DNA from: Cognatundibacterium curvum
GTDB taxonomy: Bacteria > Pseudomonadota > Gammaproteobacteria > Burkholderiales > Burkholderiaceae_D
Reading direction: 5' to 3'
Assembly (NCBI RefSeq): GCF_014284235.1
Contig: NZ_JACOGD010000002.1
Coordinates: 248,001 to 312,000 of the forward strand
Length of the DNA stretch: 64,000 nucleotides
The position numbers and the translations under genes were made by a program. This document shows, piece after piece, positions 1-64,000 of this stretch. Within the stretch, counting starts at the first letter, position 1. Each line of letters opens with the position of its first letter. The notes under the pieces are model-generated. The model made no database searches, was not told the DNA's origin, and saw only the letters and a list, made by a program, of their open reading frames with translations.

Positions 1-1137
1 GTTGGTGAAGGTGCGGGTGTGAGTCGTATGCGCGGCTTCTTGCTGTCGCTGGCCTATGTGCTTGGGATGTCGCTGGTCTACACCGGCATGGGCGTCGCTG
101 CTGGTCTGGCTGGCGAAGGCTTGGCGGCGACTTTGCAAAATCCCTGGGTGCTGGGTGCTTTCTCTGCGCTGATGGTGTTGCTGGCCTTGTCCATGTTCAA
201 TGTCTATCAATTGCAGATGCCTGCAGCCTTGCAGACGCGCCTGACGCAGGTGTCTGAAGGCCAGCGCAACAGCAAGGCAGGCAAGCTGATCGGCGTTTTC
301 CTGATGGGCGCGATTTCTGCCCTGATCGTCGGCCCTTGCGTGACTGGCCCGCTGATAGGTGCGCTGGTCTACATCAGCCAGACCCGTGACGTGTTAGTCG
401 GTGGTGCGGCGATGTTTGCGATCGCCATCGGTATGGGGGTGCCTTTGCTGTTAATCGGTATTTCAGCCGGTAGCCTGTTACCCAGAACCGGTATGTGGAT
501 GGAATACATCAAACGCTTCTTTGGTGTGCTGATGCTGGGCATGGCCTTGTGGATGATTTCTCCTGTGATTCCGGCCTGGTTGCAAATGACGGGTTGGGCG
601 CTTTTATTGCTGGCTTATGCGGCTTATCTGTTGTGGATACAGCGCTCGGGCCTGTTAGCGAAAGCTTTTGGCCTGCTGTTCGGTTTGCTGGGCGCAATCC
701 AGCTGGTGGGCGTGGCGACCGGTGGTCGCGATGTGTATGCGCCGCTGGCACACTTGTTGGGTACTCAGGTACACGGCGCCAGCTTCCAGCGTGTAAGAAC
801 GGTGGCTGAACTCGATGCCGCGCTGGCGCAAAACAAAGGCAAGACTGCGATGCTGGATTTTTATGCAGACTGGTGCGTGTCTTGTAAAGAAATGGAAAAG
901 CTGACCTTCACCGATCCAGCCGTCAAAGCGAAGATGGAAGCGATGCTCTTATTGCAGGTAGACGTGACTGCGAATAACGAGGATGATAAGGCACTGCTCA
1001 AACGCTTTGGCCTGTTTGGTCCGCCGGGTATCATCTTCTTCAATCAACAGGCGCAAGAGATCGCGGGCAGTCGCGTGGTCGGTTATCAGAATGCAGAGAA
1101 GTTCCTGCAATCGCTGAGCAAAACCGATCAGCCTTAA
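1..1137 (+). CDS. dsbD: DsbD, thiol:disulfide interchange protein (5' end cut by window)
   Basis: Carries electrons from cytoplasmic thioredoxin across the inner membrane to periplasmic partners such as DsbC and cytochrome c assembly. The frame is open from base 1, so the N-terminal periplasmic domain and the first membrane segments lie outside; 378 codons remain. Visible are several hydrophobic segments, the second membrane cysteine in GPCVTGPLIGALVY (matching the GPC/SPC-T-PL motif of DsbD), and a C-terminal thioredoxin fold with the active site DWCVSCKEMEK. The GTG/ATG codons near base 19 are internal and not a real start. A periplasmic electron supply fits the cytochrome c assembly and msrPQ genes a few kb away. 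Identification is firm; only the 5' end is missing. Confidence 0.95.
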   Translation, partial: VGEGAGVSRMRGFLLSLAYVLGMSLVYTGMGVAAGLAGEGLAATLQNPWVLGAFSALMVLLALSMFNVYQLQMPAALQTRLTQVSEGQRNSKAGKLIGVFLMGAISALIVGPCVTGPLIGALVYISQTRDVLVGGAAMFAIAIGMGVPLLLIGISAGSLLPRTGMWMEYIKRFFGVLMLGMALWMISPVIPAWLQMTGWALLLLAYAAYLLWIQRSGLLAKAFGLLFGLLGAIQLVGVATGGRDVYAPLAHLLGTQVHGASFQRVRTVAELDAALAQNKGKTAMLDFYADWCVSCKEMEKLTFTDPAVKAKMEAMLLLQVDVTANNEDDKALLKRFGLFGPPGIIFFNQQAQEIAGSRVVGYQNAEKFLQSLSKTDQP

Positions 1138-1153
1138 GCGCTGGCTGGGCACT

Positions 1154-1187
1154 GAGATGCTTATAACTGTTTATATATAAGCATCTC
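1154..1187. repeat. Perfect 12-bp inverted repeat between dsbD and peroxiredoxin gene
   Basis: GAGATGCTTATA at 1154–1165 is exactly complementary to 1176–1187, with a 10-base AT-rich loop. There is no long T run after it, so it is either a weak terminator for dsbD or an operator for the peroxiredoxin gene, which starts about 70 bases downstream. The sequence does not decide between them. Confidence 0.55.
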
Positions 1188-1256
1188 ACTTATCTGTACT
1201 TGAATGTGCGGCCTCACCGGTTTTATAGTGCAGTCTTGGTTCTTATGGAGAAAAAC

Positions 1257-1895
1257 ATGACTTTACGTTTAGGCGATATTGCACCGGATTTTGAGCAGGA
1301 TTCCTCAGTTGGTCCTCTGAAGTTTCATGAGTGGGCTGGCAATTCATGGGTGGTGTTGTTTTCCCATCCTGCCGATTTCACACCCGTCTGCACCACAGAG
1401 CTGGGTCTTACGGCCAAGCTGAAGCCAGAATTTGATAAACGCAATGTCAAGGCCATCGCCTTGTCCGTTGATGGCGCGCAATCGCATCTGGATTGGATTA
1501 AAGATATCGAAGAAACCCAAAAAACAGTGGTGGGCTTCCCTATCATCGCCGATGCAGACCGTAAGGTCGCCGCGTTGTTTGACATGATACATCCTAACCA
1601 GTCCGAGACCGTGACGGTACGTTCGCTGTTCATCATCGATCCAAACAAAAAAGTCCGCCTGATCATCACCTACCCTTTGACCACTGGCCGTAACTTTGAT
1701 GAAGTGCTGCGCGTGATCGACGCGCTGCAACTGACCGATGGTTATACCGTGGCAACACCAGGTAACTGGCGCGATGGTGACGACGTGATTATTCCTTTGT
1801 CGATCAAAGATGAAGAAGTGATCAAACAAAAATACCCGAAAGGCTATCAGGCACCTAAACCTTATCTGCGCATTACACCGCAGCCGAATAAATAA
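1257..1895 (+). CDS. 1-Cys peroxiredoxin (Prx6/AhpC-TSA family)
   Basis: Thiol peroxidase that reduces hydrogen peroxide and organic hydroperoxides in the cytoplasm. The 212-residue product has the peroxidatic motif DFTPVCTTE with Cys45, and the extended C-terminal domain of the Prx6 subgroup (PGNWRDGDDVIIPLSIKDEE), which is typical in length. The start at 1257 is chosen because GGAG lies 7 bases upstream; an in-frame extension back to 1200 has no ribosome site. It is a single-gene unit, preceded by an inverted repeat and followed by a strong terminator. Family call is firm; the reductant is unknown. Confidence 0.93.
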   Translation: MTLRLGDIAPDFEQDSSVGPLKFHEWAGNSWVVLFSHPADFTPVCTTELGLTAKLKPEFDKRNVKAIALSVDGAQSHLDWIKDIEETQKTVVGFPIIADADRKVAALFDMIHPNQSETVTVRSLFIIDPNKKVRLIITYPLTTGRNFDEVLRVIDALQLTDGYTVATPGNWRDGDDVIIPLSIKDEEVIKQKYPKGYQAPKPYLRITPQPNK

Positions 1896-1916
1896 GTGCT
1901 GCCCAAGCTATCAGTG

Positions 1917-1947
1917 AAAAACCCCGGTCTTTGCACCGGGGTTTTTC
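1917..1947. terminator. Bidirectional Rho-independent terminator
   Basis: A 12-bp stem AAAAACCCCGGT (1917–1928) pairs with ACCGGGGTTTTT (1935–1946) around a 6-base loop, with T runs on both strands. It ends the peroxiredoxin transcript and can also stop the convergent acetyltransferase transcript. Confidence 0.93.
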
Positions 1948-2001
1948 TTGTCTGTGAAGTTTGGGTTCCCACATTTCAGAGCACGGAGCATGACACCCTG
2001 A

Positions 2002-2538
2002 TCAGGTACTCTGTAAAGCTTCCCATTCGCTGCGCAACAAGGCATACATCCTGACATCGACAAAGCGTCCGCGGTTGTAGCCAGCGCCGTGTGCGATGCC
2101 TTCGAATTGAAAGCCATTGTTGATCGCGACTTTTTCAGAGCCGGTATTGCCAGCTTCCATGTGAATTTCCAGCCGGTTCAGCAAGGTGGTTTCAAACAGA
2201 TAGCGCGTGAGCAGTGCCACTGCTTCGCTCATGATGCCTTTGCCATGGAAGGCGGTAGAAAACAGGGAGTAACCGATTTCGCGTGACTGAAAGTACGGCA
2301 CTGTCTTGAAATGAAACACCCGGCCCAGTATCTGTTCATCGTCACCGATGATCAGAAAGTATTCCATGTTTTCTTTAGAGCTGTGCTGCTCCTCAAAGCG
2401 TTTTTCTAGCTGGCCCGGCAGCATCAGTTCGGTCGGCAGCCAGGGGCCGCGTGCGTCCAGATCATTGAGTAAGTGGATGAGTTGCGGAATTTCTTCTTTT
2501 TTAGGGTGACGCAAATAAAAGCAGCTGCCGCGTAGCAT
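2002..2538 (-). CDS. GNAT family N-acetyltransferase (RimJ/RimL-like)
   Basis: A 178-residue acyl-CoA-dependent N-acetyltransferase of the RimJ/RimL-like subgroup. The fold is recognisable from the N-terminal YLRHPKKEE segment, the central REIGYSLFSTAFHGKGIMSEA stretch that forms the acetyl-CoA pyrophosphate loop (FHGKGI), and the late N-x-GS-x-KVAINNGF-x-FEG motif typical of this group. GAAGGAGACACC stands directly before the ATG at 2538, giving a strong start. It is monocistronic and convergent with the peroxiredoxin gene. The substrate (ribosomal protein N-terminus, antibiotic or small amine) cannot be read from sequence. Confidence 0.85.
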   Translation of the reverse strand: MLRGSCFYLRHPKKEEIPQLIHLLNDLDARGPWLPTELMLPGQLEKRFEEQHSSKENMEYFLIIGDDEQILGRVFHFKTVPYFQSREIGYSLFSTAFHGKGIMSEAVALLTRYLFETTLLNRLEIHMEAGNTGSEKVAINNGFQFEGIAHGAGYNRGRFVDVRMYALLRSEWEALQST

Positions 2539-2674
2539 GGTGTCTCCTTCAAATCAAAAGTATAGACTGAATGAATATGCGCCTTCCCAAACGAAATGCC
2601 TTGGAAAGGCGCATGAATACTCAGTCTCTGTTTCTGCGTTTAAGTTAAATCTGCTCAGCTCTGTCCAGCTCAGC

Positions 2675-4108
2675 TCAGCGCATAGGCGTGATGTGCTCGG
2701 CATAGTCATACAAAGCGCCGAGGATTTCTTCGGTACGCTCATCGGCCTCTTCAGATAAGGCATCGATGCGCTCGAAAAAAGCGTCGACGGTCATGGCCTG
2801 GCCAGCGCCATCGTGTAAGCGCGCGGCGCGGTGCTCTTCCCAGGCAAGGCTTTCTTCCTGGCTCAGACTATCGGGGAAATTACGGGCACGATAGCGGAAC
2901 AATAATTCTTCCAGACGTTTGTCCTGAAATGCCAGCGAACGCTGTGCGATTTCTTCGCCGGATAGTTCGCGTAGCTGATTCAATAGCTTGCGGTCAGCCG
3001 CACCGATAAAGCCATTGTATAAATCCTCATCCACATCATTGGCAGCGCTTTGCGGACGATCAAATACGGCTTCCCAGATCGCCTGCATATCGGGTGCGGC
3101 GGCCGCCAGTTCGGCATGCGCCAGGATGCTGCTCATATCGATGCCCCAATGCGCGGCGCGTTCTGCGCTCAGGGTATTGAGCTTGCTGATCACGATGGGC
3201 GACTTATTGATGTGGATGGTTTTCAGCGGCAAGCGGCTCACGCCTTCCGGCAATTCGCTGGCCTTGCTAAACATCCTCAGTTGTATCTGCTCTGCCGACA
3301 GCTGGAATAACTCAGTCGGATCAGCCTGCAAATCCCAGACGATGATTTCGTTTTTATTGGTCGGATGCATAGCCAGTGGCCACACCACGCTGATGCAGCC
3401 GCGTTCAGCCGGGATCATGCCACTCACATGCAGCAGCGGGCGGCGCTGCGGCCAGCCTATTTCTTCCATCACTCTTTCTTTTTTACGCAGACCGAGGCAG
3501 AAGTCAAACAGGCGCGGATTATTTTGTTTGACTAAACGGGCCATCGCGATGGTCGCGCGCACATCGGACAAGGCGTCATGCGCGGCTGTATGCGCGATGC
3601 CATTGGCCTGAGTCAGATGCTCCAGCCGGAAGCTGGGTTTGCCGTCTTCATGTTGCGGCCACTGTATGCCGTCGGGGCGCAGCGCATAGGCGGTGCGTAC
3701 TACATCGAGTAAATCCCAGCGGCTGCAATTGTTTTGCCACTCGCGTGCATACGGATCGATCAGATTGCGCCAGAACAGAAAGCGCGTCACTTCATCATCA
3801 AAGCGTATCGTGTTGTAACCCACACCGATGGTGCCGCTTTGGGCGAAGGCGGCTTCTATTTGCTGCGCGAATTCATGTTCAGGTATGCCGTGTTCCAGAC
3901 AGGTTTGCGGTGTGATACCGGTAATCAGGCAAGAGACCGGGTCCGGCAAAAAGTCGGGCGCAGGCTGGCAATACAGCATCAGCTCTTCGCCGGTTTCATT
4001 CAGCTCGGCATCGGTGCGTATCGCAGCGAATTGCGCCGGACGGTCGCGGCGCGGCACGGCGCCAAAGGTTTCATAGTCGTGCCAGAGAAAACTTAATTCT
4101 TGATTCAT
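2675..4108 (-). CDS. sbcB: Exodeoxyribonuclease I
   Basis: Processive 3'-to-5' exonuclease on single-stranded DNA, used in recombination and mismatch repair. The 477-residue length matches ExoI. The N-terminal FLWHDYETFG carries the first acidic pair of the DnaQ-like (DEDDh) active site; VGYNTIRFDDEVTRFLFWRN holds the second acidic motif; HDALSDVRATIAMA holds the closing His and Asp. The SH3-like and helical C-terminal regions specific to ExoI follow. The ribosome site before the ATG at 4108 is weak. It lies just downstream of and codirectional with the CorA-family gene, separated by 38 bases, so co-transcription is possible. Confidence 0.95.
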   Translation of the reverse strand: MNQELSFLWHDYETFGAVPRRDRPAQFAAIRTDAELNETGEELMLYCQPAPDFLPDPVSCLITGITPQTCLEHGIPEHEFAQQIEAAFAQSGTIGVGYNTIRFDDEVTRFLFWRNLIDPYAREWQNNCSRWDLLDVVRTAYALRPDGIQWPQHEDGKPSFRLEHLTQANGIAHTAAHDALSDVRATIAMARLVKQNNPRLFDFCLGLRKKERVMEEIGWPQRRPLLHVSGMIPAERGCISVVWPLAMHPTNKNEIIVWDLQADPTELFQLSAEQIQLRMFSKASELPEGVSRLPLKTIHINKSPIVISKLNTLSAERAAHWGIDMSSILAHAELAAAAPDMQAIWEAVFDRPQSAANDVDEDLYNGFIGAADRKLLNQLRELSGEEIAQRSLAFQDKRLEELLFRYRARNFPDSLSQEESLAWEEHRAARLHDGAGQAMTVDAFFERIDALSEEADERTEEILGALYDYAEHITPMR

Positions 4109-4146
4109 AAGTCGTGTTTACTTTCTTGGAGCTGACGCCAACATGG

Positions 4147-5250
4147 TCAGCGTCGTTCCCGCAATTGATCTTCCAGATAGCGCTGGCGGCGGAATACCAG
4201 CAACAGCACCACCACGATCAGCAGCATCGCGCCCATTGTGATCCAGAATCCCATTTTGTCCTTCAATAAGGGCATCACTTCGAAGTTCATACCGAAGATG
4301 CCGGTGATCAGGGTCAGTGGCATGAACAGCGCCGTGATCACTGTCAGCGTGCGCATGATTTCGCTGGTACGGTGCGCCATCGCTGAAAAATGAATTTGCA
4401 CCGCCGATTCAAGTGAAGCTTCGAGGCGCCGCGCATGATTCAGCACGCGGCTGATATGCTCCATCACATCATTGGTGCGCACCAGCAGTAAGTCTTTGGC
4501 GCGGCCCTGATCATCGGCTTGCCCGTCGTGGGTATCGACGATGTGATCACGCAGTTCTTGCAAGGCATCGCGCTGTTCTTCGCACAGATTATCGAGCTTA
4601 CGTAATTCCAGACGCGAGTCGAGCAAAGCCATCCAGTTGTTAAACGGACGGCGCGGGTCCAGCAGCGCATGCTGCCAGCGGTCGAGTTGTTGTGTCAGTG
4701 GCTGACGTAATTCCAGATACTGATCTACCATCGCATTCAGTAAGCGCAGCATCAGGTCTTCCGGTGAAGCCGGCAAGCGACTCGCATGCGGATTGCCTTC
4801 CGATTTTCCTTTGTAGTTCAACAGCTTTTGTCTGGCATTTTCTATCGTGCGGCTATTCGCCGCGCGCACCGTCAGCAAAGCATTTCCCAACAAAAAAAAT
4901 GCGACCGGCACCGTCGCCAGCTTATTCAGTGCGGCGGGAATCTTACGCTTGAAGGGCTCGCCATTTTCCTGACACTGCGCCGAATCAGGCTGCAGAGCCA
5001 GCTTGCGGAACACCACCATTTCATAATCATGGGTGCTGTCGAAATACGAGGGATGACTCAGATTGACCGCGTCGGTCAGATGCAGATCGTAAATGTGCAC
5101 GCCGGTGAGCGCTTCGATGCGGCTGCGCCAGGCTTCCGGATCAGCACTGACTTCATCGTGCGTGGAGTCTATCCACAGAAAGCAGTTGCTGGCCGGTGTG
5201 CAGTCCGGATTCAGCGTGACCTGATGATCATTAATGTGAAAAATATCCAT
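4147..5250 (-). CDS. CorA/ZntB family divalent cation transporter
   Basis: Inner-membrane pentameric channel-type transporter for Mg2+ or Zn2+. The 367-residue protein has a large N-terminal cytoplasmic domain with long helices and two C-terminal membrane segments. Between these lies the family signature GMN in ITGIFGMNFEVMP, followed by the second membrane segment and a basic RRQRYLEDQLRERR tail. The sequence does not clearly separate Mg2+ uptake (CorA) from Zn2+ transport (ZntB), so no symbol is given. It is codirectional with sbcB, 38 bases upstream of it. Confidence 0.88.
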   Translation of the reverse strand: MDIFHINDHQVTLNPDCTPASNCFLWIDSTHDEVSADPEAWRSRIEALTGVHIYDLHLTDAVNLSHPSYFDSTHDYEMVVFRKLALQPDSAQCQENGEPFKRKIPAALNKLATVPVAFFLLGNALLTVRAANSRTIENARQKLLNYKGKSEGNPHASRLPASPEDLMLRLLNAMVDQYLELRQPLTQQLDRWQHALLDPRRPFNNWMALLDSRLELRKLDNLCEEQRDALQELRDHIVDTHDGQADDQGRAKDLLLVRTNDVMEHISRVLNHARRLEASLESAVQIHFSAMAHRTSEIMRTLTVITALFMPLTLITGIFGMNFEVMPLLKDKMGFWITMGAMLLIVVVLLLVFRRQRYLEDQLRERR

Positions 5251-5370
5251 ATCTGGCAGAGAGGAAGCAGAAAAGCAGCATCAAAGAAGGGCTATAGCGC
5301 TGCGCCAACCGTCAGTATCGCGGTAAGGCGGCGGCTTGGCAAATGCGGCGTTGCGCAGTCAGGAAGGGAA

Positions 5371-5393
5371 GGTCAGCAGCGTGGCTGCTGACC
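5371..5393. terminator. Hairpin between hemB and corA-like gene
   Basis: GGTCAGCAGC (5371–5380) pairs perfectly with 5384–5393 around a 3-base loop. It lies 65 bases after the hemB stop codon. No T run follows on the minus strand, so it may act as a transcript-end stabiliser or a Rho-assisted stop rather than a classical terminator. Confidence 0.45.
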
Positions 5394-5419
5394 AGTATCA
5401 GTCTGATTTGTGCAGGACC

Positions 5420-6513
<1,094 letters not shown>

Positions 6514-6529
6514 TCAGAGATACATGCGT

Positions 6530-6656
6530 CTTAAGCTACAGGTTGGAGCGTACTCCATGCCTACCGCTTCTCCTCCCTGAGCGGGACACCATTCGTCCCT
6601 ATTCGAACTGGTGTTACTTTCCCCGGCAACATAGCATGATGCCGGGGATTTTTTTT
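6530..6656 (+). ncRNA. Candidate structured small RNA between hemB and engB
   Basis: The plus strand here holds three hairpins in a row and then a strong terminator, while both flanking genes read on the minus strand. Visible are TGGAG-CGTA-CTCCA near 6545–6558, an ACACCA/TGGTGT pairing around 6593–6615 that competes with GGGAC/GTCCC, and the terminator stem CCCCGGCA/TGCCGGGG. There is no reading frame of note. The 5' end is a guess because no convincing promoter was found. It does not match any RNA family I can recognise, and I tested it by eye against 6S RNA and common riboswitches. Confidence 0.5.
6621..6656 (+). terminator. Rho-independent terminator of the candidate small RNA
   Basis: CCCCGGCA (6621–6628) pairs with TGCCGGGG (6640–6647), followed by A and eight T. 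It works only in the plus direction, where no protein gene precedes it, which is the main argument for a small RNA. Confidence 0.85.
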
Positions 6657-6693
6657 AGCTGAGCGCTGCAAAACCGCGCGCCTTGCGCCTTAC

Positions 6694-7476
6694 TCAGACT
6701 GGATTGGCGTCGCTGTCTGGCAGCGCTGCATGGTTAGCGGCAGCAACAGTATCTGCATCAGTATCAGCAATAGAATCAGTGTCAGCATTGTCGGCTACTG
6801 CGGCAGGCAGTTCTTGATCCAGCCCAAGCAGTGCGCGCACAGTGGCATCCGCTTCTTCAATACCAATCCGCTTTAAGGCCGAGAATAATTGTACGCTATA
6901 CGGGAACAGCGGACCCTGGTCATCCTTGTAGCGCTCCAGCACCGTTTTGGCATGACGCAAGGCATTGGCGGATTCGTTATTGTTGAGCTTATCGGCCTTA
7001 GTCAGGATGCAGTGTATCGGGCGACCGCTAGGTGCAAACCATTCCAGCATCTGTATGTCGAGGTCGGTGAACGGACGGCGTGCATCCATGATCAGCACCA
7101 ACGCAGCGAGCTGGGTGCGGCGCTGTACATAGGCGCCGAGCAATTGGTTCCAGTGATTTTTAGCGGCACCGGGAACTTCCGCATAACCATATCCAGGCAA
7201 ATCGACCAGCATGGCGCGGATCTCATCGACCTTGGTTTCATCCTTGCGATGCATCGCAACGTGGGCGCCACCGATGGAAAAGTAATTAATGTGTTGGGTT
7301 CGTCCCGGAGTCTTTGATGCAAAACAAAGCTTCTTCTGGTTGCATAGTGTATTAATAGCGGTCGACTTGCCGGCGTTGGAACGGCCTGCGAATGCGATTT
7401 CCGGAACATGGGTCCGCGGCAGATCTCGTAAATGATTGACCGTGGTAAAAAAGCGGGCTTGCCAGAGGATAGACAT
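6694..7476 (-). CDS. engB: EngB/YihA ribosome-biogenesis GTPase
   Basis: Essential GTPase acting in assembly of the large ribosomal subunit. GTPase motifs are all present: G1 GRSNAGKST (residues 31–39), a G2 threonine in [13 protein letters not shown]3 [10 protein letters not shown], and G4 TKAD. At 260 residues it is about 40–50 longer than the usual EngB. The excess is an acidic, low-complexity C-terminal tail rich in Asp, Thr and Ala with repeated DTD units, presumably disordered. The reading frame is intact. The gene is divergent from cytochrome c4. Confidence 0.95.
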
Positions 7477-7513
7477 AAAGGAAAGGAAAAGTGGAAAAAT
7501 GCAACAGTTGGCC

Positions 7514-7541
7514 GTTATAACGCCTGAAAGCTATTGTACAA
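7514..7541 (-). promoter_or_regulatory. Putative sigma-70 promoter of engB
   Basis: Read on the minus strand: TTGTAC (-35, 7536–7541), 16-base spacer, TATAAC (-10, 7514–7519). It sits about 40 bases before the engB start. Prediction from consensus match only. Confidence 0.45.
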
Positions 7542-7677
7542 TAAGGGGTTAGGTAATGGGCAGCGCTATCTTTTTCCGTGCCTACTCTGGTTGCTGTTTC
7601 TCTCTTTTCCGCAGCAGCTTCGCAGCTACGTGTCGCCAACAGGGCAGATTTCTATTATTTAGTCTCAGGGTGTATGA

Positions 7678-8376
7678 ATGAAACGTGCTTACTTACCAGT
7701 TATGAAGTCTCTTGGCATGGCCGTACTGGCTTTGTCCTCCCTCACTTCAGTCGCGTATGCGAATCAGGAAGCGAAGCCTGCTAAAGCGGATGCAGCCAAA
7801 GGCGAAGCGCTGTACAAAAACGGTGATGCGGGACGCGGTATCGTCGCCTGCGCGTCATGCCATGGTGAAGCCGGAAATTCCACCATCAGCGCGAATCCAA
7901 AATTAGCTGCCCAGCATGATGCCTATCTGGTCAAACAACTCACTGAGTTCGCCAGCGGTGCGCGTAATAATGCGACCATGACCGCATTTGCCAAAAGCCT
8001 CACGGCTGACGACATGAAGAATGTCGCGGTCTATCTGAACGCACAAAAATCTGCACCGGGCGCAGCGAAAAACAAAGATATCGTCGAACTCGGCAAACAA
8101 ATTTACCGTGGCGGTATCGCTGAGAAAAATGTACCTGCCTGTGCCGGTTGCCACAGCCCGAACGGTGCCGGTATCCCAGCCCAGTTCCCGCGTATCGCCG
8201 GACAGCATCAGGATTACACGCTGGCGCAGTTACAGGCTTTCTACAATGGCTCCCGTAAAGATGGCGCAAAGATTCAGGGTTCACGCGTCAACAGCGTGCA
8301 GATGACAACGATAGCGAAGTCTATGTCTGAAGATGAAATGCGCGCAGTCGCTGATTACATCGCCGGACTGAAATAA
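7678..8376 (+). CDS. Cytochrome c4, di-haem periplasmic c-type cytochrome
   Basis: Soluble or membrane-attached periplasmic electron carrier to terminal oxidases. The 232-residue precursor has a signal peptide ending near AYA/N at residue 28. Two CXXCH haem sites follow, CASCH (C58–H62) and CAGCH (C155–H159), each in its own roughly 85-residue domain. Candidate axial methionines occur in NNATMTAF and VQMTTIAK. This two-domain layout is that of cytochrome c4. An alternative start at 7702 would still give a signal peptide. The gene stands just before the system II assembly genes that would attach its haems. Confidence 0.93.
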   Translation: MKRAYLPVMKSLGMAVLALSSLTSVAYANQEAKPAKADAAKGEALYKNGDAGRGIVACASCHGEAGNSTISANPKLAAQHDAYLVKQLTEFASGARNNATMTAFAKSLTADDMKNVAVYLNAQKSAPGAAKNKDIVELGKQIYRGGIAEKNVPACAGCHSPNGAGIPAQFPRIAGQHQDYTLAQLQAFYNGSRKDGAKIQGSRVNSVQMTTIAKSMSEDEMRAVADYIAGLK

Positions 8377-8692
8377 TATCGGATGGATTTAAAGCCGCCC
8401 CAGCGGTGCGATGGCAGCTTGTTCTGCCTGAGCAGCCAGTTCAGGATTGACGGCTAGTCGCCATGCATGACCGGGATAGCTGTAGCAGTTCCGGATGCCT
8501 GAAAAACGGCTGACTTGAAGGAATGATGAAGGGGGTGGCGCGCAGCCATCCCCTTTTTTTTGATCAGACGCCGGCCGTCGCGCGCTTGCAGCTCATCCTG
8601 GCTGATTGCTCACTGCATTCGCGTGCTGAACAGGCTCAGCGCAGGCGCATCAGGCGGAAACATGAGCCTTGTAGAATTTTCATCGGAACAGT
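8377..8692 (+). other. Intergenic region between cytochrome c4 and resB
   Basis: No gene is seen. It holds the cytochrome c4 terminator at 8529–8561 and presumably the resB promoter, for which no clear consensus is visible. Confidence 0.6.
8529..8561 (+). terminator. Rho-independent terminator after cytochrome c4
   Basis: AAGGGGGTGGC (8529–8539) pairs with GCCATCCCCTT (8545–8555, one G-T pair), followed by six further T (eight in the run). Confidence 0.9.
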
Positions 8693-10840
8693 ATGGACAA
8701 TAAGTTGGATTTTGAAAGCCCCACCGATACCGGCGGGATACAGCTGCGCACACGACAGGCCTGGCTGGCTGACAGTGTGGAATTGCTGTCCTCTATGCGT
8801 TTTGCCATCAGTATTCTGGTGCTGATCGCAATCGGTGCGGTGATAGGTACGGTGCTCAAACAGAATGAGCCTATGCCGAACTATGTGAATCAGTTCGGTC
8901 CTTTCTGGTATGAGGTGCTGGATAAATTCGGTCTGTATTCGGTCTACTCCGCCTGGTGGTTTTTATTGATGGTTGGCTTGCTGGTGGTATCGACCAGCCT
9001 GTGTGTAATCCGTAATGCGCCCAAGATGCTGAAGGATATGCGCAGCTGGCGTGACAATGTACGCGAACAGTCACTGAGGAATTTCCATCACCGTGGTGAG
9101 TGGACTTCGGCGCAGCAGCCAGCTACGGTGCAGCAGCGCGCCCAGCAATTATTAGCCAGCCTCGGTTACCAGCAAAAGCTGGTCGCAAAAGACGGTGCCA
9201 CACTGATCGCCGCACGTCAGGGCGCCGCTAATAAATGGGGTTATATCCTCGCGCATTCGGCGATTGTTGTGATCGTACTGGGTGCGATGCTGGACTCCGA
9301 ATTACCTATCCGTTTGCAACGCTGGTTTGGCGGCAAAGTACCCTATGAAGGTGCCGGTATTATCGCCAACATTCCAGAACAACACCGCCTGCCATTGGGG
9401 AATCCCAGTTTCCGTGGTAATTCGCTGATTCCGGAAGGCAGCAGCAGCAATACCGCCATCATTACCCAGTCTAGCGGCGTGCTGATTCAGGATTTGCCTT
9501 TCACGCTGCAACTCAAAAAATTCCATATCGATTTTTACAGCAGTGGCATGCCTAAACTGTTCGCCAGCGATGTGATACTGACCGACCATGAAACCGGTAA
9601 AAAAACCGAAGCCACCATCAAGGTCAATCAGCCTTTAATTTACCAGGGTATTGCAGTTTATCAGTCCAGCTTTGAAGACGGTGGCAGCCGCCTGCAGGTA
9701 CAGACTTATGCGATGACGGGCGATAGCGCAACGGGTACTGGCCTGAAAGGTGAAGTCGGTGGCAGCACGCCGCTGACCGCCGCAGACCAGCAGCAATACA
9801 GCATAGAATGGACAGGATTCCGGCCGTTTAACGTAGAGAATATGGCGAAGAATGGCACGGATGTGCGTGCTGTTGATACGAATAAAAGCTTCAATGAACG
9901 GCTGAGTGCGGATCTGGGTAAGCAACTAGGTTCTGCTGCCAAAAACGTCAATACCAAAGAATTTAAAAACGTAGGCCCCAGCTTCCAGTACAAGCTGCGT
10001 GACCAGACTGGTCAGGCCAAAGAGTTCATGAATTACATGCAGCCCATGCTGATTGATGGCGATTACATGATACTGAGCGGGGTGCGCGAGTCGGCGGCCG
10101 ATGGCTTCCGTTTTCTGCGCATACCGGCGGATGACAATGACAGTGTGACGGAATGGATGCGTTTGCGCGCGGCCTTGCACAATAAGGCCTTGCGGGAAAA
10201 AGCCGCCGATCGCTTTGCGGCTGGCGCCTTACCGGCGAGCATGGCCAATTCTGGCGATATGCGCCAGCAGATCCAGGCTTCAGCGGCCAACAGCCTGGCG
10301 ATTTTTGCAGGGAATGGCCAGGATGCCGGTTTTGTCGCGATCTCGCGCTATCTGGAACAAAAAATACCGGCGGCTGATCAGGCCAAGGCAGCAGACGTGA
10401 TGATTAAGATACTCAATGGCAGCTTATGGAATTTGTGGATGCTGGCCAGGGAGCAGGACGGTTTGCCCGCATTGGAAATGACAGACAAGCATGCGCGCTT
10501 CCTGCAACTGGCGACCACCGCCTTGTCGGATGCAGCCTTTTATCACGCGCCTGTGTATTTGCAATTGCGTGGGTTTGAAGAGGTGAAGGCATCGGTATTA
10601 CAAATTACCCGTTCACCCGGTAAGAATGTGGTGTATTTTGGTTGCCTGTTGCTGGTACTCGGTGTTTTTGCCATGTTTTACATCCGTGAGCGCCGCCTGT
10701 GGATTTGGCTCAAAGCGGATGGGCAGGGATCACATATACTGATGGCCATGAGTTCACAACGTAAGACCCTGGATTTTGAAAAGGAATTTGCCCAGCTCAG
10801 TCAGGGACTGGCGGCAATCGCACAGGAAGCCAAACCGTGA
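8693..10840 (+). CDS. resB: Cytochrome c biogenesis protein ResB/Ccs1 (system II)
   Basis: Half of the system II haem-delivery and ligation complex that attaches haem to apocytochrome c in the periplasm. The 715-residue protein has three N-terminal membrane segments (near SSMRFAISILVLIAIGAVIG, SAWWFLLMVGLLVVSTSL and YILAHSAIVVIVLGAML), a large periplasmic domain of roughly 400 residues, and a final membrane segment VVYFGCLLLVLGVFAMFYI. This is the standard ResB plan. The ATG at 8693 follows GGAACAGT. The partner CcsA-type gene lies 86 bases downstream, likely in the same transcript. Confidence 0.94.
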   Translation: MDNKLDFESPTDTGGIQLRTRQAWLADSVELLSSMRFAISILVLIAIGAVIGTVLKQNEPMPNYVNQFGPFWYEVLDKFGLYSVYSAWWFLLMVGLLVVSTSLCVIRNAPKMLKDMRSWRDNVREQSLRNFHHRGEWTSAQQPATVQQRAQQLLASLGYQQKLVAKDGATLIAARQGAANKWGYILAHSAIVVIVLGAMLDSELPIRLQRWFGGKVPYEGAGIIANIPEQHRLPLGNPSFRGNSLIPEGSSSNTAIITQSSGVLIQDLPFTLQLKKFHIDFYSSGMPKLFASDVILTDHETGKKTEATIKVNQPLIYQGIAVYQSSFEDGGSRLQVQTYAMTGDSATGTGLKGEVGGSTPLTAADQQQYSIEWTGFRPFNVENMAKNGTDVRAVDTNKSFNERLSADLGKQLGSAAKNVNTKEFKNVGPSFQYKLRDQTGQAKEFMNYMQPMLIDGDYMILSGVRESAADGFRFLRIPADDNDSVTEWMRLRAALHNKALREKAADRFAAGALPASMANSGDMRQQIQASAANSLAIFAGNGQDAGFVAISRYLEQKIPAADQAKAADVMIKILNGSLWNLWMLAREQDGLPALEMTDKHARFLQLATTALSDAAFYHAPVYLQLRGFEEVKASVLQITRSPGKNVVYFGCLLLVLGVFAMFYIRERRLWIWLKADGQGSHILMAMSSQRKTLDFEKEFAQLSQGLAAIAQEAKP

Positions 10841-10926
10841 GTGCGGGTGCACAAACGTACTGAACACACAGGACACAGATTATTTACACTGAAGCGTATT
10901 TTCGCTTCAGGCCGGAGGCAAAGAAA

Positions 10927-12075
10927 ATGATGGAAATGACACAGAATTATCAGGTGCAGCAGAGCTTTTTCAAGCGCCTGAGCATCGTCGACTGGGCGTA
11001 TGCAGCAGCCTTGTGCGCAGCATCGCTGTTTGCTTTGTCGCGTTTCGGGTCCTTTATGGATATCTACGAAAAAGCGATATTGCTGCTGGCAGCGCCGACT
11101 TTCGCCTGGCTGGGCTGGCGCTGGAAACCGGTGCGGCCGCTGATGCTGATACTGGCATTGCTGAGTTTGTCAGCAGTCAGCCTGTATGCGGGCAATCTGG
11201 AGCTGGCGAATCAAAAATTTTTCCTCAAATATCTGCTGTCCAGCCAGTCTGCGATACTGTGGATGAGTACGCTGTTTTTTCTGGCCACCCTGTTTTACTG
11301 GGGCGGGCTGATACTGCGTTCAGATTTCGGTTCCTCGGTAGGCTCGATACTGTGCTGGGCCGCCGTGGTGATGGGCTTTACCGGCATGCTGGTGCGCTGG
11401 TATGAGTCCTACCTGGTCGGTGCCGATATCGGCCATATACCGGTATCGAATCTGTACGAAGTATTCGTGTTGTTTGCATTGATCACGGCTTTGTTCTACC
11501 TCTACTATGAGCAACAATACGCGACGCGTGCGCTCGGTGCTTTTGTGCTGCTGGTGATTTCCGCTGCCGTCGGTTTTCTGCTGTGGTATTCGGTCAGTCG
11601 TGATGCGGCAGAAATCCAGCCGCTGGTCCCTGCGCTGCAAAGCTGGTGGATGAAAATTCATGTACCTGCCAACTTCATCGGTTACGGCACCTTTGCGCTG
11701 GCAGCTATGGTGGCGGTCGCCTATTTGTTAAAGTCCAAAGGCTGGCTGGCAGACCGTTTGCCCGCGCTGGAATTGTTGGATGATGTGATGTACAAGGCGA
11801 TCGCGGTTGGCTTTGCCTTTTTCACCATTGCCACTATTCTCGGCGCTTTATGGGCCGCAGAAGCATGGGGCGGCTATTGGTCCTGGGACCCGAAAGAAAC
11901 CTGGGCACTGATCGTCTGGCTGAATTATGCCGCCTGGCTGCATATGCGCCTGATGAAGGGCTTGCGCGGTCAGGTTGCTGCCTGGTGGGCCTTACTGGGT
12001 CTGCTGATCACCAGCTTTGCTTTCCTGGGCGTGAACATGTTCCTGTCCGGCTTGCATTCCTACGGCACGCTCTGA
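10927..12075 (+). CDS. ccsB: Cytochrome c biogenesis protein CcsA/ResC type (system II haem handler)
   Basis: Second half of the system II cytochrome c synthetase, moving haem to the periplasmic face. The 382-residue polytopic protein carries the WWD haem-binding motif in WGGYWSWDPKETWALIVWL near the C-terminus, with conserved histidines in flanking segments (for example the H in LHMRLM and in FLSGLHSYG). The start has GGAGG at 9-base spacing. It follows resB and ends at a strong terminator. Names differ between databases (CcsA, ResC, CcsB); the role is the same. Confidence 0.94.
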   Translation: MMEMTQNYQVQQSFFKRLSIVDWAYAAALCAASLFALSRFGSFMDIYEKAILLLAAPTFAWLGWRWKPVRPLMLILALLSLSAVSLYAGNLELANQKFFLKYLLSSQSAILWMSTLFFLATLFYWGGLILRSDFGSSVGSILCWAAVVMGFTGMLVRWYESYLVGADIGHIPVSNLYEVFVLFALITALFYLYYEQQYATRALGAFVLLVISAAVGFLLWYSVSRDAAEIQPLVPALQSWWMKIHVPANFIGYGTFALAAMVAVAYLLKSKGWLADRLPALELLDDVMYKAIAVGFAFFTIATILGALWAAEAWGGYWSWDPKETWALIVWLNYAAWLHMRLMKGLRGQVAAWWALLGLLITSFAFLGVNMFLSGLHSYGTL

Positions 12076-12108
12076 TGGAGGCAAGACACTGAGTCTTTAC
12101 CTCGTAGT

Positions 12109-12136
12109 AAAAAGCCATGCATTTGCATGGCTTTTT
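12109..12136 (+). terminator. Rho-independent terminator of the resB–ccsB unit
   Basis: AAAAAGCCATGC (12109–12120) pairs with GCATGGCTTTTT (12125–12136) around a 4-base loop, with the T run in the 3' arm. Confidence 0.92.
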
Positions 12137-12354
12137 TATTTGGGCTGAGGCCAAACAGCGTCTGGCCAGATGGAGTTCGTCCACCAGATACTTAGCTTTC
12201 TTGCGCTTCGTTTGCTCCATTTTGTAAGGTTCTGCGAAAATTTCCGACTCATGAGAGACTAGCGCCTTCGCTGCACGGGATCTGACTCAAAAACTACTGC
12301 AGCAGCAGCTGGCGTTAAGCACAGCTTATCCATCTACGCTCACAGGAGTGAATC

Positions 12355-13335
12355 ATGATCATACGACACGCGGGCTATGGCCTGGACCAGCCTTATCCTT
12401 CAGAAATCACGCCACGTGCCGTGTTTGAGGAGCGGCGTCAGTTTATCCGCCAGCTGGCGCTGGGCTCCGTGGCTGGCAGCGCTTTGTGGGAAATGGCGAA
12501 CCGGGAGGCGCATGCACAAACCGCGTCTGCACAGAAGCTGGTCGCCAGCCCGAATCCGGCCTATGCGATACTGGATAAAAAGACTTCGCAGAAAGATGCG
12601 ACCACCTACAATAATTTTTACGAATTCGGTACCGATAAATCTGAGCCTGCGATCATGGCAGGCAGCCTGAAGACACGGCCCTGGACGGTCAGCATAGAAG
12701 GTGAAGTCAAGAAGCCCTTTGTGCTCGATATCGACAGCCTGCTTAAGCTGGCGACGCTGGAAGAGCGTATTTACCGTTTCCGATGCGTGGAAGGCTGGTC
12801 GATGGTAGTGCCGTGGATAGGGTATTCACTGTCGCATCTGATCAAAAAAGCCGAACCTACCGGCAATGCCAAGTACATAGAATTCGTGACCCTGGATGAT
12901 AAAAAACAGATGCCCGGTGTGCGTTCGCCGGTACTGGACTGGCCTTATACCGAGGGCTTGCGGCTGGATGAAGCAGCGCATCCGCTGGCGCTGCTGACCT
13001 TTGGCATGTATGGCGAGGTGTTACCGAATCAGAATGGTGCGCCGGTGCGTATGGTACTGCCGTGGAAGTATGGCTTTAAGTCCGTCAAATCTATCGTCAA
13101 AATCCGCTTTACCAAAGAGCAGCCAGCCACTGCCTGGAATAAAACAGCGCCGCGCGAATATGGCTTTTATTCAAATGTGAATCCCGAGGTCGATCACCCG
13201 CGCTGGTCGCAGGCGTCTGAACGCCGCATCGGTGAAGATGGTTTGTTTGCGCGCAAACGTAAGACTCTGATGTTCAATGGTTATCCTGAAGTGGCATCTT
13301 TGTATGCCGGGATGGATCTGAAAAAATTCTATTGA
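12355..13335 (+). CDS. msrP: MsrP, periplasmic methionine sulfoxide reductase catalytic subunit
   Basis: Molybdopterin enzyme that repairs oxidised methionines in periplasmic proteins. The 326-residue precursor has a twin-arginine signal ([12 protein letters not shown], Arg27–Arg28) for folded export. The molybdenum-ligating cysteine is Cys144 in [15 protein letters not shown], the hallmark of the YedY/MsrP branch of the sulfite oxidase fold. An AGGAG site precedes the ATG. The membrane haem partner msrQ follows 42 bases later, which makes the assignment firm. Confidence 0.96.
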
Positions 13336-13377
13336 CCCCAGGCTGCTGCCACCCTCGCTGAAGCACAATCGCCGACT

Positions 13378-13998
13378 ATGAATCTGACTGCACCGCAATT
13401 AAGCCGCTTAAAAGTAGTGGTGTTTCTGGCTGCCTTAATCCCATTGGGTCACATGCTGAGTGGCATCCTGATGGAGCGACTAGGCGCTAATCCGCTGGAA
13501 TATCTGACCCGTTACAGCGGCGACTGGGCCTTGTATTTTCTGATGATGACACTCGCGGTCACGCCGCTACGTAAATTGCTGCAACAGCCGTGGTTATTGC
13601 GTTTCAGGCGCATGCTGGGCCTGTACACGTTTTTCTATGCGGCCCTGCATTTCCTGATGTTCTTTTGGTTCGATCATTTTTTCGATTTGCAGGAGATGTG
13701 GGCGGATGTACTCAAACGTCCGTTTATTGCAGTCGGGCTGATGGCGTTTTGTGCTTTGCTGCCGCTAGCTGTGACCAGCCACAACGGCATGATCAGGCGC
13801 ATGGGTGGCAAAGCCTGGCAACGCCTGCATCAGTTGATTTATGTGATTGCGCCTCTGGCCGTGCTGCATTACTACTGGATGAAAGCCGGTAAGCATGACC
13901 TGACCCGGCCTTATTTGTTCGCGTCGTTGGTAGCAGCCTTGCTGCTGTACCGGGTCGTCGTCAAATGGCGTGAACGCGCTGAACGTCGCCCTGTCTGA
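13378..13998 (+). CDS. msrQ: MsrQ, haem-binding membrane subunit of the MsrPQ system
   Basis: Inner-membrane b-type haem protein that passes electrons from the quinone pool or flavin reductase to MsrP. The 206-residue protein has five to six membrane helices (ferric reductase-like fold), with histidines placed in helices (FYAALHFLMFFWF, VTSHNGMIRR, QRLHQLIYVIAPLAVLHYYW) as expected for haem ligation. It ends 11 bases before the convergent outer-membrane gene, with no separate terminator between. Confidence 0.95.
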   Translation: MNLTAPQLSRLKVVVFLAALIPLGHMLSGILMERLGANPLEYLTRYSGDWALYFLMMTLAVTPLRKLLQQPWLLRFRRMLGLYTFFYAALHFLMFFWFDHFFDLQEMWADVLKRPFIAVGLMAFCALLPLAVTSHNGMIRRMGGKAWQRLHQLIYVIAPLAVLHYYWMKAGKHDLTRPYLFASLVAALLLYRVVVKWRERAERRPV

Positions 13999-14009
13999 TG
14001 GTGTAAGGA

Positions 14010-14765
14010 TCAGTAGCGCCAGGCCAGGCCTATTCCCAACTGATGGCTGCGGCTGGTCTGCGTTTGTTTCCATTGCAGGCCAGCATCGATATCCAGATTA
14101 GGGGTGCAGGCATAGATCAGGCCTACAGTCTGATAACGCTGCCAGCGTTTTTCCTGGCGTGATTCCGGCGAAATCAGACCGAGATCCAATACGGCCTGCC
14201 AGCCTGGGCGGAACTCATACAAGGCCGCACCCGATAGCCGCCACACAGTCGTGTGCTGAGCGCTGCTGGCTTGCTCGTCGCGATAATGGTGCCAGTTCAT
14301 GTAGACGTTGCTGTGTACCGTCAGCTGATCCTGATGATAGCTGTGTATCAGTGTTGTGCTGAGCTGATAGGCATTGTCGCTCAAGCCTTTACGCTCAGCC
14401 CCGCTGGGGATAAAGGCTTCCAGCTTAACGCCATAGCTGTGCTGCGCATTCTGAGCAAACAGATATTTGACACCTGCTGAGGCATCGGCCACACCGGCGA
14501 ACTGATTCAGTCTGCCTGGCAGATTAAAAAACACATCGAGCTGGTCGCTGGCACCATAGGTGTAGGTCAGCGCACTGATTTGCTGATTCGCCTGAGCTGT
14601 CAGGTTGCTGCGGCGGGCATCCGTATTCAATTCCCATTGTTGTTTTCCCTGGGTTTGTACATTCGGATCTTCGGTCACCAGTGGGTGCGCAGCCCATGCG
14701 TGTGGGCTGAGGCAGGAAAGGGATGCGCTGAGCATCAGGATATGAGTAATTGTTGATTTTTGCAT
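14010..14765 (-). CDS. Outer-membrane beta-barrel protein (phenol-MetA-pathway-like family)
   Basis: A 251-residue protein with a signal peptide ending in HAWA/AHPL, then a series of amphipathic strands and a terminal aromatic (LAWRY), as in outer-membrane barrels. The opening LVTEDPNVQTQGKQQWELN resembles the transporter-like barrel family often labelled MetA-pathway of phenol degradation. The ATG at 14765 is preferred over a GTG at 14780. It stands alone and is divergent from the acyltransferase gene with only about 50 bases between starts. The cargo, if any, is unknown. Confidence 0.7.
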   Translation of the reverse strand: MQKSTITHILMLSASLSCLSPHAWAAHPLVTEDPNVQTQGKQQWELNTDARRSNLTAQANQQISALTYTYGASDQLDVFFNLPGRLNQFAGVADASAGVKYLFAQNAQHSYGVKLEAFIPSGAERKGLSDNAYQLSTTLIHSYHQDQLTVHSNVYMNWHHYRDEQASSAQHTTVWRLSGAALYEFRPGWQAVLDLGLISPESRQEKRWQRYQTVGLIYACTPNLDIDAGLQWKQTQTSRSHQLGIGLAWRY

Positions 14766-14816
14766 CGCTAAAAATTCCACGGCATAATGTGTTTGAAATT
14801 AGCCTACCAAATTTTT

Positions 14817-15434
14817 ATGACAAGCTATCTATTACAAGAAAAATCTTCGGAGACCCTGGTTCAGCGCAGCGCATTGCGCATTTTGCGCATCATAGGCTGG
14901 CAGGTCAGATATAAGCCACTGCCTGGCCCCAGAGGTGTGATCATCGTCTATCCCCATACGTCTAACTGGGATTTCCCTATCGGTATTCTGGCCAAACTCG
15001 CGATTGGCATGCCATTTCACTTTATCGCCAAGTCCTCCCTGTTTGAGGGGCTGACCGGTGCAACCTTAGGTAAAGTAGTGCGTGCGCTGGGCGGTGAACC
15101 GGTAGAACGCGGCAGTTCAACTGGCGCCATCGCACGCCTGGCGAAAACCATGCACAGCGCTGACTGGTACTGGATGGCGCTGGCACCGGAGGGAACGCGT
15201 AGTTTGCGGCCACACTGGCGCAGCGGGTTTTACCATATAGCGCTGGAAGCGAAAGTTCCTTTAGCTTGTGCGTATTTTGACTTCAAACGCAAAGAAGTCA
15301 GCCTGGTCGACTATCTGACACTCAGCGGTGAGCAGGAGGCAGATATGGCGCAAATTCGTCAGGTTTATCAGGGGGTACAGGGCTGTCGGCCACATCTTGC
15401 GGGCCCGATACAACTACGTCAGGATCAGCAGTAA
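14817..15434 (+). CDS. PlsC-type 1-acyl-glycerol-3-phosphate acyltransferase family protein
   Basis: Acyltransferase of the lysophosphatidate acyltransferase superfamily, acting at the inner membrane. The 205-residue product has the catalytic H-x4-D motif in YPHTSNWDFP, the GGEPVERGS block, and the EGTR motif in APEGTRSL, in correct order. The start at 14817 is preferred over an in-frame ATG at 14787. Small size and sequence resemble a stand-alone accessory family rather than the main PlsC. Its substrate could be phospholipid or another polyol. It is convergent with lptM. Confidence 0.82.
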   Translation: MTSYLLQEKSSETLVQRSALRILRIIGWQVRYKPLPGPRGVIIVYPHTSNWDFPIGILAKLAIGMPFHFIAKSSLFEGLTGATLGKVVRALGGEPVERGSSTGAIARLAKTMHSADWYWMALAPEGTRSLRPHWRSGFYHIALEAKVPLACAYFDFKRKEVSLVDYLTLSGEQEADMAQIRQVYQGVQGCRPHLAGPIQLRQDQQ

Positions 15435-15462
15435 GCGCGAATACTGTCGCTAAGTGAATTCT

Positions 15463-15612
15463 TCAGTTTGTTTTTTGCGCGTTGTCCGGATTGGTGCTGA
15501 GCGGCTTGCTTTGTGCCTTTTCCGTCACTTTTTCCGGCATCGTCAATGGTCCCTTTTGTCCGCAGGCAGTCATCAGGCAAATCAACAGCAGGGATGAAAT
15601 CAGGGTACGCAT
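15463..15612 (-). CDS. lptM: LptM (YifL) LPS-assembly-associated lipoprotein
   Basis: A 49-residue lipoprotein precursor, easily missed because of its length. It starts MRTLISSLLLICLMTACGQ: a signal sequence ending in the lipobox LMTAC. The mature part begins CGQKGPL, the near-invariant signature of LptM, which in E. coli binds the LptDE translocon and helps its disulfide maturation. The rest is a short, polar tail. It is divergent from cyaY with 63 bases between starts, the usual arrangement. Unusually, lysA, which normally follows it, is not there. Confidence 0.92.
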   Translation of the reverse strand: MRTLISSLLLICLMTACGQKGPLTMPEKVTEKAQSKPLSTNPDNAQKTN

Positions 15613-15675
15613 CTTGGTTTACCTTAACACCGTATAAAATGGCGTTTTCAAAGATTTAAACCACGGGAGTGTACC

Positions 15676-15987
15676 ATGACTGAAACCGAATTCCTCGATT
15701 TGGCTGAAACTTGCCTCAAGCAAGTGGAAGAGATGTTCGAGCAGGCTTTCGAAGACGATTTGTACGATGTAGAGTGCGCACGCAGTGGCAATGTACTCAC
15801 GATAGAGTTCGTGCAGAACGGCTCAAAAATGATCGTCAACAGTCAGGCGCCAATGCAGGAAATGTGGCTGGCTGCGCGTAGCGGTGGCTTCCATTATAAA
15901 TACGATGGCCAGCACTGGCTCAATACACGCGATGGTTCAGAATTGTTTGCGACCTTGTCCCGGCTGGCGCTGGAACAAGGCGCTTAA
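15676..15987 (+). CDS. cyaY: CyaY, bacterial frataxin
   Basis: Iron-binding regulator of iron–sulfur cluster assembly by IscS/IscU in the cytoplasm. The 103-residue protein has the acidic first helix (ETEFLDLAETCLKQVEEMFE), the strand region NVLTIEFVQNGSKMIVNSQAPMQEMWLAARSGGFHY typical of frataxin, and WLNTRDGSELFATL near the end. Length is normal. A clear ribosome site (CGGGAG) precedes the ATG. It is divergent from lptM and convergent with mrcA. Confidence 0.96.
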   Translation: MTETEFLDLAETCLKQVEEMFEQAFEDDLYDVECARSGNVLTIEFVQNGSKMIVNSQAPMQEMWLAARSGGFHYKYDGQHWLNTRDGSELFATLSRLALEQGA

Positions 15988-15993
15988 GCCGGC

Positions 15994-18306
15994 TTACTCT
16001 TCGATGACTTTGGCCGGTGCAGATAAATCTGTCACCCCGGTACCCGGTGGATTTTCTGCATAGTAGAAATCTCCGTTGACCGAAATAATTCCATTTGGAA
16101 TAGGGCGCTCTTCGATAGGAATATCTTTGAGCGCCTTTTGCATATAACCTATCCAGATCGGCAAGGCCAGTCCGCCACCGGTTTCTTTATTACCCAGATT
16201 CTTAGGCTGGTCGAAACCTATCCAGGCGATTCCCACCAGTTTAGACTGATACCCTGCAAACCAGGCATCGACCGAGTCATTAGTGGTACCGGTTTTACCG
16301 GCCAGGTCCGTCCGTTTCAAAGACATGGCCTTGGTTGCCGTTCCGAAGCGAACGACATCTTTCATCATGCTGTCCATCAGGAAGGCATTGCGCTCATCAA
16401 TCACCCGGTTATTTTCATCACCGGCTTTTTCCGGTGCCGCCTGCACCAACACTTTGCCATTGGTATCGGTGATTTTAGAAATCAGATAGGGATTGATTTT
16501 GTAGCCGCCATTGGCAAAAACGGCATAGCCAGCCGCCATTTGCAAAGGCGTGACCGCACCTGCGCCTAAGGCCAGAGTCAGATAAGGTGGGTTTTTCTCG
16601 GGGATGAAGCCAAAGCGATTGGTATATTCCTGGCCATACTTGGCACCGATGCGGTGCAGGATACGGATAGAAATCATATTTTTCGATTTGGTCAACCCTT
16701 TACGCATGGTCATAGGACCTTCGTATTTGCCATCATAGTTTTTTGGCTCCCAGGCCTGACCACCGGTCTGACCGGCATCGAAGCTCAGCGGCTCATCATT
16801 GATGATGGTGGCCGGGGACAGACCTTTTTCCAGCGAGGCAGAATAAATAAATGGTTTGAACGAAGAACCAGGCTGGCGCCAGGCTTGTGTCACATGATTG
16901 AATTTATTCAGGTTGTAATCGAAACCACCGACCAGGGCTTTAATCGAGCCATCCACGGTACTTGCTGCGACAAAAGCTGACTGTACTTCAGGCATTTGGG
17001 TGATGACCCAGTTTTTGCCTTCTTGCATAACGCGTATCACAGCGCCGCGCTGTATGCGCTTGTTAGCAGGTGCTTTCACAGACAAACCACTGGCTGCAAA
17101 ACTCAGACCGGCTTCTTCGATGCGAATTTCTTCACCAGTCGCCAATACGGCTCTTACTTGCTTGGGATTCACTTCAAGCACCATCGCCACCAGCAAATCA
17201 TCGCTGTTACTGTGATCGGCTAGTTCTTTTTCGATTGCTTCGTCAGCCGCTTCTTTGCCAGATGGGATACTGATGATGGCTTCCGGACCGCGATAACCAT
17301 GCCGTTTCTCATACTCCATTACACCACGGCGCAAGGAGAGATAGGCTGCGTCCTGATCGGCCTTGGTAATGGTGGTGTACACATTCAAACCGCGGGTATA
17401 AGTTTCTTCTTTAAATTGCTCATAAACCAACATGCGTGCCATTTCCGACACATATTCAGCATGCACGCCAAAATCGCTGCTGTCGGTCTTAGTGATCAGT
17501 TCTTCGTTGCGCGCCTGTTCAAATTCCGCATCATTTATGTAACCAAGTTGTTTCATCCGTTGCAAAATGTATTGCTGACGTACCGTTGCGCGCTTGGGAT
17601 TGGCGACCGGATTGTAGGCTGAAGGTGCTTTCGGCAAGCCTGCTAACATGGCTGCTTCGGCTACGCTGATATCTTTAAGTTGCTTGCCAAAATAAATCTG
17701 GGCAGCAGAAGAAAAGCCATACGCACGTTGGCCCAGATAGATCTGATTCATATAAATTTCCAGAATCTGGTCCTTGCTCAGATTCTGTTCTATCTTCCAG
17801 GCCAACAGAATTTCGTAAATTTTACGCTTGAAAGTTTGCTCGCTGGAAAGGAAAAAATTGCGTGCAACCTGTTGGGTAATGGTCGATGCGCCTTGCTTGG
17901 CGCCGCCGCTCAGATTGTGCAGCGTCGCCCTTGCAATACCTAGGTAATCGACACCACCATGCTCATAAAAGCGATCATCTTCTATCGCGAGTACCGCCTT
18001 CTTCATCACATCCGGTATTTCATTAAAACGCACGACATTGCGACGCTCTTCTCCGAACTCGCCGATCAGTACATGGTCTGCCGTGTAGATACGCAAAGGC
18101 ATTTTCGGGTTATAGCTGGTGATCGAATCCAGCTCAGGCAGATTGGGGTAGGCCATCGTCAGCGCAAAGCCTATCATTAACGCAACCGCGAGGATCAGTC
18201 CTGTGATGATGAGCAGGGTGTTGAGCAGTATCCGGCGCAGTAACCGCGGTTTGTCTGATGCTGTAACCATGGTTTTTTCCGGAGTTGTGTTTGTTTGAGC
18301 GGACAT
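15994..18306 (-). CDS. mrcA: Penicillin-binding protein 1A (bifunctional class A PBP)
   Basis: Peptidoglycan glycosyltransferase and transpeptidase anchored in the inner membrane. The 770-residue protein has a short cytoplasmic N-terminus and one membrane helix (near residues 25–50). The GT51 domain follows with EDDRFYEHGGVDYLG, the catalytic Glu region, and GGAKQGASTITQQVARNFFL. The C-terminal transpeptidase carries the SxxK motif in PGSSFKPF, SKN in LTKSKNMIS, and KTGTT. It is divergent from pilM, the arrangement common in beta- and gammaproteobacteria. Confidence 0.97.
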   Translation of the reverse strand: MSAQTNTTPEKTMVTASDKPRLLRRILLNTLLIITGLILAVALMIGFALTMAYPNLPELDSITSYNPKMPLRIYTADHVLIGEFGEERRNVVRFNEIPDVMKKAVLAIEDDRFYEHGGVDYLGIARATLHNLSGGAKQGASTITQQVARNFFLSSEQTFKRKIYEILLAWKIEQNLSKDQILEIYMNQIYLGQRAYGFSSAAQIYFGKQLKDISVAEAAMLAGLPKAPSAYNPVANPKRATVRQQYILQRMKQLGYINDAEFEQARNEELITKTDSSDFGVHAEYVSEMARMLVYEQFKEETYTRGLNVYTTITKADQDAAYLSLRRGVMEYEKRHGYRGPEAIISIPSGKEAADEAIEKELADHSNSDDLLVAMVLEVNPKQVRAVLATGEEIRIEEAGLSFAASGLSVKAPANKRIQRGAVIRVMQEGKNWVITQMPEVQSAFVAASTVDGSIKALVGGFDYNLNKFNHVTQAWRQPGSSFKPFIYSASLEKGLSPATIINDEPLSFDAGQTGGQAWEPKNYDGKYEGPMTMRKGLTKSKNMISIRILHRIGAKYGQEYTNRFGFIPEKNPPYLTLALGAGAVTPLQMAAGYAVFANGGYKINPYLISKITDTNGKVLVQAAPEKAGDENNRVIDERNAFLMDSMMKDVVRFGTATKAMSLKRTDLAGKTGTTNDSVDAWFAGYQSKLVGIAWIGFDQPKNLGNKETGGGLALPIWIGYMQKALKDIPIEERPIPNGIISVNGDFYYAENPPGTGVTDLSAPAKVIEE

Positions 18307-18617
18307 GAATTTTTACAGTAACGATTAGCAATTTGCATTATAACGTCTCGGCGCTGCTGTTCTCGTTTAGCTTTGATGCAGGATGTTTCTGTGAGTTAAG
18401 GAAAAACGTTCGTGGACAATTGGCAACGCAGCAGATGGCTGCTCTGAGGAAATTCTTTACCAATGCGGTCTATATTGCTAGCATTTCATGTAAGCTTGGA
18501 TAATTGTTTCGTAAATTGCGGTTTTTAAAGACTTTTTTCTACGCACTTTACATTTTTCAGGCGGTTTTGTTTCAATTTGTAAAAAACACACATCTACGTG
18601 TTTATGAGGGGATATTC
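18307..18617. promoter_or_regulatory. Divergent control region between mrcA and pilM
   Basis: No gene is seen. Minus strand: a perfect TATAAT (18337–18342) about 30 bases before the mrcA start, with a weak -35. Plus strand: TTGCTA (18475–18480), 18-base spacer, GATAAT (18499–18504), about 107 bases before the pilM start. These are consensus matches by eye. Confidence 0.45.
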
Positions 18618-19694
18618 TTGGCTTTAGATCTTGCTTCACTGCTCGGCAGAAAAAATCCGCCTCTCATCGGTCTGGATATCAGTTCCTTCGATATCAAACT
18701 GGTTGAGCTCTCAGAGGGAAGTAATAAGGCTTTCCGTCTGGAGCGCTACGCGTCTGAACCTTTGCCTAAAGGTGCAGTACTGGATGGGAATATAGAAAAT
18801 ATTGAGCAGGTATCGGACACGATACGGAAGTTGTTAAAAAAGAGTGGTACTTCAGCAAAGAATGTCGCACTGGCGATGCCAGCATCCGCAGTTATTACGA
18901 AAAAGATTTTCCTTCCTATGACCCTCAGCGATCAGGCACTTGAAGTGCAGGTCGAATCTGAGGCGAGTCAATATATTCCCTTTTCTATGGATGAAGTAAG
19001 TCTGGATTTTTGTGTGATCGGCCCCGCTGCGAATCAGGAAGATGTGGAAGTCATGCTCGCTGCTTCACGCAAAGAAAAAGTAGAGGACAGGGTTGCTGTT
19101 GCTGAGGCAGCAGGTCTGCAGTCTAAAGTGATGGATATTGAGTCTTACGCAGCACGTGCAGCGATGCAGCGTTTGATTGAGAAGCAGGCTAATGAAGGCC
19201 GCGACCAGATTTACGCAATGTTTCAGATTGGTGCCAAGCGCACCTATATCTACATCATGCTCAATGGCGAGGTGGTGTATGAAAGAGAGCAGCAATTTGG
19301 CGGAAGTCAGCTCACGCAGGATATTGTGCGTAACTATGGATTGTCGCAGGAAGAAGCTGAGATTAAGAAGAAAAACGGCGACTTACCCGACAGTTATGAA
19401 ATGGAATTGCTGGAGCCCTTCCTGGAAAACGCCGCGCTGGAAGTGACGCGTGCAATCCAGTTCTTTTTCACGTCTACGCCTTATACGCGGGTAGATCAGA
19501 TTTTCCTGACCGGTGGCTGTGCAGTGGTCACCGGACTGGTGGATATCGTGGCGGAACGAACAAAAATTTCAACGGCGGTAGTCAGCCCGTTCAAAGGAAT
19601 GGAACTGGCGCCCGGCGTGAGTGAAAAAGCATTAAGAAATGATGCGCCAGCCTATACAGTCGCCTGTGGTCTGGCCTTGCGGAGATTTGGCTGA
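18618..19694 (+). CDS. pilM: PilM, type IV pilus inner-membrane assembly ATPase-like protein
   Basis: Actin-like cytoplasmic protein of the type IV pilus alignment subcomplex; it binds the N-terminus of PilN. The 358-residue product begins near LLGRKNPPLIGLDISSFDIKLVELS, the first phosphate-binding strand-loop of the actin/FtsA fold, and ends with FLTGGCAVVTGLVDIVAERT. I place the start at a TTG (18618) because GAGGGG stands 6 bases before it and because an upstream frame, open to 18504, is hydrophobic and unlike any PilM. First gene of pilMNOPQ; its stop overlaps the pilN start by one base. Confidence 0.94.
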   Translation: MALDLASLLGRKNPPLIGLDISSFDIKLVELSEGSNKAFRLERYASEPLPKGAVLDGNIENIEQVSDTIRKLLKKSGTSAKNVALAMPASAVITKKIFLPMTLSDQALEVQVESEASQYIPFSMDEVSLDFCVIGPAANQEDVEVMLAASRKEKVEDRVAVAEAAGLQSKVMDIESYAARAAMQRLIEKQANEGRDQIYAMFQIGAKRTYIYIMLNGEVVYEREQQFGGSQLTQDIVRNYGLSQEEAEIKKKNGDLPDSYEMELLEPFLENAALEVTRAIQFFFTSTPYTRVDQIFLTGGCAVVTGLVDIVAERTKISTAVVSPFKGMELAPGVSEKALRNDAPAYTVACGLALRRFG

Positions 19695-20311
19695 TGATAA
19701 AAATTAATCTTCTTCCACACAGGGAAGAGAAGCGCAAACAGCTGATCAAGGATTTTTATTCTTTGCTGTTGTTGTCTGCCATTGTTGGCGCACTGATTAC
19801 CGTGGTGGTGGGTGCGATTAACGCACGTCAGATAGGCATACAGAACGACCGCGTGAATTTCATTAAGAAAGAGAATGCCGTACTGGATGACAAAATCAAG
19901 GAAATCGCTAATCTGAAGCAGGAAATTGACTCGCTCAAGGCACGCCAGCAGGCAGTTGAAGATTTACAGGGTGATCGCAATCAGCCGGTATTTTTGTTGC
20001 AGGAATTGGTAAAACACACCCCGGAAGGGGTTTATTTGCGTGCTTTGAAACAGGATGGTCAGCGTGTGACTGTGAATGGCTATGCGCAATCTCAGGAGCG
20101 GGTGGCGGAGTTTATCCGCAATCTGGGTAGCAAATCTGAATGGATGTACAAACCTGATCTGATCGATATTCATTCCGCTGGCATCGGTCAGGGGCGTGAT
20201 GCAAAAAAAGTGTCCGACTTTTCTGTGAATGTAGGCATTAAGCGTCCACGTGAGAAAGATGAGGCACCAGCTTCTGTCGCTGAGCTGGCGAAGCCTGGCC
20301 CTGCTAAATGA
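19694..20311 (+). CDS. pilN: PilN, type IV pilus assembly protein
   Basis: Bitopic inner-membrane protein of the pilus alignment complex. The 205-residue product opens with the conserved cytoplasmic MIKINLLPHREEKRKQ, which docks on PilM, followed by one membrane helix (about residues 22–44), a coiled-coil stretch (IKEIANLKQEIDSLKARQQAV) and a ferredoxin-like periplasmic domain. The start overlaps the pilM stop (TGATG), indicating translational coupling. Confidence 0.96.
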   Translation: MIKINLLPHREEKRKQLIKDFYSLLLLSAIVGALITVVVGAINARQIGIQNDRVNFIKKENAVLDDKIKEIANLKQEIDSLKARQQAVEDLQGDRNQPVFLLQELVKHTPEGVYLRALKQDGQRVTVNGYAQSQERVAEFIRNLGSKSEWMYKPDLIDIHSAGIGQGRDAKKVSDFSVNVGIKRPREKDEAPASVAELAKPGPAK

Positions 20312-20354
20312 AAGTAAATGACATCAGTCAACGAAGAGAATTGGAAGGTCGGGG

Positions 20355-21005
20355 ATGGCAATAAATGTTCAGGAAGCGTTTGAAGATATCAGCGCTCAAT
20401 TTAAGGACCTGAATGGTCTGCATCCGGGGCTGTGGCCTATCGCGCCGCGGATGGCTGCGGCATGCGGCGTGCTGGCAGTGGTATTGGGTCTGGGCTGGTT
20501 TTTCTACTGGAGTACCCAAACCGAAGAAATCGAAGCGCGCCAGCAGGAAGAACTTAGTCTCAAGCAGCAGTACCGGGACAAGATGCAGCAGGCGATCAAT
20601 CTGGATGCGTTGAAAGATCAGCGTGCGCTGGTACAGCAATACGTGGCGACCATGGAAAAGCAATTGCCGAGTAAGGCTGAGATGGATGCATTGCTATCCG
20701 ATATTAACCAGGCAGGTGCTGGCCGGGGGCTGCAGTTTGATTCGTTTAAACCCGGTGTGCCTGTGATCAAAGACTATTATGCGGAATTGCCTATTGACGT
20801 AAAGCTGTCTGGCAATTATCACGATTTGGGTGAGTTTGTGTCTGATATTGCGAAATTGCCGCGTATCGTCACTCTGAATAATCTGTCTATTTCTGCTAAC
20901 AAGGATGGCTTGCTTACCCTCGATGTCGTTGCGAAAACTTTCCGTTATCTGGACAAAGATGAAGTAATCGCCCAGGCTAATTTGAAAAAGGCGCCCAAGA
21001 AATGA
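20355..21005 (+). CDS. pilO: PilO, type IV pilus assembly protein
   Basis: Partner of PilN with the same layout: a short cytoplasmic N-terminus, one membrane helix (ACGVLAVVLGLGWFFYW), a coiled coil and a periplasmic ferredoxin-like fold. The 216-residue length is usual. PilN and PilO form heterodimers that link PilM to PilP. The start follows GGTCGGGG. Its last bases overlap the pilP start (ATGA). Confidence 0.95.
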   Translation: MAINVQEAFEDISAQFKDLNGLHPGLWPIAPRMAAACGVLAVVLGLGWFFYWSTQTEEIEARQQEELSLKQQYRDKMQQAINLDALKDQRALVQQYVATMEKQLPSKAEMDALLSDINQAGAGRGLQFDSFKPGVPVIKDYYAELPIDVKLSGNYHDLGEFVSDIAKLPRIVTLNNLSISANKDGLLTLDVVAKTFRYLDKDEVIAQANLKKAPKK

Positions 21006-21541
21006 TGCGTAAATTTCTAGTTCTGACGGTCTTGTTGGGGCAAACACTGATGCTGAGCGCTTGCGGTGACAATGGCGCCTCTGAGCTCACTGAGTGGATG
21101 GAGTCAGTAAAAAAAGAAACTAAACTGGTGACACCCAAGCTCAATCCCCCTAAGGTTTATGTGCCGGTTTCCTATGACGTGAAAGCGGAAGTGGACCCCT
21201 TTAATCAGGAAAAATTGCTGGCAGTCTTGGCTCGCATGAAGCCCGATAGTGGAAATGGTTTAAGACCCAATATGGACAGACCGCGCGAAGAGCTGGAAGG
21301 CTATCCGCTGGATGCCTTGAAAATGGTGGGGGTGATTGAAAAGAAGTCAGCCCGCATAGGTTTGATACAGTCGGATAAAAAAGTGTATCAGGCCAAGCAG
21401 GGTGGTTACATCGGACAGAACTTTGGGTTGATCACAAAAATTACCGATGTTGAAATCCAGATTAAAGAAACGGTCCAGGATGCAACAGGAGAGTGGGTTG
21501 AACGTAATGTTAAGCTTGAGCTGCAGGGGAGTCAGAAATGA
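21002..21541 (+). CDS. pilP: PilP, type IV pilus periplasmic lipoprotein
   Basis: Lipoprotein that joins the PilMNO inner-membrane platform to the PilQ secretin. The 179-residue precursor has a lipobox MLSAC, then an unstructured linker, then the beta-domain with the conserved pieces EGYPLDALKMVGVIEKKSARIGLIQ and QGGYIGQNFGLITKI. It overlaps both neighbours by four bases, so the whole cluster is likely one coupled transcript. Confidence 0.95.
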   Translation: MMRKFLVLTVLLGQTLMLSACGDNGASELTEWMESVKKETKLVTPKLNPPKVYVPVSYDVKAEVDPFNQEKLLAVLARMKPDSGNGLRPNMDRPREELEGYPLDALKMVGVIEKKSARIGLIQSDKKVYQAKQGGYIGQNFGLITKITDVEIQIKETVQDATGEWVERNVKLELQGSQK

Positions 21542-23685
21542 AAGCGTTGATAAATACAAGTAAAAGGGGCGCTATGTTTGTCAAAGCCTGTTTCCTGTTA
21601 CTGATAGGGCTGACGCAGTTAGCCTTTGCTCAGTCGAACAGTATTGAGTCTTTGGTCACCAATCAACAGGGAGCCAATATTGTCGTTAAGATAGGCATGA
21701 AAAATCCGCTGAACAAGCAGCCCGCGGGTTTTTCGATTGCCAGCCCATCCAGAATTGCACTGGATTTTCCTGATGTCACGAATGGCACAGGCAAAAGTAC
21801 TGTGGATGTGAATATCGGTGATCTGCGTACGGTTACGCTGGTTGAGGCATCTGGCCGTACCCGCATGATTTTCAATCTTAATAAGCCGCTCAATTATGCC
21901 GCTACGATAGAAGGAAAATATCTGATCGTAACGATAGACGGTTCTGGTGGAGTTGCGACAGCAGTCAATTCCCAAGGCTTGCCAGTCAATCCTGATGCGG
22001 CTCCGCAAAGCAAAGCCAGTTTGAGAGATATCGATTTCCGTCGCGGCGTCAATGGTGAAGGCCGTGTCGTTGTCGATCTGCCTTTGAATCAGGTTGCCGT
22101 TGATGTACGCCAGCAGGGACAAAAAATACAGGTGACGTTCCTGAAAGTCGCTTTGCCGGAAATTCTGCGCAAACGCCTCGATGTAGCCGATTTTGGCTCT
22201 CCTGTACAGACGATCACTACAACACCGAATGGCGAGAATGTACAGATGGTGATCGAGCCTAAAGGATTGTGGGAACAGAGTTCGTATCAAAGCGACACCC
22301 AATTCGTACTCGAAGTGCGCCCGATTAAGGAAGACCCGAATAAACTGGTACAGGGTACCCAAGGCTATCGTGGCGAACGTATTTCGTTTAACTTCCAGAA
22401 TATTGAAGTGCGTGCCATTTTGCAGATCATTGCTGAGGTCAGTGGCCTGAACGTGATTGCCAGTGACACCGTGACCGGCACTATCACCCTGCGTTTGAAA
22501 GATGTACCTTGGGACCAGGCGCTGGATAATATTATGCAAATCAAGGGCCTTGATATGCGTAAAAACGGCAATGTGATCTGGATTGCTCCTAAAGATGAGT
22601 TGCTGACAAAAGAGAAGCTGGAACTCGAGCAAAAAGCACAAATTGCAGAATTGGAGCCTTTGAAAACAGAAGCATTCCAGCTGAATTATCAAAAAGCTGA
22701 AGCGTTCAAACAAGTATTCGGTGTCGATGGTTCCTCAACAAATCGCCTCCTGTCTAAGCGTGGCAGTGCAGTGATAGAACCCCGCACTAACCAGTTGTTT
22801 ATTACTGATATTCCTTCCAAAATCGAGGAAGTCAGAAAGCTGATACAAAAAACCGATATCGCATCGAAGCAGGTGTTGATCGAAGCGCGTATTGTGGAAG
22901 CGGATGATAAGTTCAGTAAAAATCTGGGCGCTAAATTAGGCTTTACAGACATGCGCGGCTTGCGTGGTGGCGATGTAGGCTATCAGTTACAGGGTAATCA
23001 AAGGGTTGCATTGACCGGTAATTACCTCGGTGTTGGTGAGCAGACAGGTCAGGCAAAAATCACAGATCAGAGCTTTGTCCCTAACTCCCAGTTCGTCTCT
23101 TTACCTGCATCTGGTATTAACGGTTTGAATCCGGGTAGTTTAGCGGTTAGCCTGTTCTCTGCAGCAGCCAACCGCTTCCTGAATCTGGAATTGTCTGCAT
23201 TGGAAGCAGATGGCAAAGGTAAGATTATTTCCAGTCCGCGTGTGGTGACAGCGGATCAGTTGAAGGCCTTGATCGAACAAGGTACCGAGTTGCCATACCA
23301 GGTAGCGACTGCAAGTGGCGCGACTTCGATCTTCTTCCGTAAAGCGACTTTGCGACTGGAGGTTACACCGCAAATCACACCGGATGGCAATGTGATACTG
23401 GATGTAGAAGTGCATAAAGACAGCGTGGGCCAGGAAACCAGGATGGGTTATGCCATCGATACGAAAGAGGTAAAAACCATGGTGTTGGTTGAAAATGGCG
23501 GTACAGTCGTGCTAGGGGGTATCTTCCAGCAGACAGAACGTGATAATGTAACAAAAATACCATTTTTTGGTGATCTGCCCTTATTTGGAAATCTGTTTAA
23601 AAGCACAGGTAAAACCAATGACAAGACAGAGTTGCTGATATTTATCACGCCGAAGATTATGGCAGACCGTTTCAGTGCTAAATAA
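21538..23685 (+). CDS. pilQ: PilQ, type IV pilus secretin
   Basis: Outer-membrane multimeric pore through which the pilus passes. The 715-residue precursor has a signal peptide ending in LAFA/Q, two AMIN domains (about residues 40–240) that bind peptidoglycan, an STN/N0 domain near ISFNFQNIEVRAILQIIAE, an N1 domain near LEPLKTEAFQLNYQKAEAF, and the secretin domain with VLIEARIVEADDKFSKNLG and the late VVLGGIFQQTERDNVTKIPFFG. An internal ATG at 21574 with AAGGGG upstream could be the true start. It is the last gene of the pil cluster. Confidence 0.97.
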   Translation: MKALINTSKRGAMFVKACFLLLIGLTQLAFAQSNSIESLVTNQQGANIVVKIGMKNPLNKQPAGFSIASPSRIALDFPDVTNGTGKSTVDVNIGDLRTVTLVEASGRTRMIFNLNKPLNYAATIEGKYLIVTIDGSGGVATAVNSQGLPVNPDAAPQSKASLRDIDFRRGVNGEGRVVVDLPLNQVAVDVRQQGQKIQVTFLKVALPEILRKRLDVADFGSPVQTITTTPNGENVQMVIEPKGLWEQSSYQSDTQFVLEVRPIKEDPNKLVQGTQGYRGERISFNFQNIEVRAILQIIAEVSGLNVIASDTVTGTITLRLKDVPWDQALDNIMQIKGLDMRKNGNVIWIAPKDELLTKEKLELEQKAQIAELEPLKTEAFQLNYQKAEAFKQVFGVDGSSTNRLLSKRGSAVIEPRTNQLFITDIPSKIEEVRKLIQKTDIASKQVLIEARIVEADDKFSKNLGAKLGFTDMRGLRGGDVGYQLQGNQRVALTGNYLGVGEQTGQAKITDQSFVPNSQFVSLPASGINGLNPGSLAVSLFSAAANRFLNLELSALEADGKGKIISSPRVVTADQLKALIEQGTELPYQVATASGATSIFFRKATLRLEVTPQITPDGNVILDVEVHKDSVGQETRMGYAIDTKEVKTMVLVENGGTVVLGGIFQQTERDNVTKIPFFGDLPLFGNLFKSTGKTNDKTELLIFITPKIMADRFSAK

Positions 23686-23754
23686 ACGGTTTATCTTTCT
23701 TGAACCATCACAGTTTTAATTTAATTCATATATTTGCTTAACTACAGGTGCTCC

Positions 23755-26193
23755 ATGGCAACTTTCTTCCGGTTCTTGACGGGTTTATTTTTATCAGCCT
23801 TCCTGGCTGCATGCGGCGGCGGCGGCGGTTCAGCCGGGAATAATGGTAGCGGTGGAGCTAATGTGCCTTTGTTCACGAGTTCGCCAACCTCTATCAGTCT
23901 GATCCCCGGAGAGACTGCGACCTACACTATTGGTGGCGGTACGCCAAACTATATTGCAGCAGCTGGAAATTCAGCCGTATTGGTGAGCGTTAAGGATAAG
24001 ACCTTGTCCATAACCGCCGTTGCAAGCGGTACCTCTACTGTGACGGTGACGGACAATGTAGGTGCAAAACTGTCGATTTCTGTCAATATTGGCACCGGCA
24101 TCCCATTGTTTACAACAGCACCAAGCAGTGTGAATATCGGTGTAGGTAGCCGCACCTCTTCATTCATCATTGGTGGTGGTAGTGCAGTCTATGCGGTCAG
24201 TGTAGATAATCCTTCTATTGCTGCCGTAAGCAGCGTTGGGAACCAATTTTCCGTCATTGGATTGGCTAACGGCAGCGCGGTTGTGAATGTAGTCGATTCC
24301 TTAGGTGCATCTGTCAAAATTAGCGTACTGGTCGGTTCCGCGACTGCAGTAACCGGTGAATTGGTGACCACTGCACCTGCTACAGTAAAACTCGGTGTCA
24401 GCAGCTCCTCGACCTTCACCATTTCAGGTGGTACAGCTCCTTATTTCGCAGGTAGTGGCGACAATACGGTAGCTACGGCAACGGTTGTTGGCAATATTCT
24501 TACCATTAACGGTATCGCAAACGGGAACACAACAGTTAAGGTTCAGGACTCGAACAGTAAATCGGTAACAATCAGTATGCAGGTTGGTAATGCGCTCGGA
24601 TTGTTCTCCTCTGCGCCTTCTGATATTACTGTTGGGACGGGTGCTAACTCGCCGGCATTTACTATTGGCGGCGGTACGCCTCCCTATTCTGTCGTTGCGG
24701 CGAATTCGTTGATTGCGACCGCAGCTATGTCTGCAAGTGGAAACAACTTTATTGTCACTGGTGTTTCTGCAGGTTCAACCATCGTGACCTTAAAAGACAG
24801 TGTCGGTGCTCCGCTTGCTATCAATGTAACGGTCAGTGGTGGTACGTCTGCTCCATTGTTCACAACGGCGCCAAGCGCGATCACTCTGCAGTCCGGTTTG
24901 AGCGCATCTTATACCGTTGGCGGTGGTGTGCCGAAGTATGATGCAACCAGCAGTAATCCTGCCGTATTGAGCGCAGTCCAGACAGGTACGGATCTGACCT
25001 TGAAAGCACTGTCTGCTGGTACCGCAAACGTGGTTATTTCTGATTCTAAAGGAACGCGTCTTGGTGATATCGTTGTCACGGTTTCCGGTGGTACTACTTC
25101 AAATTTATTCTCGACAGCACCGTCTACTGTAGCGATGGCAATTGGTGCGAGCCCAAGCTACTCTATTTCCGGCGGTGTCGCTCCATATACCGTAATCAGT
25201 AGCAATCTTGGTGTGGTATCTGTCGCACCGGTATTCCCATTGACTACAAACTCCATTTTCACCTTGACGGGTGTTGGTGCCGGATCTGGTTCTATCCGGA
25301 TTACTGACAGCGTTGGTACTAAGCTTGATATTGCGGTTAATGTCACAGGTAGCTCGACGGTTGATCTGGCAACTTCTGCGCCTGCAACTGTTAATCTCGG
25401 TGTGGCCGCAAATGTGAATTACAGTATTATTGGTGGCGTTGGGCCTTACTTTATTGAGCCAGGCGATAAAACACTGGTCAATATCACGAGACCTTCAACC
25501 AATACCTTCCAGTTGACGGGTGTTGCAGCTGGCTCAACCAAAATCTTTATTTCTGATAGTGCTGGCAAGAAAATATTATTCGACGTTGTCGTTCTGGCTG
25601 CAACGAGTCAGGCTATGGTAGTTTCGCCAAATAGTGTTTCCTTAGCCAATGTAGGAGATGTATTGTATTTCCGTGTGGATGGTGGAAATCCACCATACAC
25701 CGTGATTTCGAACAATCCTGCCGCTATTTCGATCACGAGTGGCACTGTACTTAGCTCTTCGGGTGTATTTACTGCCTACATGGCCAATACCGGTACCGCC
25801 GTCAGTATTGTTGTTTCTGATTCGAAAGGCGTTACCCAGACAGTTTCTATCGCAAGTATTACTGCGGCGACCGGCGGCATGTTCCTTACACCGCAAAAAT
25901 GGTCGATAGACGAAACCAACAATGTGGCAGTTACCCTGACTCTGACGGGTGGGGTCGCACCTTACCAGGTGTTTAATAGCAGCACTCTATTGGCCAGCGT
26001 TGTGGCCACCACAAATGGTACACCTTCGAATCTTTTCTTTAATGATCGCATCCTTACTGTGAACGTCGGTACACAGGGGACTCGCTGTGTCAATGGCAAT
26101 CAGGCAGTAACATTTACTGTGGTGGATAGTCTGAACAGGACGACTACAAGTACAATGACGATCGTTGATCGTAATGGCGGTGCCGGTTGCTGA
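23755..26193 (+). CDS. Large lipoprotein of nine Ig-like repeats, unknown function
   Basis: An 812-residue precursor: signal peptide with lipobox FLAAC, a glycine run (CGGGGGS) and a Gly/Asn/Ser spacer, then nine repeats of 79–104 residues starting near residues 39, 118, 203, 283, 368, 451, 538, 621 and 709. Each opens with L-F-T-x-A-P-S or similar, has a GG-x-P-Y motif in the middle and ends with V-x-V-x-D-S-x-G. This fits bacterial Ig-like (BIg2-like) all-beta modules. Repeat 9 is longest and ends in Cys, with a second Cys (TRCVNG) that could form a disulfide. It sits between pilQ and aroKB, 69 bases after pilQ. A surface or periplasmic binding or pilus-linked role is inference. Confidence 0.8.
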   Translation: MATFFRFLTGLFLSAFLAACGGGGGSAGNNGSGGANVPLFTSSPTSISLIPGETATYTIGGGTPNYIAAAGNSAVLVSVKDKTLSITAVASGTSTVTVTDNVGAKLSISVNIGTGIPLFTTAPSSVNIGVGSRTSSFIIGGGSAVYAVSVDNPSIAAVSSVGNQFSVIGLANGSAVVNVVDSLGASVKISVLVGSATAVTGELVTTAPATVKLGVSSSSTFTISGGTAPYFAGSGDNTVATATVVGNILTINGIANGNTTVKVQDSNSKSVTISMQVGNALGLFSSAPSDITVGTGANSPAFTIGGGTPPYSVVAANSLIATAAMSASGNNFIVTGVSAGSTIVTLKDSVGAPLAINVTVSGGTSAPLFTTAPSAITLQSGLSASYTVGGGVPKYDATSSNPAVLSAVQTGTDLTLKALSAGTANVVISDSKGTRLGDIVVTVSGGTTSNLFSTAPSTVAMAIGASPSYSISGGVAPYTVISSNLGVVSVAPVFPLTTNSIFTLTGVGAGSGSIRITDSVGTKLDIAVNVTGSSTVDLATSAPATVNLGVAANVNYSIIGGVGPYFIEPGDKTLVNITRPSTNTFQLTGVAAGSTKIFISDSAGKKILFDVVVLAATSQAMVVSPNSVSLANVGDVLYFRVDGGNPPYTVISNNPAAISITSGTVLSSSGVFTAYMANTGTAVSIVVSDSKGVTQTVSIASITAATGGMFLTPQKWSIDETNNVAVTLTLTGGVAPYQVFNSSTLLASVVATTNGTPSNLFFNDRILTVNVGTQGTRCVNGNQAVTFTVVDSLNRTTTSTMTIVDRNGGAGC

Positions 26194-26258
26194 TGTCTGT
26201 AGCATGAAAAGTGACAAATCAGTTTTCTGGCAACTCCAGTAAAAGCCAGGAAACTGCA

Positions 26259-27935
26259 ATGTCAGGTAATATCTTTTTAGTAGGATTAATGGGCTCCGGT
26301 AAGACCACAGTCGGCCGGGCCCTGGCAAAAAAACTCAATAAACGCTTTATTGATTCAGACCATGAAATCGAGGCGCGAACTGGCGTCTCGATTCCTGTCA
26401 TTTTTGAGATTGAAGGCGAAGCCAGTTTTCGGCAGCGTGAAGCTGACGTCATACGTGATCTGACCGCGCAAGATAACATCATCCTTGCTACCGGTGGTGG
26501 CGCGATTCTGAACCCCGAAAGCCGGCGTTTGCTGGAGCAACGCGGCACAGTAATTTATCTGCGTGCCAGCGTACACAGCATTTTGCAACGTACCCGTAAC
26601 GATAAGAACCGACCTCTGTTACGTACAGCTGATCCACGTAAAAAACTGGAAGAGCTGGAGGCGCAACGCCATCCCCTGTATCAGGAAATTGCCGACGTAG
26701 TGATAGAAACCGGTCGCCCGAACGTGCAGCATCTGGTACAACATATTCTTGATAAACTTCCATCCCAGATTCCCGATGTGCCGCAACAGGCGGTTCCAGT
26801 TATGAATAATTCTGTATCACCTAAAATATCTGCTTTGAACGGCAACACTGGCATCCAAACCTTGCATGTTAATCTGGGTGAGCGTAGCTACCCGATATAC
26901 ATTGGTCAACAACTGCTGAATGACAGCACGCTCCTGACGCAAGCGATACCAGCAAAGCGCGTGGTGATTGTGACTAATACTGTCGTTGCACCACTGTATC
27001 TGTCAGCTTTGCAGCAGCAACTGCAGGATATCGGTAAGACCGTGTCTGCTGTGATTCTGCCGGATGGAGAAGAGCATAAGCACTGGGCTACCCTGATGCA
27101 GATTTTTGATCATTTGCTGGAACAAAAATGTGACCGGAAAACTTATCTGGTCGCTTTGGGTGGTGGCGTGATTGGTGATATGACGGGATTTGCCGCTTCA
27201 GCCTTTATGCGCGGTGTTCCTTTCGTGCAGATACCGACCACTTTACTGTCACAGGTGGATTCATCTGTGGGAGGTAAAACCGGTATCAATCATCCGCTGG
27301 GCAAAAACATGATAGGTGCGTTTTATCAGCCACAAGCGGTGCTAGCCGATACAGCGACACTGAATACCTTGCCGGACAAAGAATTGTCCGCCGGACTCGC
27401 CGAAGTCATTAAACACGGCGCGATTATTGATACGGACTTTTTTGTCTGGATAGAAAAAAATATTCAGGCATTGCGCGCCAAAGATCCGGCCGCACTCGCT
27501 TATGCCGTAGCGCGTTCTTGCGAAATCAAAGCTGACGTAGTGCGTCAGGATGAGCGCGAAGGTGGTTTGCGTGCCATACTGAATTTTGGTCACACTTTTG
27601 GTCATGCGATTGAATCTGGCATGGGTTATGGTAACTGGCTGCATGGCGAGGCAGTAGGTTGTGGCATGGTGATGGCAGCAGATTTATCTTGTCGTCTGGG
27701 TTATCTGGACTTTGTGTCACGGACCCGGATTAAGCAATTGGTGGAAGATGCAGGCTTGCCGGTCACCGCACCTGATTTAGGAACAGAACGCTGGCTGGAT
27801 TTGATGGAGGTCGATAAGAAAAATGAAGGAGGGCAGATCAAGTTCATACTGCTCAAGCCCCTTGGCAGCGCTCATATTACATCTGCACCCAAGGACAAAT
27901 TATTAGAAACTTTAAGTCATAGTATTCTGCCCTGA
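26259..27935 (+). CDS. aroKB: Bifunctional shikimate kinase / 3-dehydroquinate synthase (AroK–AroB fusion)
   Basis: One 558-residue frame carries two shikimate-pathway enzymes normally made from adjacent genes. Residues 1–175 are shikimate kinase: Walker [23 protein letters not shown] and the lid [10 protein letters not shown]. Residues 176–205 form a Pro/Gln/Asn-rich linker. From about 206 on is dehydroquinate synthase: [18 protein letters not shown] site [15 protein letters not shown], and the zinc ligands in AEVIKHG and GHTFGHAIE. The ATG at 26259 follows AGGA. Inside the linker an ATG at 26802 is preceded by AGGCGG at 8 bases, so a separate AroB could also be made. No frameshift is evident. 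Confidence 0.95.
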
Positions 27936-27937
27936 CG

Positions 27938-29080
27938 ATGATGTTTTCCGACACGCATTTAGCTTCCTATGCCGCCCAGTCTGCGAGTTCGCGAGGGCGG
28001 CTTTTTATTGAGCCGGGTTCCGATACGCGCAGCCAGTTCCAGCGTGACCGCGATCGCATCATCCATTGCTCTGCTTTTCGCCGCTTGGAATACAAGACCC
28101 AGGTATTTGTGAATCATGAAGGGGATTTATTCCGCACCCGTCTCACCCATAGTCTGGAGGTGGCTCAGATTGGCCGCTCTATCGCACGAAATTTACGTTT
28201 AAATGAAGATTTGGTCGAGGCCATCGCACTGGCGCATGATCTGGGGCATACGCCTTTCGGGCATGCTGGCCAGGATGCCTTAAATAGCTGTATGCAGGAT
28301 TATGGTGGCTTCGAACATAATCTGCAGAGTTTGCGTATCGTTGATGCGCTGGAAGAGCGTTATGCGGCGTTTAATGGCTTGAATTTGTGCTTTGAGACGC
28401 GCGAAGGCATACTCAAGCATTGCTCGCTCACGAATGCACAACAACTCGGCGACCTGGGTTTGCGTTTCATCGAAAAAACGCAGCCCTCACTGGAAGCGCA
28501 ATTGACGAATCTGGCAGATGAGATTGCATACAATAATCACGATATTGACGATGGAATACGTTCAAATTTATTAAGTGAGCAGCAGATGATGCAAGTCAGC
28601 CTATATGCGCAGCATCGTCAAATAGTGGAAACGATGTATCCTGGAATTCAAGGCAGGCGCGCTATCTCTGAGACGATACGACGCATGATCAATACGCTGA
28701 TTACGGATCTGATCTCGACCTCGCAGGCGCGTATTCTGGATGTGATGCCAAAAACGATAGATGATGTCAGAGCTGCGCCAAAACTGATCGCATTCTCTGA
28801 TGTGGTACACGTACAGGCCAGCGAGTTGAAGCATTTTTTATTTCAGCACTTGTATCGCCACTATCAGGTGAATCGCATGACCTCGAAAGCACGTCGCGTG
28901 GTGCGTGAATTGTTTGATGCCTTGATGCAGGAACCTGGTTTGCTGCCGCCTGATTATCAGATTCAGCGCAAAGATGATATGCAAGCACAGGCCAGAAAAA
29001 TTGCTGATTATATTGCCGGTATGACCGACCGCTATGCGATGCGCGAACATCGTCGTTTATTCTCTATCCATGAAAGTTAA
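27938..29080 (+). CDS. dgt: Deoxyguanosinetriphosphate triphosphohydrolase-like protein
   Basis: HD-superfamily enzyme that hydrolyses dNTPs to nucleosides and triphosphate. The 380-residue protein has the metal-binding pattern [17 protein letters not shown] and [16 protein letters not shown] (the HD pair), a further Asp in [17 protein letters not shown], and the N-terminal [21 protein letters not shown] typical of the type 2 dGTPase-like subgroup. It starts 2 bases after aroKB stops, so the two are coupled. Whether dGTP is preferred cannot be read from sequence. Confidence 0.93.
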
Positions 29081-29093
29081 TGCAGGAGTCACT

Positions 29094-29807
29094 ATGAATC
29101 TGTTTTCAAATACCAATTCAAAAAAATCTGTGAAAGCCTTATTTACGACCAGCCTGCTGGCTGTAAGCTTCAGCGTCAGCGCACTGTCGTTAAGCGATCT
29201 GAGTAATCAGGATGCGAGTACCGGGCTGAAGGCCGCACTGGATAAGGGCTCGGTGGCTGCAGTTGCTAAGCTGGGCGTGGAGAACGGATTTTTGAATAAC
29301 GATAAAGTCAAAATTCAATTGCCAGGTTTATTGGAACAAGCCAGACCGATACTGAAGATGACAGGCAAAGGCCAGCAATTAGATGAACTCGTCGTTTCTA
29401 TGAACCGTGCGGCTGAAGCGGCAGTTCCTATGGCAAAACCCTTGCTGGTGAATGCAGTCAAATCGATGACGCTGACTGATGCGAAAAACATTTTGACCGG
29501 TGGTGAAACATCGGTGACTGACTTCTTTAAACAAAAAACTGCCTCACCGCTGACGCAGCAATTCCGCCCTATTGTGAAAGGTGTTACCGATAAAGCGGGA
29601 TTGTCAGCGAAATATAATAGTGTAATGGGCCAGGCGCAAAAGTTTGGCGCGGTATCTGAGCAGGAAGCAACAGTCGAAGGCTATGTCACGCAAAAAGCAT
29701 TGGACGGTTTGTATCTGATGATCGCTGAAGAAGAAAAGGCGATACGTCAGGATCCACTGGGTGCAGGCAGTAAAGCGATCAGCAAAGTATTTAGTCTGCT
29801 CAAATAA
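29094..29807 (+). CDS. DUF4197 exported protein
   Basis: A 237-residue protein with a signal peptide ending near SVSA/LSLSDLS, matching the DUF4197 family: a mostly helical domain with LSNQDASTGLKAALDKGS at the start of the mature protein, and ALDGLYLMIAEEEKAIRQDPLGAGSKAISKVF at the end. The function of the family is unknown to me. A strong AGGAG site sets the ATG at 29094; it begins 13 bases after dgt stops and is likely cotranscribed with it. Confidence 0.85.
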   Translation: MNLFSNTNSKKSVKALFTTSLLAVSFSVSALSLSDLSNQDASTGLKAALDKGSVAAVAKLGVENGFLNNDKVKIQLPGLLEQARPILKMTGKGQQLDELVVSMNRAAEAAVPMAKPLLVNAVKSMTLTDAKNILTGGETSVTDFFKQKTASPLTQQFRPIVKGVTDKAGLSAKYNSVMGQAQKFGAVSEQEATVEGYVTQKALDGLYLMIAEEEKAIRQDPLGAGSKAISKVFSLLK

Positions 29808-29860
29808 AATCTTGCCATGGCATGCCATGATAGATAACTGTCCCTAATTTATTTCAGCTT

Positions 29861-29898
29861 GCCGCCGATAAGTGCTGGTACGGCTTACTATCGGCGGC
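29861..29898. terminator. Inverted repeat between convergent DUF4197 and chemoreceptor genes
   Basis: GCCGCCGATA (29861–29870) pairs exactly with 29889–29898 around an 18-base loop. There is no T run. Its place between convergent genes suggests a shared transcript end. Confidence 0.5.
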
Positions 29899-29909
29899 GG
29901 TTGCGCTGG

Positions 29910-31931
29910 CTACCTGAGCTGCCTGCGATCCAGTCCTGAGACACGTACAACATTCGCTGTAGTTGTTTCGGTTTTAAACTGGGCAACCAGCTCAGAAAGC
30001 CGGTCCGATTGTTCCCGCATACTTTCCGCAGCGGCTGCTGCCTGTTCGACCAGCGCTGAGTTTTGCTGGGTCATTTCATCCATATTCGTGATGGCATCAT
30101 TCACCTGATGTATACCGGTGCTTTGTTCATTGCTCGCATTACTGATTTCATTGACCAGACTCGCAACTTTACGAATGTCCCCGACGACCCTGCTCATGGT
30201 ATATCCCGCCTCATTGGCCATCGTGCTGCCTGATTCAACTTTGTTCACGGAATCAGTGATCAAGCCTTGTATATCTTTTGCGGCAATGGATGCGCGCTGA
30301 GCCAGGTTACGCACTTCTCCTGCCACCACCGCAAAGCCACGGCCCTGCTCACCAGCTCTGGCAGCCTCTACTGCTGCGTTGAGTGCAAGGATGTTGGTCT
30401 GGAACGCAATACCATTAATCACATTAATAATTTCCTCGACTTTTCTGGAGCTGTCGCGGATATCATTCATGGTAGCAACCATGCGACTGACAACGAGTCC
30501 GGCTTGCTCTGCAACTTCGCTGGCAGAATTCACAAAGCGATCAGCCTCTCTCGCATTTTCTGCATTTTGTTGCACTGTAGAGGTTAACTCTTCCATGGAG
30601 CTGGCCGTCTCTTCCAGAGTGCCAGCCTGGACCTCGGTTCTCGCCGATAAGTCGGCGTTGCCGCTCGCAATTTCTCTGGCTGCAGTCTGTATGCTGGCAG
30701 ATCCTGTCCGCACTTCCTGAACGACTTGCGTTAAGCCTTCTCCTATGCCGTTCATTGCGGTCAGCATTTTGCCTATTTCATTGTCGCTCTTCGCTTCTAC
30801 CCGATGACTCAGATCGCCGCTTGCCAGCGAATTAGCCAGGGCGGTGGCCTGCTGAAGAGGGCGTGTTACAACGCGGCTTACCATCGTCATAAAGAGCAGG
30901 CCGCCTGCAACTAACAGGGCAAGCGCTAAGCTCCCCAGCCAGATGATCTGTTGCATACTTTCTTCCGCCAGCTCGCCGCTGTTGACGCTACCGGCAAGTA
31001 TCCATTTCGTGGTGGGAATCGTACGGAAGACAAGCAGTTTTTCTTTAACTTTTGTATCCGTCTGTTTGCTGTCGGCTGAGTCGTAGCGCAGCAATCCCTG
31101 CTTTTTTTCCAGCATGGTTTTCACAAATAACTGGCCATCAGCTGATTTTGAATCAAGGATGTTATTGCCTTCGTCAGAGGGATGTATCATCAGTGTCCCT
31201 TGTTGCTTGCCATCTTTCATATCAAACGCGTAGAAATAACCCGTGCTCTTAATTTTCATCGCTTTGATTTTTTCTTTGAGCAGACTCAGTGTGGGGTCGA
31301 TATTGATACCTATGAAGATCGCGCCTGCCAGCTTTCCATCACTACCCATGAATGGGTTGTAGTAAGTCATATAATTTTTACCAAACAGTTTGGCGGCACC
31401 GGTGAATTTTTTTCCCTCCATGAGCAAGGGATAGGCTGGGTGTGCTTTATCCAGTGCCGTGCCGATTGCGCGCTCACCGTTCTCTTTTTTTAAGGAGGTC
31501 GAGACCCTGATAAAATCATCACCATCTTTGACAAAAAAAGTTGCAATTGCGCCAGTGCGTGCAGTGAACGCATCGACTTGTTCAAACTGATTATTGATGA
31601 GCTGTTCGTTTAAGGTAAGTGCCGCAGTACTTTTTCCTGCAACGTTGATTTTTTGTTCAGCGTGAACCGCCAGTTTATCGCCAAGCTCAATGCGCAAGTT
31701 GTTACCGGTTCTTTCGGCATCCGCTTTGACTGCGCTGTCAAATACTTCAAAACTGTCATTCACTGAGTTCAGTAAATTGTTAATTTCATTGATAGCGCTT
31801 TGTTCCTGAGAACGATGCAGACTATAAGCAACAGCACTGGTGAAAATCACGAATACGAGGACGGCACCAGCAGATACACTTGCGCCCAGGAACTGTCCTA
31901 TTTTTTTATCTTTGCCTGAAAGCAGCTTCAT
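29910..31931 (-). CDS. Methyl-accepting chemotaxis protein with Cache sensor
   Basis: Transmembrane chemoreceptor, 673 residues. Order: membrane helix 1 (about residues 16–37), a periplasmic Cache-type sensor of roughly 270 residues (ATFFVKDGDDFIRVSTSL, then GAIFIGINIDPTLSLLKEKI) resembling Cache3–Cache2 fusions, membrane helix 2 (IIWLGSLALALLVAGGLLF), HAMP, and the signalling hairpin with the highly conserved [21 protein letters not shown] tip. It has no C-terminal NWETF-type CheR-docking pentapeptide. GGAG precedes the ATG. The ligand is unknown; such sensors often bind small carboxylates or amino acids. Confidence 0.93.
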   Translation of the reverse strand: MKLLSGKDKKIGQFLGASVSAGAVLVFVIFTSAVAYSLHRSQEQSAINEINNLLNSVNDSFEVFDSAVKADAERTGNNLRIELGDKLAVHAEQKINVAGKSTAALTLNEQLINNQFEQVDAFTARTGAIATFFVKDGDDFIRVSTSLKKENGERAIGTALDKAHPAYPLLMEGKKFTGAAKLFGKNYMTYYNPFMGSDGKLAGAIFIGINIDPTLSLLKEKIKAMKIKSTGYFYAFDMKDGKQQGTLMIHPSDEGNNILDSKSADGQLFVKTMLEKKQGLLRYDSADSKQTDTKVKEKLLVFRTIPTTKWILAGSVNSGELAEESMQQIIWLGSLALALLVAGGLLFMTMVSRVVTRPLQQATALANSLASGDLSHRVEAKSDNEIGKMLTAMNGIGEGLTQVVQEVRTGSASIQTAAREIASGNADLSARTEVQAGTLEETASSMEELTSTVQQNAENAREADRFVNSASEVAEQAGLVVSRMVATMNDIRDSSRKVEEIINVINGIAFQTNILALNAAVEAARAGEQGRGFAVVAGEVRNLAQRASIAAKDIQGLITDSVNKVESGSTMANEAGYTMSRVVGDIRKVASLVNEISNASNEQSTGIHQVNDAITNMDEMTQQNSALVEQAAAAAESMREQSDRLSELVAQFKTETTTANVVRVSGLDRRQLR

Positions 31932-32488
31932 ATTGTCTCCGTTATTTTATCGGTATGTGTTCTGCACGCGGATCTCAGTGTGGCTGAAATTTGCTAATTT
32001 GCATCATCATCTTAGGTCGCGATTATTAGAGGACATAGAAGTTTTTTGAGCTTTTTAACAATTCTTCACAAGCACTGATCTATGCAGGGGCAGGTGAATA
32101 GGATGGCTCAACGGGCGTTGAACAGGGATGATCAGACAAGCACCTCATGCAGTGCGCGAATCCGGTTTCCGGGTTGTATGAGTCGGAATATCTGGAAGAG
32201 GCCAGATTTGTACACGGGAGATATGTTGCCTTTAGGTGGCTGGCAGCCGGGTGTATGGTCCGATACATGCGGCCGACGACAAAGCCGGTGCAGACCAGTG
32301 CGTATTGTGAAACTAAAGCCAGGAAATGCTGATTGCGTAGTTTCACTTAAGTAGATCTTGTTGCAATGCGGCATGAAGATTTCTGTTAATTTGTAAGGAG
32401 CGCATATTCACAGAACAGCCACACAAGAGAGCTTGCTTGAATAGTGCAAAGCCAAGTCGTAAAACAACACCAAACTCTGGAGACCGAC
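31932..32488. other. 557-base region without a convincing gene
   Basis: Several short frames (60–90 codons) are open on both strands between 32080 and 32375, but none has a ribosome site or a recognisable product, and they overlap one another. The part near 32307–32346 holds a 9-bp inverted repeat (GTGAAACTA/TAGTTTCAC, 22-base loop) which may belong to the leader of the downstream transporter operon. Nothing else is identified. Confidence 0.5.
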
Positions 32489-33646
32489 ATGTCCTACAAA
32501 ATGAAATCCCTGATTGCTGTTGCACTAGTTAGCTGGTCCGCTGCCGGTATGGCAGCTGAGCCGATCAAGATCGGTGTATCTGGCCCGTTCACCGGTGGCT
32601 CCGCGCCTATGGGCGTGTCCATGCGTGATGGCGTCAAACTGGCAGTGGCTGAGATTAATGCGAAGGGCGGTGTGCTTGGCCGTCAGATTCAATTGGTGGA
32701 ACGTGATGACGAAGCTAAAAATGAACGCGGTGTGCAGGTCGCGCAGGAATTGATCAACAAAGAAAAAGTCGTCGCGACAGTAGGTTATATCAATACCGGC
32801 GTCGCGCTCGCTGCGCAACGCTTTTACCAGGAAGCCAAAATTCCGGTGATGAATAATGTGGCGACCGGCAGCGTGGTGACCAAGCAATTCCTGCCACCGG
32901 ATCACAAGGATAACTACATCTTCCGTACTGCAGCCAATGACACCATACAATCGGCCATGATTGTGGAAGAAGCGGTGGGTAAGCGTAAATTCACCAAGGT
33001 AGCGATTCTGGCCGACTCGACCAACTATGGTCAGCTGGGGCGCGAAGATTTGGAAAAAGCGCTGGCGGTGAAAGGCGTGAAGCCGGTTGCAGTTGAAAAG
33101 TTCAACATCAAGGATGTGGACATGACCGCCCAATTGCTCAAGGCAAAGCAGGGTGGCGCGCAGGCCGTGCTGACTTATGGCATAGGACCTGAACTGGCGC
33201 AGATCGCCAATGGCATGGAAAAGCTGGGCTGGAAAGTACCGATGATAGGCAGCTGGACTCTGTCTATGGGCAACTTCCTCGACAATGCCGGTAAAAATGG
33301 CGATGGCGCTACTATGCCACAGACCTTTATCCAGGAGCCGAATACACCTAAACGTAAGGCCTTCATCGAGGCCTATCAAAAGTCTTATAAAGTCGAGCGC
33401 ATTCCTTCTCCTGTCTCCGCAGCACAAGGCTATGACTCGATCTACCTGTTGACCGCAGCCATCCGTCAGGCCGGTACCACTGAGGGTGAAAAAGTCCGTG
33501 AGGCTTTGGAAAATCTGAGTGAAAAGGTAGACGGCGTCGTTACGACTTACAGCAAACCATTTACCCGCGATGATCACGAAGCGATTAAAGCCGGTATCCC
33601 GGTCATGGGTGAGGCGAAGAACGGACACATCGTTCAGGCCAAATAA
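32489..33646 (+). CDS. LIV-type ABC transporter periplasmic substrate-binding protein
   Basis: Binding protein of a branched-chain-amino-acid-type (HAAT) ABC importer. The 385-residue precursor has a signal peptide ending in GMA/AEPIK, followed by IGVSGPFTGGSAPMGVSMRDGVKLAVAEINAKGGVLGR, the classic LivJ/LivK opening, and the two-lobe periplasmic fold (Peripla_BP_6). The ATG at 32489 is set by GGAGA upstream. It heads a four-gene operon with permeases and ATPases. The true ligand may be another amino acid or amide. Confidence 0.92.
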   Translation: MSYKMKSLIAVALVSWSAAGMAAEPIKIGVSGPFTGGSAPMGVSMRDGVKLAVAEINAKGGVLGRQIQLVERDDEAKNERGVQVAQELINKEKVVATVGYINTGVALAAQRFYQEAKIPVMNNVATGSVVTKQFLPPDHKDNYIFRTAANDTIQSAMIVEEAVGKRKFTKVAILADSTNYGQLGREDLEKALAVKGVKPVAVEKFNIKDVDMTAQLLKAKQGGAQAVLTYGIGPELAQIANGMEKLGWKVPMIGSWTLSMGNFLDNAGKNGDGATMPQTFIQEPNTPKRKAFIEAYQKSYKVERIPSPVSAAQGYDSIYLLTAAIRQAGTTEGEKVREALENLSEKVDGVVTTYSKPFTRDDHEAIKAGIPVMGEAKNGHIVQAK

Positions 33647-33677
33647 GCAGCTGGTTTTTCCTGGTATTTTCCTTGTG

Positions 33678-33711
33678 GTCCAGACCGCTGATTGTTTGCA
33701 GCGGTCTGGAC
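33678..33711 (+). terminator. Intercistronic hairpin between binding protein and permease genes
   Basis: GTCCAGACCGCTG (33678–33690) pairs perfectly with 33699–33711, 8-base loop, no T run. Such hairpins commonly protect the upstream binding-protein mRNA from 3' decay and so raise its level over the membrane genes. Confidence 0.7.
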
Positions 33712-33883
33712 TGACTCACCATCACATCTGTTGTACGGTTTCAGTCTGAACCTGATATGGCTTCTGGCTGGCTGTCGGCACATGTCGAGAGGAGAGGGCG
33801 CAGCGCAAGCCTGCCCACTGCTCAGGCCGTGGCAGAAGCTAAATACTGGCGCACTTGTCCTCATTTACTGTCGGGTACAGAAA

Positions 33884-34774
33884 ATGGAAATCCTGTTACA
33901 ACTTGTGTTTAGCGGCATCGCGCTGGGCATGATATACGCGGTCATCGCATTCGGTTACCAGCTCACTTTTGCCACCTCCGGCACCTTGAATTTCGGGCAG
34001 GGGGAATCGCTGATGCTGGGCGCGCTGGTCGGCCTCAGTCTGGTTGGTCAGATACACGGCGGGCCGTATATGAATTACTGGCTGATGATACCGCTGGTGA
34101 TCGTATTTGGCGCTTTGCAGGGCATGGTGGTTGAATGGATAGGTGTCCGCCCTGCGATTAAAATCAAATCTGAATTTGGCTGGATTATGTCCACCATTGC
34201 GCTCGCGATTATTTTCAAAAATGTGGCTGAAAATATCTGGGGCAAGGACGATCTGACTTTTCCTTCCCCTTTGTCTGCGGCACCGTTTCAGATTTTCGGC
34301 GCCAATGTACAGGCGATGCAAGTCGTGGTGGTGCTGGGTGCGCTGGCGATGATGCTGGCGGTGGAAATATTTAACCGTAAATCTATCTACGGCAAAGCCG
34401 TGGTGGCCACCTCGAATGACCGTGATGCTGCCGGATTGATGGGGATTAACACCAGCATGGTGATTACGTTTTCCTATGCCTTGTCATCTGCTACTGCAGC
34501 GTTTGCCGGTGTGCTGGTCGCGCCCTTGACACTGACCGGCGCCACCATGGGTTCTGCGCTGGGCTTGAAGGCGTTTGCAGTGGCGATTATCGGTGGACTG
34601 ACTTCCGGTGTCGGTGCGATTGTGGGTGGACTGATACTCGGTATTGCAGAAACCCTGACCGGATTTTATATCTCCACCGGTTACAAAGAAGTTCCCGGTC
34701 TGCTGTTGCTGTTACTGGTGCTGGCGGTGAAACCTGCCGGTTTGTTCGGTAAAGCAGCCATCAAAAAAGTATAA
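33884..34774 (+). CDS. livH: LIV-type ABC transporter permease, LivH-like
   Basis: Inner-membrane channel subunit, 296 residues and about eight membrane helices. The opening LLQLVFSGIALGMIYAVIAFGYQLTFATSGTLNFGQGE is the LivH signature, and the EAA-like cytoplasmic loop NDRDAAGLMGINTSMVI contacts the ATPase. The ATG at 33884 gives this standard N-terminus; a longer open frame back to 33692 overlaps the hairpin and lacks family similarity. The ribosome site is weak. The next gene begins 9 bases after its stop. Confidence 0.92.
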   Translation: MEILLQLVFSGIALGMIYAVIAFGYQLTFATSGTLNFGQGESLMLGALVGLSLVGQIHGGPYMNYWLMIPLVIVFGALQGMVVEWIGVRPAIKIKSEFGWIMSTIALAIIFKNVAENIWGKDDLTFPSPLSAAPFQIFGANVQAMQVVVVLGALAMMLAVEIFNRKSIYGKAVVATSNDRDAAGLMGINTSMVITFSYALSSATAAFAGVLVAPLTLTGATMGSALGLKAFAVAIIGGLTSGVGAIVGGLILGIAETLTGFYISTGYKEVPGLLLLLLVLAVKPAGLFGKAAIKKV

Positions 34775-34783
34775 GGAGCCATC

Positions 34784-36742
34784 ATGCGTAACAAGAGCTT
34801 CCTGTTGGGGCTGGCCGGTGTCGCCGCGCTCGGACTATTCCCTGTGTTTGTACACAATCCCTATTACCTGCATCTGGCTGAAACGATCCTGATTTACGCG
34901 ATTCTGTTGTTTGGGCTCGATATCGTAGTCGGCTATACCGGTCAGGTATCTTTGGGTCATGCCGGTCTGTTTGGCATAGGCTCCTACACCACGGGTGTGT
35001 TGGTGTTTAAACTCGGTTGCCCGGTGCTGCTCGCGCTGCCAGCCAGCATTGCGGTGACGGCAGTCTTCGGTGCCTTGCTGGCGCTGCCAGCATTGCGCGT
35101 GACGGGGCCGTATCTGGCGATGGTCACGCTGGCTTTTGGTACCATCATCCAGATCCTGATTAATGAGATGACTTTCCTGACTGAAGGGCCAATGGGTATC
35201 AAAGTCGCTAAGCCGGTTTTGTTTGGACAAAAGCTGGGTGAGGTCGGTCATTTTTATCTGGTTGCCGGACTGATGGTCGTGGCACTGATCGTCGTTCACC
35301 GCATTCTGCGTTCTCATCTGGGACGCGCATTTCAGGCCTTGCGCGACAGTCCGATTGCTTCCGATTGTATGGGCGTGTCGGTGTATCGCTACAAGGTCTA
35401 CGCCTTCGTCATCAGCGCAGCGCTGGCGGGCCTGGCCGGGGCTTTATATGCGAGCTCTGAAGAGTATATCTCCCCCAATACCTATAACTTCGAGCTGACC
35501 ATATTATTCCTGCTGGCGGTCATTATGGGGGGCCGTAAGAGCCGTATCGGCTCTTTGCTGGGTGCCTTTATTGTGGTGATGTTACCGTCGCTGCTGGCTG
35601 ATATTGATCTGTTCCGAAAAATCGCGACCGTTGCCGCTGTAGCTGGCGTGGCGGGTTCTGCCTGGCTGTTGTGGCAGGGACGCAAGACATTGCGCGAGGT
35701 GCTGGTGCCGGTCGTCGCGACGGCTGGTATGGCGGCGTTTTCCTACAAGCTGGAAAACATTACCGACTGGCGTCTGACTATCTTCGGACTGATGACCTTG
35801 TTTGTTGTGTATTACCTGCAGGATGGCATCGTCGGATTTGTGCAGTCTATGCTGGGTAAGGGACCACGCCATTTACTGGCGCATAGCGATGCGACGCAAC
35901 TCAATGACAAACTCGCGATTACCCAGGCCAGTGAAGAACGCATCGGCGTCTTGCTGAGCGCACGTCAGGTGCTGATGCAGTTCGGCGGCCTCAAGGCCTT
36001 GAATCAGGTGGACCTACAGGTGGCAAAAGGCAGTGTGCATGGTTTGATCGGCCCGAATGGTTCCGGTAAAAGTACCATGATGAATGTGCTGACCGGGATT
36101 TATCAGCCGACCGATGGTGTGGTTGAATTTGCGGGTAAAGCGATTTCCGGCAATACCCCATCGGCAATTGCACTCGGTGGCGTAGCGCGTACTTTTCAGA
36201 ATGTGCAGCTGTTCGGCGAAATGACCGCTACTGAGAATGTGCTGGTCGGTCTGCATAACACCTTCCGCAGCAATATCCTGGATGTGATGCTGCATACGCC
36301 GCGCTACCAACGCGAGGAAGATGCAGCACGGGCGCGGGCCGCCAGCATCCTGCATTTTGTCGGCTTGTCCGATCTGGCCAACGAAGAAGCGCGCAATCTG
36401 CCTTATGGTAAGCAGCGTTTGCTGGAGATAGGACGGGCACTCGGTTTGAATCCGCAACTGCTGTTACTGGATGAGCCTGCTGCAGGTCTGACTGCTCCCG
36501 ATATCAAGGAACTGGTGGCAATCATCCGCAAAATTCGCGAACACGGTATCACCATTATCCTGATCGAACACCATATGGATGTGGTGATGTCTATCTGTGA
36601 CACCGTGACGGTGCTGGATTTCGGCCAGAAAATCGCGGAAGGGCAGCCCGCACAGGTACAGGCTGATCCTAAAGTCATTGAAGCCTATCTTGGTGGCAGT
36701 GTCAGCGAAGATCTGGCTGCCGCATCCACCAGCGCAGCCTGA
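34784..36742 (+). CDS. Fused LIV-type permease and ATPase (LivM–LivG)
   Basis: A 652-residue protein joining two transporter subunits. Residues 1 to about 345 are the LivM-type permease (NPYYLHLAETILIYAILLFGLDIVVGYTGQVSLGHAG, then RDSPIASDCMGVSVYRYK). From about 385 on is the LivG-type ATPase, with Walker A GPNGSGKST, signature NLPYGKQRLLEIG, Walker B LLLLDEPAAGL and switch His in IEHHMD. The permease part has extra helices between residues 270 and 360. Livs of E. coli are separate; such fusions are known in Burkholderiales. RBS AAGGAGCC precedes it. Confidence 0.92.
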   Translation: MRNKSFLLGLAGVAALGLFPVFVHNPYYLHLAETILIYAILLFGLDIVVGYTGQVSLGHAGLFGIGSYTTGVLVFKLGCPVLLALPASIAVTAVFGALLALPALRVTGPYLAMVTLAFGTIIQILINEMTFLTEGPMGIKVAKPVLFGQKLGEVGHFYLVAGLMVVALIVVHRILRSHLGRAFQALRDSPIASDCMGVSVYRYKVYAFVISAALAGLAGALYASSEEYISPNTYNFELTILFLLAVIMGGRKSRIGSLLGAFIVVMLPSLLADIDLFRKIATVAAVAGVAGSAWLLWQGRKTLREVLVPVVATAGMAAFSYKLENITDWRLTIFGLMTLFVVYYLQDGIVGFVQSMLGKGPRHLLAHSDATQLNDKLAITQASEERIGVLLSARQVLMQFGGLKALNQVDLQVAKGSVHGLIGPNGSGKSTMMNVLTGIYQPTDGVVEFAGKAISGNTPSAIALGGVARTFQNVQLFGEMTATENVLVGLHNTFRSNILDVMLHTPRYQREEDAARARAASILHFVGLSDLANEEARNLPYGKQRLLEIGRALGLNPQLLLLDEPAAGLTAPDIKELVAIIRKIREHGITIILIEHHMDVVMSICDTVTVLDFGQKIAEGQPAQVQADPKVIEAYLGGSVSEDLAAASTSAA

Positions 36743-36752
36743 GGAGAGATCG

Positions 36753-37481
36753 ATGCTGAGTATACAAAACTTACATGCTGCCTATGGCAAAGTACAGGTG
36801 TTGCATGGTATTTCATTGGATGTTCCTAAGGGTAAAGTGGTCACGCTGATAGGTTCGAACGGAGCTGGTAAAACCACTACGATGCGCGCGATTTCCGGCA
36901 TGATCAAACCAAAAGAGGGGACGGTCACGCTGGCTGGCAAGAATGTGACCGGCATGGATTCGCATCAGATCGCACGTGCTGGTCTGGCCCATTCACCGGA
37001 AGGCAGAAGGGTGTTTGCCACCATGTCGGTGACGGATAATTTATTGCTGGGCGCCTTCCCGCGCTTTACCCGGGCCCGGCCACGTGGTGATATCGAACAT
37101 GATTTGCAAAATGCGATGGAGTTGTTCCCGCGTTTGCGTGAACGGCGCCATCAGCTGGCGGGTACTTTGTCTGGCGGCGAACAGCAAATGCTGGCGATGG
37201 CGCGCGCCGTCATGCTTAACCCTGAAGTGATTTTGCTGGATGAACCATCAATGGGACTGGCGCCTATCCTGGTGGATGAGGTGTTCAGGATTATCCAGCG
37301 CCTCAAGCAAGAGGGCAGAACCATGTTACTGGTCGAGCAGTTTGCGGCTGCCGCGCTGGCGGTAGCGGACTACGGTTATGTGCTGGAGAATGGCAGGATT
37401 TCTGTGCATGGCCCGGCCGTTAAGCTACAAAATGATCCTGCGGTGCAGGCCGCCTATCTGGGCGGTGGTCATACGCATTGA
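36753..37481 (+). CDS. livF: LIV-type ABC transporter ATPase, LivF-like
   Basis: Second nucleotide-binding subunit, 242 residues. Walker A GSNGAGKTT, Q-loop region, signature LSGGEQQMLAMARA, Walker B VILLDEPSMGLAP and switch region LLVEQ follow in order; MLSIQNLHAAYGKVQVLHGI is the standard LivF opening. GAGGAGAG precedes the ATG, 10 bases after the fused gene's stop. It ends the operon ahead of two hairpins. Confidence 0.94.
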   Translation: MLSIQNLHAAYGKVQVLHGISLDVPKGKVVTLIGSNGAGKTTTMRAISGMIKPKEGTVTLAGKNVTGMDSHQIARAGLAHSPEGRRVFATMSVTDNLLLGAFPRFTRARPRGDIEHDLQNAMELFPRLRERRHQLAGTLSGGEQQMLAMARAVMLNPEVILLDEPSMGLAPILVDEVFRIIQRLKQEGRTMLLVEQFAAAALAVADYGYVLENGRISVHGPAVKLQNDPAVQAAYLGGGHTH

Positions 37482-37485
37482 GGTG

Positions 37486-37549
37486 CAGGCAGGGCTCATG
37501 CCCTGCCTGTATAGAGGATTAGCGATGCGTGCTGTGCTGCACGCATCGC
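37486..37549. terminator. Two tandem hairpins between livF and the PagL-like gene
   Basis: CAGGCAGGGC (37486–37495) pairs with 37500–37509, and GCGATGCGTGC (37522–37532) pairs with 37539–37549. Both stems are perfect and GC-rich but lack long T runs. They separate convergent genes and probably end transcription from both sides. Confidence 0.65.
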
Positions 37550-37559
37550 CATTTCATCT

Positions 37560-38099
37560 TCAGAACGGGTAGGCGACTCTGACCACTGCCAGGTTGGCAC
37601 CCGGATTCGGGCGCTTGATCGCACCGTTCGAAAAATGCTGAACCTTCAGACCGACATCCAGTCCGCTGGCAAATACATAGCCGGCGCCCAGATGATCGCC
37701 AAACTGGAAAGCGGTCGAAAAACGGCGACCATTATTGTTGTAGACATGGCTGAATAAATGCATGCCTATACCCGCTTCTGCATACACACCTTTTTTACTG
37801 GATTGCTGCCATCTGAATACCGGTGTGATCCCGATATCCGTGATGTTCTGGCTGGCACCGGCTACGCCCTGATAGGCATTGTTGCGCCATTGCGTCAGCG
37901 TCGCATCCCAATAGCCGCCGACGAAGCTGCTATTGGATTTCAGCCATTGCTCATCCCAGTTCCATTGCAGTCCGCCGCGCACAAACTGCGACTTATTACC
38001 GCTGGCGAACTCAGCGGAATAGGAATCAATGGCTGATGCGCTAGCGCTGGCGAGCAGACAAGCTGCACCGAGCAGGAATCTTTGTGTTAGTGTTTTCAT
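37560..38099 (-). CDS. PagL-like lipid A 3-O-deacylase family protein
   Basis: Outer-membrane barrel protein of 179 residues with a signal peptide ending in SASA/IDSY. PagL enzymes remove the 3-linked acyl chain from lipid A. The C-terminal block HFSNGAIKRPNPGAN matches the PagL signature H-x-S-N-(x)5-P-N-x-G, holding the catalytic His and Ser. Where P. aeruginosa PagL has the third triad residue Glu, this protein appears to have Asn, so activity is uncertain. It ends in VAYPF, as expected of a barrel. It stands alone. Confidence 0.82.
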   Translation of the reverse strand: MKTLTQRFLLGAACLLASASASAIDSYSAEFASGNKSQFVRGGLQWNWDEQWLKSNSSFVGGYWDATLTQWRNNAYQGVAGASQNITDIGITPVFRWQQSSKKGVYAEAGIGMHLFSHVYNNNGRRFSTAFQFGDHLGAGYVFASGLDVGLKVQHFSNGAIKRPNPGANLAVVRVAYPF

Positions 38100-38209
38100 G
38101 GGATGAACAGAGCTTGGGTTGACGATCAGTAAAACAGCAAGACTAACACAATTTCAGGCCTCACTTTTGGCGCGGAAACAAGGATCAATTGCAAGGAGCA
38201 AATGCAGCG

Positions 38210-39160
38210 ATGGAGCAGACAAGCACAAATTCAAATATGGCGTTCAGGCCGCGCCGTATCGCCTTACTCGGAACCGGTCTGATGGGGCTTCCTATGGGGC
38301 TACGCTTGCTGGCAGCAGGGCATCAGCTACATGTCTGGAACCGCACTGCGGCTAAGGCCGCGATGTTAATGCAGCAAGGTGCCGTGCTGGCCTCTGACCC
38401 TGCCCACGCCGTTGCGGATGGAGAGTGGCAGGCAGAACTGATCATCAGCATGCTGGATTCCGGACCCATCGTGGCGCAGGTTCTGGAACAGTCAGCGGCT
38501 GCCTGGCGTAAGGGGATGTGCGTGATCGATATGAGTTCAAGCCGCCAGTCTGAAGCGCTGGCATTGAGTGCGCGCTGTGAGGCCAGCGGTCTCGCGTTTG
38601 CGGATGCACCGGTGTCCGGCGGTGTAGCGGGGGCGCAGGCCGGAACTCTGGCGATCATGGTTGGTGCCCGCCCTGAGGTTTTTGCTGAACTTGAACCTGT
38701 GCTGCAGGCTTTGGGCAGGCCTGCTCTGGTGGGGCCACCGGGTTCCGGACAGTTAGCTAAGTTATGCAATCAGCTGATCGTAGGTGGCACCATACAACTG
38801 GTGGCTGAAGCTTTGTTACTGGCACAGGCTGGTGGTGCCGATCCGGCCGCAGTCAGAACTGCTTTGCGTGGTGGGTTTGCCGAAAGCCGCATTTTGGAGC
38901 TGCATGGACAGCGTATGCTGGAAAGGAATTTTATTCCCGGTGGTCAGGTGAAAACCCAGGCCAAAGATATGCGCAATATTCAGGCTGCAGCCGATGCAGC
39001 CGGGTTGCAATTACCTGCAACGGCCTTGATTGCTCAGCTGTTCAGTGAATTGGAAACCCATATTGCGACGGCCGATCATTCTGCGGCACTGCTGCAACTG
39101 GAAATGATGAATCCTGGTCAGCGCTTGGGATTGCAGCACAATAATTTACCTGAAAGTTGA
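38210..39160 (+). CDS. 3-hydroxyisobutyrate dehydrogenase family NAD(P)-dependent oxidoreductase
   Basis: Beta-hydroxyacid dehydrogenase, about 316 residues. It has the N-terminal dinucleotide fold RRIALLGTGLMGLPMGLRLLAAG, the substrate-binding DAPVSGGVAGAQAGTLAIMVG block, and the catalytic lysine in GSGQLAKLCNQLIVGG. These define the family that includes 3-hydroxyisobutyrate, tartronate-semialdehyde and 6-phosphogluconate dehydrogenases; which substrate is used here is unknown. Start is at the ATG at 38210, with AAGGAG 11 bases upstream. A role in valine or short-chain hydroxyacid breakdown would suit the LIV transporter next door, but this is inference. Confidence 0.85.
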   Translation: MEQTSTNSNMAFRPRRIALLGTGLMGLPMGLRLLAAGHQLHVWNRTAAKAAMLMQQGAVLASDPAHAVADGEWQAELIISMLDSGPIVAQVLEQSAAAWRKGMCVIDMSSSRQSEALALSARCEASGLAFADAPVSGGVAGAQAGTLAIMVGARPEVFAELEPVLQALGRPALVGPPGSGQLAKLCNQLIVGGTIQLVAEALLLAQAGGADPAAVRTALRGGFAESRILELHGQRMLERNFIPGGQVKTQAKDMRNIQAAADAAGLQLPATALIAQLFSELETHIATADHSAALLQLEMMNPGQRLGLQHNNLPES

Positions 39161-39389
39161 GCTTTCTGGACGTTTGTAAAGCCAGATGCCAGGCGCCGTA
39201 CGTGGTTTTTGTGCGCTGCAACCAGGGCTAGAGGAGATTTTCAACTGGACTTTAAAATGCTTGCCTTGCCTGCACTAAGCCGCTAGCATCGGCGCTGGAG
39301 ATATTGCGGTCGATAAAAAGAACGGGCATGCTTTTTATTTGCCTGTTGATGAACGTTTTATACAATAAAAATCAGCGAAAAGGAGAGTT

Positions 39390-41066
39390 ATGGACAAGTT
39401 TTGGCTTAAATCCTACCCAGAAGGTATTCCGACGGAAATTAATGTCAATCAATACCAGTCACTGGTTCAGTTATTGGAAGAATCGTTTAAGAAATTTGCG
39501 GACCGCAAAGCTTATGCCTGCATGGGTAAATTCCTGACTTACGCACAGGTCGACCGCATGTCACAGCAGGTCGCTGCATGGCTGCAGGGGCAAGGGCTGC
39601 AAAAAGGTGCACGTGTCGCCATTATGATGCCTAACGTGTTGCAATACCCAGTGGTAATGGCTGCTATTCTGCGTGCCGGTTATGTGGTGGTGAATGTGAA
39701 TCCCTTATATACGCCACGCGAACTCGAGCATCAGTTGACCGACTCTGGTGCGGAAGCGATTTTTATTCTTGAAAATTTTGCGACCACCTTAGAACAGATA
39801 CTGCCAAAAACGAAGGTCAGGCACATCGTGGTCGCCAGCATGGGTGATCTGCTGGGCGGACTAAAAGGGACCATCGTCAATTTCGTCGTCCGGAATGTGA
39901 AAAAGATGGTGCCAGCCTTCAGTCTGCCGACCGCGATCCGGTTTAATCAGATGTTGTCTGCTGCAGCAGGCAAGCGTTTTCAGCCTGCGACGCTGCAACC
40001 GGGTGACGTCGCTTTCCTGCAATATACGGGTGGGACTACCGGCGTCTCTAAAGGTGCGACGCTGTTGCACAGTAATGTGGTCGCCAATATTCTGCAAAAT
40101 GATGCCTGGCTGCGCCCCAGCATGTCGGGACATGAAGATGAAGCCAAAGTCATCGTTTGCGCTTTGCCGCTGTATCATATTTTCGCGCTCACCGTTTGCA
40201 GCCTGCTGGGTACCCGCATCGGTGCGATGAATCTGCTGATTCCTAACCCGCGTGATATTCCGGGTTTTGTCAAAGAACTCCGTAATTACCGCGTGAATAT
40301 TTTCCCAGCAGTGAACACGCTGTACAACGGTTTGCTGAATAATCCTGACTTTGCCTCGCTCGATTTTTCTGGCTATGAAATCTGTAGCGGTGGCGGTATG
40401 GCGGTGCAAAAAGCAGTGGCCGATAAGTGGCTGAAGATCACTGGTTGCGCGATCGCAGAGGGGTATGGTTTGTCCGAAACCTCACCGGTTGCAACAGCCA
40501 ACCCTGCTAATACCAAGGAATTCTCCGGTACTATCGGTTTGCCTATCCCATCGACAGAAATAGCCATTCTGGATGATGATGGTAATCGTCTGCCTTTAGG
40601 TCAGCCCGGTGAAATTGCAATTCGTGGACCGCAGGTGATGGCGGGTTACTGGAACCGTCCGGATGAAACTGCTAAGGTCATGACTCCGGATGGTTTCTTT
40701 AAAACCGGTGACGTAGGCATCATGGATTTCCGCGGTTACACCACCATCGTCGATCGTAAGAAAGACATGATTCTGGTCTCTGGATTTAATGTGTATCCAA
40801 ATGAAATCGAAGGTGTGGTGGCGCAGCATCCTGGCGTGCTGGAATGTGCGTGTATCGGTGTGCCGGATGCGAATTCCGGTGAGGCTGTGAAATTGTTCGT
40901 GGTGCGCAAAGATCCTACACTGACCGTGGATCAGCTGATGGATTATTGCAAAGAGCAGTTCACTGCTTACAAAAAACCGAAGTACATAGAATTCCGCATG
41001 GAACTGCCGAAAACGAATGTGGGTAAGATTCTGCGTCGCGAATTACGTGATGAGAAAAAAGCGTAA
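39390..41066 (+). CDS. fadD: Long-chain fatty acid–CoA ligase
   Basis: Activates fatty acids to acyl-CoA with ATP, at the cytoplasmic membrane. The 558-residue length and order of motifs match FadD: P-loop YTGGTTGVSKGA, GYGLSETSP, the adenylate-contacting KTGDVG and DRKKDMILVSGFNVYPNEIE, and the late catalytic lysine in PKTNVGKILRRELR. A strong AAAGGAGAG site precedes the ATG. It ends at a clear terminator. The 229-base gap before it shows no gene. Confidence 0.95.
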   Translation: MDKFWLKSYPEGIPTEINVNQYQSLVQLLEESFKKFADRKAYACMGKFLTYAQVDRMSQQVAAWLQGQGLQKGARVAIMMPNVLQYPVVMAAILRAGYVVVNVNPLYTPRELEHQLTDSGAEAIFILENFATTLEQILPKTKVRHIVVASMGDLLGGLKGTIVNFVVRNVKKMVPAFSLPTAIRFNQMLSAAAGKRFQPATLQPGDVAFLQYTGGTTGVSKGATLLHSNVVANILQNDAWLRPSMSGHEDEAKVIVCALPLYHIFALTVCSLLGTRIGAMNLLIPNPRDIPGFVKELRNYRVNIFPAVNTLYNGLLNNPDFASLDFSGYEICSGGGMAVQKAVADKWLKITGCAIAEGYGLSETSPVATANPANTKEFSGTIGLPIPSTEIAILDDDGNRLPLGQPGEIAIRGPQVMAGYWNRPDETAKVMTPDGFFKTGDVGIMDFRGYTTIVDRKKDMILVSGFNVYPNEIEGVVAQHPGVLECACIGVPDANSGEAVKLFVVRKDPTLTVDQLMDYCKEQFTAYKKPKYIEFRMELPKTNVGKILRRELRDEKKA

Positions 41067-41085
41067 ACCAGACTGAACATCGATC

Positions 41086-41112
41086 AAAAAGGCAGCTGCG
41101 GCTGCCTTTTTT
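41086..41112. terminator. Bidirectional terminator between fadD and phoD
   Basis: AAAAAGGCAGC (41086–41096) pairs with GCTGCCTTTTT (41101–41111), with T runs on both strands, between convergent genes. Confidence 0.92.
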
Positions 41113-41123
41113 ACGTACTAACT

Positions 41124-42707
41124 TCATGTGCCGGCAATGCCGGGTTTGCCGTGTTCGACCACAAAGGATTTAAGCACTTTAATACCGGAGTCGGCTTTGC
41201 TCACATCGTCCAGCGCTAAGTACTGCGTCGTCATGCTGGTACCATTGATATCGCTCAGCATAAAGCCGCGTTTATCACTGCGCCCGTAGACCAGGTGGGG
41301 ATTCTCTTGCAGGATTTGCTCAGTCTGAGATTGCGGACGTGAATTTGAGGTCAGTGAGGTGCCGCAAAATTCGGTCGCGATCACCGGATTGCTGGCTGAG
41401 GCCGGCTGATTGAGATCACGCGTCAGGTTCGCAGCATAAAAAGTATGTACATCGCCTGACAATATAACGGGGTTCAGATTCTGATGGCGATGCAAATTAT
41501 CCAGCAAACGCTGACGTGCAGCCGGATAGCCATCCCAGCCATCAGTCCAGATCTGACTGTCCCCTGTGGACTGGCTGGCAGCGCTATGTTTGCATGGTGC
41601 GAACAAGGTCTGCTGTGCCAGAATATTCCATTTAGCTGTTGAGCTCGCTAAGCCCTGACTTAGCCAGGTTTCCTGTTCTTGTCCCAGCATAGTGCGACCA
41701 GCGGCAGACAAATCTGCGCAGGCATTTGGGCTGACCAGGCGTGAGCCACCACGGTCAGCAGGTGTGCATGCCTGGTAGCTGCGGTATTGACGGTCATCCA
41801 GTAGATGAAAACGCGCCAGCCTGCCCCAGTCATAGCGCTCATAGATGCGCATGTGGGCGAACTGTGAAGGATGCACCGTCACCTGATGCAGTCTGACAGG
41901 CATGTGCTCATAGAAAGCCTGATAGGCGGCGGCCCGTCTTTGCAGAAATTGCGGGTTCAGGCGTTCATCACGGTCTGCAGCATAATCATTCGCGACTTCA
42001 TGGTCATCCCAGGTGACTATCCAGGGAGCACAGTGATGCGACATTTGCAGCAGCGGATCGCTTTTGTACTGCGCATAGCGGGCACGGTATTCGCTGAGGC
42101 TAAAGCTCTCTATATCACGGCGTCTCGGTCTGGCCGGATGCTTCAGGTCATACGGTCCCCATTCATAGATGTAATCACCGAGGAAGGCGATCAGATCCGG
42201 ATTGGCGGCGGCAATATGTTGATGCGCCGCATACTCGCCGAACTCCCAGTGCTGACAGGACGCGACCGCGAGACGCAGTTTACTCAGACTGTCGTTATCC
42301 GGTGCGGTCCGGGTGCGTGCAATCGGGCTGATCGCAGCACCATGCATAAAACGGTAAAAATACCAGCGGTCCGGACTAAGACCAGTGACATCCACATGCA
42401 CACTGTGCCCCAGTTCAGGCAGCGCAAATACTTCACCCTGGCGCACTATGCGTTTGAAATGTATGTCCTCCGCCACTTCCCAGTTGAGCTTGTACACCAG
42501 CGGTGGTAGAGGCACGGCATTGAGCGGATCGGGCAGCAGTCGGGTCCACAGCACCACGCTGTCATGGCGTGGTGAGCCGGAGGCGACGCCGAGTGAAAAA
42601 GGATAGCTGGAAATCTGCTCAGCAGCATGGCTGGGAAAGGCTTGCGATAAAGCAGCGAGTGTTCCCAGTTGCAGCAAATGCTGCAGAAAGTGACGGCGGG
42701 ATGGCAT
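41124..42707 (-). CDS. phoD: PhoD-family alkaline phosphatase / phosphodiesterase
   Basis: Secreted Ca2+/Fe-type phosphatase releasing phosphate from mono- and diesters. The 527-residue precursor begins MPSRRHFLQHLLQLG, a twin-arginine signal, with cleavage near HAA/EQ. The N-terminal PhoD domain (YPFSLGVASGSPRHDSVVLWTRL) and the metallophosphatase core follow: SCQHWEFG, FLGDYIYEWG, WDDHEVANDYA and LSGDVHTFYAANL. The start at 42707 is the ATG directly after a TTG. No Pho-box was seen upstream, so phosphate control cannot be claimed. Confidence 0.93.
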   Translation of the reverse strand: MPSRRHFLQHLLQLGTLAALSQAFPSHAAEQISSYPFSLGVASGSPRHDSVVLWTRLLPDPLNAVPLPPLVYKLNWEVAEDIHFKRIVRQGEVFALPELGHSVHVDVTGLSPDRWYFYRFMHGAAISPIARTRTAPDNDSLSKLRLAVASCQHWEFGEYAAHQHIAAANPDLIAFLGDYIYEWGPYDLKHPARPRRRDIESFSLSEYRARYAQYKSDPLLQMSHHCAPWIVTWDDHEVANDYAADRDERLNPQFLQRRAAAYQAFYEHMPVRLHQVTVHPSQFAHMRIYERYDWGRLARFHLLDDRQYRSYQACTPADRGGSRLVSPNACADLSAAGRTMLGQEQETWLSQGLASSTAKWNILAQQTLFAPCKHSAASQSTGDSQIWTDGWDGYPAARQRLLDNLHRHQNLNPVILSGDVHTFYAANLTRDLNQPASASNPVIATEFCGTSLTSNSRPQSQTEQILQENPHLVYGRSDKRGFMLSDINGTSMTTQYLALDDVSKADSGIKVLKSFVVEHGKPGIAGT

Positions 42708-42731
42708 CAATTTAAAGTTTGTGAGCCAGAC

Positions 42732-43151
42732 TTATACTGAGCCGGAAAGTGATTCCAGCGGCGGAATCTGGCGCGGCTTGCGGTCTTCACCAGTGGCGAC
42801 GTAGGTCAGGATGGCCTCTGTCACTTTGACGGTTTCAGCTTGCAGACGGTTACGTTCTGCATATACTTCAACTGAGATCGTGATCGAGGTTTTACCGACT
42901 TTCACGATATCTGCATAGAATGAGAGCAGATCGCCCACAAATACCGGTTGCTTAAACAGGAAAGAATTCACCGCGATGGTGGCAACCCGTCCATTGGCGC
43001 GGCGTGCCGCCGGAATGGCACCGGCAATATCGACCTGCGCCATGATCCAGCCGCCAAACACATCGCCGTGGACATTGGCATCAGAGGGCATAGGCATCAC
43101 ACGCAAGGTAGGCATGTGGGCTGGCAGGGTAGTATGTAGATGTTCAGACAT
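42732..43151 (-). CDS. YciA-type acyl-CoA thioesterase (hot-dog fold)
   Basis: Cytoplasmic acyl-CoA hydrolase of 139 residues. NVHGDVFGGWIMAQVDIAG is the catalytic hot-dog helix motif of YciA/BACH-type enzymes, and VNSFLFKQPVFVGDLLSFYA and SITISVEVYAERN are the matching strands. The start at 43151 is used because AAGAAAG lies before it; a longer open frame to 43250 has no family similarity. It lies just upstream of phoD, separated by 24 bases. Confidence 0.9.
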   Translation of the reverse strand: MSEHLHTTLPAHMPTLRVMPMPSDANVHGDVFGGWIMAQVDIAGAIPAARRANGRVATIAVNSFLFKQPVFVGDLLSFYADIVKVGKTSITISVEVYAERNRLQAETVKVTEAILTYVATGEDRKPRQIPPLESLSGSV

Positions 43152-43254
43152 CGCGGACTTTCTTAAAACGTTACAATCATAATGACGCCAGAACGCTGAC
43201 AGCTGCCTGATTTCATCAGACAATATAGTCAGTTCTGCGGGCTTTACCAATAAC

Positions 43255-43356
43255 AGGACTTACGCAAAACCATCCCGGCGGTGTTATGGCTCCTTGTCGT
43301 ACACTGCGTACTGCCTGCGTCGCCATGCCTTGCCGGGGTAATTTTGCGTGAGTCCT
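43255..43356. mobile_element. MITE-like palindromic element, about 102 bp
   Basis: Terminal inverted repeats AGGACTTACGCAAAA (43255–43269) and TTTTGCGTGAGTCCT (43342–43356) match at 14 of 15 positions. Internal parts also mirror each other (CCCGGCGGTG near 43274 against TGCCGGGG near 43330, ATGGC against GCCAT), so the whole unit can fold into one long hairpin. It has no coding capacity. Flanking AT-rich bases show no clear exact target duplication. The ends resemble those of small transposons mobilised by a full-size IS elsewhere in the genome; that link is inference. It lies in the intergenic stretch between the thioesterase and Atm1-type genes, where no other gene is seen. Confidence 0.65.
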
Positions 43357-43467
43357 AAATAAATACGTAAATAACGCAAAATGCATACCATGGCGCTGCG
43401 AGCGCGGCAGGATCAGCCTTAGCGGCGAACCCGTCATGATAAACCACTTCAAGAAAAGACACTTTCC

Positions 43468-45363
43468 ATGCGTCGCAGAGACTCCTCGTCACAAATTCCC
43501 CCTGACAGTCAGCAACAACGTGGCGACTGGGGAACGATCAAAACCTTGCTGCCCTATTTTTGGGCGTACAAATGGCGCGTCATCCTCGCTTTAACGCTGC
43601 TGGTCGGCGCCAAGCTGGCCAATATCGGTGTACCGGTTGTACTCAAGCATATCGTCGACAGCCTGACGATCACTGCGGGTAATCCGGCTGCAATCATGGT
43701 GTTGCCAGTCAGTTTATTACTGGCTTATGGCGCATTACGTTTATCGACCACGGCATTTACCGAGCTCCGGGAGTTTGTATTTATCCGCGTTACTCAGCGT
43801 GCAGTCAGGACTATCGCCTTGCAGGTATTCCGGCATTTGCATGCGCTCTCACTGCGCTTTCACCTGAATCGCCAGACTGGTGGTGTCACGCGCGATATCG
43901 AGCGTGGCACGCGTGCCGTCTCTTCTCTAGTCTCATTTGCGCTGTTCAGTATCGTACCGACTTTGCTGGAAATTGCGCTGGTGCTGATTTATCTGTCGAC
44001 GCACTACGACATCTGGTTTTCCATTATCACCTTCAGCGCGTTGGTGATTTATATTACTTTTACTATCGTGGTCACGGAGTGGCGTACCCATTTTCGCCGC
44101 ACCATGAATGAGCTCGATTCCAAAGCCCAGAGTAAGGCGATCGATTCGCTGCTCAACTATGAGACAGTCAAATATTTCAGCAATGAAGAATATGAAGCAG
44201 CGCGTTACGACCGTGGTTTACAGAGTTATGAAGATGCCGCAGTCCGCTCCCAGAGCAGTCTGTCGCTGTTGAATACCGGGCAATCGCTGATCATTGCGAC
44301 AGCTGTGACCCTGATTTTATGGCGTGCGACGCAGGGGGTGATCGATGGCAGCATGAGTCTGGGTGACCTGGTGCTGGTCAATTCCTTTATGCTGCAACTG
44401 TATGTGCCTTTGAATTTCCTGGGCGTGCTGTACCGCGAAATCAAGCAAAGTCTGGCCGATATGGAGAAGCTGTTTTCACTTCTTGAACAAAATAAAGAAG
44501 TCGCAGATCAGGAACATGCACAGGCTTTGCAGATATCCGAACTGCAGGGCGCTGCGATCCGTTTTGCGGCAGTGAATTTCAGTTACGAGAGTAAGCGCCA
44601 GATTTTATTTGATGTCGACTTCACGATACCTGCAGGTAGCACCACCGCCGTGGTCGGACACAGTGGTTCCGGTAAATCGACTTTATCGCGCTTACTGTTC
44701 CGCTTTTATGATATTCAGTCTGGCAGCATACAGATACAGGATAGGGATATTCGCAGCTATACCCAGTCCAGCCTGCGCAATGCAATTGGCATCGTGCCGC
44801 AGGATACCGTGCTGTTCAATGACAGCATCGCATACAACATCGCGTATGGCAGACCGGATGCCAGCCATGAAGAGGTGGTTGCGGCGGCGAAAGCAGCTTT
44901 CATTCATGATTTTGTGGAGTCGCTGCCTGACGGCTATCAAACCACGGTTGGTGAGCGTGGTTTGAAATTATCCGGTGGCGAGAAGCAGCGCGTTGCGATT
45001 GCGCGTACCTTGCTCAAAAATCCGGCTATCCTGATTTTTGATGAAGCGACTTCTGCGCTGGATTCGCATTCCGAACAAATGATACAAGCCCAGATTAAGG
45101 AAATCGCGCGCAGCCGTACCAGCCTGGTCATTGCGCATCGCTTGTCGACTATCGTGGATGCGCAGCAGATACTGGTGATGGATCAGGGCCACATCATAGA
45201 ACGTGGCACCCATCAGCAATTAATGGAACAACGCGGTAAGTATGCGCAGATGTGGGAGCGCCAGCAAAGCGGTATGTCTGATGATGCAGACGACGCAGAA
45301 GATGAAGATAAGTTGCAGCAGACAGTGAGCGGCGGACAGCAAAATATGGCAGCAGGAGTGTAA
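43468..45363 (+). CDS. Atm1/HMT1-type ABC exporter (half-transporter)
   Basis: A 631-residue homodimeric ABC exporter of the Atm1 family, thought to export glutathione-linked or metal–thiol compounds. Six membrane helices occupy residues 30–330, including the family-typical LLNYETVKYFSNEEYEAARYD and the NTGQSLII helix. The ATPase has Walker A GHSGSGKST, signature LSGGEKQRVAIART, Walker B ILIFDEATSALD and switch His in IAHRLST. The C-terminal tail is acidic. The LysR gene follows without a gap. Confidence 0.92.
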   Translation: MRRRDSSSQIPPDSQQQRGDWGTIKTLLPYFWAYKWRVILALTLLVGAKLANIGVPVVLKHIVDSLTITAGNPAAIMVLPVSLLLAYGALRLSTTAFTELREFVFIRVTQRAVRTIALQVFRHLHALSLRFHLNRQTGGVTRDIERGTRAVSSLVSFALFSIVPTLLEIALVLIYLSTHYDIWFSIITFSALVIYITFTIVVTEWRTHFRRTMNELDSKAQSKAIDSLLNYETVKYFSNEEYEAARYDRGLQSYEDAAVRSQSSLSLLNTGQSLIIATAVTLILWRATQGVIDGSMSLGDLVLVNSFMLQLYVPLNFLGVLYREIKQSLADMEKLFSLLEQNKEVADQEHAQALQISELQGAAIRFAAVNFSYESKRQILFDVDFTIPAGSTTAVVGHSGSGKSTLSRLLFRFYDIQSGSIQIQDRDIRSYTQSSLRNAIGIVPQDTVLFNDSIAYNIAYGRPDASHEEVVAAAKAAFIHDFVESLPDGYQTTVGERGLKLSGGEKQRVAIARTLLKNPAILIFDEATSALDSHSEQMIQAQIKEIARSRTSLVIAHRLSTIVDAQQILVMDQGHIIERGTHQQLMEQRGKYAQMWERQQSGMSDDADDAEDEDKLQQTVSGGQQNMAAGV

Positions 45364-46335
45364 ATGGAAACCAAATGGTTAGAGGATTTTGTGTCACTGG
45401 CGGAGACCAATAGTTTCAGCCGTTCGGCAGAATTGCGCCATGTGACGCAGCCTGCTTTTTCACGCCGCATACAATCGCTGGAAGCCTGGCTGGGTAGCGA
45501 TCTGATCGACCGTACTTCCTATCCAACCCGGCTCACGCATGCCGGTGAAGTGTTTTATGAGCAGGCGATTGTGATGCTGGGCCAGATCAACAATGCTCGC
45601 GCGCTGTTGCGCGGCAAGCGCACCAGCACCCAGACTACGGTGGATTTTGCCGTACCGCATACCTTGTCGCTGACTTATGTACCGCGCTGGCTGACCGGAC
45701 TGGAGCAAGCCTTTGGTGAAATCAATAGCCGCCTGCTGGCGCTGAATGTACACGATGCGGTCATGACCTTGGTCGAGGGCGGCTGCGATTTGCTGCTCTG
45801 CTATCACCATCCACGTCAGCCTTTGCTGCTCGATGCCAGCCAGTACGACATGATCAGCATGGGAACGGAGGCTTTGCGCGCTTATACCCGTTGCAATCAG
45901 CAAGGCGTGCCGGATTTTGTCTTGCCCGGTAGCGAAGAGCAGCCTTTGCCTTTTCTCGCTTATGCCAATAATGCCTATCTGGGACGTATGGTGGATCTGC
46001 TACTGAATGACGCACGCACGCCGCTGCATCTGGAAAAATGCTATGAAACCGATATGGCGGAAGGCTTGAAAATGATGGCATTGGAAGGGCGTGGTATCGC
46101 TTTCCTGCCTGAGTCTGCCGTGACCCGTGAAATCCGCCAAAAGCAACTGGCGCGCGCTGACGACGGCAGCGGTGCATGGGAAGTGAATATGGAAATCCGG
46201 CTTTACCGCGAGCGGCCATCGATACAGCGTCCCGGCAAAATGTTGGTCTCACGTTTGTGGGATTACCTGCAGCAGTTGCAGGCAGAAGCGGTCTCCGGCA
46301 AGGCTAAACGCCTGCGCCATGCCTCAGAAAAATAA
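45364..46335 (+). CDS. LysR-type transcriptional regulator (HypT-like subgroup)
   Basis: DNA-binding regulator, 323 residues. The N-terminal winged helix is METKWLEDFVSLAETNSFSR...QPAFSRRIQSLEAWLG, close in wording to the HypT (YjiE) branch; the C-terminal effector domain runs from about residue 90. It begins immediately after the exporter stop (TAA then ATG), so the two are cotranscribed. Downstream lie two T-N11-A dyads in front of gdhA, which makes gdhA its most likely target. The inducer is unknown. Confidence 0.9.
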   Translation: METKWLEDFVSLAETNSFSRSAELRHVTQPAFSRRIQSLEAWLGSDLIDRTSYPTRLTHAGEVFYEQAIVMLGQINNARALLRGKRTSTQTTVDFAVPHTLSLTYVPRWLTGLEQAFGEINSRLLALNVHDAVMTLVEGGCDLLLCYHHPRQPLLLDASQYDMISMGTEALRAYTRCNQQGVPDFVLPGSEEQPLPFLAYANNAYLGRMVDLLLNDARTPLHLEKCYETDMAEGLKMMALEGRGIAFLPESAVTREIRQKQLARADDGSGAWEVNMEIRLYRERPSIQRPGKMLVSRLWDYLQQLQAEAVSGKAKRLRHASEK

Positions 46336-46373
46336 GTGCCGCCGGGCTGTCCTGAGCAGTCCAATTAATGGTT

Positions 46374-46409
46374 ATGCATTTCGTGCATAGATTAATGCAA
46401 ACAAAGCAT
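46374..46409. promoter_or_regulatory. Tandem LysR-type operator upstream of gdhA
   Basis: Two dyads of the form ATGC-N7-GCAT stand at 46374–46388 and 46395–46409. Each fits the LysR-type T-N11-A box, and their centres are 21 bases apart, two helical turns. They lie between the LysR gene and gdhA. Binding by that regulator is inferred. Confidence 0.65.
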
Positions 46410-46448
46410 TGGCTGATCTGCGTGAGATAAGACTACTATGCGTCACCT

Positions 46449-46481
46449 TTTTGGTGCGAATTCATGATTTTCGCACCAAAA
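46449..46481 (+). promoter_or_regulatory. 12-bp perfect hairpin in the gdhA leader
   Basis: TTTTGGTGCGAA (46449–46460) pairs with TTCGCACCAAAA (46470–46481) around a 9-base loop, ending 41 bases before the gdhA start. It could be an operator or a leader hairpin. No long T run follows it. Confidence 0.55.
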
Positions 46482-46522
46482 CAATACACATAATTAGTCT
46501 AACCCTTGCAGGAGGCCTCATC

Positions 46523-47809
46523 ATGTCCAGCCAACACCAGATTCCGTCTTACCTGACTCCGGCCGAAACCGGTCCTTGGTCCGTCTACCTTGAACAAATC
46601 GATCGCGTTACGCCTTACCTGGGCAGCTTGTCACGCTGGGTGGAAACACTGAAGCGTCCTAAGCGTATTCTGGTGGTTGATGTCCCTATCGAACGTGATG
46701 ATGGCACGATTGCGCATTTTGAAGGCTACCGCGTGCAGCACAACACGTCCCGTGGCCCGGGCAAGGGTGGTGTGCGTTTCCATCAGGACGTGACTTTGTC
46801 TGAAGTAATGGCATTGTCGGCCTGGATGACGATCAAAAACTCGGCAGTGAACGTACCTTACGGTGGCGCTAAAGGCGGTATCCGTGTTGATCCTAAGACC
46901 TTGTCCAAAGGCGAACTGATGCGTATGACACGTCGTTATACGTCTGAAATCGGCATCATCATTGGCCCGGACAAAGATATTCCTGCACCAGACGTTAACA
47001 CTAACGAACAAACCATGGCATGGATGATGGATACCTATTCCATGAACGAAGGCCGTACTTCTACCGGCGTCGTGACTGGCAAGCCTATCACCCTGGGCGG
47101 TAGTCTGGGTCGTCGCGAAGCGACTGGCCGTGGCGTGTTTGTGGTTGGTTGTGAAGCCGCTGCAAAACGTGGTCTGCAAATCGCTGGTGCCAAAATTGCG
47201 GTACAGGGCTTTGGTAACGTCGGTGGTATCGCTGCGCGTCTGTTCGCAGAAGCGGGTTCCAAAGTAGTCGCAGTACAGGATCACGGCGGCACGATTTTCC
47301 ACTCTAATGGTCTGAACGTACCTAAGCTGTTAGCCCATGTAGAAAAACATGGCAGCGTTGCCGGCTTTGAAGATATCGAAGCGGTATTGCCTAACCACGA
47401 ATTCTGGGAAGTGAACTGCGACATCCTGATCCCAGCTGCATTGGAACAGCAAATCACTTTGCTCAATGCCGATAAGATCAAAGCGAAGATCATTCTGGAA
47501 GGCGCGAATGGTCCAACCACACCGGAAGCAGATGATATCCTGCGCGAAAAAGGTGTACTGGTGGTGCCGGACGTGATCGCGAATGCAGGCGGTGTGACAG
47601 TTTCCTATTTCGAATGGGTACAGGATTTCTCCAGCTACTTCTGGACTGAAGACGAAATCAACAACAAACTGACGCGCATTATGAAAGACGCGTTCAATTC
47701 AGTGTGGGAAGTGACTGAAGATAAGAATGTTTCCCTGCGTACTGCAGCATTCATCATTGCATGTACCCGTGTACTGCAGGCGCGTGAAGTGCGTGGCTTG
47801 TATCCATAA
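46523..47809 (+). CDS. gdhA: Glutamate dehydrogenase (Glu/Leu/Phe/Val dehydrogenase family)
   Basis: Converts glutamate to 2-oxoglutarate and ammonia, linking amino acids to the TCA cycle. The 428-residue protein has the glutamate-binding core [11 protein letters not shown] and the active-site [14 protein letters not shown] with catalytic Lys, PAPDVNT, and the dinucleotide fold VQGFGNVGG; length and order fit the NAD-type hexameric enzymes of bacteria. AGGAGG sets the ATG at 46523. The LysR gene upstream and the glutamate transporter genes downstream support the role. A strong terminator follows. Confidence 0.95.
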
Positions 47810-47850
47810 TCTGGCTTTGCCGTATCGTTCCTGATGCGGCAGCTTGTTAA

Positions 47851-47909
47851 AAAGCGCCCATGATCTAAGCTGACATTTTGTCTTCAGATCATGGGCGCTT
47901 TGTTTTTTT
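47851..47909 (+). terminator. Strong Rho-independent terminator after gdhA
   Basis: AAAGCGCCCATGATCT (47851–47866) pairs perfectly over 16 bp with 47886–47901, followed by a seven-T run at 47903–47909. Confidence 0.93.
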
Positions 47910-48032
47910 ACTGCCTGTGTTAAGCAAGTGCTTTTCTCGTTTTGCCTCTGTGTGCCAGCCTGAAGTAAATGAAGATGCTCCGGACACACTTGCAGGCAAT
48001 TTGCCTGGCGTGCAAATAAAATGCATTGAAGA

Positions 48033-48092
48033 AATTATCACAATTTTTGTCGGATAATTACTATTTTAACTTTTTAGTAATGCTTAATTATC
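48033..48092. promoter_or_regulatory. AT-rich control region of the first gltI gene
   Basis: The 383-base gap from 47810 to 48192 holds the gdhA terminator and then an AT-rich stretch. AATTATC/GATAATT occurs three times (48033–48039, 48053–48059, 48086–48092), and ATTACTA/TAGTAAT forms a dyad at 48057–48081. TCGGATAATT (48050–48059) recurs upstream of the second gltI gene. The bound factor is unknown. Confidence 0.5.
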
Positions 48093-48192
48093 AGATTTAG
48101 CCAAACAATATTTTGGAAATATCTGCGTTTTTTGTTGGATTTTGTTGCCGTTTGTCATTACCATCCTGAGCAATTCAATATTAGGAGGTGTT

Positions 48193-49086
48193 ATGCGTCA
48201 ATTCAACATCGGCTGGCAGCGCTGCTTGCTGACGATACTCGCAGCCTGGGTGGCCTTGCCTGCTGCGGCCAATACGATGGCTCATATTAAGGAAACACAA
48301 ACAATTACGATCGCACACAGAGAAAGCTCGGTGCCGTTTTCCTTCGTCAATGACGGTAAGCCTGTTGGTTACTCGGTTGATCTGTGTATGAAAATTGTAG
48401 ACGCGATCAAAAAAGAATTAAAGCTGCCTCAGCTTAAAGTGAACACCTTGCTGGTCAATACCAGCACGCGTATTCCTGCTATCGCCGAGGGTAAGGCAGA
48501 TCTGGAGTGCGGCTCCACTACCAATAATGCAGAGCGCAGAAAACAAGTCGCGTTCACCATCCCGCACTTTTTTGCGACTACCCGTATGGTAGTACGCAGC
48601 GATTCCGGTATCAAAAACTGGACTGATCTGAAAGATAAAAAAGTGGTGACGACCAAAGGCACGACTACAGTGAAGCTGCTGAATGATCGTGATAAGGCGC
48701 GCAATCTGAACGTACGTCTGTTGGAAGGCGCAGACCATGCTGAGTCTTTCAATATGGTGGAAAATTTCCAGGCCGATGCCTTCGCGATGGACGACGTGTT
48801 GTTGTTTGGCCTGCGTGCCAAAGCCAAAGATCCGGAGAAATTCTCTGTGGTAGGTGAGGCCTTGTCGACCGAGCCTTACGCCATCATGTTCCGCAAAGAT
48901 GACCCGGCATTCAAGGAATTTGTAGACAAGGAAGTCTCTAAACTGATGAATGAAGGTGAAGTCACACGCTTGTATGAAAAATGGTTTAAAAAGCCTATTC
49001 CACCAAAGGCAACAACCTTGGCGATGCCGATGGGATTCTTATTACGCGATACGATCCGCTTCCCAACGGATAAAGTAGCGGACTAA
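48193..49086 (+). CDS. gltI: Glutamate/aspartate ABC transporter substrate-binding protein, copy 1
   Basis: Periplasmic binding protein, 297 residues, signal peptide ending near PAAA/NTMA. It has the GltI core: ESSVPFSFVNDGKPVGYSVDLC, then ADLECGSTTNNAERRKQVAFT and AFAMDDVLLFGLRAK, typical of the amino-acid binding (SBP_bac_3) fold. AGGAGG sets the ATG at 48193. A paralogue follows directly, and both seem to serve the single gltJKL transporter downstream. Confidence 0.92.
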   Translation: MRQFNIGWQRCLLTILAAWVALPAAANTMAHIKETQTITIAHRESSVPFSFVNDGKPVGYSVDLCMKIVDAIKKELKLPQLKVNTLLVNTSTRIPAIAEGKADLECGSTTNNAERRKQVAFTIPHFFATTRMVVRSDSGIKNWTDLKDKKVVTTKGTTTVKLLNDRDKARNLNVRLLEGADHAESFNMVENFQADAFAMDDVLLFGLRAKAKDPEKFSVVGEALSTEPYAIMFRKDDPAFKEFVDKEVSKLMNEGEVTRLYEKWFKKPIPPKATTLAMPMGFLLRDTIRFPTDKVAD

Positions 49087-49129
49087 GATCGCTTAACTTG
49101 TCACTGTTTTACCGGAAGTCGTAAAAATA

Positions 49130-49156
49130 TCGGATAATTTACGTATATTTACGTAT
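49130..49156. repeat. Motif TCGGATAATT and tandem ATTTACGTAT before second gltI
   Basis: TCGGATAATT (49130–49139) is identical to a stretch before the first gltI gene. It runs into two head-to-tail copies of ATTTACGTAT (49137–49146, 49147–49156), each containing the palindrome TACGTA or part of it. Likely a regulatory site. Confidence 0.5.
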
Positions 49157-49244
49157 GAAATGATGCGACAAACAAGGTCAGTTAAGCCTGGCTTTTGTTA
49201 AACTCGTTTGTATGAACTTTTTCGGTTTACTTATAGGAGACGGT

Positions 49245-50195
49245 ATGAAATTGTTGAAAGTTTTAGCGGTGATGATCAGCGCTGGTGCAATTGCAGGTGT
49301 AGCTCAGGCAGAAGAAACTGGCACCCTGAAAAAAATCAAAGACACAGCGACGATCACGCTGGGTGTACGCGACTCTTCGATCCCGTTTTCCTATTTGGAT
49401 GACAAACAATCGTATCAGGGGTACTCCATCGACCTGTGTATGAAGATAGTCAGTTCCGTACAAAAGCAACTGGGCTTGCCGGAATTGAAGGTCAAAATGA
49501 ATCCTGTCACATCGGCGACCCGTATTCCGCTGATGGCCAACGGCACCATTGATCTGGAATGCGGTTCGACCACAAACAATGTTGAACGCCAGAAGCAAGT
49601 ATCGTTTGCACCAACCACCTTCGTGACTGCCAACCGTATTCTGTCCAAGAAAACCGCTGGCATTAAAACTCTGGCTGACCTCAAAGGTAAGGCTGTGGTG
49701 TCTACTTCCGGTACTGCCAATCTGAAACAGCTGACTACTTTGAATGCAGATCAGAATCTGGGTATCAATATTCTGCCAGCCAAAGATCATGCTGAAGCTT
49801 TCCTGATGGTAGAAACCGGACGTGCTGTGGCATGGGTGATGGACGACATTCTGCTGATTTCTCAGGCGGCTAACTCCAAGTCGCCAGGCGACTATGAAAT
49901 CAGCAAAGAAGCGCTGTCGGTTGAGCCTTACGGCATCATGCTGCGCAAAGATGACGCAGCGTTCAAAAAAGCTGTTGATACAGCGATCAGCACAGTACTG
50001 ACTTCAGGTGATATCAACCGCATCTACCATAAGTGGTTCCTGCAACCGATACCACCAAAAGGCATCTCGCTGAACTTGCCTATGTCTGATCAGTTGAAAG
50101 CTGTGGTCGCTAAGCCGACTGACTCCGGTGAGCCATCTGCCTACGCAGCGGTACCGGAAGCTCAAAAAGCTGTTCTGAAAAAAGTAAAAAAATAA
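49245..50195 (+). CDS. gltI: Glutamate/aspartate ABC transporter substrate-binding protein, copy 2
   Basis: Periplasmic binding protein, 316 residues, signal peptide ending in AQA/EETG. It has the same order of blocks as copy 1 (DSSIPFSYLDDKQSYQGYSIDLC, IDLECGSTTNNVERQKQVSF, AWVMDDILLISQAAN) and a longer basic, Ala-rich C-terminal tail. AGGAGA sets the ATG at 49245. It is the copy nearest the transporter genes. A terminator-like hairpin separates it from gltJ. Two divergent copies suggest two ligand preferences for one membrane complex. Confidence 0.92.
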   Translation: MKLLKVLAVMISAGAIAGVAQAEETGTLKKIKDTATITLGVRDSSIPFSYLDDKQSYQGYSIDLCMKIVSSVQKQLGLPELKVKMNPVTSATRIPLMANGTIDLECGSTTNNVERQKQVSFAPTTFVTANRILSKKTAGIKTLADLKGKAVVSTSGTANLKQLTTLNADQNLGINILPAKDHAEAFLMVETGRAVAWVMDDILLISQAANSKSPGDYEISKEALSVEPYGIMLRKDDAAFKKAVDTAISTVLTSGDINRIYHKWFLQPIPPKGISLNLPMSDQLKAVVAKPTDSGEPSAYAAVPEAQKAVLKKVKK

Positions 50196-50219
50196 CAGAA
50201 GCCGCAAAGTGTTAACAAG

Positions 50220-50246
50220 CGGGGGGCGAAGCTCGCCTCCCGTTTT
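50220..50246 (+). terminator. Terminator-like hairpin between gltI and gltJ
   Basis: CGGGGGGCGA (50220–50229) pairs with TCGCCTCCCG (50233–50242, one G-T pair), then four T. It probably lets only part of the transcript continue into the membrane genes, giving more binding protein. Confidence 0.8.
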
Positions 50247-50341
50247 ATTTGGGATGCGCAATTTGTGTGTCCCAGGCAGCGTGCAGCCTGAATCTACAGG
50301 CGTCGCAGGTCTGCTGTGGTCGTGTACAGGAGGGATAGACA

Positions 50342-51082
50342 ATGAATTACAACTGGAACTGGAACATCTATTGGGAAGATGCGCCAGATGGGATGGGCAC
50401 CTACTTTGACTCGCTGATTGCCGGTCTGAAGTGGACACTGGCTACTGCCGGTACGGCCTGGGTATTAGCCTTAGTGATCGGTTTGCTGATCGGTACCCTG
50501 CGCACAGCACCCAATAAATGGATAGTCAGGGCAGCCAACGCCTATGTCGAGTTATTTCGCAATATCCCGCTGATCGTACAAATGTTTTTGTGGTATTTCG
50601 TATTCCCTGAATGTCTGCCAGTAGACATGGGAAATGCGCTCAAACAGTTGCCGAATGCACCGTTTGTGACCGCAGTGCTGAGTCTGGGATTCTTTACTTC
50701 TGCGCGCGTCGCGGTACAGGTTTCCACCGGTATTCAGGCCTTGCCACGTGGTCAGCGTATGGCTGGTGTGGCACTGGGACTCACGCTGCCGCAGACTTAT
50801 CGCTACGTGCTGCTGCCTATGGCTTTCCGTATCATTATTCCTTCCCTGACCAATGAAGTCGCTGCGATTATCAAGAACAGCTCCGTGGCTTTGTCCATCG
50901 GTCTGATCGAGCTGACCGCAAGTGCGCGCTCTATGCAGGAAATGTCCTTCCAGACGTTTGAGGCATTTGGTGCCGCCACAATAATTTATCTGGTGGTGTC
51001 AGTGATCGCGATTCTGTTGTCGAATCTGTTGGAAAAAACTTTGCGTGTGCCCGGCTTTATTGCCGCTGGCAGTGCGAAGTAA
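50342..51082 (+). CDS. gltJ: Glutamate/aspartate ABC transporter permease GltJ
   Basis: Membrane subunit, 246 residues, about five helices. It begins with the characteristic NYNWNWNIYWEDAPDG and carries the amino-acid-type permease loop GLTLPQTYRYVLLPMAFRIIIPSLTNE, which contacts the ATPase. RNIPLIVQMFLWYFVFPE is the helix shared with other GltJ proteins. AGGAGGG lies before the ATG. It is followed 14 bases later by gltK. Confidence 0.94.
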   Translation: MNYNWNWNIYWEDAPDGMGTYFDSLIAGLKWTLATAGTAWVLALVIGLLIGTLRTAPNKWIVRAANAYVELFRNIPLIVQMFLWYFVFPECLPVDMGNALKQLPNAPFVTAVLSLGFFTSARVAVQVSTGIQALPRGQRMAGVALGLTLPQTYRYVLLPMAFRIIIPSLTNEVAAIIKNSSVALSIGLIELTASARSMQEMSFQTFEAFGAATIIYLVVSVIAILLSNLLEKTLRVPGFIAAGSAK

Positions 51083-51096
51083 GCGGGGAGAAAAGT

Positions 51097-51786
51097 ATGG
51101 GAAATTTTGATTTTGACGTGATTCAGCGCTCCTGGGTATATCTGTTCCAGACCGGCATGGTGTTCACGCTCAAGCTGACTTTGCTGGCGATGACGGGCGG
51201 TATCGTGTTTGGTACGCTGCTGGCCATGATGCGCTTGTCCAGCAATAAGCTGGTGTATTTGCTGGCCTCCGGCTATGTGAATATCATGCGCTCGATTCCG
51301 CTGGTACTGGTGATTTTCTGGTTTTACTTCCTGGTGCCATATATCGGTGCCTGGATTACCGGCTCGAATGAACCGGTGCAGGTGGGTGCGTTTGCTTCCT
51401 GTCTGATTACCTTTGTGATGTTTGAAGCTGCGTATTACTGTGAAATCATGCGCTCCGGCATACAGTCGATTCCGCGTGGTCAGATCTGGGCCGGTTATGC
51501 GATGGGGATGAACTATTGGCAGACTATGGCGCATATCGTGCTGCCTCAGGCCTTCCGCAATATGATCCCGGTGTTGCTGACCCAGACCATCGTGCTGTTT
51601 CAGGACGTGTCACTGGTGTCGATCTTGTCGATTGCAGACTTTTTTGGTTCCGCTGCCAAAGTGGCGCAACGCGATGGTCGTCTGGTCGAAATGTATAGCT
51701 TTGCGGCCGTGGTGTATTTCATCATGTGCCTGAGCTTATCGACTGCAGTCAAGAAACTGCAACAGAAAGTCGCGATCATCCGCTAA
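51097..51786 (+). CDS. gltK: Glutamate/aspartate ABC transporter permease GltK
   Basis: Second membrane subunit, 229 residues with five helices. It has the MRSIPLVLVIFWFYFLVPYIG helix and the ATPase-contact loop GMNYWQTMAHIVLPQAFRNMIPVL, and pairs with GltJ. GGGGAG precedes its ATG. A hairpin and a 91-base gap separate it from gltL. Confidence 0.94.
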   Translation: MGNFDFDVIQRSWVYLFQTGMVFTLKLTLLAMTGGIVFGTLLAMMRLSSNKLVYLLASGYVNIMRSIPLVLVIFWFYFLVPYIGAWITGSNEPVQVGAFASCLITFVMFEAAYYCEIMRSGIQSIPRGQIWAGYAMGMNYWQTMAHIVLPQAFRNMIPVLLTQTIVLFQDVSLVSILSIADFFGSAAKVAQRDGRLVEMYSFAAVVYFIMCLSLSTAVKKLQQKVAIIR

Positions 51787-51812
51787 ACCTCAGTCATTAC
51801 AAAACGCTATAC

Positions 51813-51855
51813 AGCGGGGTTTTCTCGGCATACGCCTGGCAGGAAACCCGCTTTT
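51813..51855 (+). terminator. Weak hairpin between gltK and gltL
   Basis: AGCGGGGTTT (51813–51822) pairs with AAACCCGCT (51844–51852, one bulge), with a 21-base loop and a short T run. Probably partial termination or mRNA processing only. Confidence 0.4.
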
Positions 51856-51877
51856 CAGAACAGAATTGGAGAATCAC

Positions 51878-52606
51878 ATGATTAAGATTAACAACGTCAG
51901 CAAATGGTATGGCCAGTTTCAGGTACTGACCGACTGCACGACCGAAGTCAAAAAAGGCGAGGTAGTGGTGGTCTGCGGTCCTTCCGGCTCCGGCAAATCC
52001 ACGCTGATTAAAACCGTCAATGGTCTGGAACCTTTCCAGAAAGGTGACATCACAGTCGACGGCATCTCGGTCGGCGATCCGAAAACCAATTTGTCCAAGC
52101 TGCGCGCGCGCATAGGCATGGTGTTCCAGAACTTCGAATTATTCCCACATCTGTCTATACGTCAGAATCTGACGCTGGGTCAGGTCAAGGTACTCGGCCG
52201 TTCAGAAGAAGAAGCGACTGAGCGTGGTTTGAAATATCTGGACCGGGTTGGTCTTCTCGCGCATAAAGACAAATTCCCAGGTCAGTTATCCGGCGGTCAG
52301 CAACAGCGCGTTGCGATTGCACGTGCCCTGTCTATGGACCCGATCGCCATGTTATTCGATGAGCCGACTTCGGCGCTGGATCCTGAAATGATTAACGAAG
52401 TGCTCGATGTGATGGTAGGTCTGGCACAGGAAGGCATGACCATGATGGTGGTTACGCATGAAATGGGCTTTGCGCGTAAAGTCGCTAACCGCATCGTATT
52501 CATGGATAAAGGCCTGATCGTGGAAGACTGCGCCAGAGATGAATTCTTTAATAATGCGCGTTCAGACCGCGCGCGTGATTTCCTGGCAAAGATCATTTCT
52601 CACTGA
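51878..52606 (+). CDS. gltL: Glutamate/aspartate ABC transporter ATPase GltL
   Basis: Nucleotide-binding subunit, 242 residues. Walker A GPSGSGKST, Q-loop MVFQNFELFPH, signature LSGGQQQRVAIARAL, Walker B AMLFDEPTSALDPEM and switch His in VVTHEMGFA are all intact. The ATG at 51878 follows TTGGAG; an in-frame TTG at 51866 would add four residues. It ends the operon. Confidence 0.95.
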   Translation: MIKINNVSKWYGQFQVLTDCTTEVKKGEVVVVCGPSGSGKSTLIKTVNGLEPFQKGDITVDGISVGDPKTNLSKLRARIGMVFQNFELFPHLSIRQNLTLGQVKVLGRSEEEATERGLKYLDRVGLLAHKDKFPGQLSGGQQQRVAIARALSMDPIAMLFDEPTSALDPEMINEVLDVMVGLAQEGMTMMVVTHEMGFARKVANRIVFMDKGLIVEDCARDEFFNNARSDRARDFLAKIISH

Positions 52607-52640
52607 TTCCGCACTGGCAGTTTCAGCACGCCTCGTGAAC

Positions 52641-52672
52641 AACCCGTACCACGCTGTGGTGCGGGTTTTTTT
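52641..52672 (+). terminator. Rho-independent terminator after gltL
   Basis: AACCCGTACCAC (52641–52652) pairs with GTGGTGCGGGTT (52656–52667, one G-T pair), then a run of T. Confidence 0.92.
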
Positions 52673-52741
52673 ATCTTTATCGCCCCGCAAGGTAAAATGC
52701 AGCCTGCAACGTATTTGACCTGAATTCAGAAAGCCGACCTC

Positions 52742-53791
52742 ATGACTTCCACGCCATCCTCCCTGACTATTACCCGCCCTGATGACTGGCATCTGCATTT
52801 GCGCGATGGCGCTGCATTAGCCAGTGTTTTGCCGCATACTGCCGCGCAGTTTGGCCGTGCCATCGTGATGCCTAACCTGAAACCCCCGGTCACCACGACC
52901 GCACAGGCGCTGGCCTATCGTGAGCGCATTCTGGCTGCCCTGCCAGCCGGGATGAAGTTTGAACCGCTGATGACGCTGTACCTGACGGATAACACGGCAC
53001 CTGATGAAATTCGCCGTGCCAAAGACAGTGGTCTGGTGCATGCAGTCAAGCTGTATCCGGCCGGCGCAACTACGAACTCGGATGCCGGTGTGACCGACCT
53101 GAAGAAATGCTATGCAGCGCTGGAAGCCATGCAGGAAGTTGGCATGCCTTTCCTGGTACATGGTGAGGTGACCAATCCTGAGATAGATTTATTCGATCGT
53201 GAAGCCGTGTTTATCGAACGTGTGATGCAGCCGCTGCGTAGCGATATGCCTGAGCTGAAAGTGGTGTTCGAACACATCACCACCAGCGATGCTGCTGCCT
53301 ATGTGGCAGAAGCTTCCGGCCCTATCGCCGCCACCATCACAGCGCATCATTTGCTGTATAACCGCAATGAAATTTTCAAGGGTGGCATACGTCCGCATTA
53401 CTACTGCCTGCCTGTGCTGAAACGTGAAACCCATCGTCAGGCTTTATTGAAAGCGGCGACTTCCGGCAGCCCACGCTTCTTCCTTGGCACCGACTCTGCG
53501 CCGCATCCTAAAGGCTTGAAAGAACATGCCTGTGGTTGCGCCGGTTGTTATACCGCTTTGCATGCAATGGAGCTGTACACCGAAGCCTTCGATCAGGCCG
53601 GTGCGCTCGATCAGCTGGAGGCGTTTGCCAGCTTCAATGGCCCGGACTTCTATCAACTGCCGCGCAATACAGACCGCATCACGCTGGTGCGTGAAGACTG
53701 GACCATACCCGCCGAACTGCCATTCTCAGAAACCGTGATCGTGCCGCTCAACAGTGGTGAAACCATACACTGGAAAATGCAGGCAGCCTGA
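52742..53791 (+). CDS. pyrC: Dihydroorotase
   Basis: Cyclises carbamoyl-aspartate to dihydroorotate, third step of pyrimidine synthesis. The 349-residue protein is of the class II (PyrC) type: zinc ligands H17 and H19 in [10 protein letters not shown], carbamylated lysine at about 103 in [15 protein letters not shown], further histidines in LVHGEV and FEHITT, and the catalytic Asp in LGTDSAPH. The stop overlaps the next start (TGATG). Confidence 0.96.
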
Positions 53792-54600
53792 TGTCTGTAG
53801 TGCGTTTTTTTGATGGCATAGACTGGTCCTGTGCCTGGTTTTCTACCGTCCGGCCGGTGGCAACTGAGTTGCTGGCCGCAGCTGACTGGCGTAGTTGGCT
53901 GAATCATCAGGCACATCAGCTCGCCTTGCGTAATCATCGCGGTTTGCCTTTGCAATTCATCCCTCAGGAAGACTTGCCGGATGGTGTTGCTTATGAGGCG
54001 CATATCAGTGCCAGCGGCTGTGTGCCTACGCGTGAGAATCTGCATGATTTTTTTAATGCCCTGGTCTGGCTGCGTTTCCCGCTGATTAAACGTCAGCTCA
54101 ATGCCTTACAGGCGGCGCAAATTGCGCAACTGGGCATAGGTAAGTCGCGTGGCCCGGCGCGTGATGCAGCGACGATCTTTGATGAAAATGCAGCTTTGCT
54201 GGTGGTGGCAGATGATGCGCGCGGCGATAGTCTGACGGAAGCATTACGCCAGCATGACTGGCAGCAGGCATTCATCACGCAGCGTGAAGCATTTGGTCAG
54301 TGTGCCGAAGTGTGGAGCTTTGGCCATGCCTTGATGGAGAAACTGGTTGCTCCCTATAAGGCGATTACCGCGCATAGCTGGGTAGTGCGGGTCAGCCCGG
54401 AATTTTTTACGGCGGACGCCGATGAAAAGTGTCGTTGGCTAGATAGTCAGGTGGCAGCGCAACTGGAGCAGCATAGCCTGACTACCGCGGATTACACCCC
54501 TTTACCAGTGCTGGGGATACCGGGTTGGTGGCCGGAACAGGATCTGGCGTTTTACCAGGATACCCAGGTATTTCGTCCTGCCCGGCAAGCCAGGCGTTGA
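53791..54600 (+). CDS. DUF3025 domain protein
   Basis: A 269-residue protein with the DUF3025 pattern, including VPTRENLHDFFNALVWLRFP, RDAATIFDENAALL and LPVLGIPGWWPEQD near the end. It has no signal peptide or membrane helix, so it is probably cytoplasmic. The family's function is unknown to me. Its start overlaps the pyrC stop, so it is translated with pyrC. Confidence 0.85.
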   Translation: MSVVRFFDGIDWSCAWFSTVRPVATELLAAADWRSWLNHQAHQLALRNHRGLPLQFIPQEDLPDGVAYEAHISASGCVPTRENLHDFFNALVWLRFPLIKRQLNALQAAQIAQLGIGKSRGPARDAATIFDENAALLVVADDARGDSLTEALRQHDWQQAFITQREAFGQCAEVWSFGHALMEKLVAPYKAITAHSWVVRVSPEFFTADADEKCRWLDSQVAAQLEQHSLTTADYTPLPVLGIPGWWPEQDLAFYQDTQVFRPARQARR

Positions 54601-54643
54601 GCTGAGTCTGGCGCAGTTGGCGTCGTCCACAAATGCCATTAAG

Positions 54644-54675
54644 ACCGCTATCGCTCAGCAAGGATAGCGGTTTTT
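54644..54675 (+). terminator. Rho-independent terminator after the pyrC–DUF3025 unit
   Basis: ACCGCTATC (54644–54652) pairs with GATAGCGGT (54663–54671), then four more T. The convergent chemoreceptor gene ends just beyond. Confidence 0.85.
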
Positions 54676-54685
54676 ATCTTGACGA

Positions 54686-56365
54686 TCAGGCATCAAAGCG
54701 GGAATTGGCGATTTTTTTGTGCTGCATGTCATTCTGTATATGAGTGGCAACCACAGCGGCCTGGACAGGTACTTTTTTAAACTGAGTGCTGTGTGCAGTT
54801 AAAGGTTTTTCGTCATTCAGTTTGAATACGCTGACCATCTGCGCCAGATGTTGTGCCTGATCTTGTAAGGATACCGACGCGGTCGTTGCTTCTTCCACCA
54901 GTGCTGCATTTTGCTGCGTCGTATCATCCATTTGATTGATGGCCTGATTGACCTGGGCTATCCCCTGACTTTGTTCCTGGCTGGCGCTGGTAATGTCATG
55001 CATGATGCTGGCCACCTGCTCCACACTTTGCACGATATCCTGCATGGTAGTACCGGCTTGTTCGACCAGCTTGCTACCGGCCTGCACCTGATTCACAGAG
55101 TCACCGATCAATACTTTGATTTCTTTCGCGGCGGCGGCACTGCGTTGCGCCAGATTACGCACTTCGGTCGCCACCACTGCAAAGCCACGGCCCTGATCAC
55201 CGGCACGTGCGGCTTCGACCGCAGCATTCAGCGCCAGAATATTAGTCTGGAAAGCGATGCCGTCAATCACACCAATGATTTCTGTAATCTTATGCGCAGA
55301 GTTGTTGATGCCATGCATAGTATGTACCACCTGGCTCACGACTTCGCCTCCCTTGGCTGCAATATCAGAGGCTGATGCTGCCAGCTGATTGGCCTGCCGC
55401 GCATTATCGGCATTTTGACGTACGGTGGAATTCAACTGCTCCATCGATGCGGCAGTTTGTTCCAGTGCACTGGCCTGTGCTTCGGTACGTCCGGATAAAT
55501 CAAGATTACCGGCTGCAATCTGATCTGAGGCGCTGGCGATGGTTTCCGTACCGGCCCTTACCTGGCTGACGATATTGGCCAGGCCATCGCGCATGGTTTT
55601 CATGGCATACAGCAGGCTGCTTTGATCACGTGGCTGTAACACCACCTCAGTCGCGAGATCGCCTTGCGCTATGCGTCGAGCAATGGCGGAAGCATAGGCC
55701 GGTTCACCGCCGAGTTCGCGCAGGATACTGCGTGCCAGTAGCCAGGTACACAACAGTCCACATAAAAATGCGAGCAGGCTTAAGCTGGTGAGTATCGTTT
55801 TTGTGCTCTGATAATCCACTTCGATTTTCTTCGCCAGCCGGTTTAACTCCTCGCGCTGCTCTTCTTGTAATTCCTGTATCAGTCCTTGATAGCGTTTTGC
55901 CGCCGGCATGAACGTCGTCGTAATCAGCTGATTCGCCATTGCTGTATCGCCACGCTCTTTGGCTGCCAGTATTTCTTCCCGCGCATTGGTATAGATTTTC
56001 CGTTCTGCCGTGATATCCGCAAACAGCTTCTTTTCTTCGTCAGTGCTGAGCAGGCTTTCTATTTTGTTTTGCATATCGCTCGCGCCCTTCATGGTCGCTG
56101 CGGCGTCTTCAGAAAAAAATTGCAGTAAGGAGGTGTCGCTGCTTTTAGCGATCGCTGCAGTTCTGCGTACGCCGACCTGGATGTAACGATACCAGTCAGA
56201 AATCATACGTTCTTTTGCTAAGGGCTGCTCCATCATCTGGCGGGTTTCGTCGGCAGTCTGTTGCAGGCGCCATTGGGCGAGCGCGGTGGCGAGAAAGGAG
56301 AAGACCAGGATGCTGGCAAAGCACAGCGCGAGCCGGGTAGCGATTTTGAGTTGAGGGAGATTCAT
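54686..56365 (-). CDS. Methyl-accepting chemotaxis protein with four-helix-bundle sensor
   Basis: Chemoreceptor, 559 residues. It has membrane helix 1 (about 10–30), a periplasmic helical domain of about 155 residues typical of 4HB_MCP sensors (rich in Glu/Ala/Lys helices), membrane helix 2 ([20 protein letters not shown]), HAMP, and the signalling hairpin with [21 protein letters not shown]. It ends in a basic tail without an NWETF pentapeptide. Ligand unknown. Confidence 0.92.
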
Positions 56366-56578
56366 GATGACGTTCGATAGACAAGGAAAACAGTGTTGAA
56401 CTATGTGACAGACGAAATCCGGCCTGCCCGCTTACCGGGGGCGGTAAGAAAAGTCAGAGCTGATTGCTGGCCGCTGCTGCCGGTCGGGCCGATAATGTGC
56501 CTGGTGGCGTTTCAGCAGAGATGCCTGTGGAGGCGGAGAACATAGGGCAGAGCGCGCGCCTCTGCCCAAATGTGAAGA

Positions 56579-56824
56579 TTAGTTTGCCGCCGATTTCAGC
56601 AATTGAAACAGCTGGTCTTTCAGGCTGATGCGAACTTTTTTCAAGTCTTCCAAAGCGACATCGGCCAGATGCTCGACGCCGTTTTCTGCACGGATGACCG
56701 CCTTGTCTGCGTCCTCATATTCTGTGAACAGTTTAGCGAAATGCGCATTGTTCATTTTCAGATGATGAATGGTCTCTTTGTATTCTGGAAAATCAGCAGC
56801 TAATGGATGATGGTCAACTTGCAT
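56579..56824 (-). CDS. YdcH/DUF465 family small protein
   Basis: An 81-residue, fully helical, charged protein. HHPLAADFPEYKETIHHLKMNNAHFAKLFTEYEDADKAV is the DUF465 (YdcH-like) signature. It lacks a signal peptide. AAGGAGCC precedes the ATG. It lies alone between two chemoreceptor genes. The function of this small coiled-coil family is not established. Confidence 0.85.
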   Translation of the reverse strand: MQVDHHPLAADFPEYKETIHHLKMNNAHFAKLFTEYEDADKAVIRAENGVEHLADVALEDLKKVRISLKDQLFQLLKSAAN

Positions 56825-57004
56825 TTTGGCTCCTTAGGGGATGCAGGACAATTCCTGTTGACTCCATCGTATATTTTTAGCACTCGTTGTTCGTGATATA
56901 CATCAAGCCGGAATGACATTTTATTCAGATTTCAACTATCCGCATTTTGTCGGAAACGCGCTTCAGGCAGTCTGGCTTCAATCGGCCCTGAACAGAGGAA
57001 GGCA

Positions 57005-58558
57005 TTAAGGCAAACGGAAGACGCTGACGGCCTGGGCTAATACCAGTGCCTGTTCTTCCATGCTTTCCGCAGCAGCTGCAGCTTGTTCTACTAAGGCTGC
57101 ATTTTGCTGCGTCATTTCATCCATTTCAGTGATCGCAAGGTTGATCTGTTCTATGCCTGCGCTTTGTTCCGTGCTGGCGGCACTGATTTCACTCATGATG
57201 TCGGCTACATGCTGCACGCTGCTGACAATGTCTTGCATAGTCTTACCCGCATCATCCACCAACAGGCTGCCGCGTTCTACATTGCCGACCGAGTCATCGA
57301 TCAATTGTTTGATTTCTTTAGCGGCACCCGCGCTGCGCTGCGCCAGATTGCGCACCTCGGCAGCGACTACCGCAAAACCGCGCCCCTGTTCACCAGCGCG
57401 CGCTGCCTCGACCGCTGCATTCAGTGCCAGGATATTGGTTTGAAAAGCGATGCCATCGATAACACTGATGATGTCGACAATTTTCTGTGAACTGCTCTTA
57501 ATCTGGCCCATGGTGTCAACTACCTGACCAACTACACTGCCGCCTTTAGTGGCGACCTGGCTGGCTGACAAGACTAATTGATTCGCCTGCCTTGCATTGT
57601 CCGCATTTTGTCTGACCGTACTGGTCAGTTCATCCATAGAACTTGCGGTTTCTTCCAGCGAGCCAGCCTGGTTTTCGGTGCGGGACGACAGATCGGCATT
57701 GCCAGTCGCTATTTCCTGTGAGGCTGTTGTGATGGTGGATGCGCTGTCTTTAATTCTGGCGATGGTCTGCACAAAGTTATCCTGCATCTGTCGCAAAGAG
57801 CCGAGCAATTCCCCCAGCTCGTCCTGCGTCCTGACCTCTATTCTCGCAGTCAGATTATTGTTGGCGATCGCATCGGCAATATGCACCGCAGCTTTCAGAG
57901 GGGATACGATGCTGCGTGCAATCAGCCATCCGGCCAGTGCGCCTGTGATTAAGGTTAGTACACCGATGATGAGTAAACTGATCACAGAGCTGCGGTAATT
58001 CGCCAGTGATTGCTCGTAGGTAGAGCGCATTGCATCATGCTGTAATTTGGCCAGTTCGGTCAGCTCAGCCATCCATTTTTCATGCGGTACCAGAAACTCG
58101 GTTTGCAATAAGCCTGAAGCATCGAAATAATTGCCTTCAGCAACGAAGGCCTGGATTTTTTTGATCACCGCGAGTACTGCTTGTTTTTGAACGATGGCTG
58201 CTTGCAGACGTGTCAGGTCATTCGGATCGGACAACAGTTTTTTGGCGACGGCTTCAGATTCTTCAAAGCTGCTAAGGGCACTGACCAGGCGTTTGGTTTC
58301 TTTTTCTGCCTCACCCTGATCGCGTGGTGCCGTCATTTTGCGCAAGGTCAGGGTAAGGGCGCGTCCTTGCTCGCGCATCTCCGTTGCTGCATCCAGACTC
58401 GCCACCTTAGTCTGGAAAATATAATCTGTGCTGCGTTGCAACTGACTGAGTTTAAATAAGCCCAGACCCAGTATGCCGCTGGTCAACAGCAACACTATGC
58501 CAAAGCCCAGTGTGAGTCGTAAGCGTATCGTGATACGGGTCAGAATAGTCTTCAGCAT
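57005..58558 (-). CDS. Methyl-accepting chemotaxis protein (Tar-like sensor)
   Basis: Chemoreceptor, 517 residues. It has membrane helix 1 (about 12–32), a periplasmic helical sensor of around 155 residues ([30 protein letters not shown] onward), membrane helix 2 ([24 protein letters not shown]), HAMP and the hairpin tip [21 protein letters not shown]. It ends VSVFRLP with no pentapeptide. It shares layout with the receptor upstream and may be an old duplicate of it. Confidence 0.92.
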
Positions 58559-58889
58559 GTGATCAGTCCAGGTGAGAGTCAGCTAGATATCGGGATTTCT
58601 GTTGGGTAACATGTTAATGCAGGGCATGAAAATTGTTCTACGTATTTTCCGATGTGTTACTTGCTATGCACAGAATTCTTAATAATCAACATTGCCGTTC
58701 TTGACGAGGAAAATTTTTAATGCCATGAATCAACAATAGAACGGGAGCGGAATTTTTCAAGCCAGGAGACAATTTTTCATCTGTGGGCTGAGTGCTGTGA
58801 CTGGCTGTGACTGCATGTTGCAATACAAAATGCGCAAAAAAAACGGAAGCACTTGCTTCCGTTTTTGTCAGGGAGAGGTCAGACTGCGA
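58559..58889. other. 331-base gap between chemoreceptor and DUF2147 genes
   Basis: No gene is seen. It holds the DUF2147 terminator at 58836–58866 and presumably the chemoreceptor promoter; a sigma-28 promoter was looked for and not found. Confidence 0.55.
58836..58866 (-). terminator. Rho-independent terminator of the DUF2147 gene
   Basis: AAAAACGGAAGC (58839–58850) pairs with GCTTCCGTTTTT (58855–58866). On the minus strand an eight-T run follows the stem. Confidence 0.9.
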
Positions 58890-59333
58890 TTACTGCTCGC
58901 GTATCCACACTTGTGAACGTCCCAAAAATGGCGTACCTATATAACCGCGCACATTGAGCTTTTTATTGTTATCGGTCAGGTGCATTTTGCTGCTATATAC
59001 CTTGCCATTGGCCGGATCGATAATTTTTCCGCCATTGTATTCTTCACTGTCTTTTTTGAGACCGTACAGGATAGTCATGCCTATCACAGGCTGATCTTTA
59101 TTCGCACCTTCGCATTTATCACATTTCGGATTTTTGTCTGCGCCATCCTCGAGAAATAACTTTTCGATTTTCCCCTGCAATTCGCCGTTGCTCTCAGTAA
59201 TCCTTATCAGAGCCTTGGGCTTGCCCGTTTTATCATCAATATTCTTCCAGAGTCCTACCGGTGTCTCTTCCGCATGCGCAAAAGGCATGGCCACGAGCGA
59301 GAACAGTATCGCTAAAATACTCATTTTTTTCAT
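58890..59333 (-). CDS. DUF2147 exported protein
   Basis: A 147-residue protein with a signal peptide ending in AHA/EETPVG. The mature part opens with VGLWKNIDDKTGKPKALIRI and contains CDKCEGANKDQPVIGMTILYGLK and NGKVYSSKMHLTDNNKKLNVRGYIG, which together are the DUF2147 pattern: a single lipocalin-like or beta-sandwich domain with a C-x2-C pair. AGGAGA precedes the ATG. The function is unknown. Confidence 0.88.
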   Translation of the reverse strand: MKKMSILAILFSLVAMPFAHAEETPVGLWKNIDDKTGKPKALIRITESNGELQGKIEKLFLEDGADKNPKCDKCEGANKDQPVIGMTILYGLKKDSEEYNGGKIIDPANGKVYSSKMHLTDNNKKLNVRGYIGTPFLGRSQVWIREQ

Positions 59334-59638
59334 GTTGTCTCCTGATTCGGTTTTTAATGACGCGCAATAGACATCAGTCCTGTCGGTGTGCTACCGATTG
59401 CTGATTGTACGTGTTAGCTCTGGTATTTTGTTTAAGTTTTATAGAGGGCAGCCTTTAGATTTTTTTGTGTTGTGCGATACGCAGCTGCAAACGAAAATTT
59501 GGAAAATCACGCTTTGCCCAGCTTTATTTCTTCAACGTAAATTATTTGACTGAAATGACGAAGGCAGCAGGCAAAAAAAACCGGAGCAGCATAAAAACGC
59601 GCTCCGGTTTTATGTTGGCCTTATTGGTTGTATGGGCT
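59334..59638. other. 305-base gap between DUF2147 and valS
   Basis: No gene is seen. It holds the valS terminator at its right end and the DUF2147 promoter region. Confidence 0.55.
59573..59611 (-). terminator. Rho-independent terminator of valS
   Basis: AAAACCGGAGC (59577–59587) pairs with GCTCCGGTTTT (59601–59611); on the minus strand the stem runs into eight T. Confidence 0.9.
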
Positions 59639-62464
59639 TCAGGCTGGCGGTAACTTCGCTGCCTGTTCACGTAATTTTGCCAGCGTCGCAGAGAAGTTCG
59701 CCATTCTTTCTTTTTCCTGTGCGACTACCGCTGCCGGAGCGCGCGCGACAAAGCTTTCATTGCTCAGCTTAGCTTCAGCTTTTGCAATTTCTGTTTCCAG
59801 ACGCGTGATTTCTTTGCTCAGACGTTCACGTTCGGCGGCAACATCGATCTCTACTTTCAACATCAGTTTCGATTCACCGACGATAGAAACCGGTGCCGGA
59901 GAGTCAGGTAAAGCATCCACCACCTGGACTTCAGACAGCTTGGCCAGTGCCTGCAGATACGGTGCAAATGACTGCAGTCTTGCCTTGTCTTCCGCATTGG
60001 CTGCCTGCATTAACAAAGGAACGCGCAATGCGGGCGACAACTGCATTTCACCACGCAGATTACGGCAGGCGTCAGTCATTGCTTTGAGTGCTGACATCCA
60101 GCCTTCGGCTTCTTCATTCACATTGGCTGCGACTGCCAGCGGATACGGCTGCAGCATGATGGAATCGCCAGCCGGATTGAGCTGCTTGCCTGCCAGCGGT
60201 GCCACGGTTTGCCATAACTGTTCGGTCACGAAAGGAATCACCGGATGCGCCAGACGCAGGGTGACTTCCAGTACGCGCAGTAATGTGCGACGGGTTGCAC
60301 GTTGCTGTGCTTCTGTGCCTTGCTGTACCTGGACCTTAGCCACTTCCAGATACCAGTCACAATATTCGTCCCAGACAAATTTATAGATCGCAGATGCAAT
60401 ATTATCGAAGCGGAAGTCACTGAAGCCCTTTTCGATTTCCATCTCAGCGCGTTGCAGCGTCGAGATGATCCATTTGTCCGCTTGCGAGTAATCCAGATCT
60501 GCGTCTGTGACATCCGCGCCAAAGCCACAGTCCTTGCCTTCGGTATTCATCAATACGAAGCGTGTCGCATTCCACAGCTTATTGCAGAAGTTACGATAAC
60601 CTTCGCAGCGGCCCAGATCAAAATTGATATTGCGACCCAGTGACGCATAGCTGGCCATAGTAAAGCGTAAGGCATCGGTGCCATAGGCCGGGATACCATC
60701 AGCAAATTCCTTGCGGGTAGCTTTTTCGATCGCCGTTGCCTGCTTAGGATTCATCAGGCCGACAGTACGTTTAGCGACCAGATCATCGATCTTAATGCCA
60801 TCGATCAGATCAATCGGATCTAGCGTATTGCCTTTGGATTTAGACATTTTCTGGCCGCTGGAATCTCTGACCAGACCATGCACATACACGGTGTTAAATG
60901 GCACTTTTCCAGTGAAATGCACGGTCATCATGACCATACGCGCAACCCAGAAGAAAATAATGTCGAAGCCAGTGACCAGCACAGAAGACGGCAGGAAATG
61001 GCGTATATCCGGTGTCTCTTCCGGCCAGCCCATGGTGGAGAAGGGCACCAGCGCCGATGAGAACCAGGTATCGAGCACATCATCATCGCGTTTCAGGGCA
61101 CCTTGGTAACCCGCTGCCTGTGCTTTCGCCTGCGCGTCCGCTTCATTGCGCGCCACGAAGACTTGGCCATCATCGCCATACCAGGCAGGTATCTGATGGC
61201 CCCACCACAACTGACGGGAAATACACCAGTCCTGAATATTGTTGAGCCACTGGTTGTAAGTGTTACTCCAGTTTTCAGGAACGAACTTAATTTCACCGGA
61301 AGCGACTTTTTCAAGCGCGACTTCAGCGATGGATTTGCCCGGGAAGTGGGTACCTTCCGGTGCCGGTTTGCTCATCGCCATGAACCACTGATCGGTCAGC
61401 ATAGGTTCGATCACGACATTGGTGCGGTCGCCGCGTGGCACCATTAATTTGTGTGGCTTAACCGATTCCAGCAAGCCTTGTGCATCGAGGTCAGCCACGA
61501 TTTGCTTACGAGCTTCAAAGCGGTCCAGACCGCGGTATTTTTCCGGTGCATTGTCATTGATTTTCGCATCCAGTGTCAGGATGCTGATCTTTTCCAGGTC
61601 GTGGCGCTGACCAACAGCGTAATCATTGAAGTCATGCGCAGGTGTGATCTTCACACAGCCGGTACCGAATTCTTTATCGACATAGCTGTCGGCAATCACA
61701 GGAATTTCGCGCTCAGTCAAAGGCAGTTTGAGCAGCTTGCCGACCAGCGCGCTATAGCGCTCATCGGTAGGGTCAACCGCGACGGCCACGTCACCCAGTA
61801 AGGTTTCAGGACGCGTAGTAGCAACGGTCAGATGACCCGAACCATCCGCAAACGGATAGCGGATATGCCACATAGAACCGTCTTCTTCTTCCGATACCAC
61901 TTCCAGATCGGATACCGCAGTACCGAGTACTGGGTCCCAGTTGACCAGGCGTTTGCCACGGTAAATCAGGCCTTGCTCCACCAGACGCACAAACACTTCA
62001 GTCACAGACTTGGAGCGTTCCGCATCCATAGTGAAGTATTCACGGTCCCAGTCTGCCGATGCACCCATACGACGCATCTGACCGGTGATGGTGGAACCGG
62101 ATTTCTCTTTCCATTCCCAGACTTTTTCCAGGAACTTTTCACGGCCCAGATCATGGCGTGAGATCTTTTGTGCATCAAGCTGACGTTCCACCACGATCTG
62201 CGTCGCAATCCCAGCATGGTCGGTACCCGGTACCCAGGCAGTGTTGTAGCCACGCATACGGTAGTAGCGGGTCAGGCCATCCATGATGGTCTGATTAAAA
62301 GCATGGCCCATATGCAGTGTGCCGGTCACATTTGGCGGTGGCAATTGTATAGAGAATGAAGGTTTGCCATCGTCCATGCTGGCCGCGAAATATCCGCGTT
62401 GCTCCCATTCGGCGCGCCATTGTTGTTCGATTTCTGCGGGTTCGAAAGACTTCGCTAATTCCAT
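59639..62464 (-). CDS. valS: Valyl-tRNA synthetase
   Basis: Class Ia aminoacyl-tRNA synthetase, 941 residues. The HIGH motif is [13 protein letters not shown], the second ATP motif is [12 protein letters not shown], and the editing (CP1) domain lies between, with [15 protein letters not shown] and the [17 protein letters not shown] block. The C-terminal anticodon-binding and coiled-coil arm ([19 protein letters not shown]) is complete. The ATG at 62464 gives the standard start. Confidence 0.97.
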
Positions 62465-62958
62465 GATGATCTGTTGGTTGAGTGCTAAACGTTTGATTAT
62501 AAATGAGAGTAGTGCTGCTGACGTGGACTTCGCCTTGCTTTTTAAGCGGGTATGCCCTGTATTGCAGCAGTGCCTTGCTGATCGCGCAGAAATAGCAGGG
62601 TTTAAGTGTAATTTGTGATTTTTTTATTAATTTGCATCGTCAGGTGTGATCATTTTTTTTGCAAGTGACTGTAATTGCACTATAAAGTAGGTGGGGCAGT
62701 TTGTTTGCTGAAGTGTAATTTTACTCAGCCAGCGTGGAGGCGCAGGCGGCATTGAGGTACTTTGTAACGCCTGACGCAGAGGGAATGCAAACATTGTTAC
62801 GATGCTGCTTGAATTAAAGTCAGCAAATGAATCAGATGAATCAACGCGGCCATCACATGTGCAATTGACCGATTATTGTACAGACCCGAAGACGGATGGC
62901 AGCACGTTGCAGCAGGCCTGAACAGGCGTATCCGTTACACTTAACTAAAAACGATCTC
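62465..62958. other. 494-base region between valS and the TPR gene
   Basis: The region between two divergent genes shows no convincing frame or RNA. It has AT-rich and T-rich stretches near 62610–62690. It should hold the promoters of both genes, but none stands out. Confidence 0.5.
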
Positions 62959-64000
62959 ATGCATAAATCTAAAACGGGCGTTTGTCATCTGTTACTCTTT
63001 CTTGGTCTGATGTTTACCCTGTTGTGCATGCGTAGTGCGTATGCAGATGAGCAGCGTGAACTGCAAGCCGTATTTGATATTTTCTCCGTGGCTGATTCCG
63101 ACAATGCGCGTGCTTTGCAACAGCTGGAGCAGCTCTATCGACAACAGGATGCATCCACCAGTATTCCGGTCAGGCTGACGACACTCAGAGCCTTATATCA
63201 TCTGCATGCAGAACTGGGTAACAACAGCGCCGCCCAGTTATTTTTATCTGCGATGCGAAAACTGGCTATCGATAGCGGAGACAAGGATGCCTTATTGATG
63301 GCGGATGTGATTTTGGCTTACCAAAAGTATTCATCAGGACAGCCCGCTCAAGCCCTGAAGGAATTAACGCAATTATTAGACAATTTGCACGCCAATGTGA
63401 GTGATGACGCCAAATTCCGGCTTTACGGCGCACTTGGCGCCATGCATTTCGTGATGGGTAACTACGAAGCTTCGCTACGTTTCTATCACGATGTATTACG
63501 ACTGACTGACAAACTGCCGTATCGTCGCGAGCAAAACCGGATTTTCATGCTTGAGGGCTTAGCCCAGTTATATATTGCGATGCGTGATCCGGAAAAATCG
63601 CTGCAGACTGTGAATGAGGCGATGGCATTGACGCCTTATTCCAGAGCCCCCAAAAATTATGCATCGCTGTTGATCGATGAAGGGGGGGCACTCACTCTGC
63701 TCGGGCGCGATGAACAGGCACTGGATGCTTATCGACGCGCCTTGAAAATTGCACGCGACAGCCATCTGGAAGAAACTGAGCTTAACTGCCTGCTTTATAT
63801 TTCCACTTATTATCTGCAGAAGCACGACTATAAAAGCGCAGAAGCGAATGCGCGCCTGGCCTTCCAGTTAACAACACAATTTCCTGACAGTAGCTATATC
63901 CGGGGGACAAAAGCGAATATTGGTTTCGCTTTGCTCGGACAAGGAAAAATCAGCCAGGGTGCTGAACTGGTGAATGAGGCGCTTAAGATCACGACTGCGA
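62959..64000 (+). CDS. TPR-repeat exported protein, cut by the window end
   Basis: A 347-codon open frame starts at ATG 62959 and runs off the window. A signal-type N-terminus (LLLFLGLMFTLLCM...SAYA/DEQ) is followed by at least five tetratricopeptide-like helix pairs, for example near ALGAMHFVMGNYEASLRFYH, GGALTLLGRDEQALDAYRRA and FALLGQGKISQGAELVNEAL. Proteins with this start in related bacteria often continue into a membrane helix and a GGDEF or histidine-kinase output domain, but the missing part decides. The start is tentative. Confidence 0.75.
   Translation, partial: MHKSKTGVCHLLLFLGLMFTLLCMRSAYADEQRELQAVFDIFSVADSDNARALQQLEQLYRQQDASTSIPVRLTTLRALYHLHAELGNNSAAQLFLSAMRKLAIDSGDKDALLMADVILAYQKYSSGQPAQALKELTQLLDNLHANVSDDAKFRLYGALGAMHFVMGNYEASLRFYHDVLRLTDKLPYRREQNRIFMLEGLAQLYIAMRDPEKSLQTVNEAMALTPYSRAPKNYASLLIDEGGALTLLGRDEQALDAYRRALKIARDSHLEETELNCLLYISTYYLQKHDYKSAEANARLAFQLTTQFPDSSYIRGTKANIGFALLGQGKISQGAELVNEALKITTA

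Follow-up and report, generated by a model that had tools for sequence, protein, structure and literature searches.

An AroK-AroB fusion maintained across the Oxalobacteraceae, with a probable internal AroB start in its linker

Shikimate kinase (AroK) and 3-dehydroquinate synthase (AroB) are encoded by a single open frame in the window, our term for the whole 64,000-nucleotide stretch of DNA analysed here, and an in-frame ATG lies in the linker between the two enzymes. A gene fusion is commonly taken to mean that two proteins have given way to one. Here the gene may make only the fusion or also a free AroB. The comparison of related genomes suggested to us, with a probability of roughly 0.8, that the AroK-AroB fusion of this family keeps a working internal AroB start in its linker. 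The case hints at a long-lived state in which a single frame retains both kinds of product.

The fused gene and its relatives

Translation of the aroKB frame (Table 1) yields 558 residues followed by a stop, with no internal stop, and both parts score above the cut-offs of their profiles, so that a first description of this locus from its letters alone (the sequence-only reading) was right to place a complete AroK and a complete AroB in one protein. The AroB part covers positions 1-341 of the 344 in TIGR01357, and the AroK part aligns to NF003456 over residues 4-167 (196.5 bits against a cut-off of 195, model positions 6-170 of 173); the cut-off for SKI, which also identifies the AroK part, is 22.1. 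Within the AroB part, Pfam places DHQ_synthase at residues 265-377 and DHQS_C at 379-522. In a 32-sequence alignment the P-loop residues G9, G12, G14, K15, and T16 are invariant, as are three residues of the AroB part that are presumed zinc ligands, E382, H445, and H462. An AlphaFold2 model built from this alignment contains two well-predicted parts (mean pLDDT 84.5, pTM 0.62). The pLDDT falls below 50 in the linker and in a shorter stretch inside AroB (residues 335-341), in keeping with a flexible tether between the two enzymes. The linker contains Met182, which is encoded by the in-frame ATG at 26802, and the motif AGGCGG ends 8 bases before this codon, as had been noted from the letters.

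Table 1. Features of the aroKB locus, in window coordinates
Feature	Position	Strand	Basis or remark
Fused aroKB frame, 558 aa	26259-27935	+	Stop-free frame; both domain profiles
Shikimate kinase domain, residues 11-167	26289-26759	+	Pfam SKI, 188.1 bits
Disordered linker, residues 170-196	26766-26846	+	pLDDT <50; hypervariable across the GTDB family
AGGCGG, Shine-Dalgarno-like	26788-26793	+	Duplex -7.0 kcal/mol; species-specific, not conserved
Linker ATG, proposed start of free AroB (26802-27935, 377 aa)	26802-26804	+	Family-wide conservation and mRNA opening, the latter not significant in the window gene alone
3-Dehydroquinate synthase domain, residues 211-550	26889-27908	+	TIGR01357, 399.9 bits, cut-off 305
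HD-domain phosphohydrolase	27938-29080	+	Pfam HD and HD_assoc

The aroKB gene is the sole match to the fusion protein in its own genome (E ≤ 0.001) and, being the only match to either enzyme, should supply both steps. Two bases separate its stop from the ATG of the HD-domain gene, presumably dgt-like, and the two genes probably belong to one operon. Upstream, the window encodes an 819-residue protein (23734-26193) that is apparently built from repeated segments and in which Pfam recognizes only T2SS-T3SS_pil_N, in two stretches. On the other side lies a DUF4197 protein (29034-29807), the longest frame of which shares bases with the end of the HD-domain gene. An Rfam search of window positions 25500-28500 returned no match.

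Fusions of shikimate-pathway enzymes have precedents. The pentafunctional AROM polypeptide unites five enzymes in a single eukaryotic protein; the AroB part matches 6hqv and 7u5s. Closer in design are the bifunctional AroKB families NF010627 (PRK14021) and NF010556 (PRK13951) of NCBIfam, which we take to come from Bifidobacterium and Thermotoga and which likewise have AroK ahead of AroB in a single chain. The alignment to NF010627 spans residues 6-548 of the window protein, but the scores of 328.4 bits for NF010627 (cut-off 565) and 268.2 bits for NF010556 (cut-off 560) indicate a shared architecture rather than membership. Since the Oxalobacteraceae fusion sits beside relatives with separate genes, it probably originated independently of these two. 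In Burkholderia, Paraburkholderia, Cupriavidus, and Variovorax, aroK and aroB have the same order, orientation, and domains as the window gene, but in the named loci a stop or a frame change parts them. For B. cenocepacia, one report gives BCAL0279 and BCAL0280 as aroKB and BCAL0279 as aroK (PMC12013268).

Spread and history of the fusion

The host genus is Undibacterium, and its GTDB family corresponds essentially to the Oxalobacteraceae, with a few of the deep-branching genera of split type placed uncertainly in it. We searched 227 family genomes, 43 from the genus itself and 195 from a family set, with 11 shared between them. Five have no match and one has a fragment only, which leaves 221 with a readable junction. 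The gene is fused in 180 of these and split in 41, and by genus it is fused in 30 of 43 and split in 13. This breadth bears on a statement of the sequence-only reading, which had also proposed the check within the Oxalobacteraceae, that in most related bacteria aroK and aroB are two neighbouring genes: this is true of the wider order and not of the gene's own family. By single-match counting, which can miss fusions with long or unlike linkers, one stop-free match spans both domains in 5 of the 145 genomes sampled from the order outside the family and in none of the 149 other genomes sampled from the class; in at least one genome of the class sample (G434) both matches lie within a single 625-codon open frame.

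The 180 fused genomes comprise 179 loci that read stop-free from AroK into AroB and one genome (G144) whose stop-free match begins in AroK, crosses the linker, and reaches residue 341, with a frame break inside AroB; this locus (L242) was counted as the 180th and left out of the 179 analysed below. One split genome (G075) and the fragment (G104) were classed from the match table, not from DNA. Two loci were dropped, L229 because it comes from the same genome as L071 and L076 because its stretch holds no AroK match, and five fused loci from outside the family (L057, L062-L064, and L066) were removed from the family counts. Among 80 named relatives, 15 were fused by our script and one more (L256) on inspection, the script having called it split solely from its terminal stop; 14 of these 16 bear the names of family genera or of the family itself. 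Of the other two, one record (L259, G132:C8) is titled as an Alistipes senegalensis MAG yet carries an aroKB of the Oxalobacteraceae type, and its name is probably wrong. The second is an uncultured Alcaligenaceae bacterium (L284); its AroK-AroB fusion and those of the five loci from other families of the order are perhaps independent, and all six have a Met a few codons from the AroB domain.

A sequencing or assembly error that hides a stop or frameshift between two ordinary genes, a concern raised when the locus was first described, would be a trivial explanation of the single frame. All 41 of the 43 genomes in the host genus that have a match (two have none) are stop-free across the junction, as are the 179 fused loci from 30 genera, and the excess of third-position mismatches upstream of the ATG described below points the same way. 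Nothing was found in favour of such an error, and we regard it as excluded by these comparisons.

Trees were computed from up to two or three genomes per genus (88 rows), together with a 69-row version that omits seven deep-branching split genera and most outgroups. One supported core clade unites the fused genera with five split ones (g5, g24, g25, g31, and g41), and the remaining split genera sampled from the family lie outside it, as does the Burkholderia group. The best tree implies 7 state changes among the 69 rows. The AU test does not reject a tree that gathers all fused core rows into a single clade (p-AU 0.30), and the gene may have fused once and then been re-split several times. For g25, and for no fewer than three of the six g31 genomes sampled, one or two stops upstream of an ATG are all that interrupts the frame through the linker (L081-L084).

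The linker ATG and the signals around it

The linkers of the 179 fused loci are 16 to 76 codons long and can barely be aligned between genera. Nevertheless, 177 of the 179 genomes and all 30 fused genera have an in-frame ATG there (exactly one in 146 genomes), where the Met content of the domains would lead one to expect 88; the other two linker frames contain an ATG in 73 and 18 of the 179. The two genomes in which it is missing (L213 and L220) are assemblies 87 and 83% complete. At other positions up to 12 codons from the ATG, the commonest residue reaches a frequency of at most 0.40 among 30 genus representatives, which leaves the ATG as a conserved in-frame internal start codon in an otherwise poorly conserved stretch. 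What follows it (MNEQ, MNQ, MTQ, or MSS) resembles the AroB N-terminus of split relatives: linker ATGs and split aroB starts alike are often followed by N, S, T, P, or Q as the second residue, and control ATGs by A, R, I, or V. In a subclade of g12, the genus that includes Massilia sp. CF038, six loci (L126, L129, L132, L136, L143, and L146) seem to have lost the usual ATG, with Ile, Asn, or Ser in its place, and to have a different in-frame ATG, some 10 codons or more further upstream.

We then compared the predicted structure of each mRNA with that of synonymously recoded versions, in which the protein is fixed and codons are drawn from the gene's own usage. Loci with too little flanking DNA were left out, so that 176 or 177 of the 179 were used, and the duplicate of L035 (G035:C93) was also excluded. 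At the linker ATG the observed mRNA is less structured than its recoded versions by 3.31 ± 0.16 kcal/mol (176 loci). This opening is maximal from 0 to +15 and amounts to 0.15 kcal/mol at +45 and -0.88 at -45. Averaged by genus, with the proviso that kinship makes the genera less than fully independent of one another, it is 2.99 kcal/mol and positive in 28 of 30 (Wilcoxon 2.6e-8), slightly negative in the other two, and -0.23 at -60. Comparison with the recoded versions thus shows a codon choice that appears to be selected across the family to open the mRNA at this ATG, and at the family level unstructured mRNA provides an initiation signal beyond the start codon itself. The host genus follows the trend (2.64 kcal/mol over 40 Undibacterium loci). 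For the aroKB of the window taken alone the opening is not significant, since 66% of its recodings match the observed openness.

An open stretch in a linker might instead be caused by the edge of the AroB domain, or the Met and the unstructured mRNA might serve some other end, such as a translation pause or co-translational folding between the two domains. The loci differ in the distance between ATG and AroB domain (groups of 74, 52, 29, 12, and 9 loci). With the ATG 0-18 nt from AroB (74 loci), the peak of the opening falls between -6 and 0 relative to the domain edge; with the ATG 61-120 nt away (9 loci), the opening occupies roughly -72 to -18, and only 0.64 is left at the edge itself. For the 12 loci at 46-60 nt the peak is flatter and weaker. 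A further 31 linkers contain several ATGs, and among these the last one before AroB is open (2.9), unlike the first (0.59). In both comparisons the opening goes with the ATG, and we disfavour the domain edge as its cause. A role in pausing or folding is made quite unlikely by this tracking of the ATG, by the preference for the ATG nearest AroB over other linker ATGs, and by second codons that resemble those of split aroB starts, even though GC3 around the ATG is below expectation and other linker positions retain some opening: opening at a gene's own ATG offset is 2.99, compared with 1.33 at the offsets of other species that still fall within the linker, and the own value exceeds the other in 20 of the 30 genera (p = 0.0008). 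In 13 long linkers the highest opening is again at 0 to +30 of the ATG (3.7-3.8), together with 2.0-2.1 at -135 and -120. The six g12 loci are open at 0 to +30 of their upstream ATG (2.9-3.8) and also at -60 (4.3) and -75 (3.2), and the subclade is therefore not clean support for an opening linked to the ATG.

The sequence-only reading had taken the AGGCGG as the mark of the start, and this did not survive comparison. Its duplex is the strongest of five Undibacterium loci examined, but the motif is absent from the two closest relatives, which share 95 and 94% identity (duplex -3.6 kcal/mol). Over the family, Shine-Dalgarno pairing at the linker ATG is 0.26 kcal/mol weaker than in recoded versions and is also weaker than at other in-frame ATGs (-1.72 versus about -3.44 and -3.34), and we reject it as a conserved signal. 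As a positive control we used the aroB starts of 38 split family genomes, which have a similar profile (SD -2.12, MFE -4.34 kcal/mol) to the linker ATG (MFE -2.77 kcal/mol), whereas control in-frame ATGs have MFE values of -11.95 (1489 sites in the AroB part, SD about -3.45) and -10.57 (316 sites). The aroK starts could be placed in only 62 of the 179 fused genomes. In the window species the site may lean on its Shine-Dalgarno sequence more than on openness. Initiation at unstructured AUGs that have no Shine-Dalgarno sequence is documented (PMC3121790).

With the signals in hand, two further explanations can be weighed. The lack of a conserved Shine-Dalgarno sequence and the absence of significant opening in the window gene would both suit an ATG that is a functionless relic of the pre-fusion aroB start in a gene that makes only the fusion. 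A relic, however, should decay like its neighbours; the retention of this codon in a linker near-randomised between genera speaks against such a history, as does the codon choice that opens the mRNA in 28 of 30 genera, and we regard it as unlikely. Free AroB could also be made from an mRNA of its own, leaderless or short and beginning within the linker, which again would need no Shine-Dalgarno sequence. The hexamer TANNNT precedes the ATG, between -14 and -5, in 9 of 177 cases compared with 747 of 27398 control sites, an excess of about twofold that rests on 9 cases, and a scan for one promoter type found 0 sigma-70-like sites in window positions 26100-28100 (2.3 in shuffles); we think this origin very improbable.

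Two products from one frame

The stretch from the kinase to the ATG is coding only in the fusion, and it carries information on whether the fusion is made. In 47 close pairs, mismatches at the three codon positions number 169, 147, and 275 (1161 codons, p = 5e-11), and 36 gap-free pairs of equal length give 93, 86, and 178 (p = 3e-10). This third-position excess indicates that the fusion product is made and loosely constrained. In a plain nucleotide alignment of the 47 close fused pairs, 22 of 45 linker gaps are multiples of three; the control for this count consists of only 2 close split pairs, and since whole linker lengths are in frame by definition, the count favours neither side.

Given the kept ATG, the codon choice that opens the mRNA, and the coding constraint before the ATG, both the fusion and free AroB look to be under selection, and free AroB is probably made in the cell, a possibility that the sequence-only reading had raised. 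We propose that ribosomes starting at 26259 would make bifunctional AroKB and that others starting at the ATG at 26802 would make a free AroB of 377 residues in the same frame, with internal initiation across the family depending on an unstructured mRNA stretch instead of a strong Shine-Dalgarno sequence. AroB acts as a dimer, and free AroB could join AroKB in mixed dimers. The purpose may be an excess of AroB over AroK, a stoichiometric reading in which we have less confidence than in the internal start; the enzyme balance suggested as a reason by the sequence-only reading is plausible. If the internal start is live, a stop in the linker could re-split the gene without loss, and the linker stops seen in some genera are suggestive of this. 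Taken as a whole, the scheme in which aroKB of the core Oxalobacteraceae gives AroKB and free AroB from a Shine-Dalgarno-independent start, mixed dimers hold fewer kinase than synthase subunits, and linker stops can re-split the gene losslessly is tentative, and we would put it a little short of even odds.

As a fusion the gene is ordinary; what is unusual is that fusion and internal start both appear to be maintained throughout the family. Fused AroKB proteins and internal starts are each known separately, and a limited literature search found no report of the two together. The same limited search, which included parts of PMC12013268 and PMC3018139, found neither the aroKB fusion in Oxalobacteraceae nor an internal start therein. 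Internal starts are described for infB, cheA, and ccmM, where one frame with two starts gives a short form that lacks the N-terminal part (PMC11005335), and for lysA of phage Ms6, where an in-frame internal start gives a long and a short protein (PMC3111421). The aroKB gene differs from all four in that its short form would be a complete enzyme and its long form a fusion of two enzymes, and it differs from Ms6 lysA also in that the latter has a consensus ribosome-binding site (PMC3111421), which is not conserved in aroKB. The test used here, in which codon choice under a fixed protein is asked to open the mRNA at an internal ATG, needs only sequence and can be applied to other fused genes, for which annotation as one protein may overlook a free enzyme.

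A second AroB-like protein, 35-37% identical, is present in seven Undibacterium genomes of 5.9-6.7 Mb (G009, G014, G020, G021, G025, G028, and G042) and also in G035, an assembly with 9% contamination. It is perhaps a secondary-metabolite cyclase.
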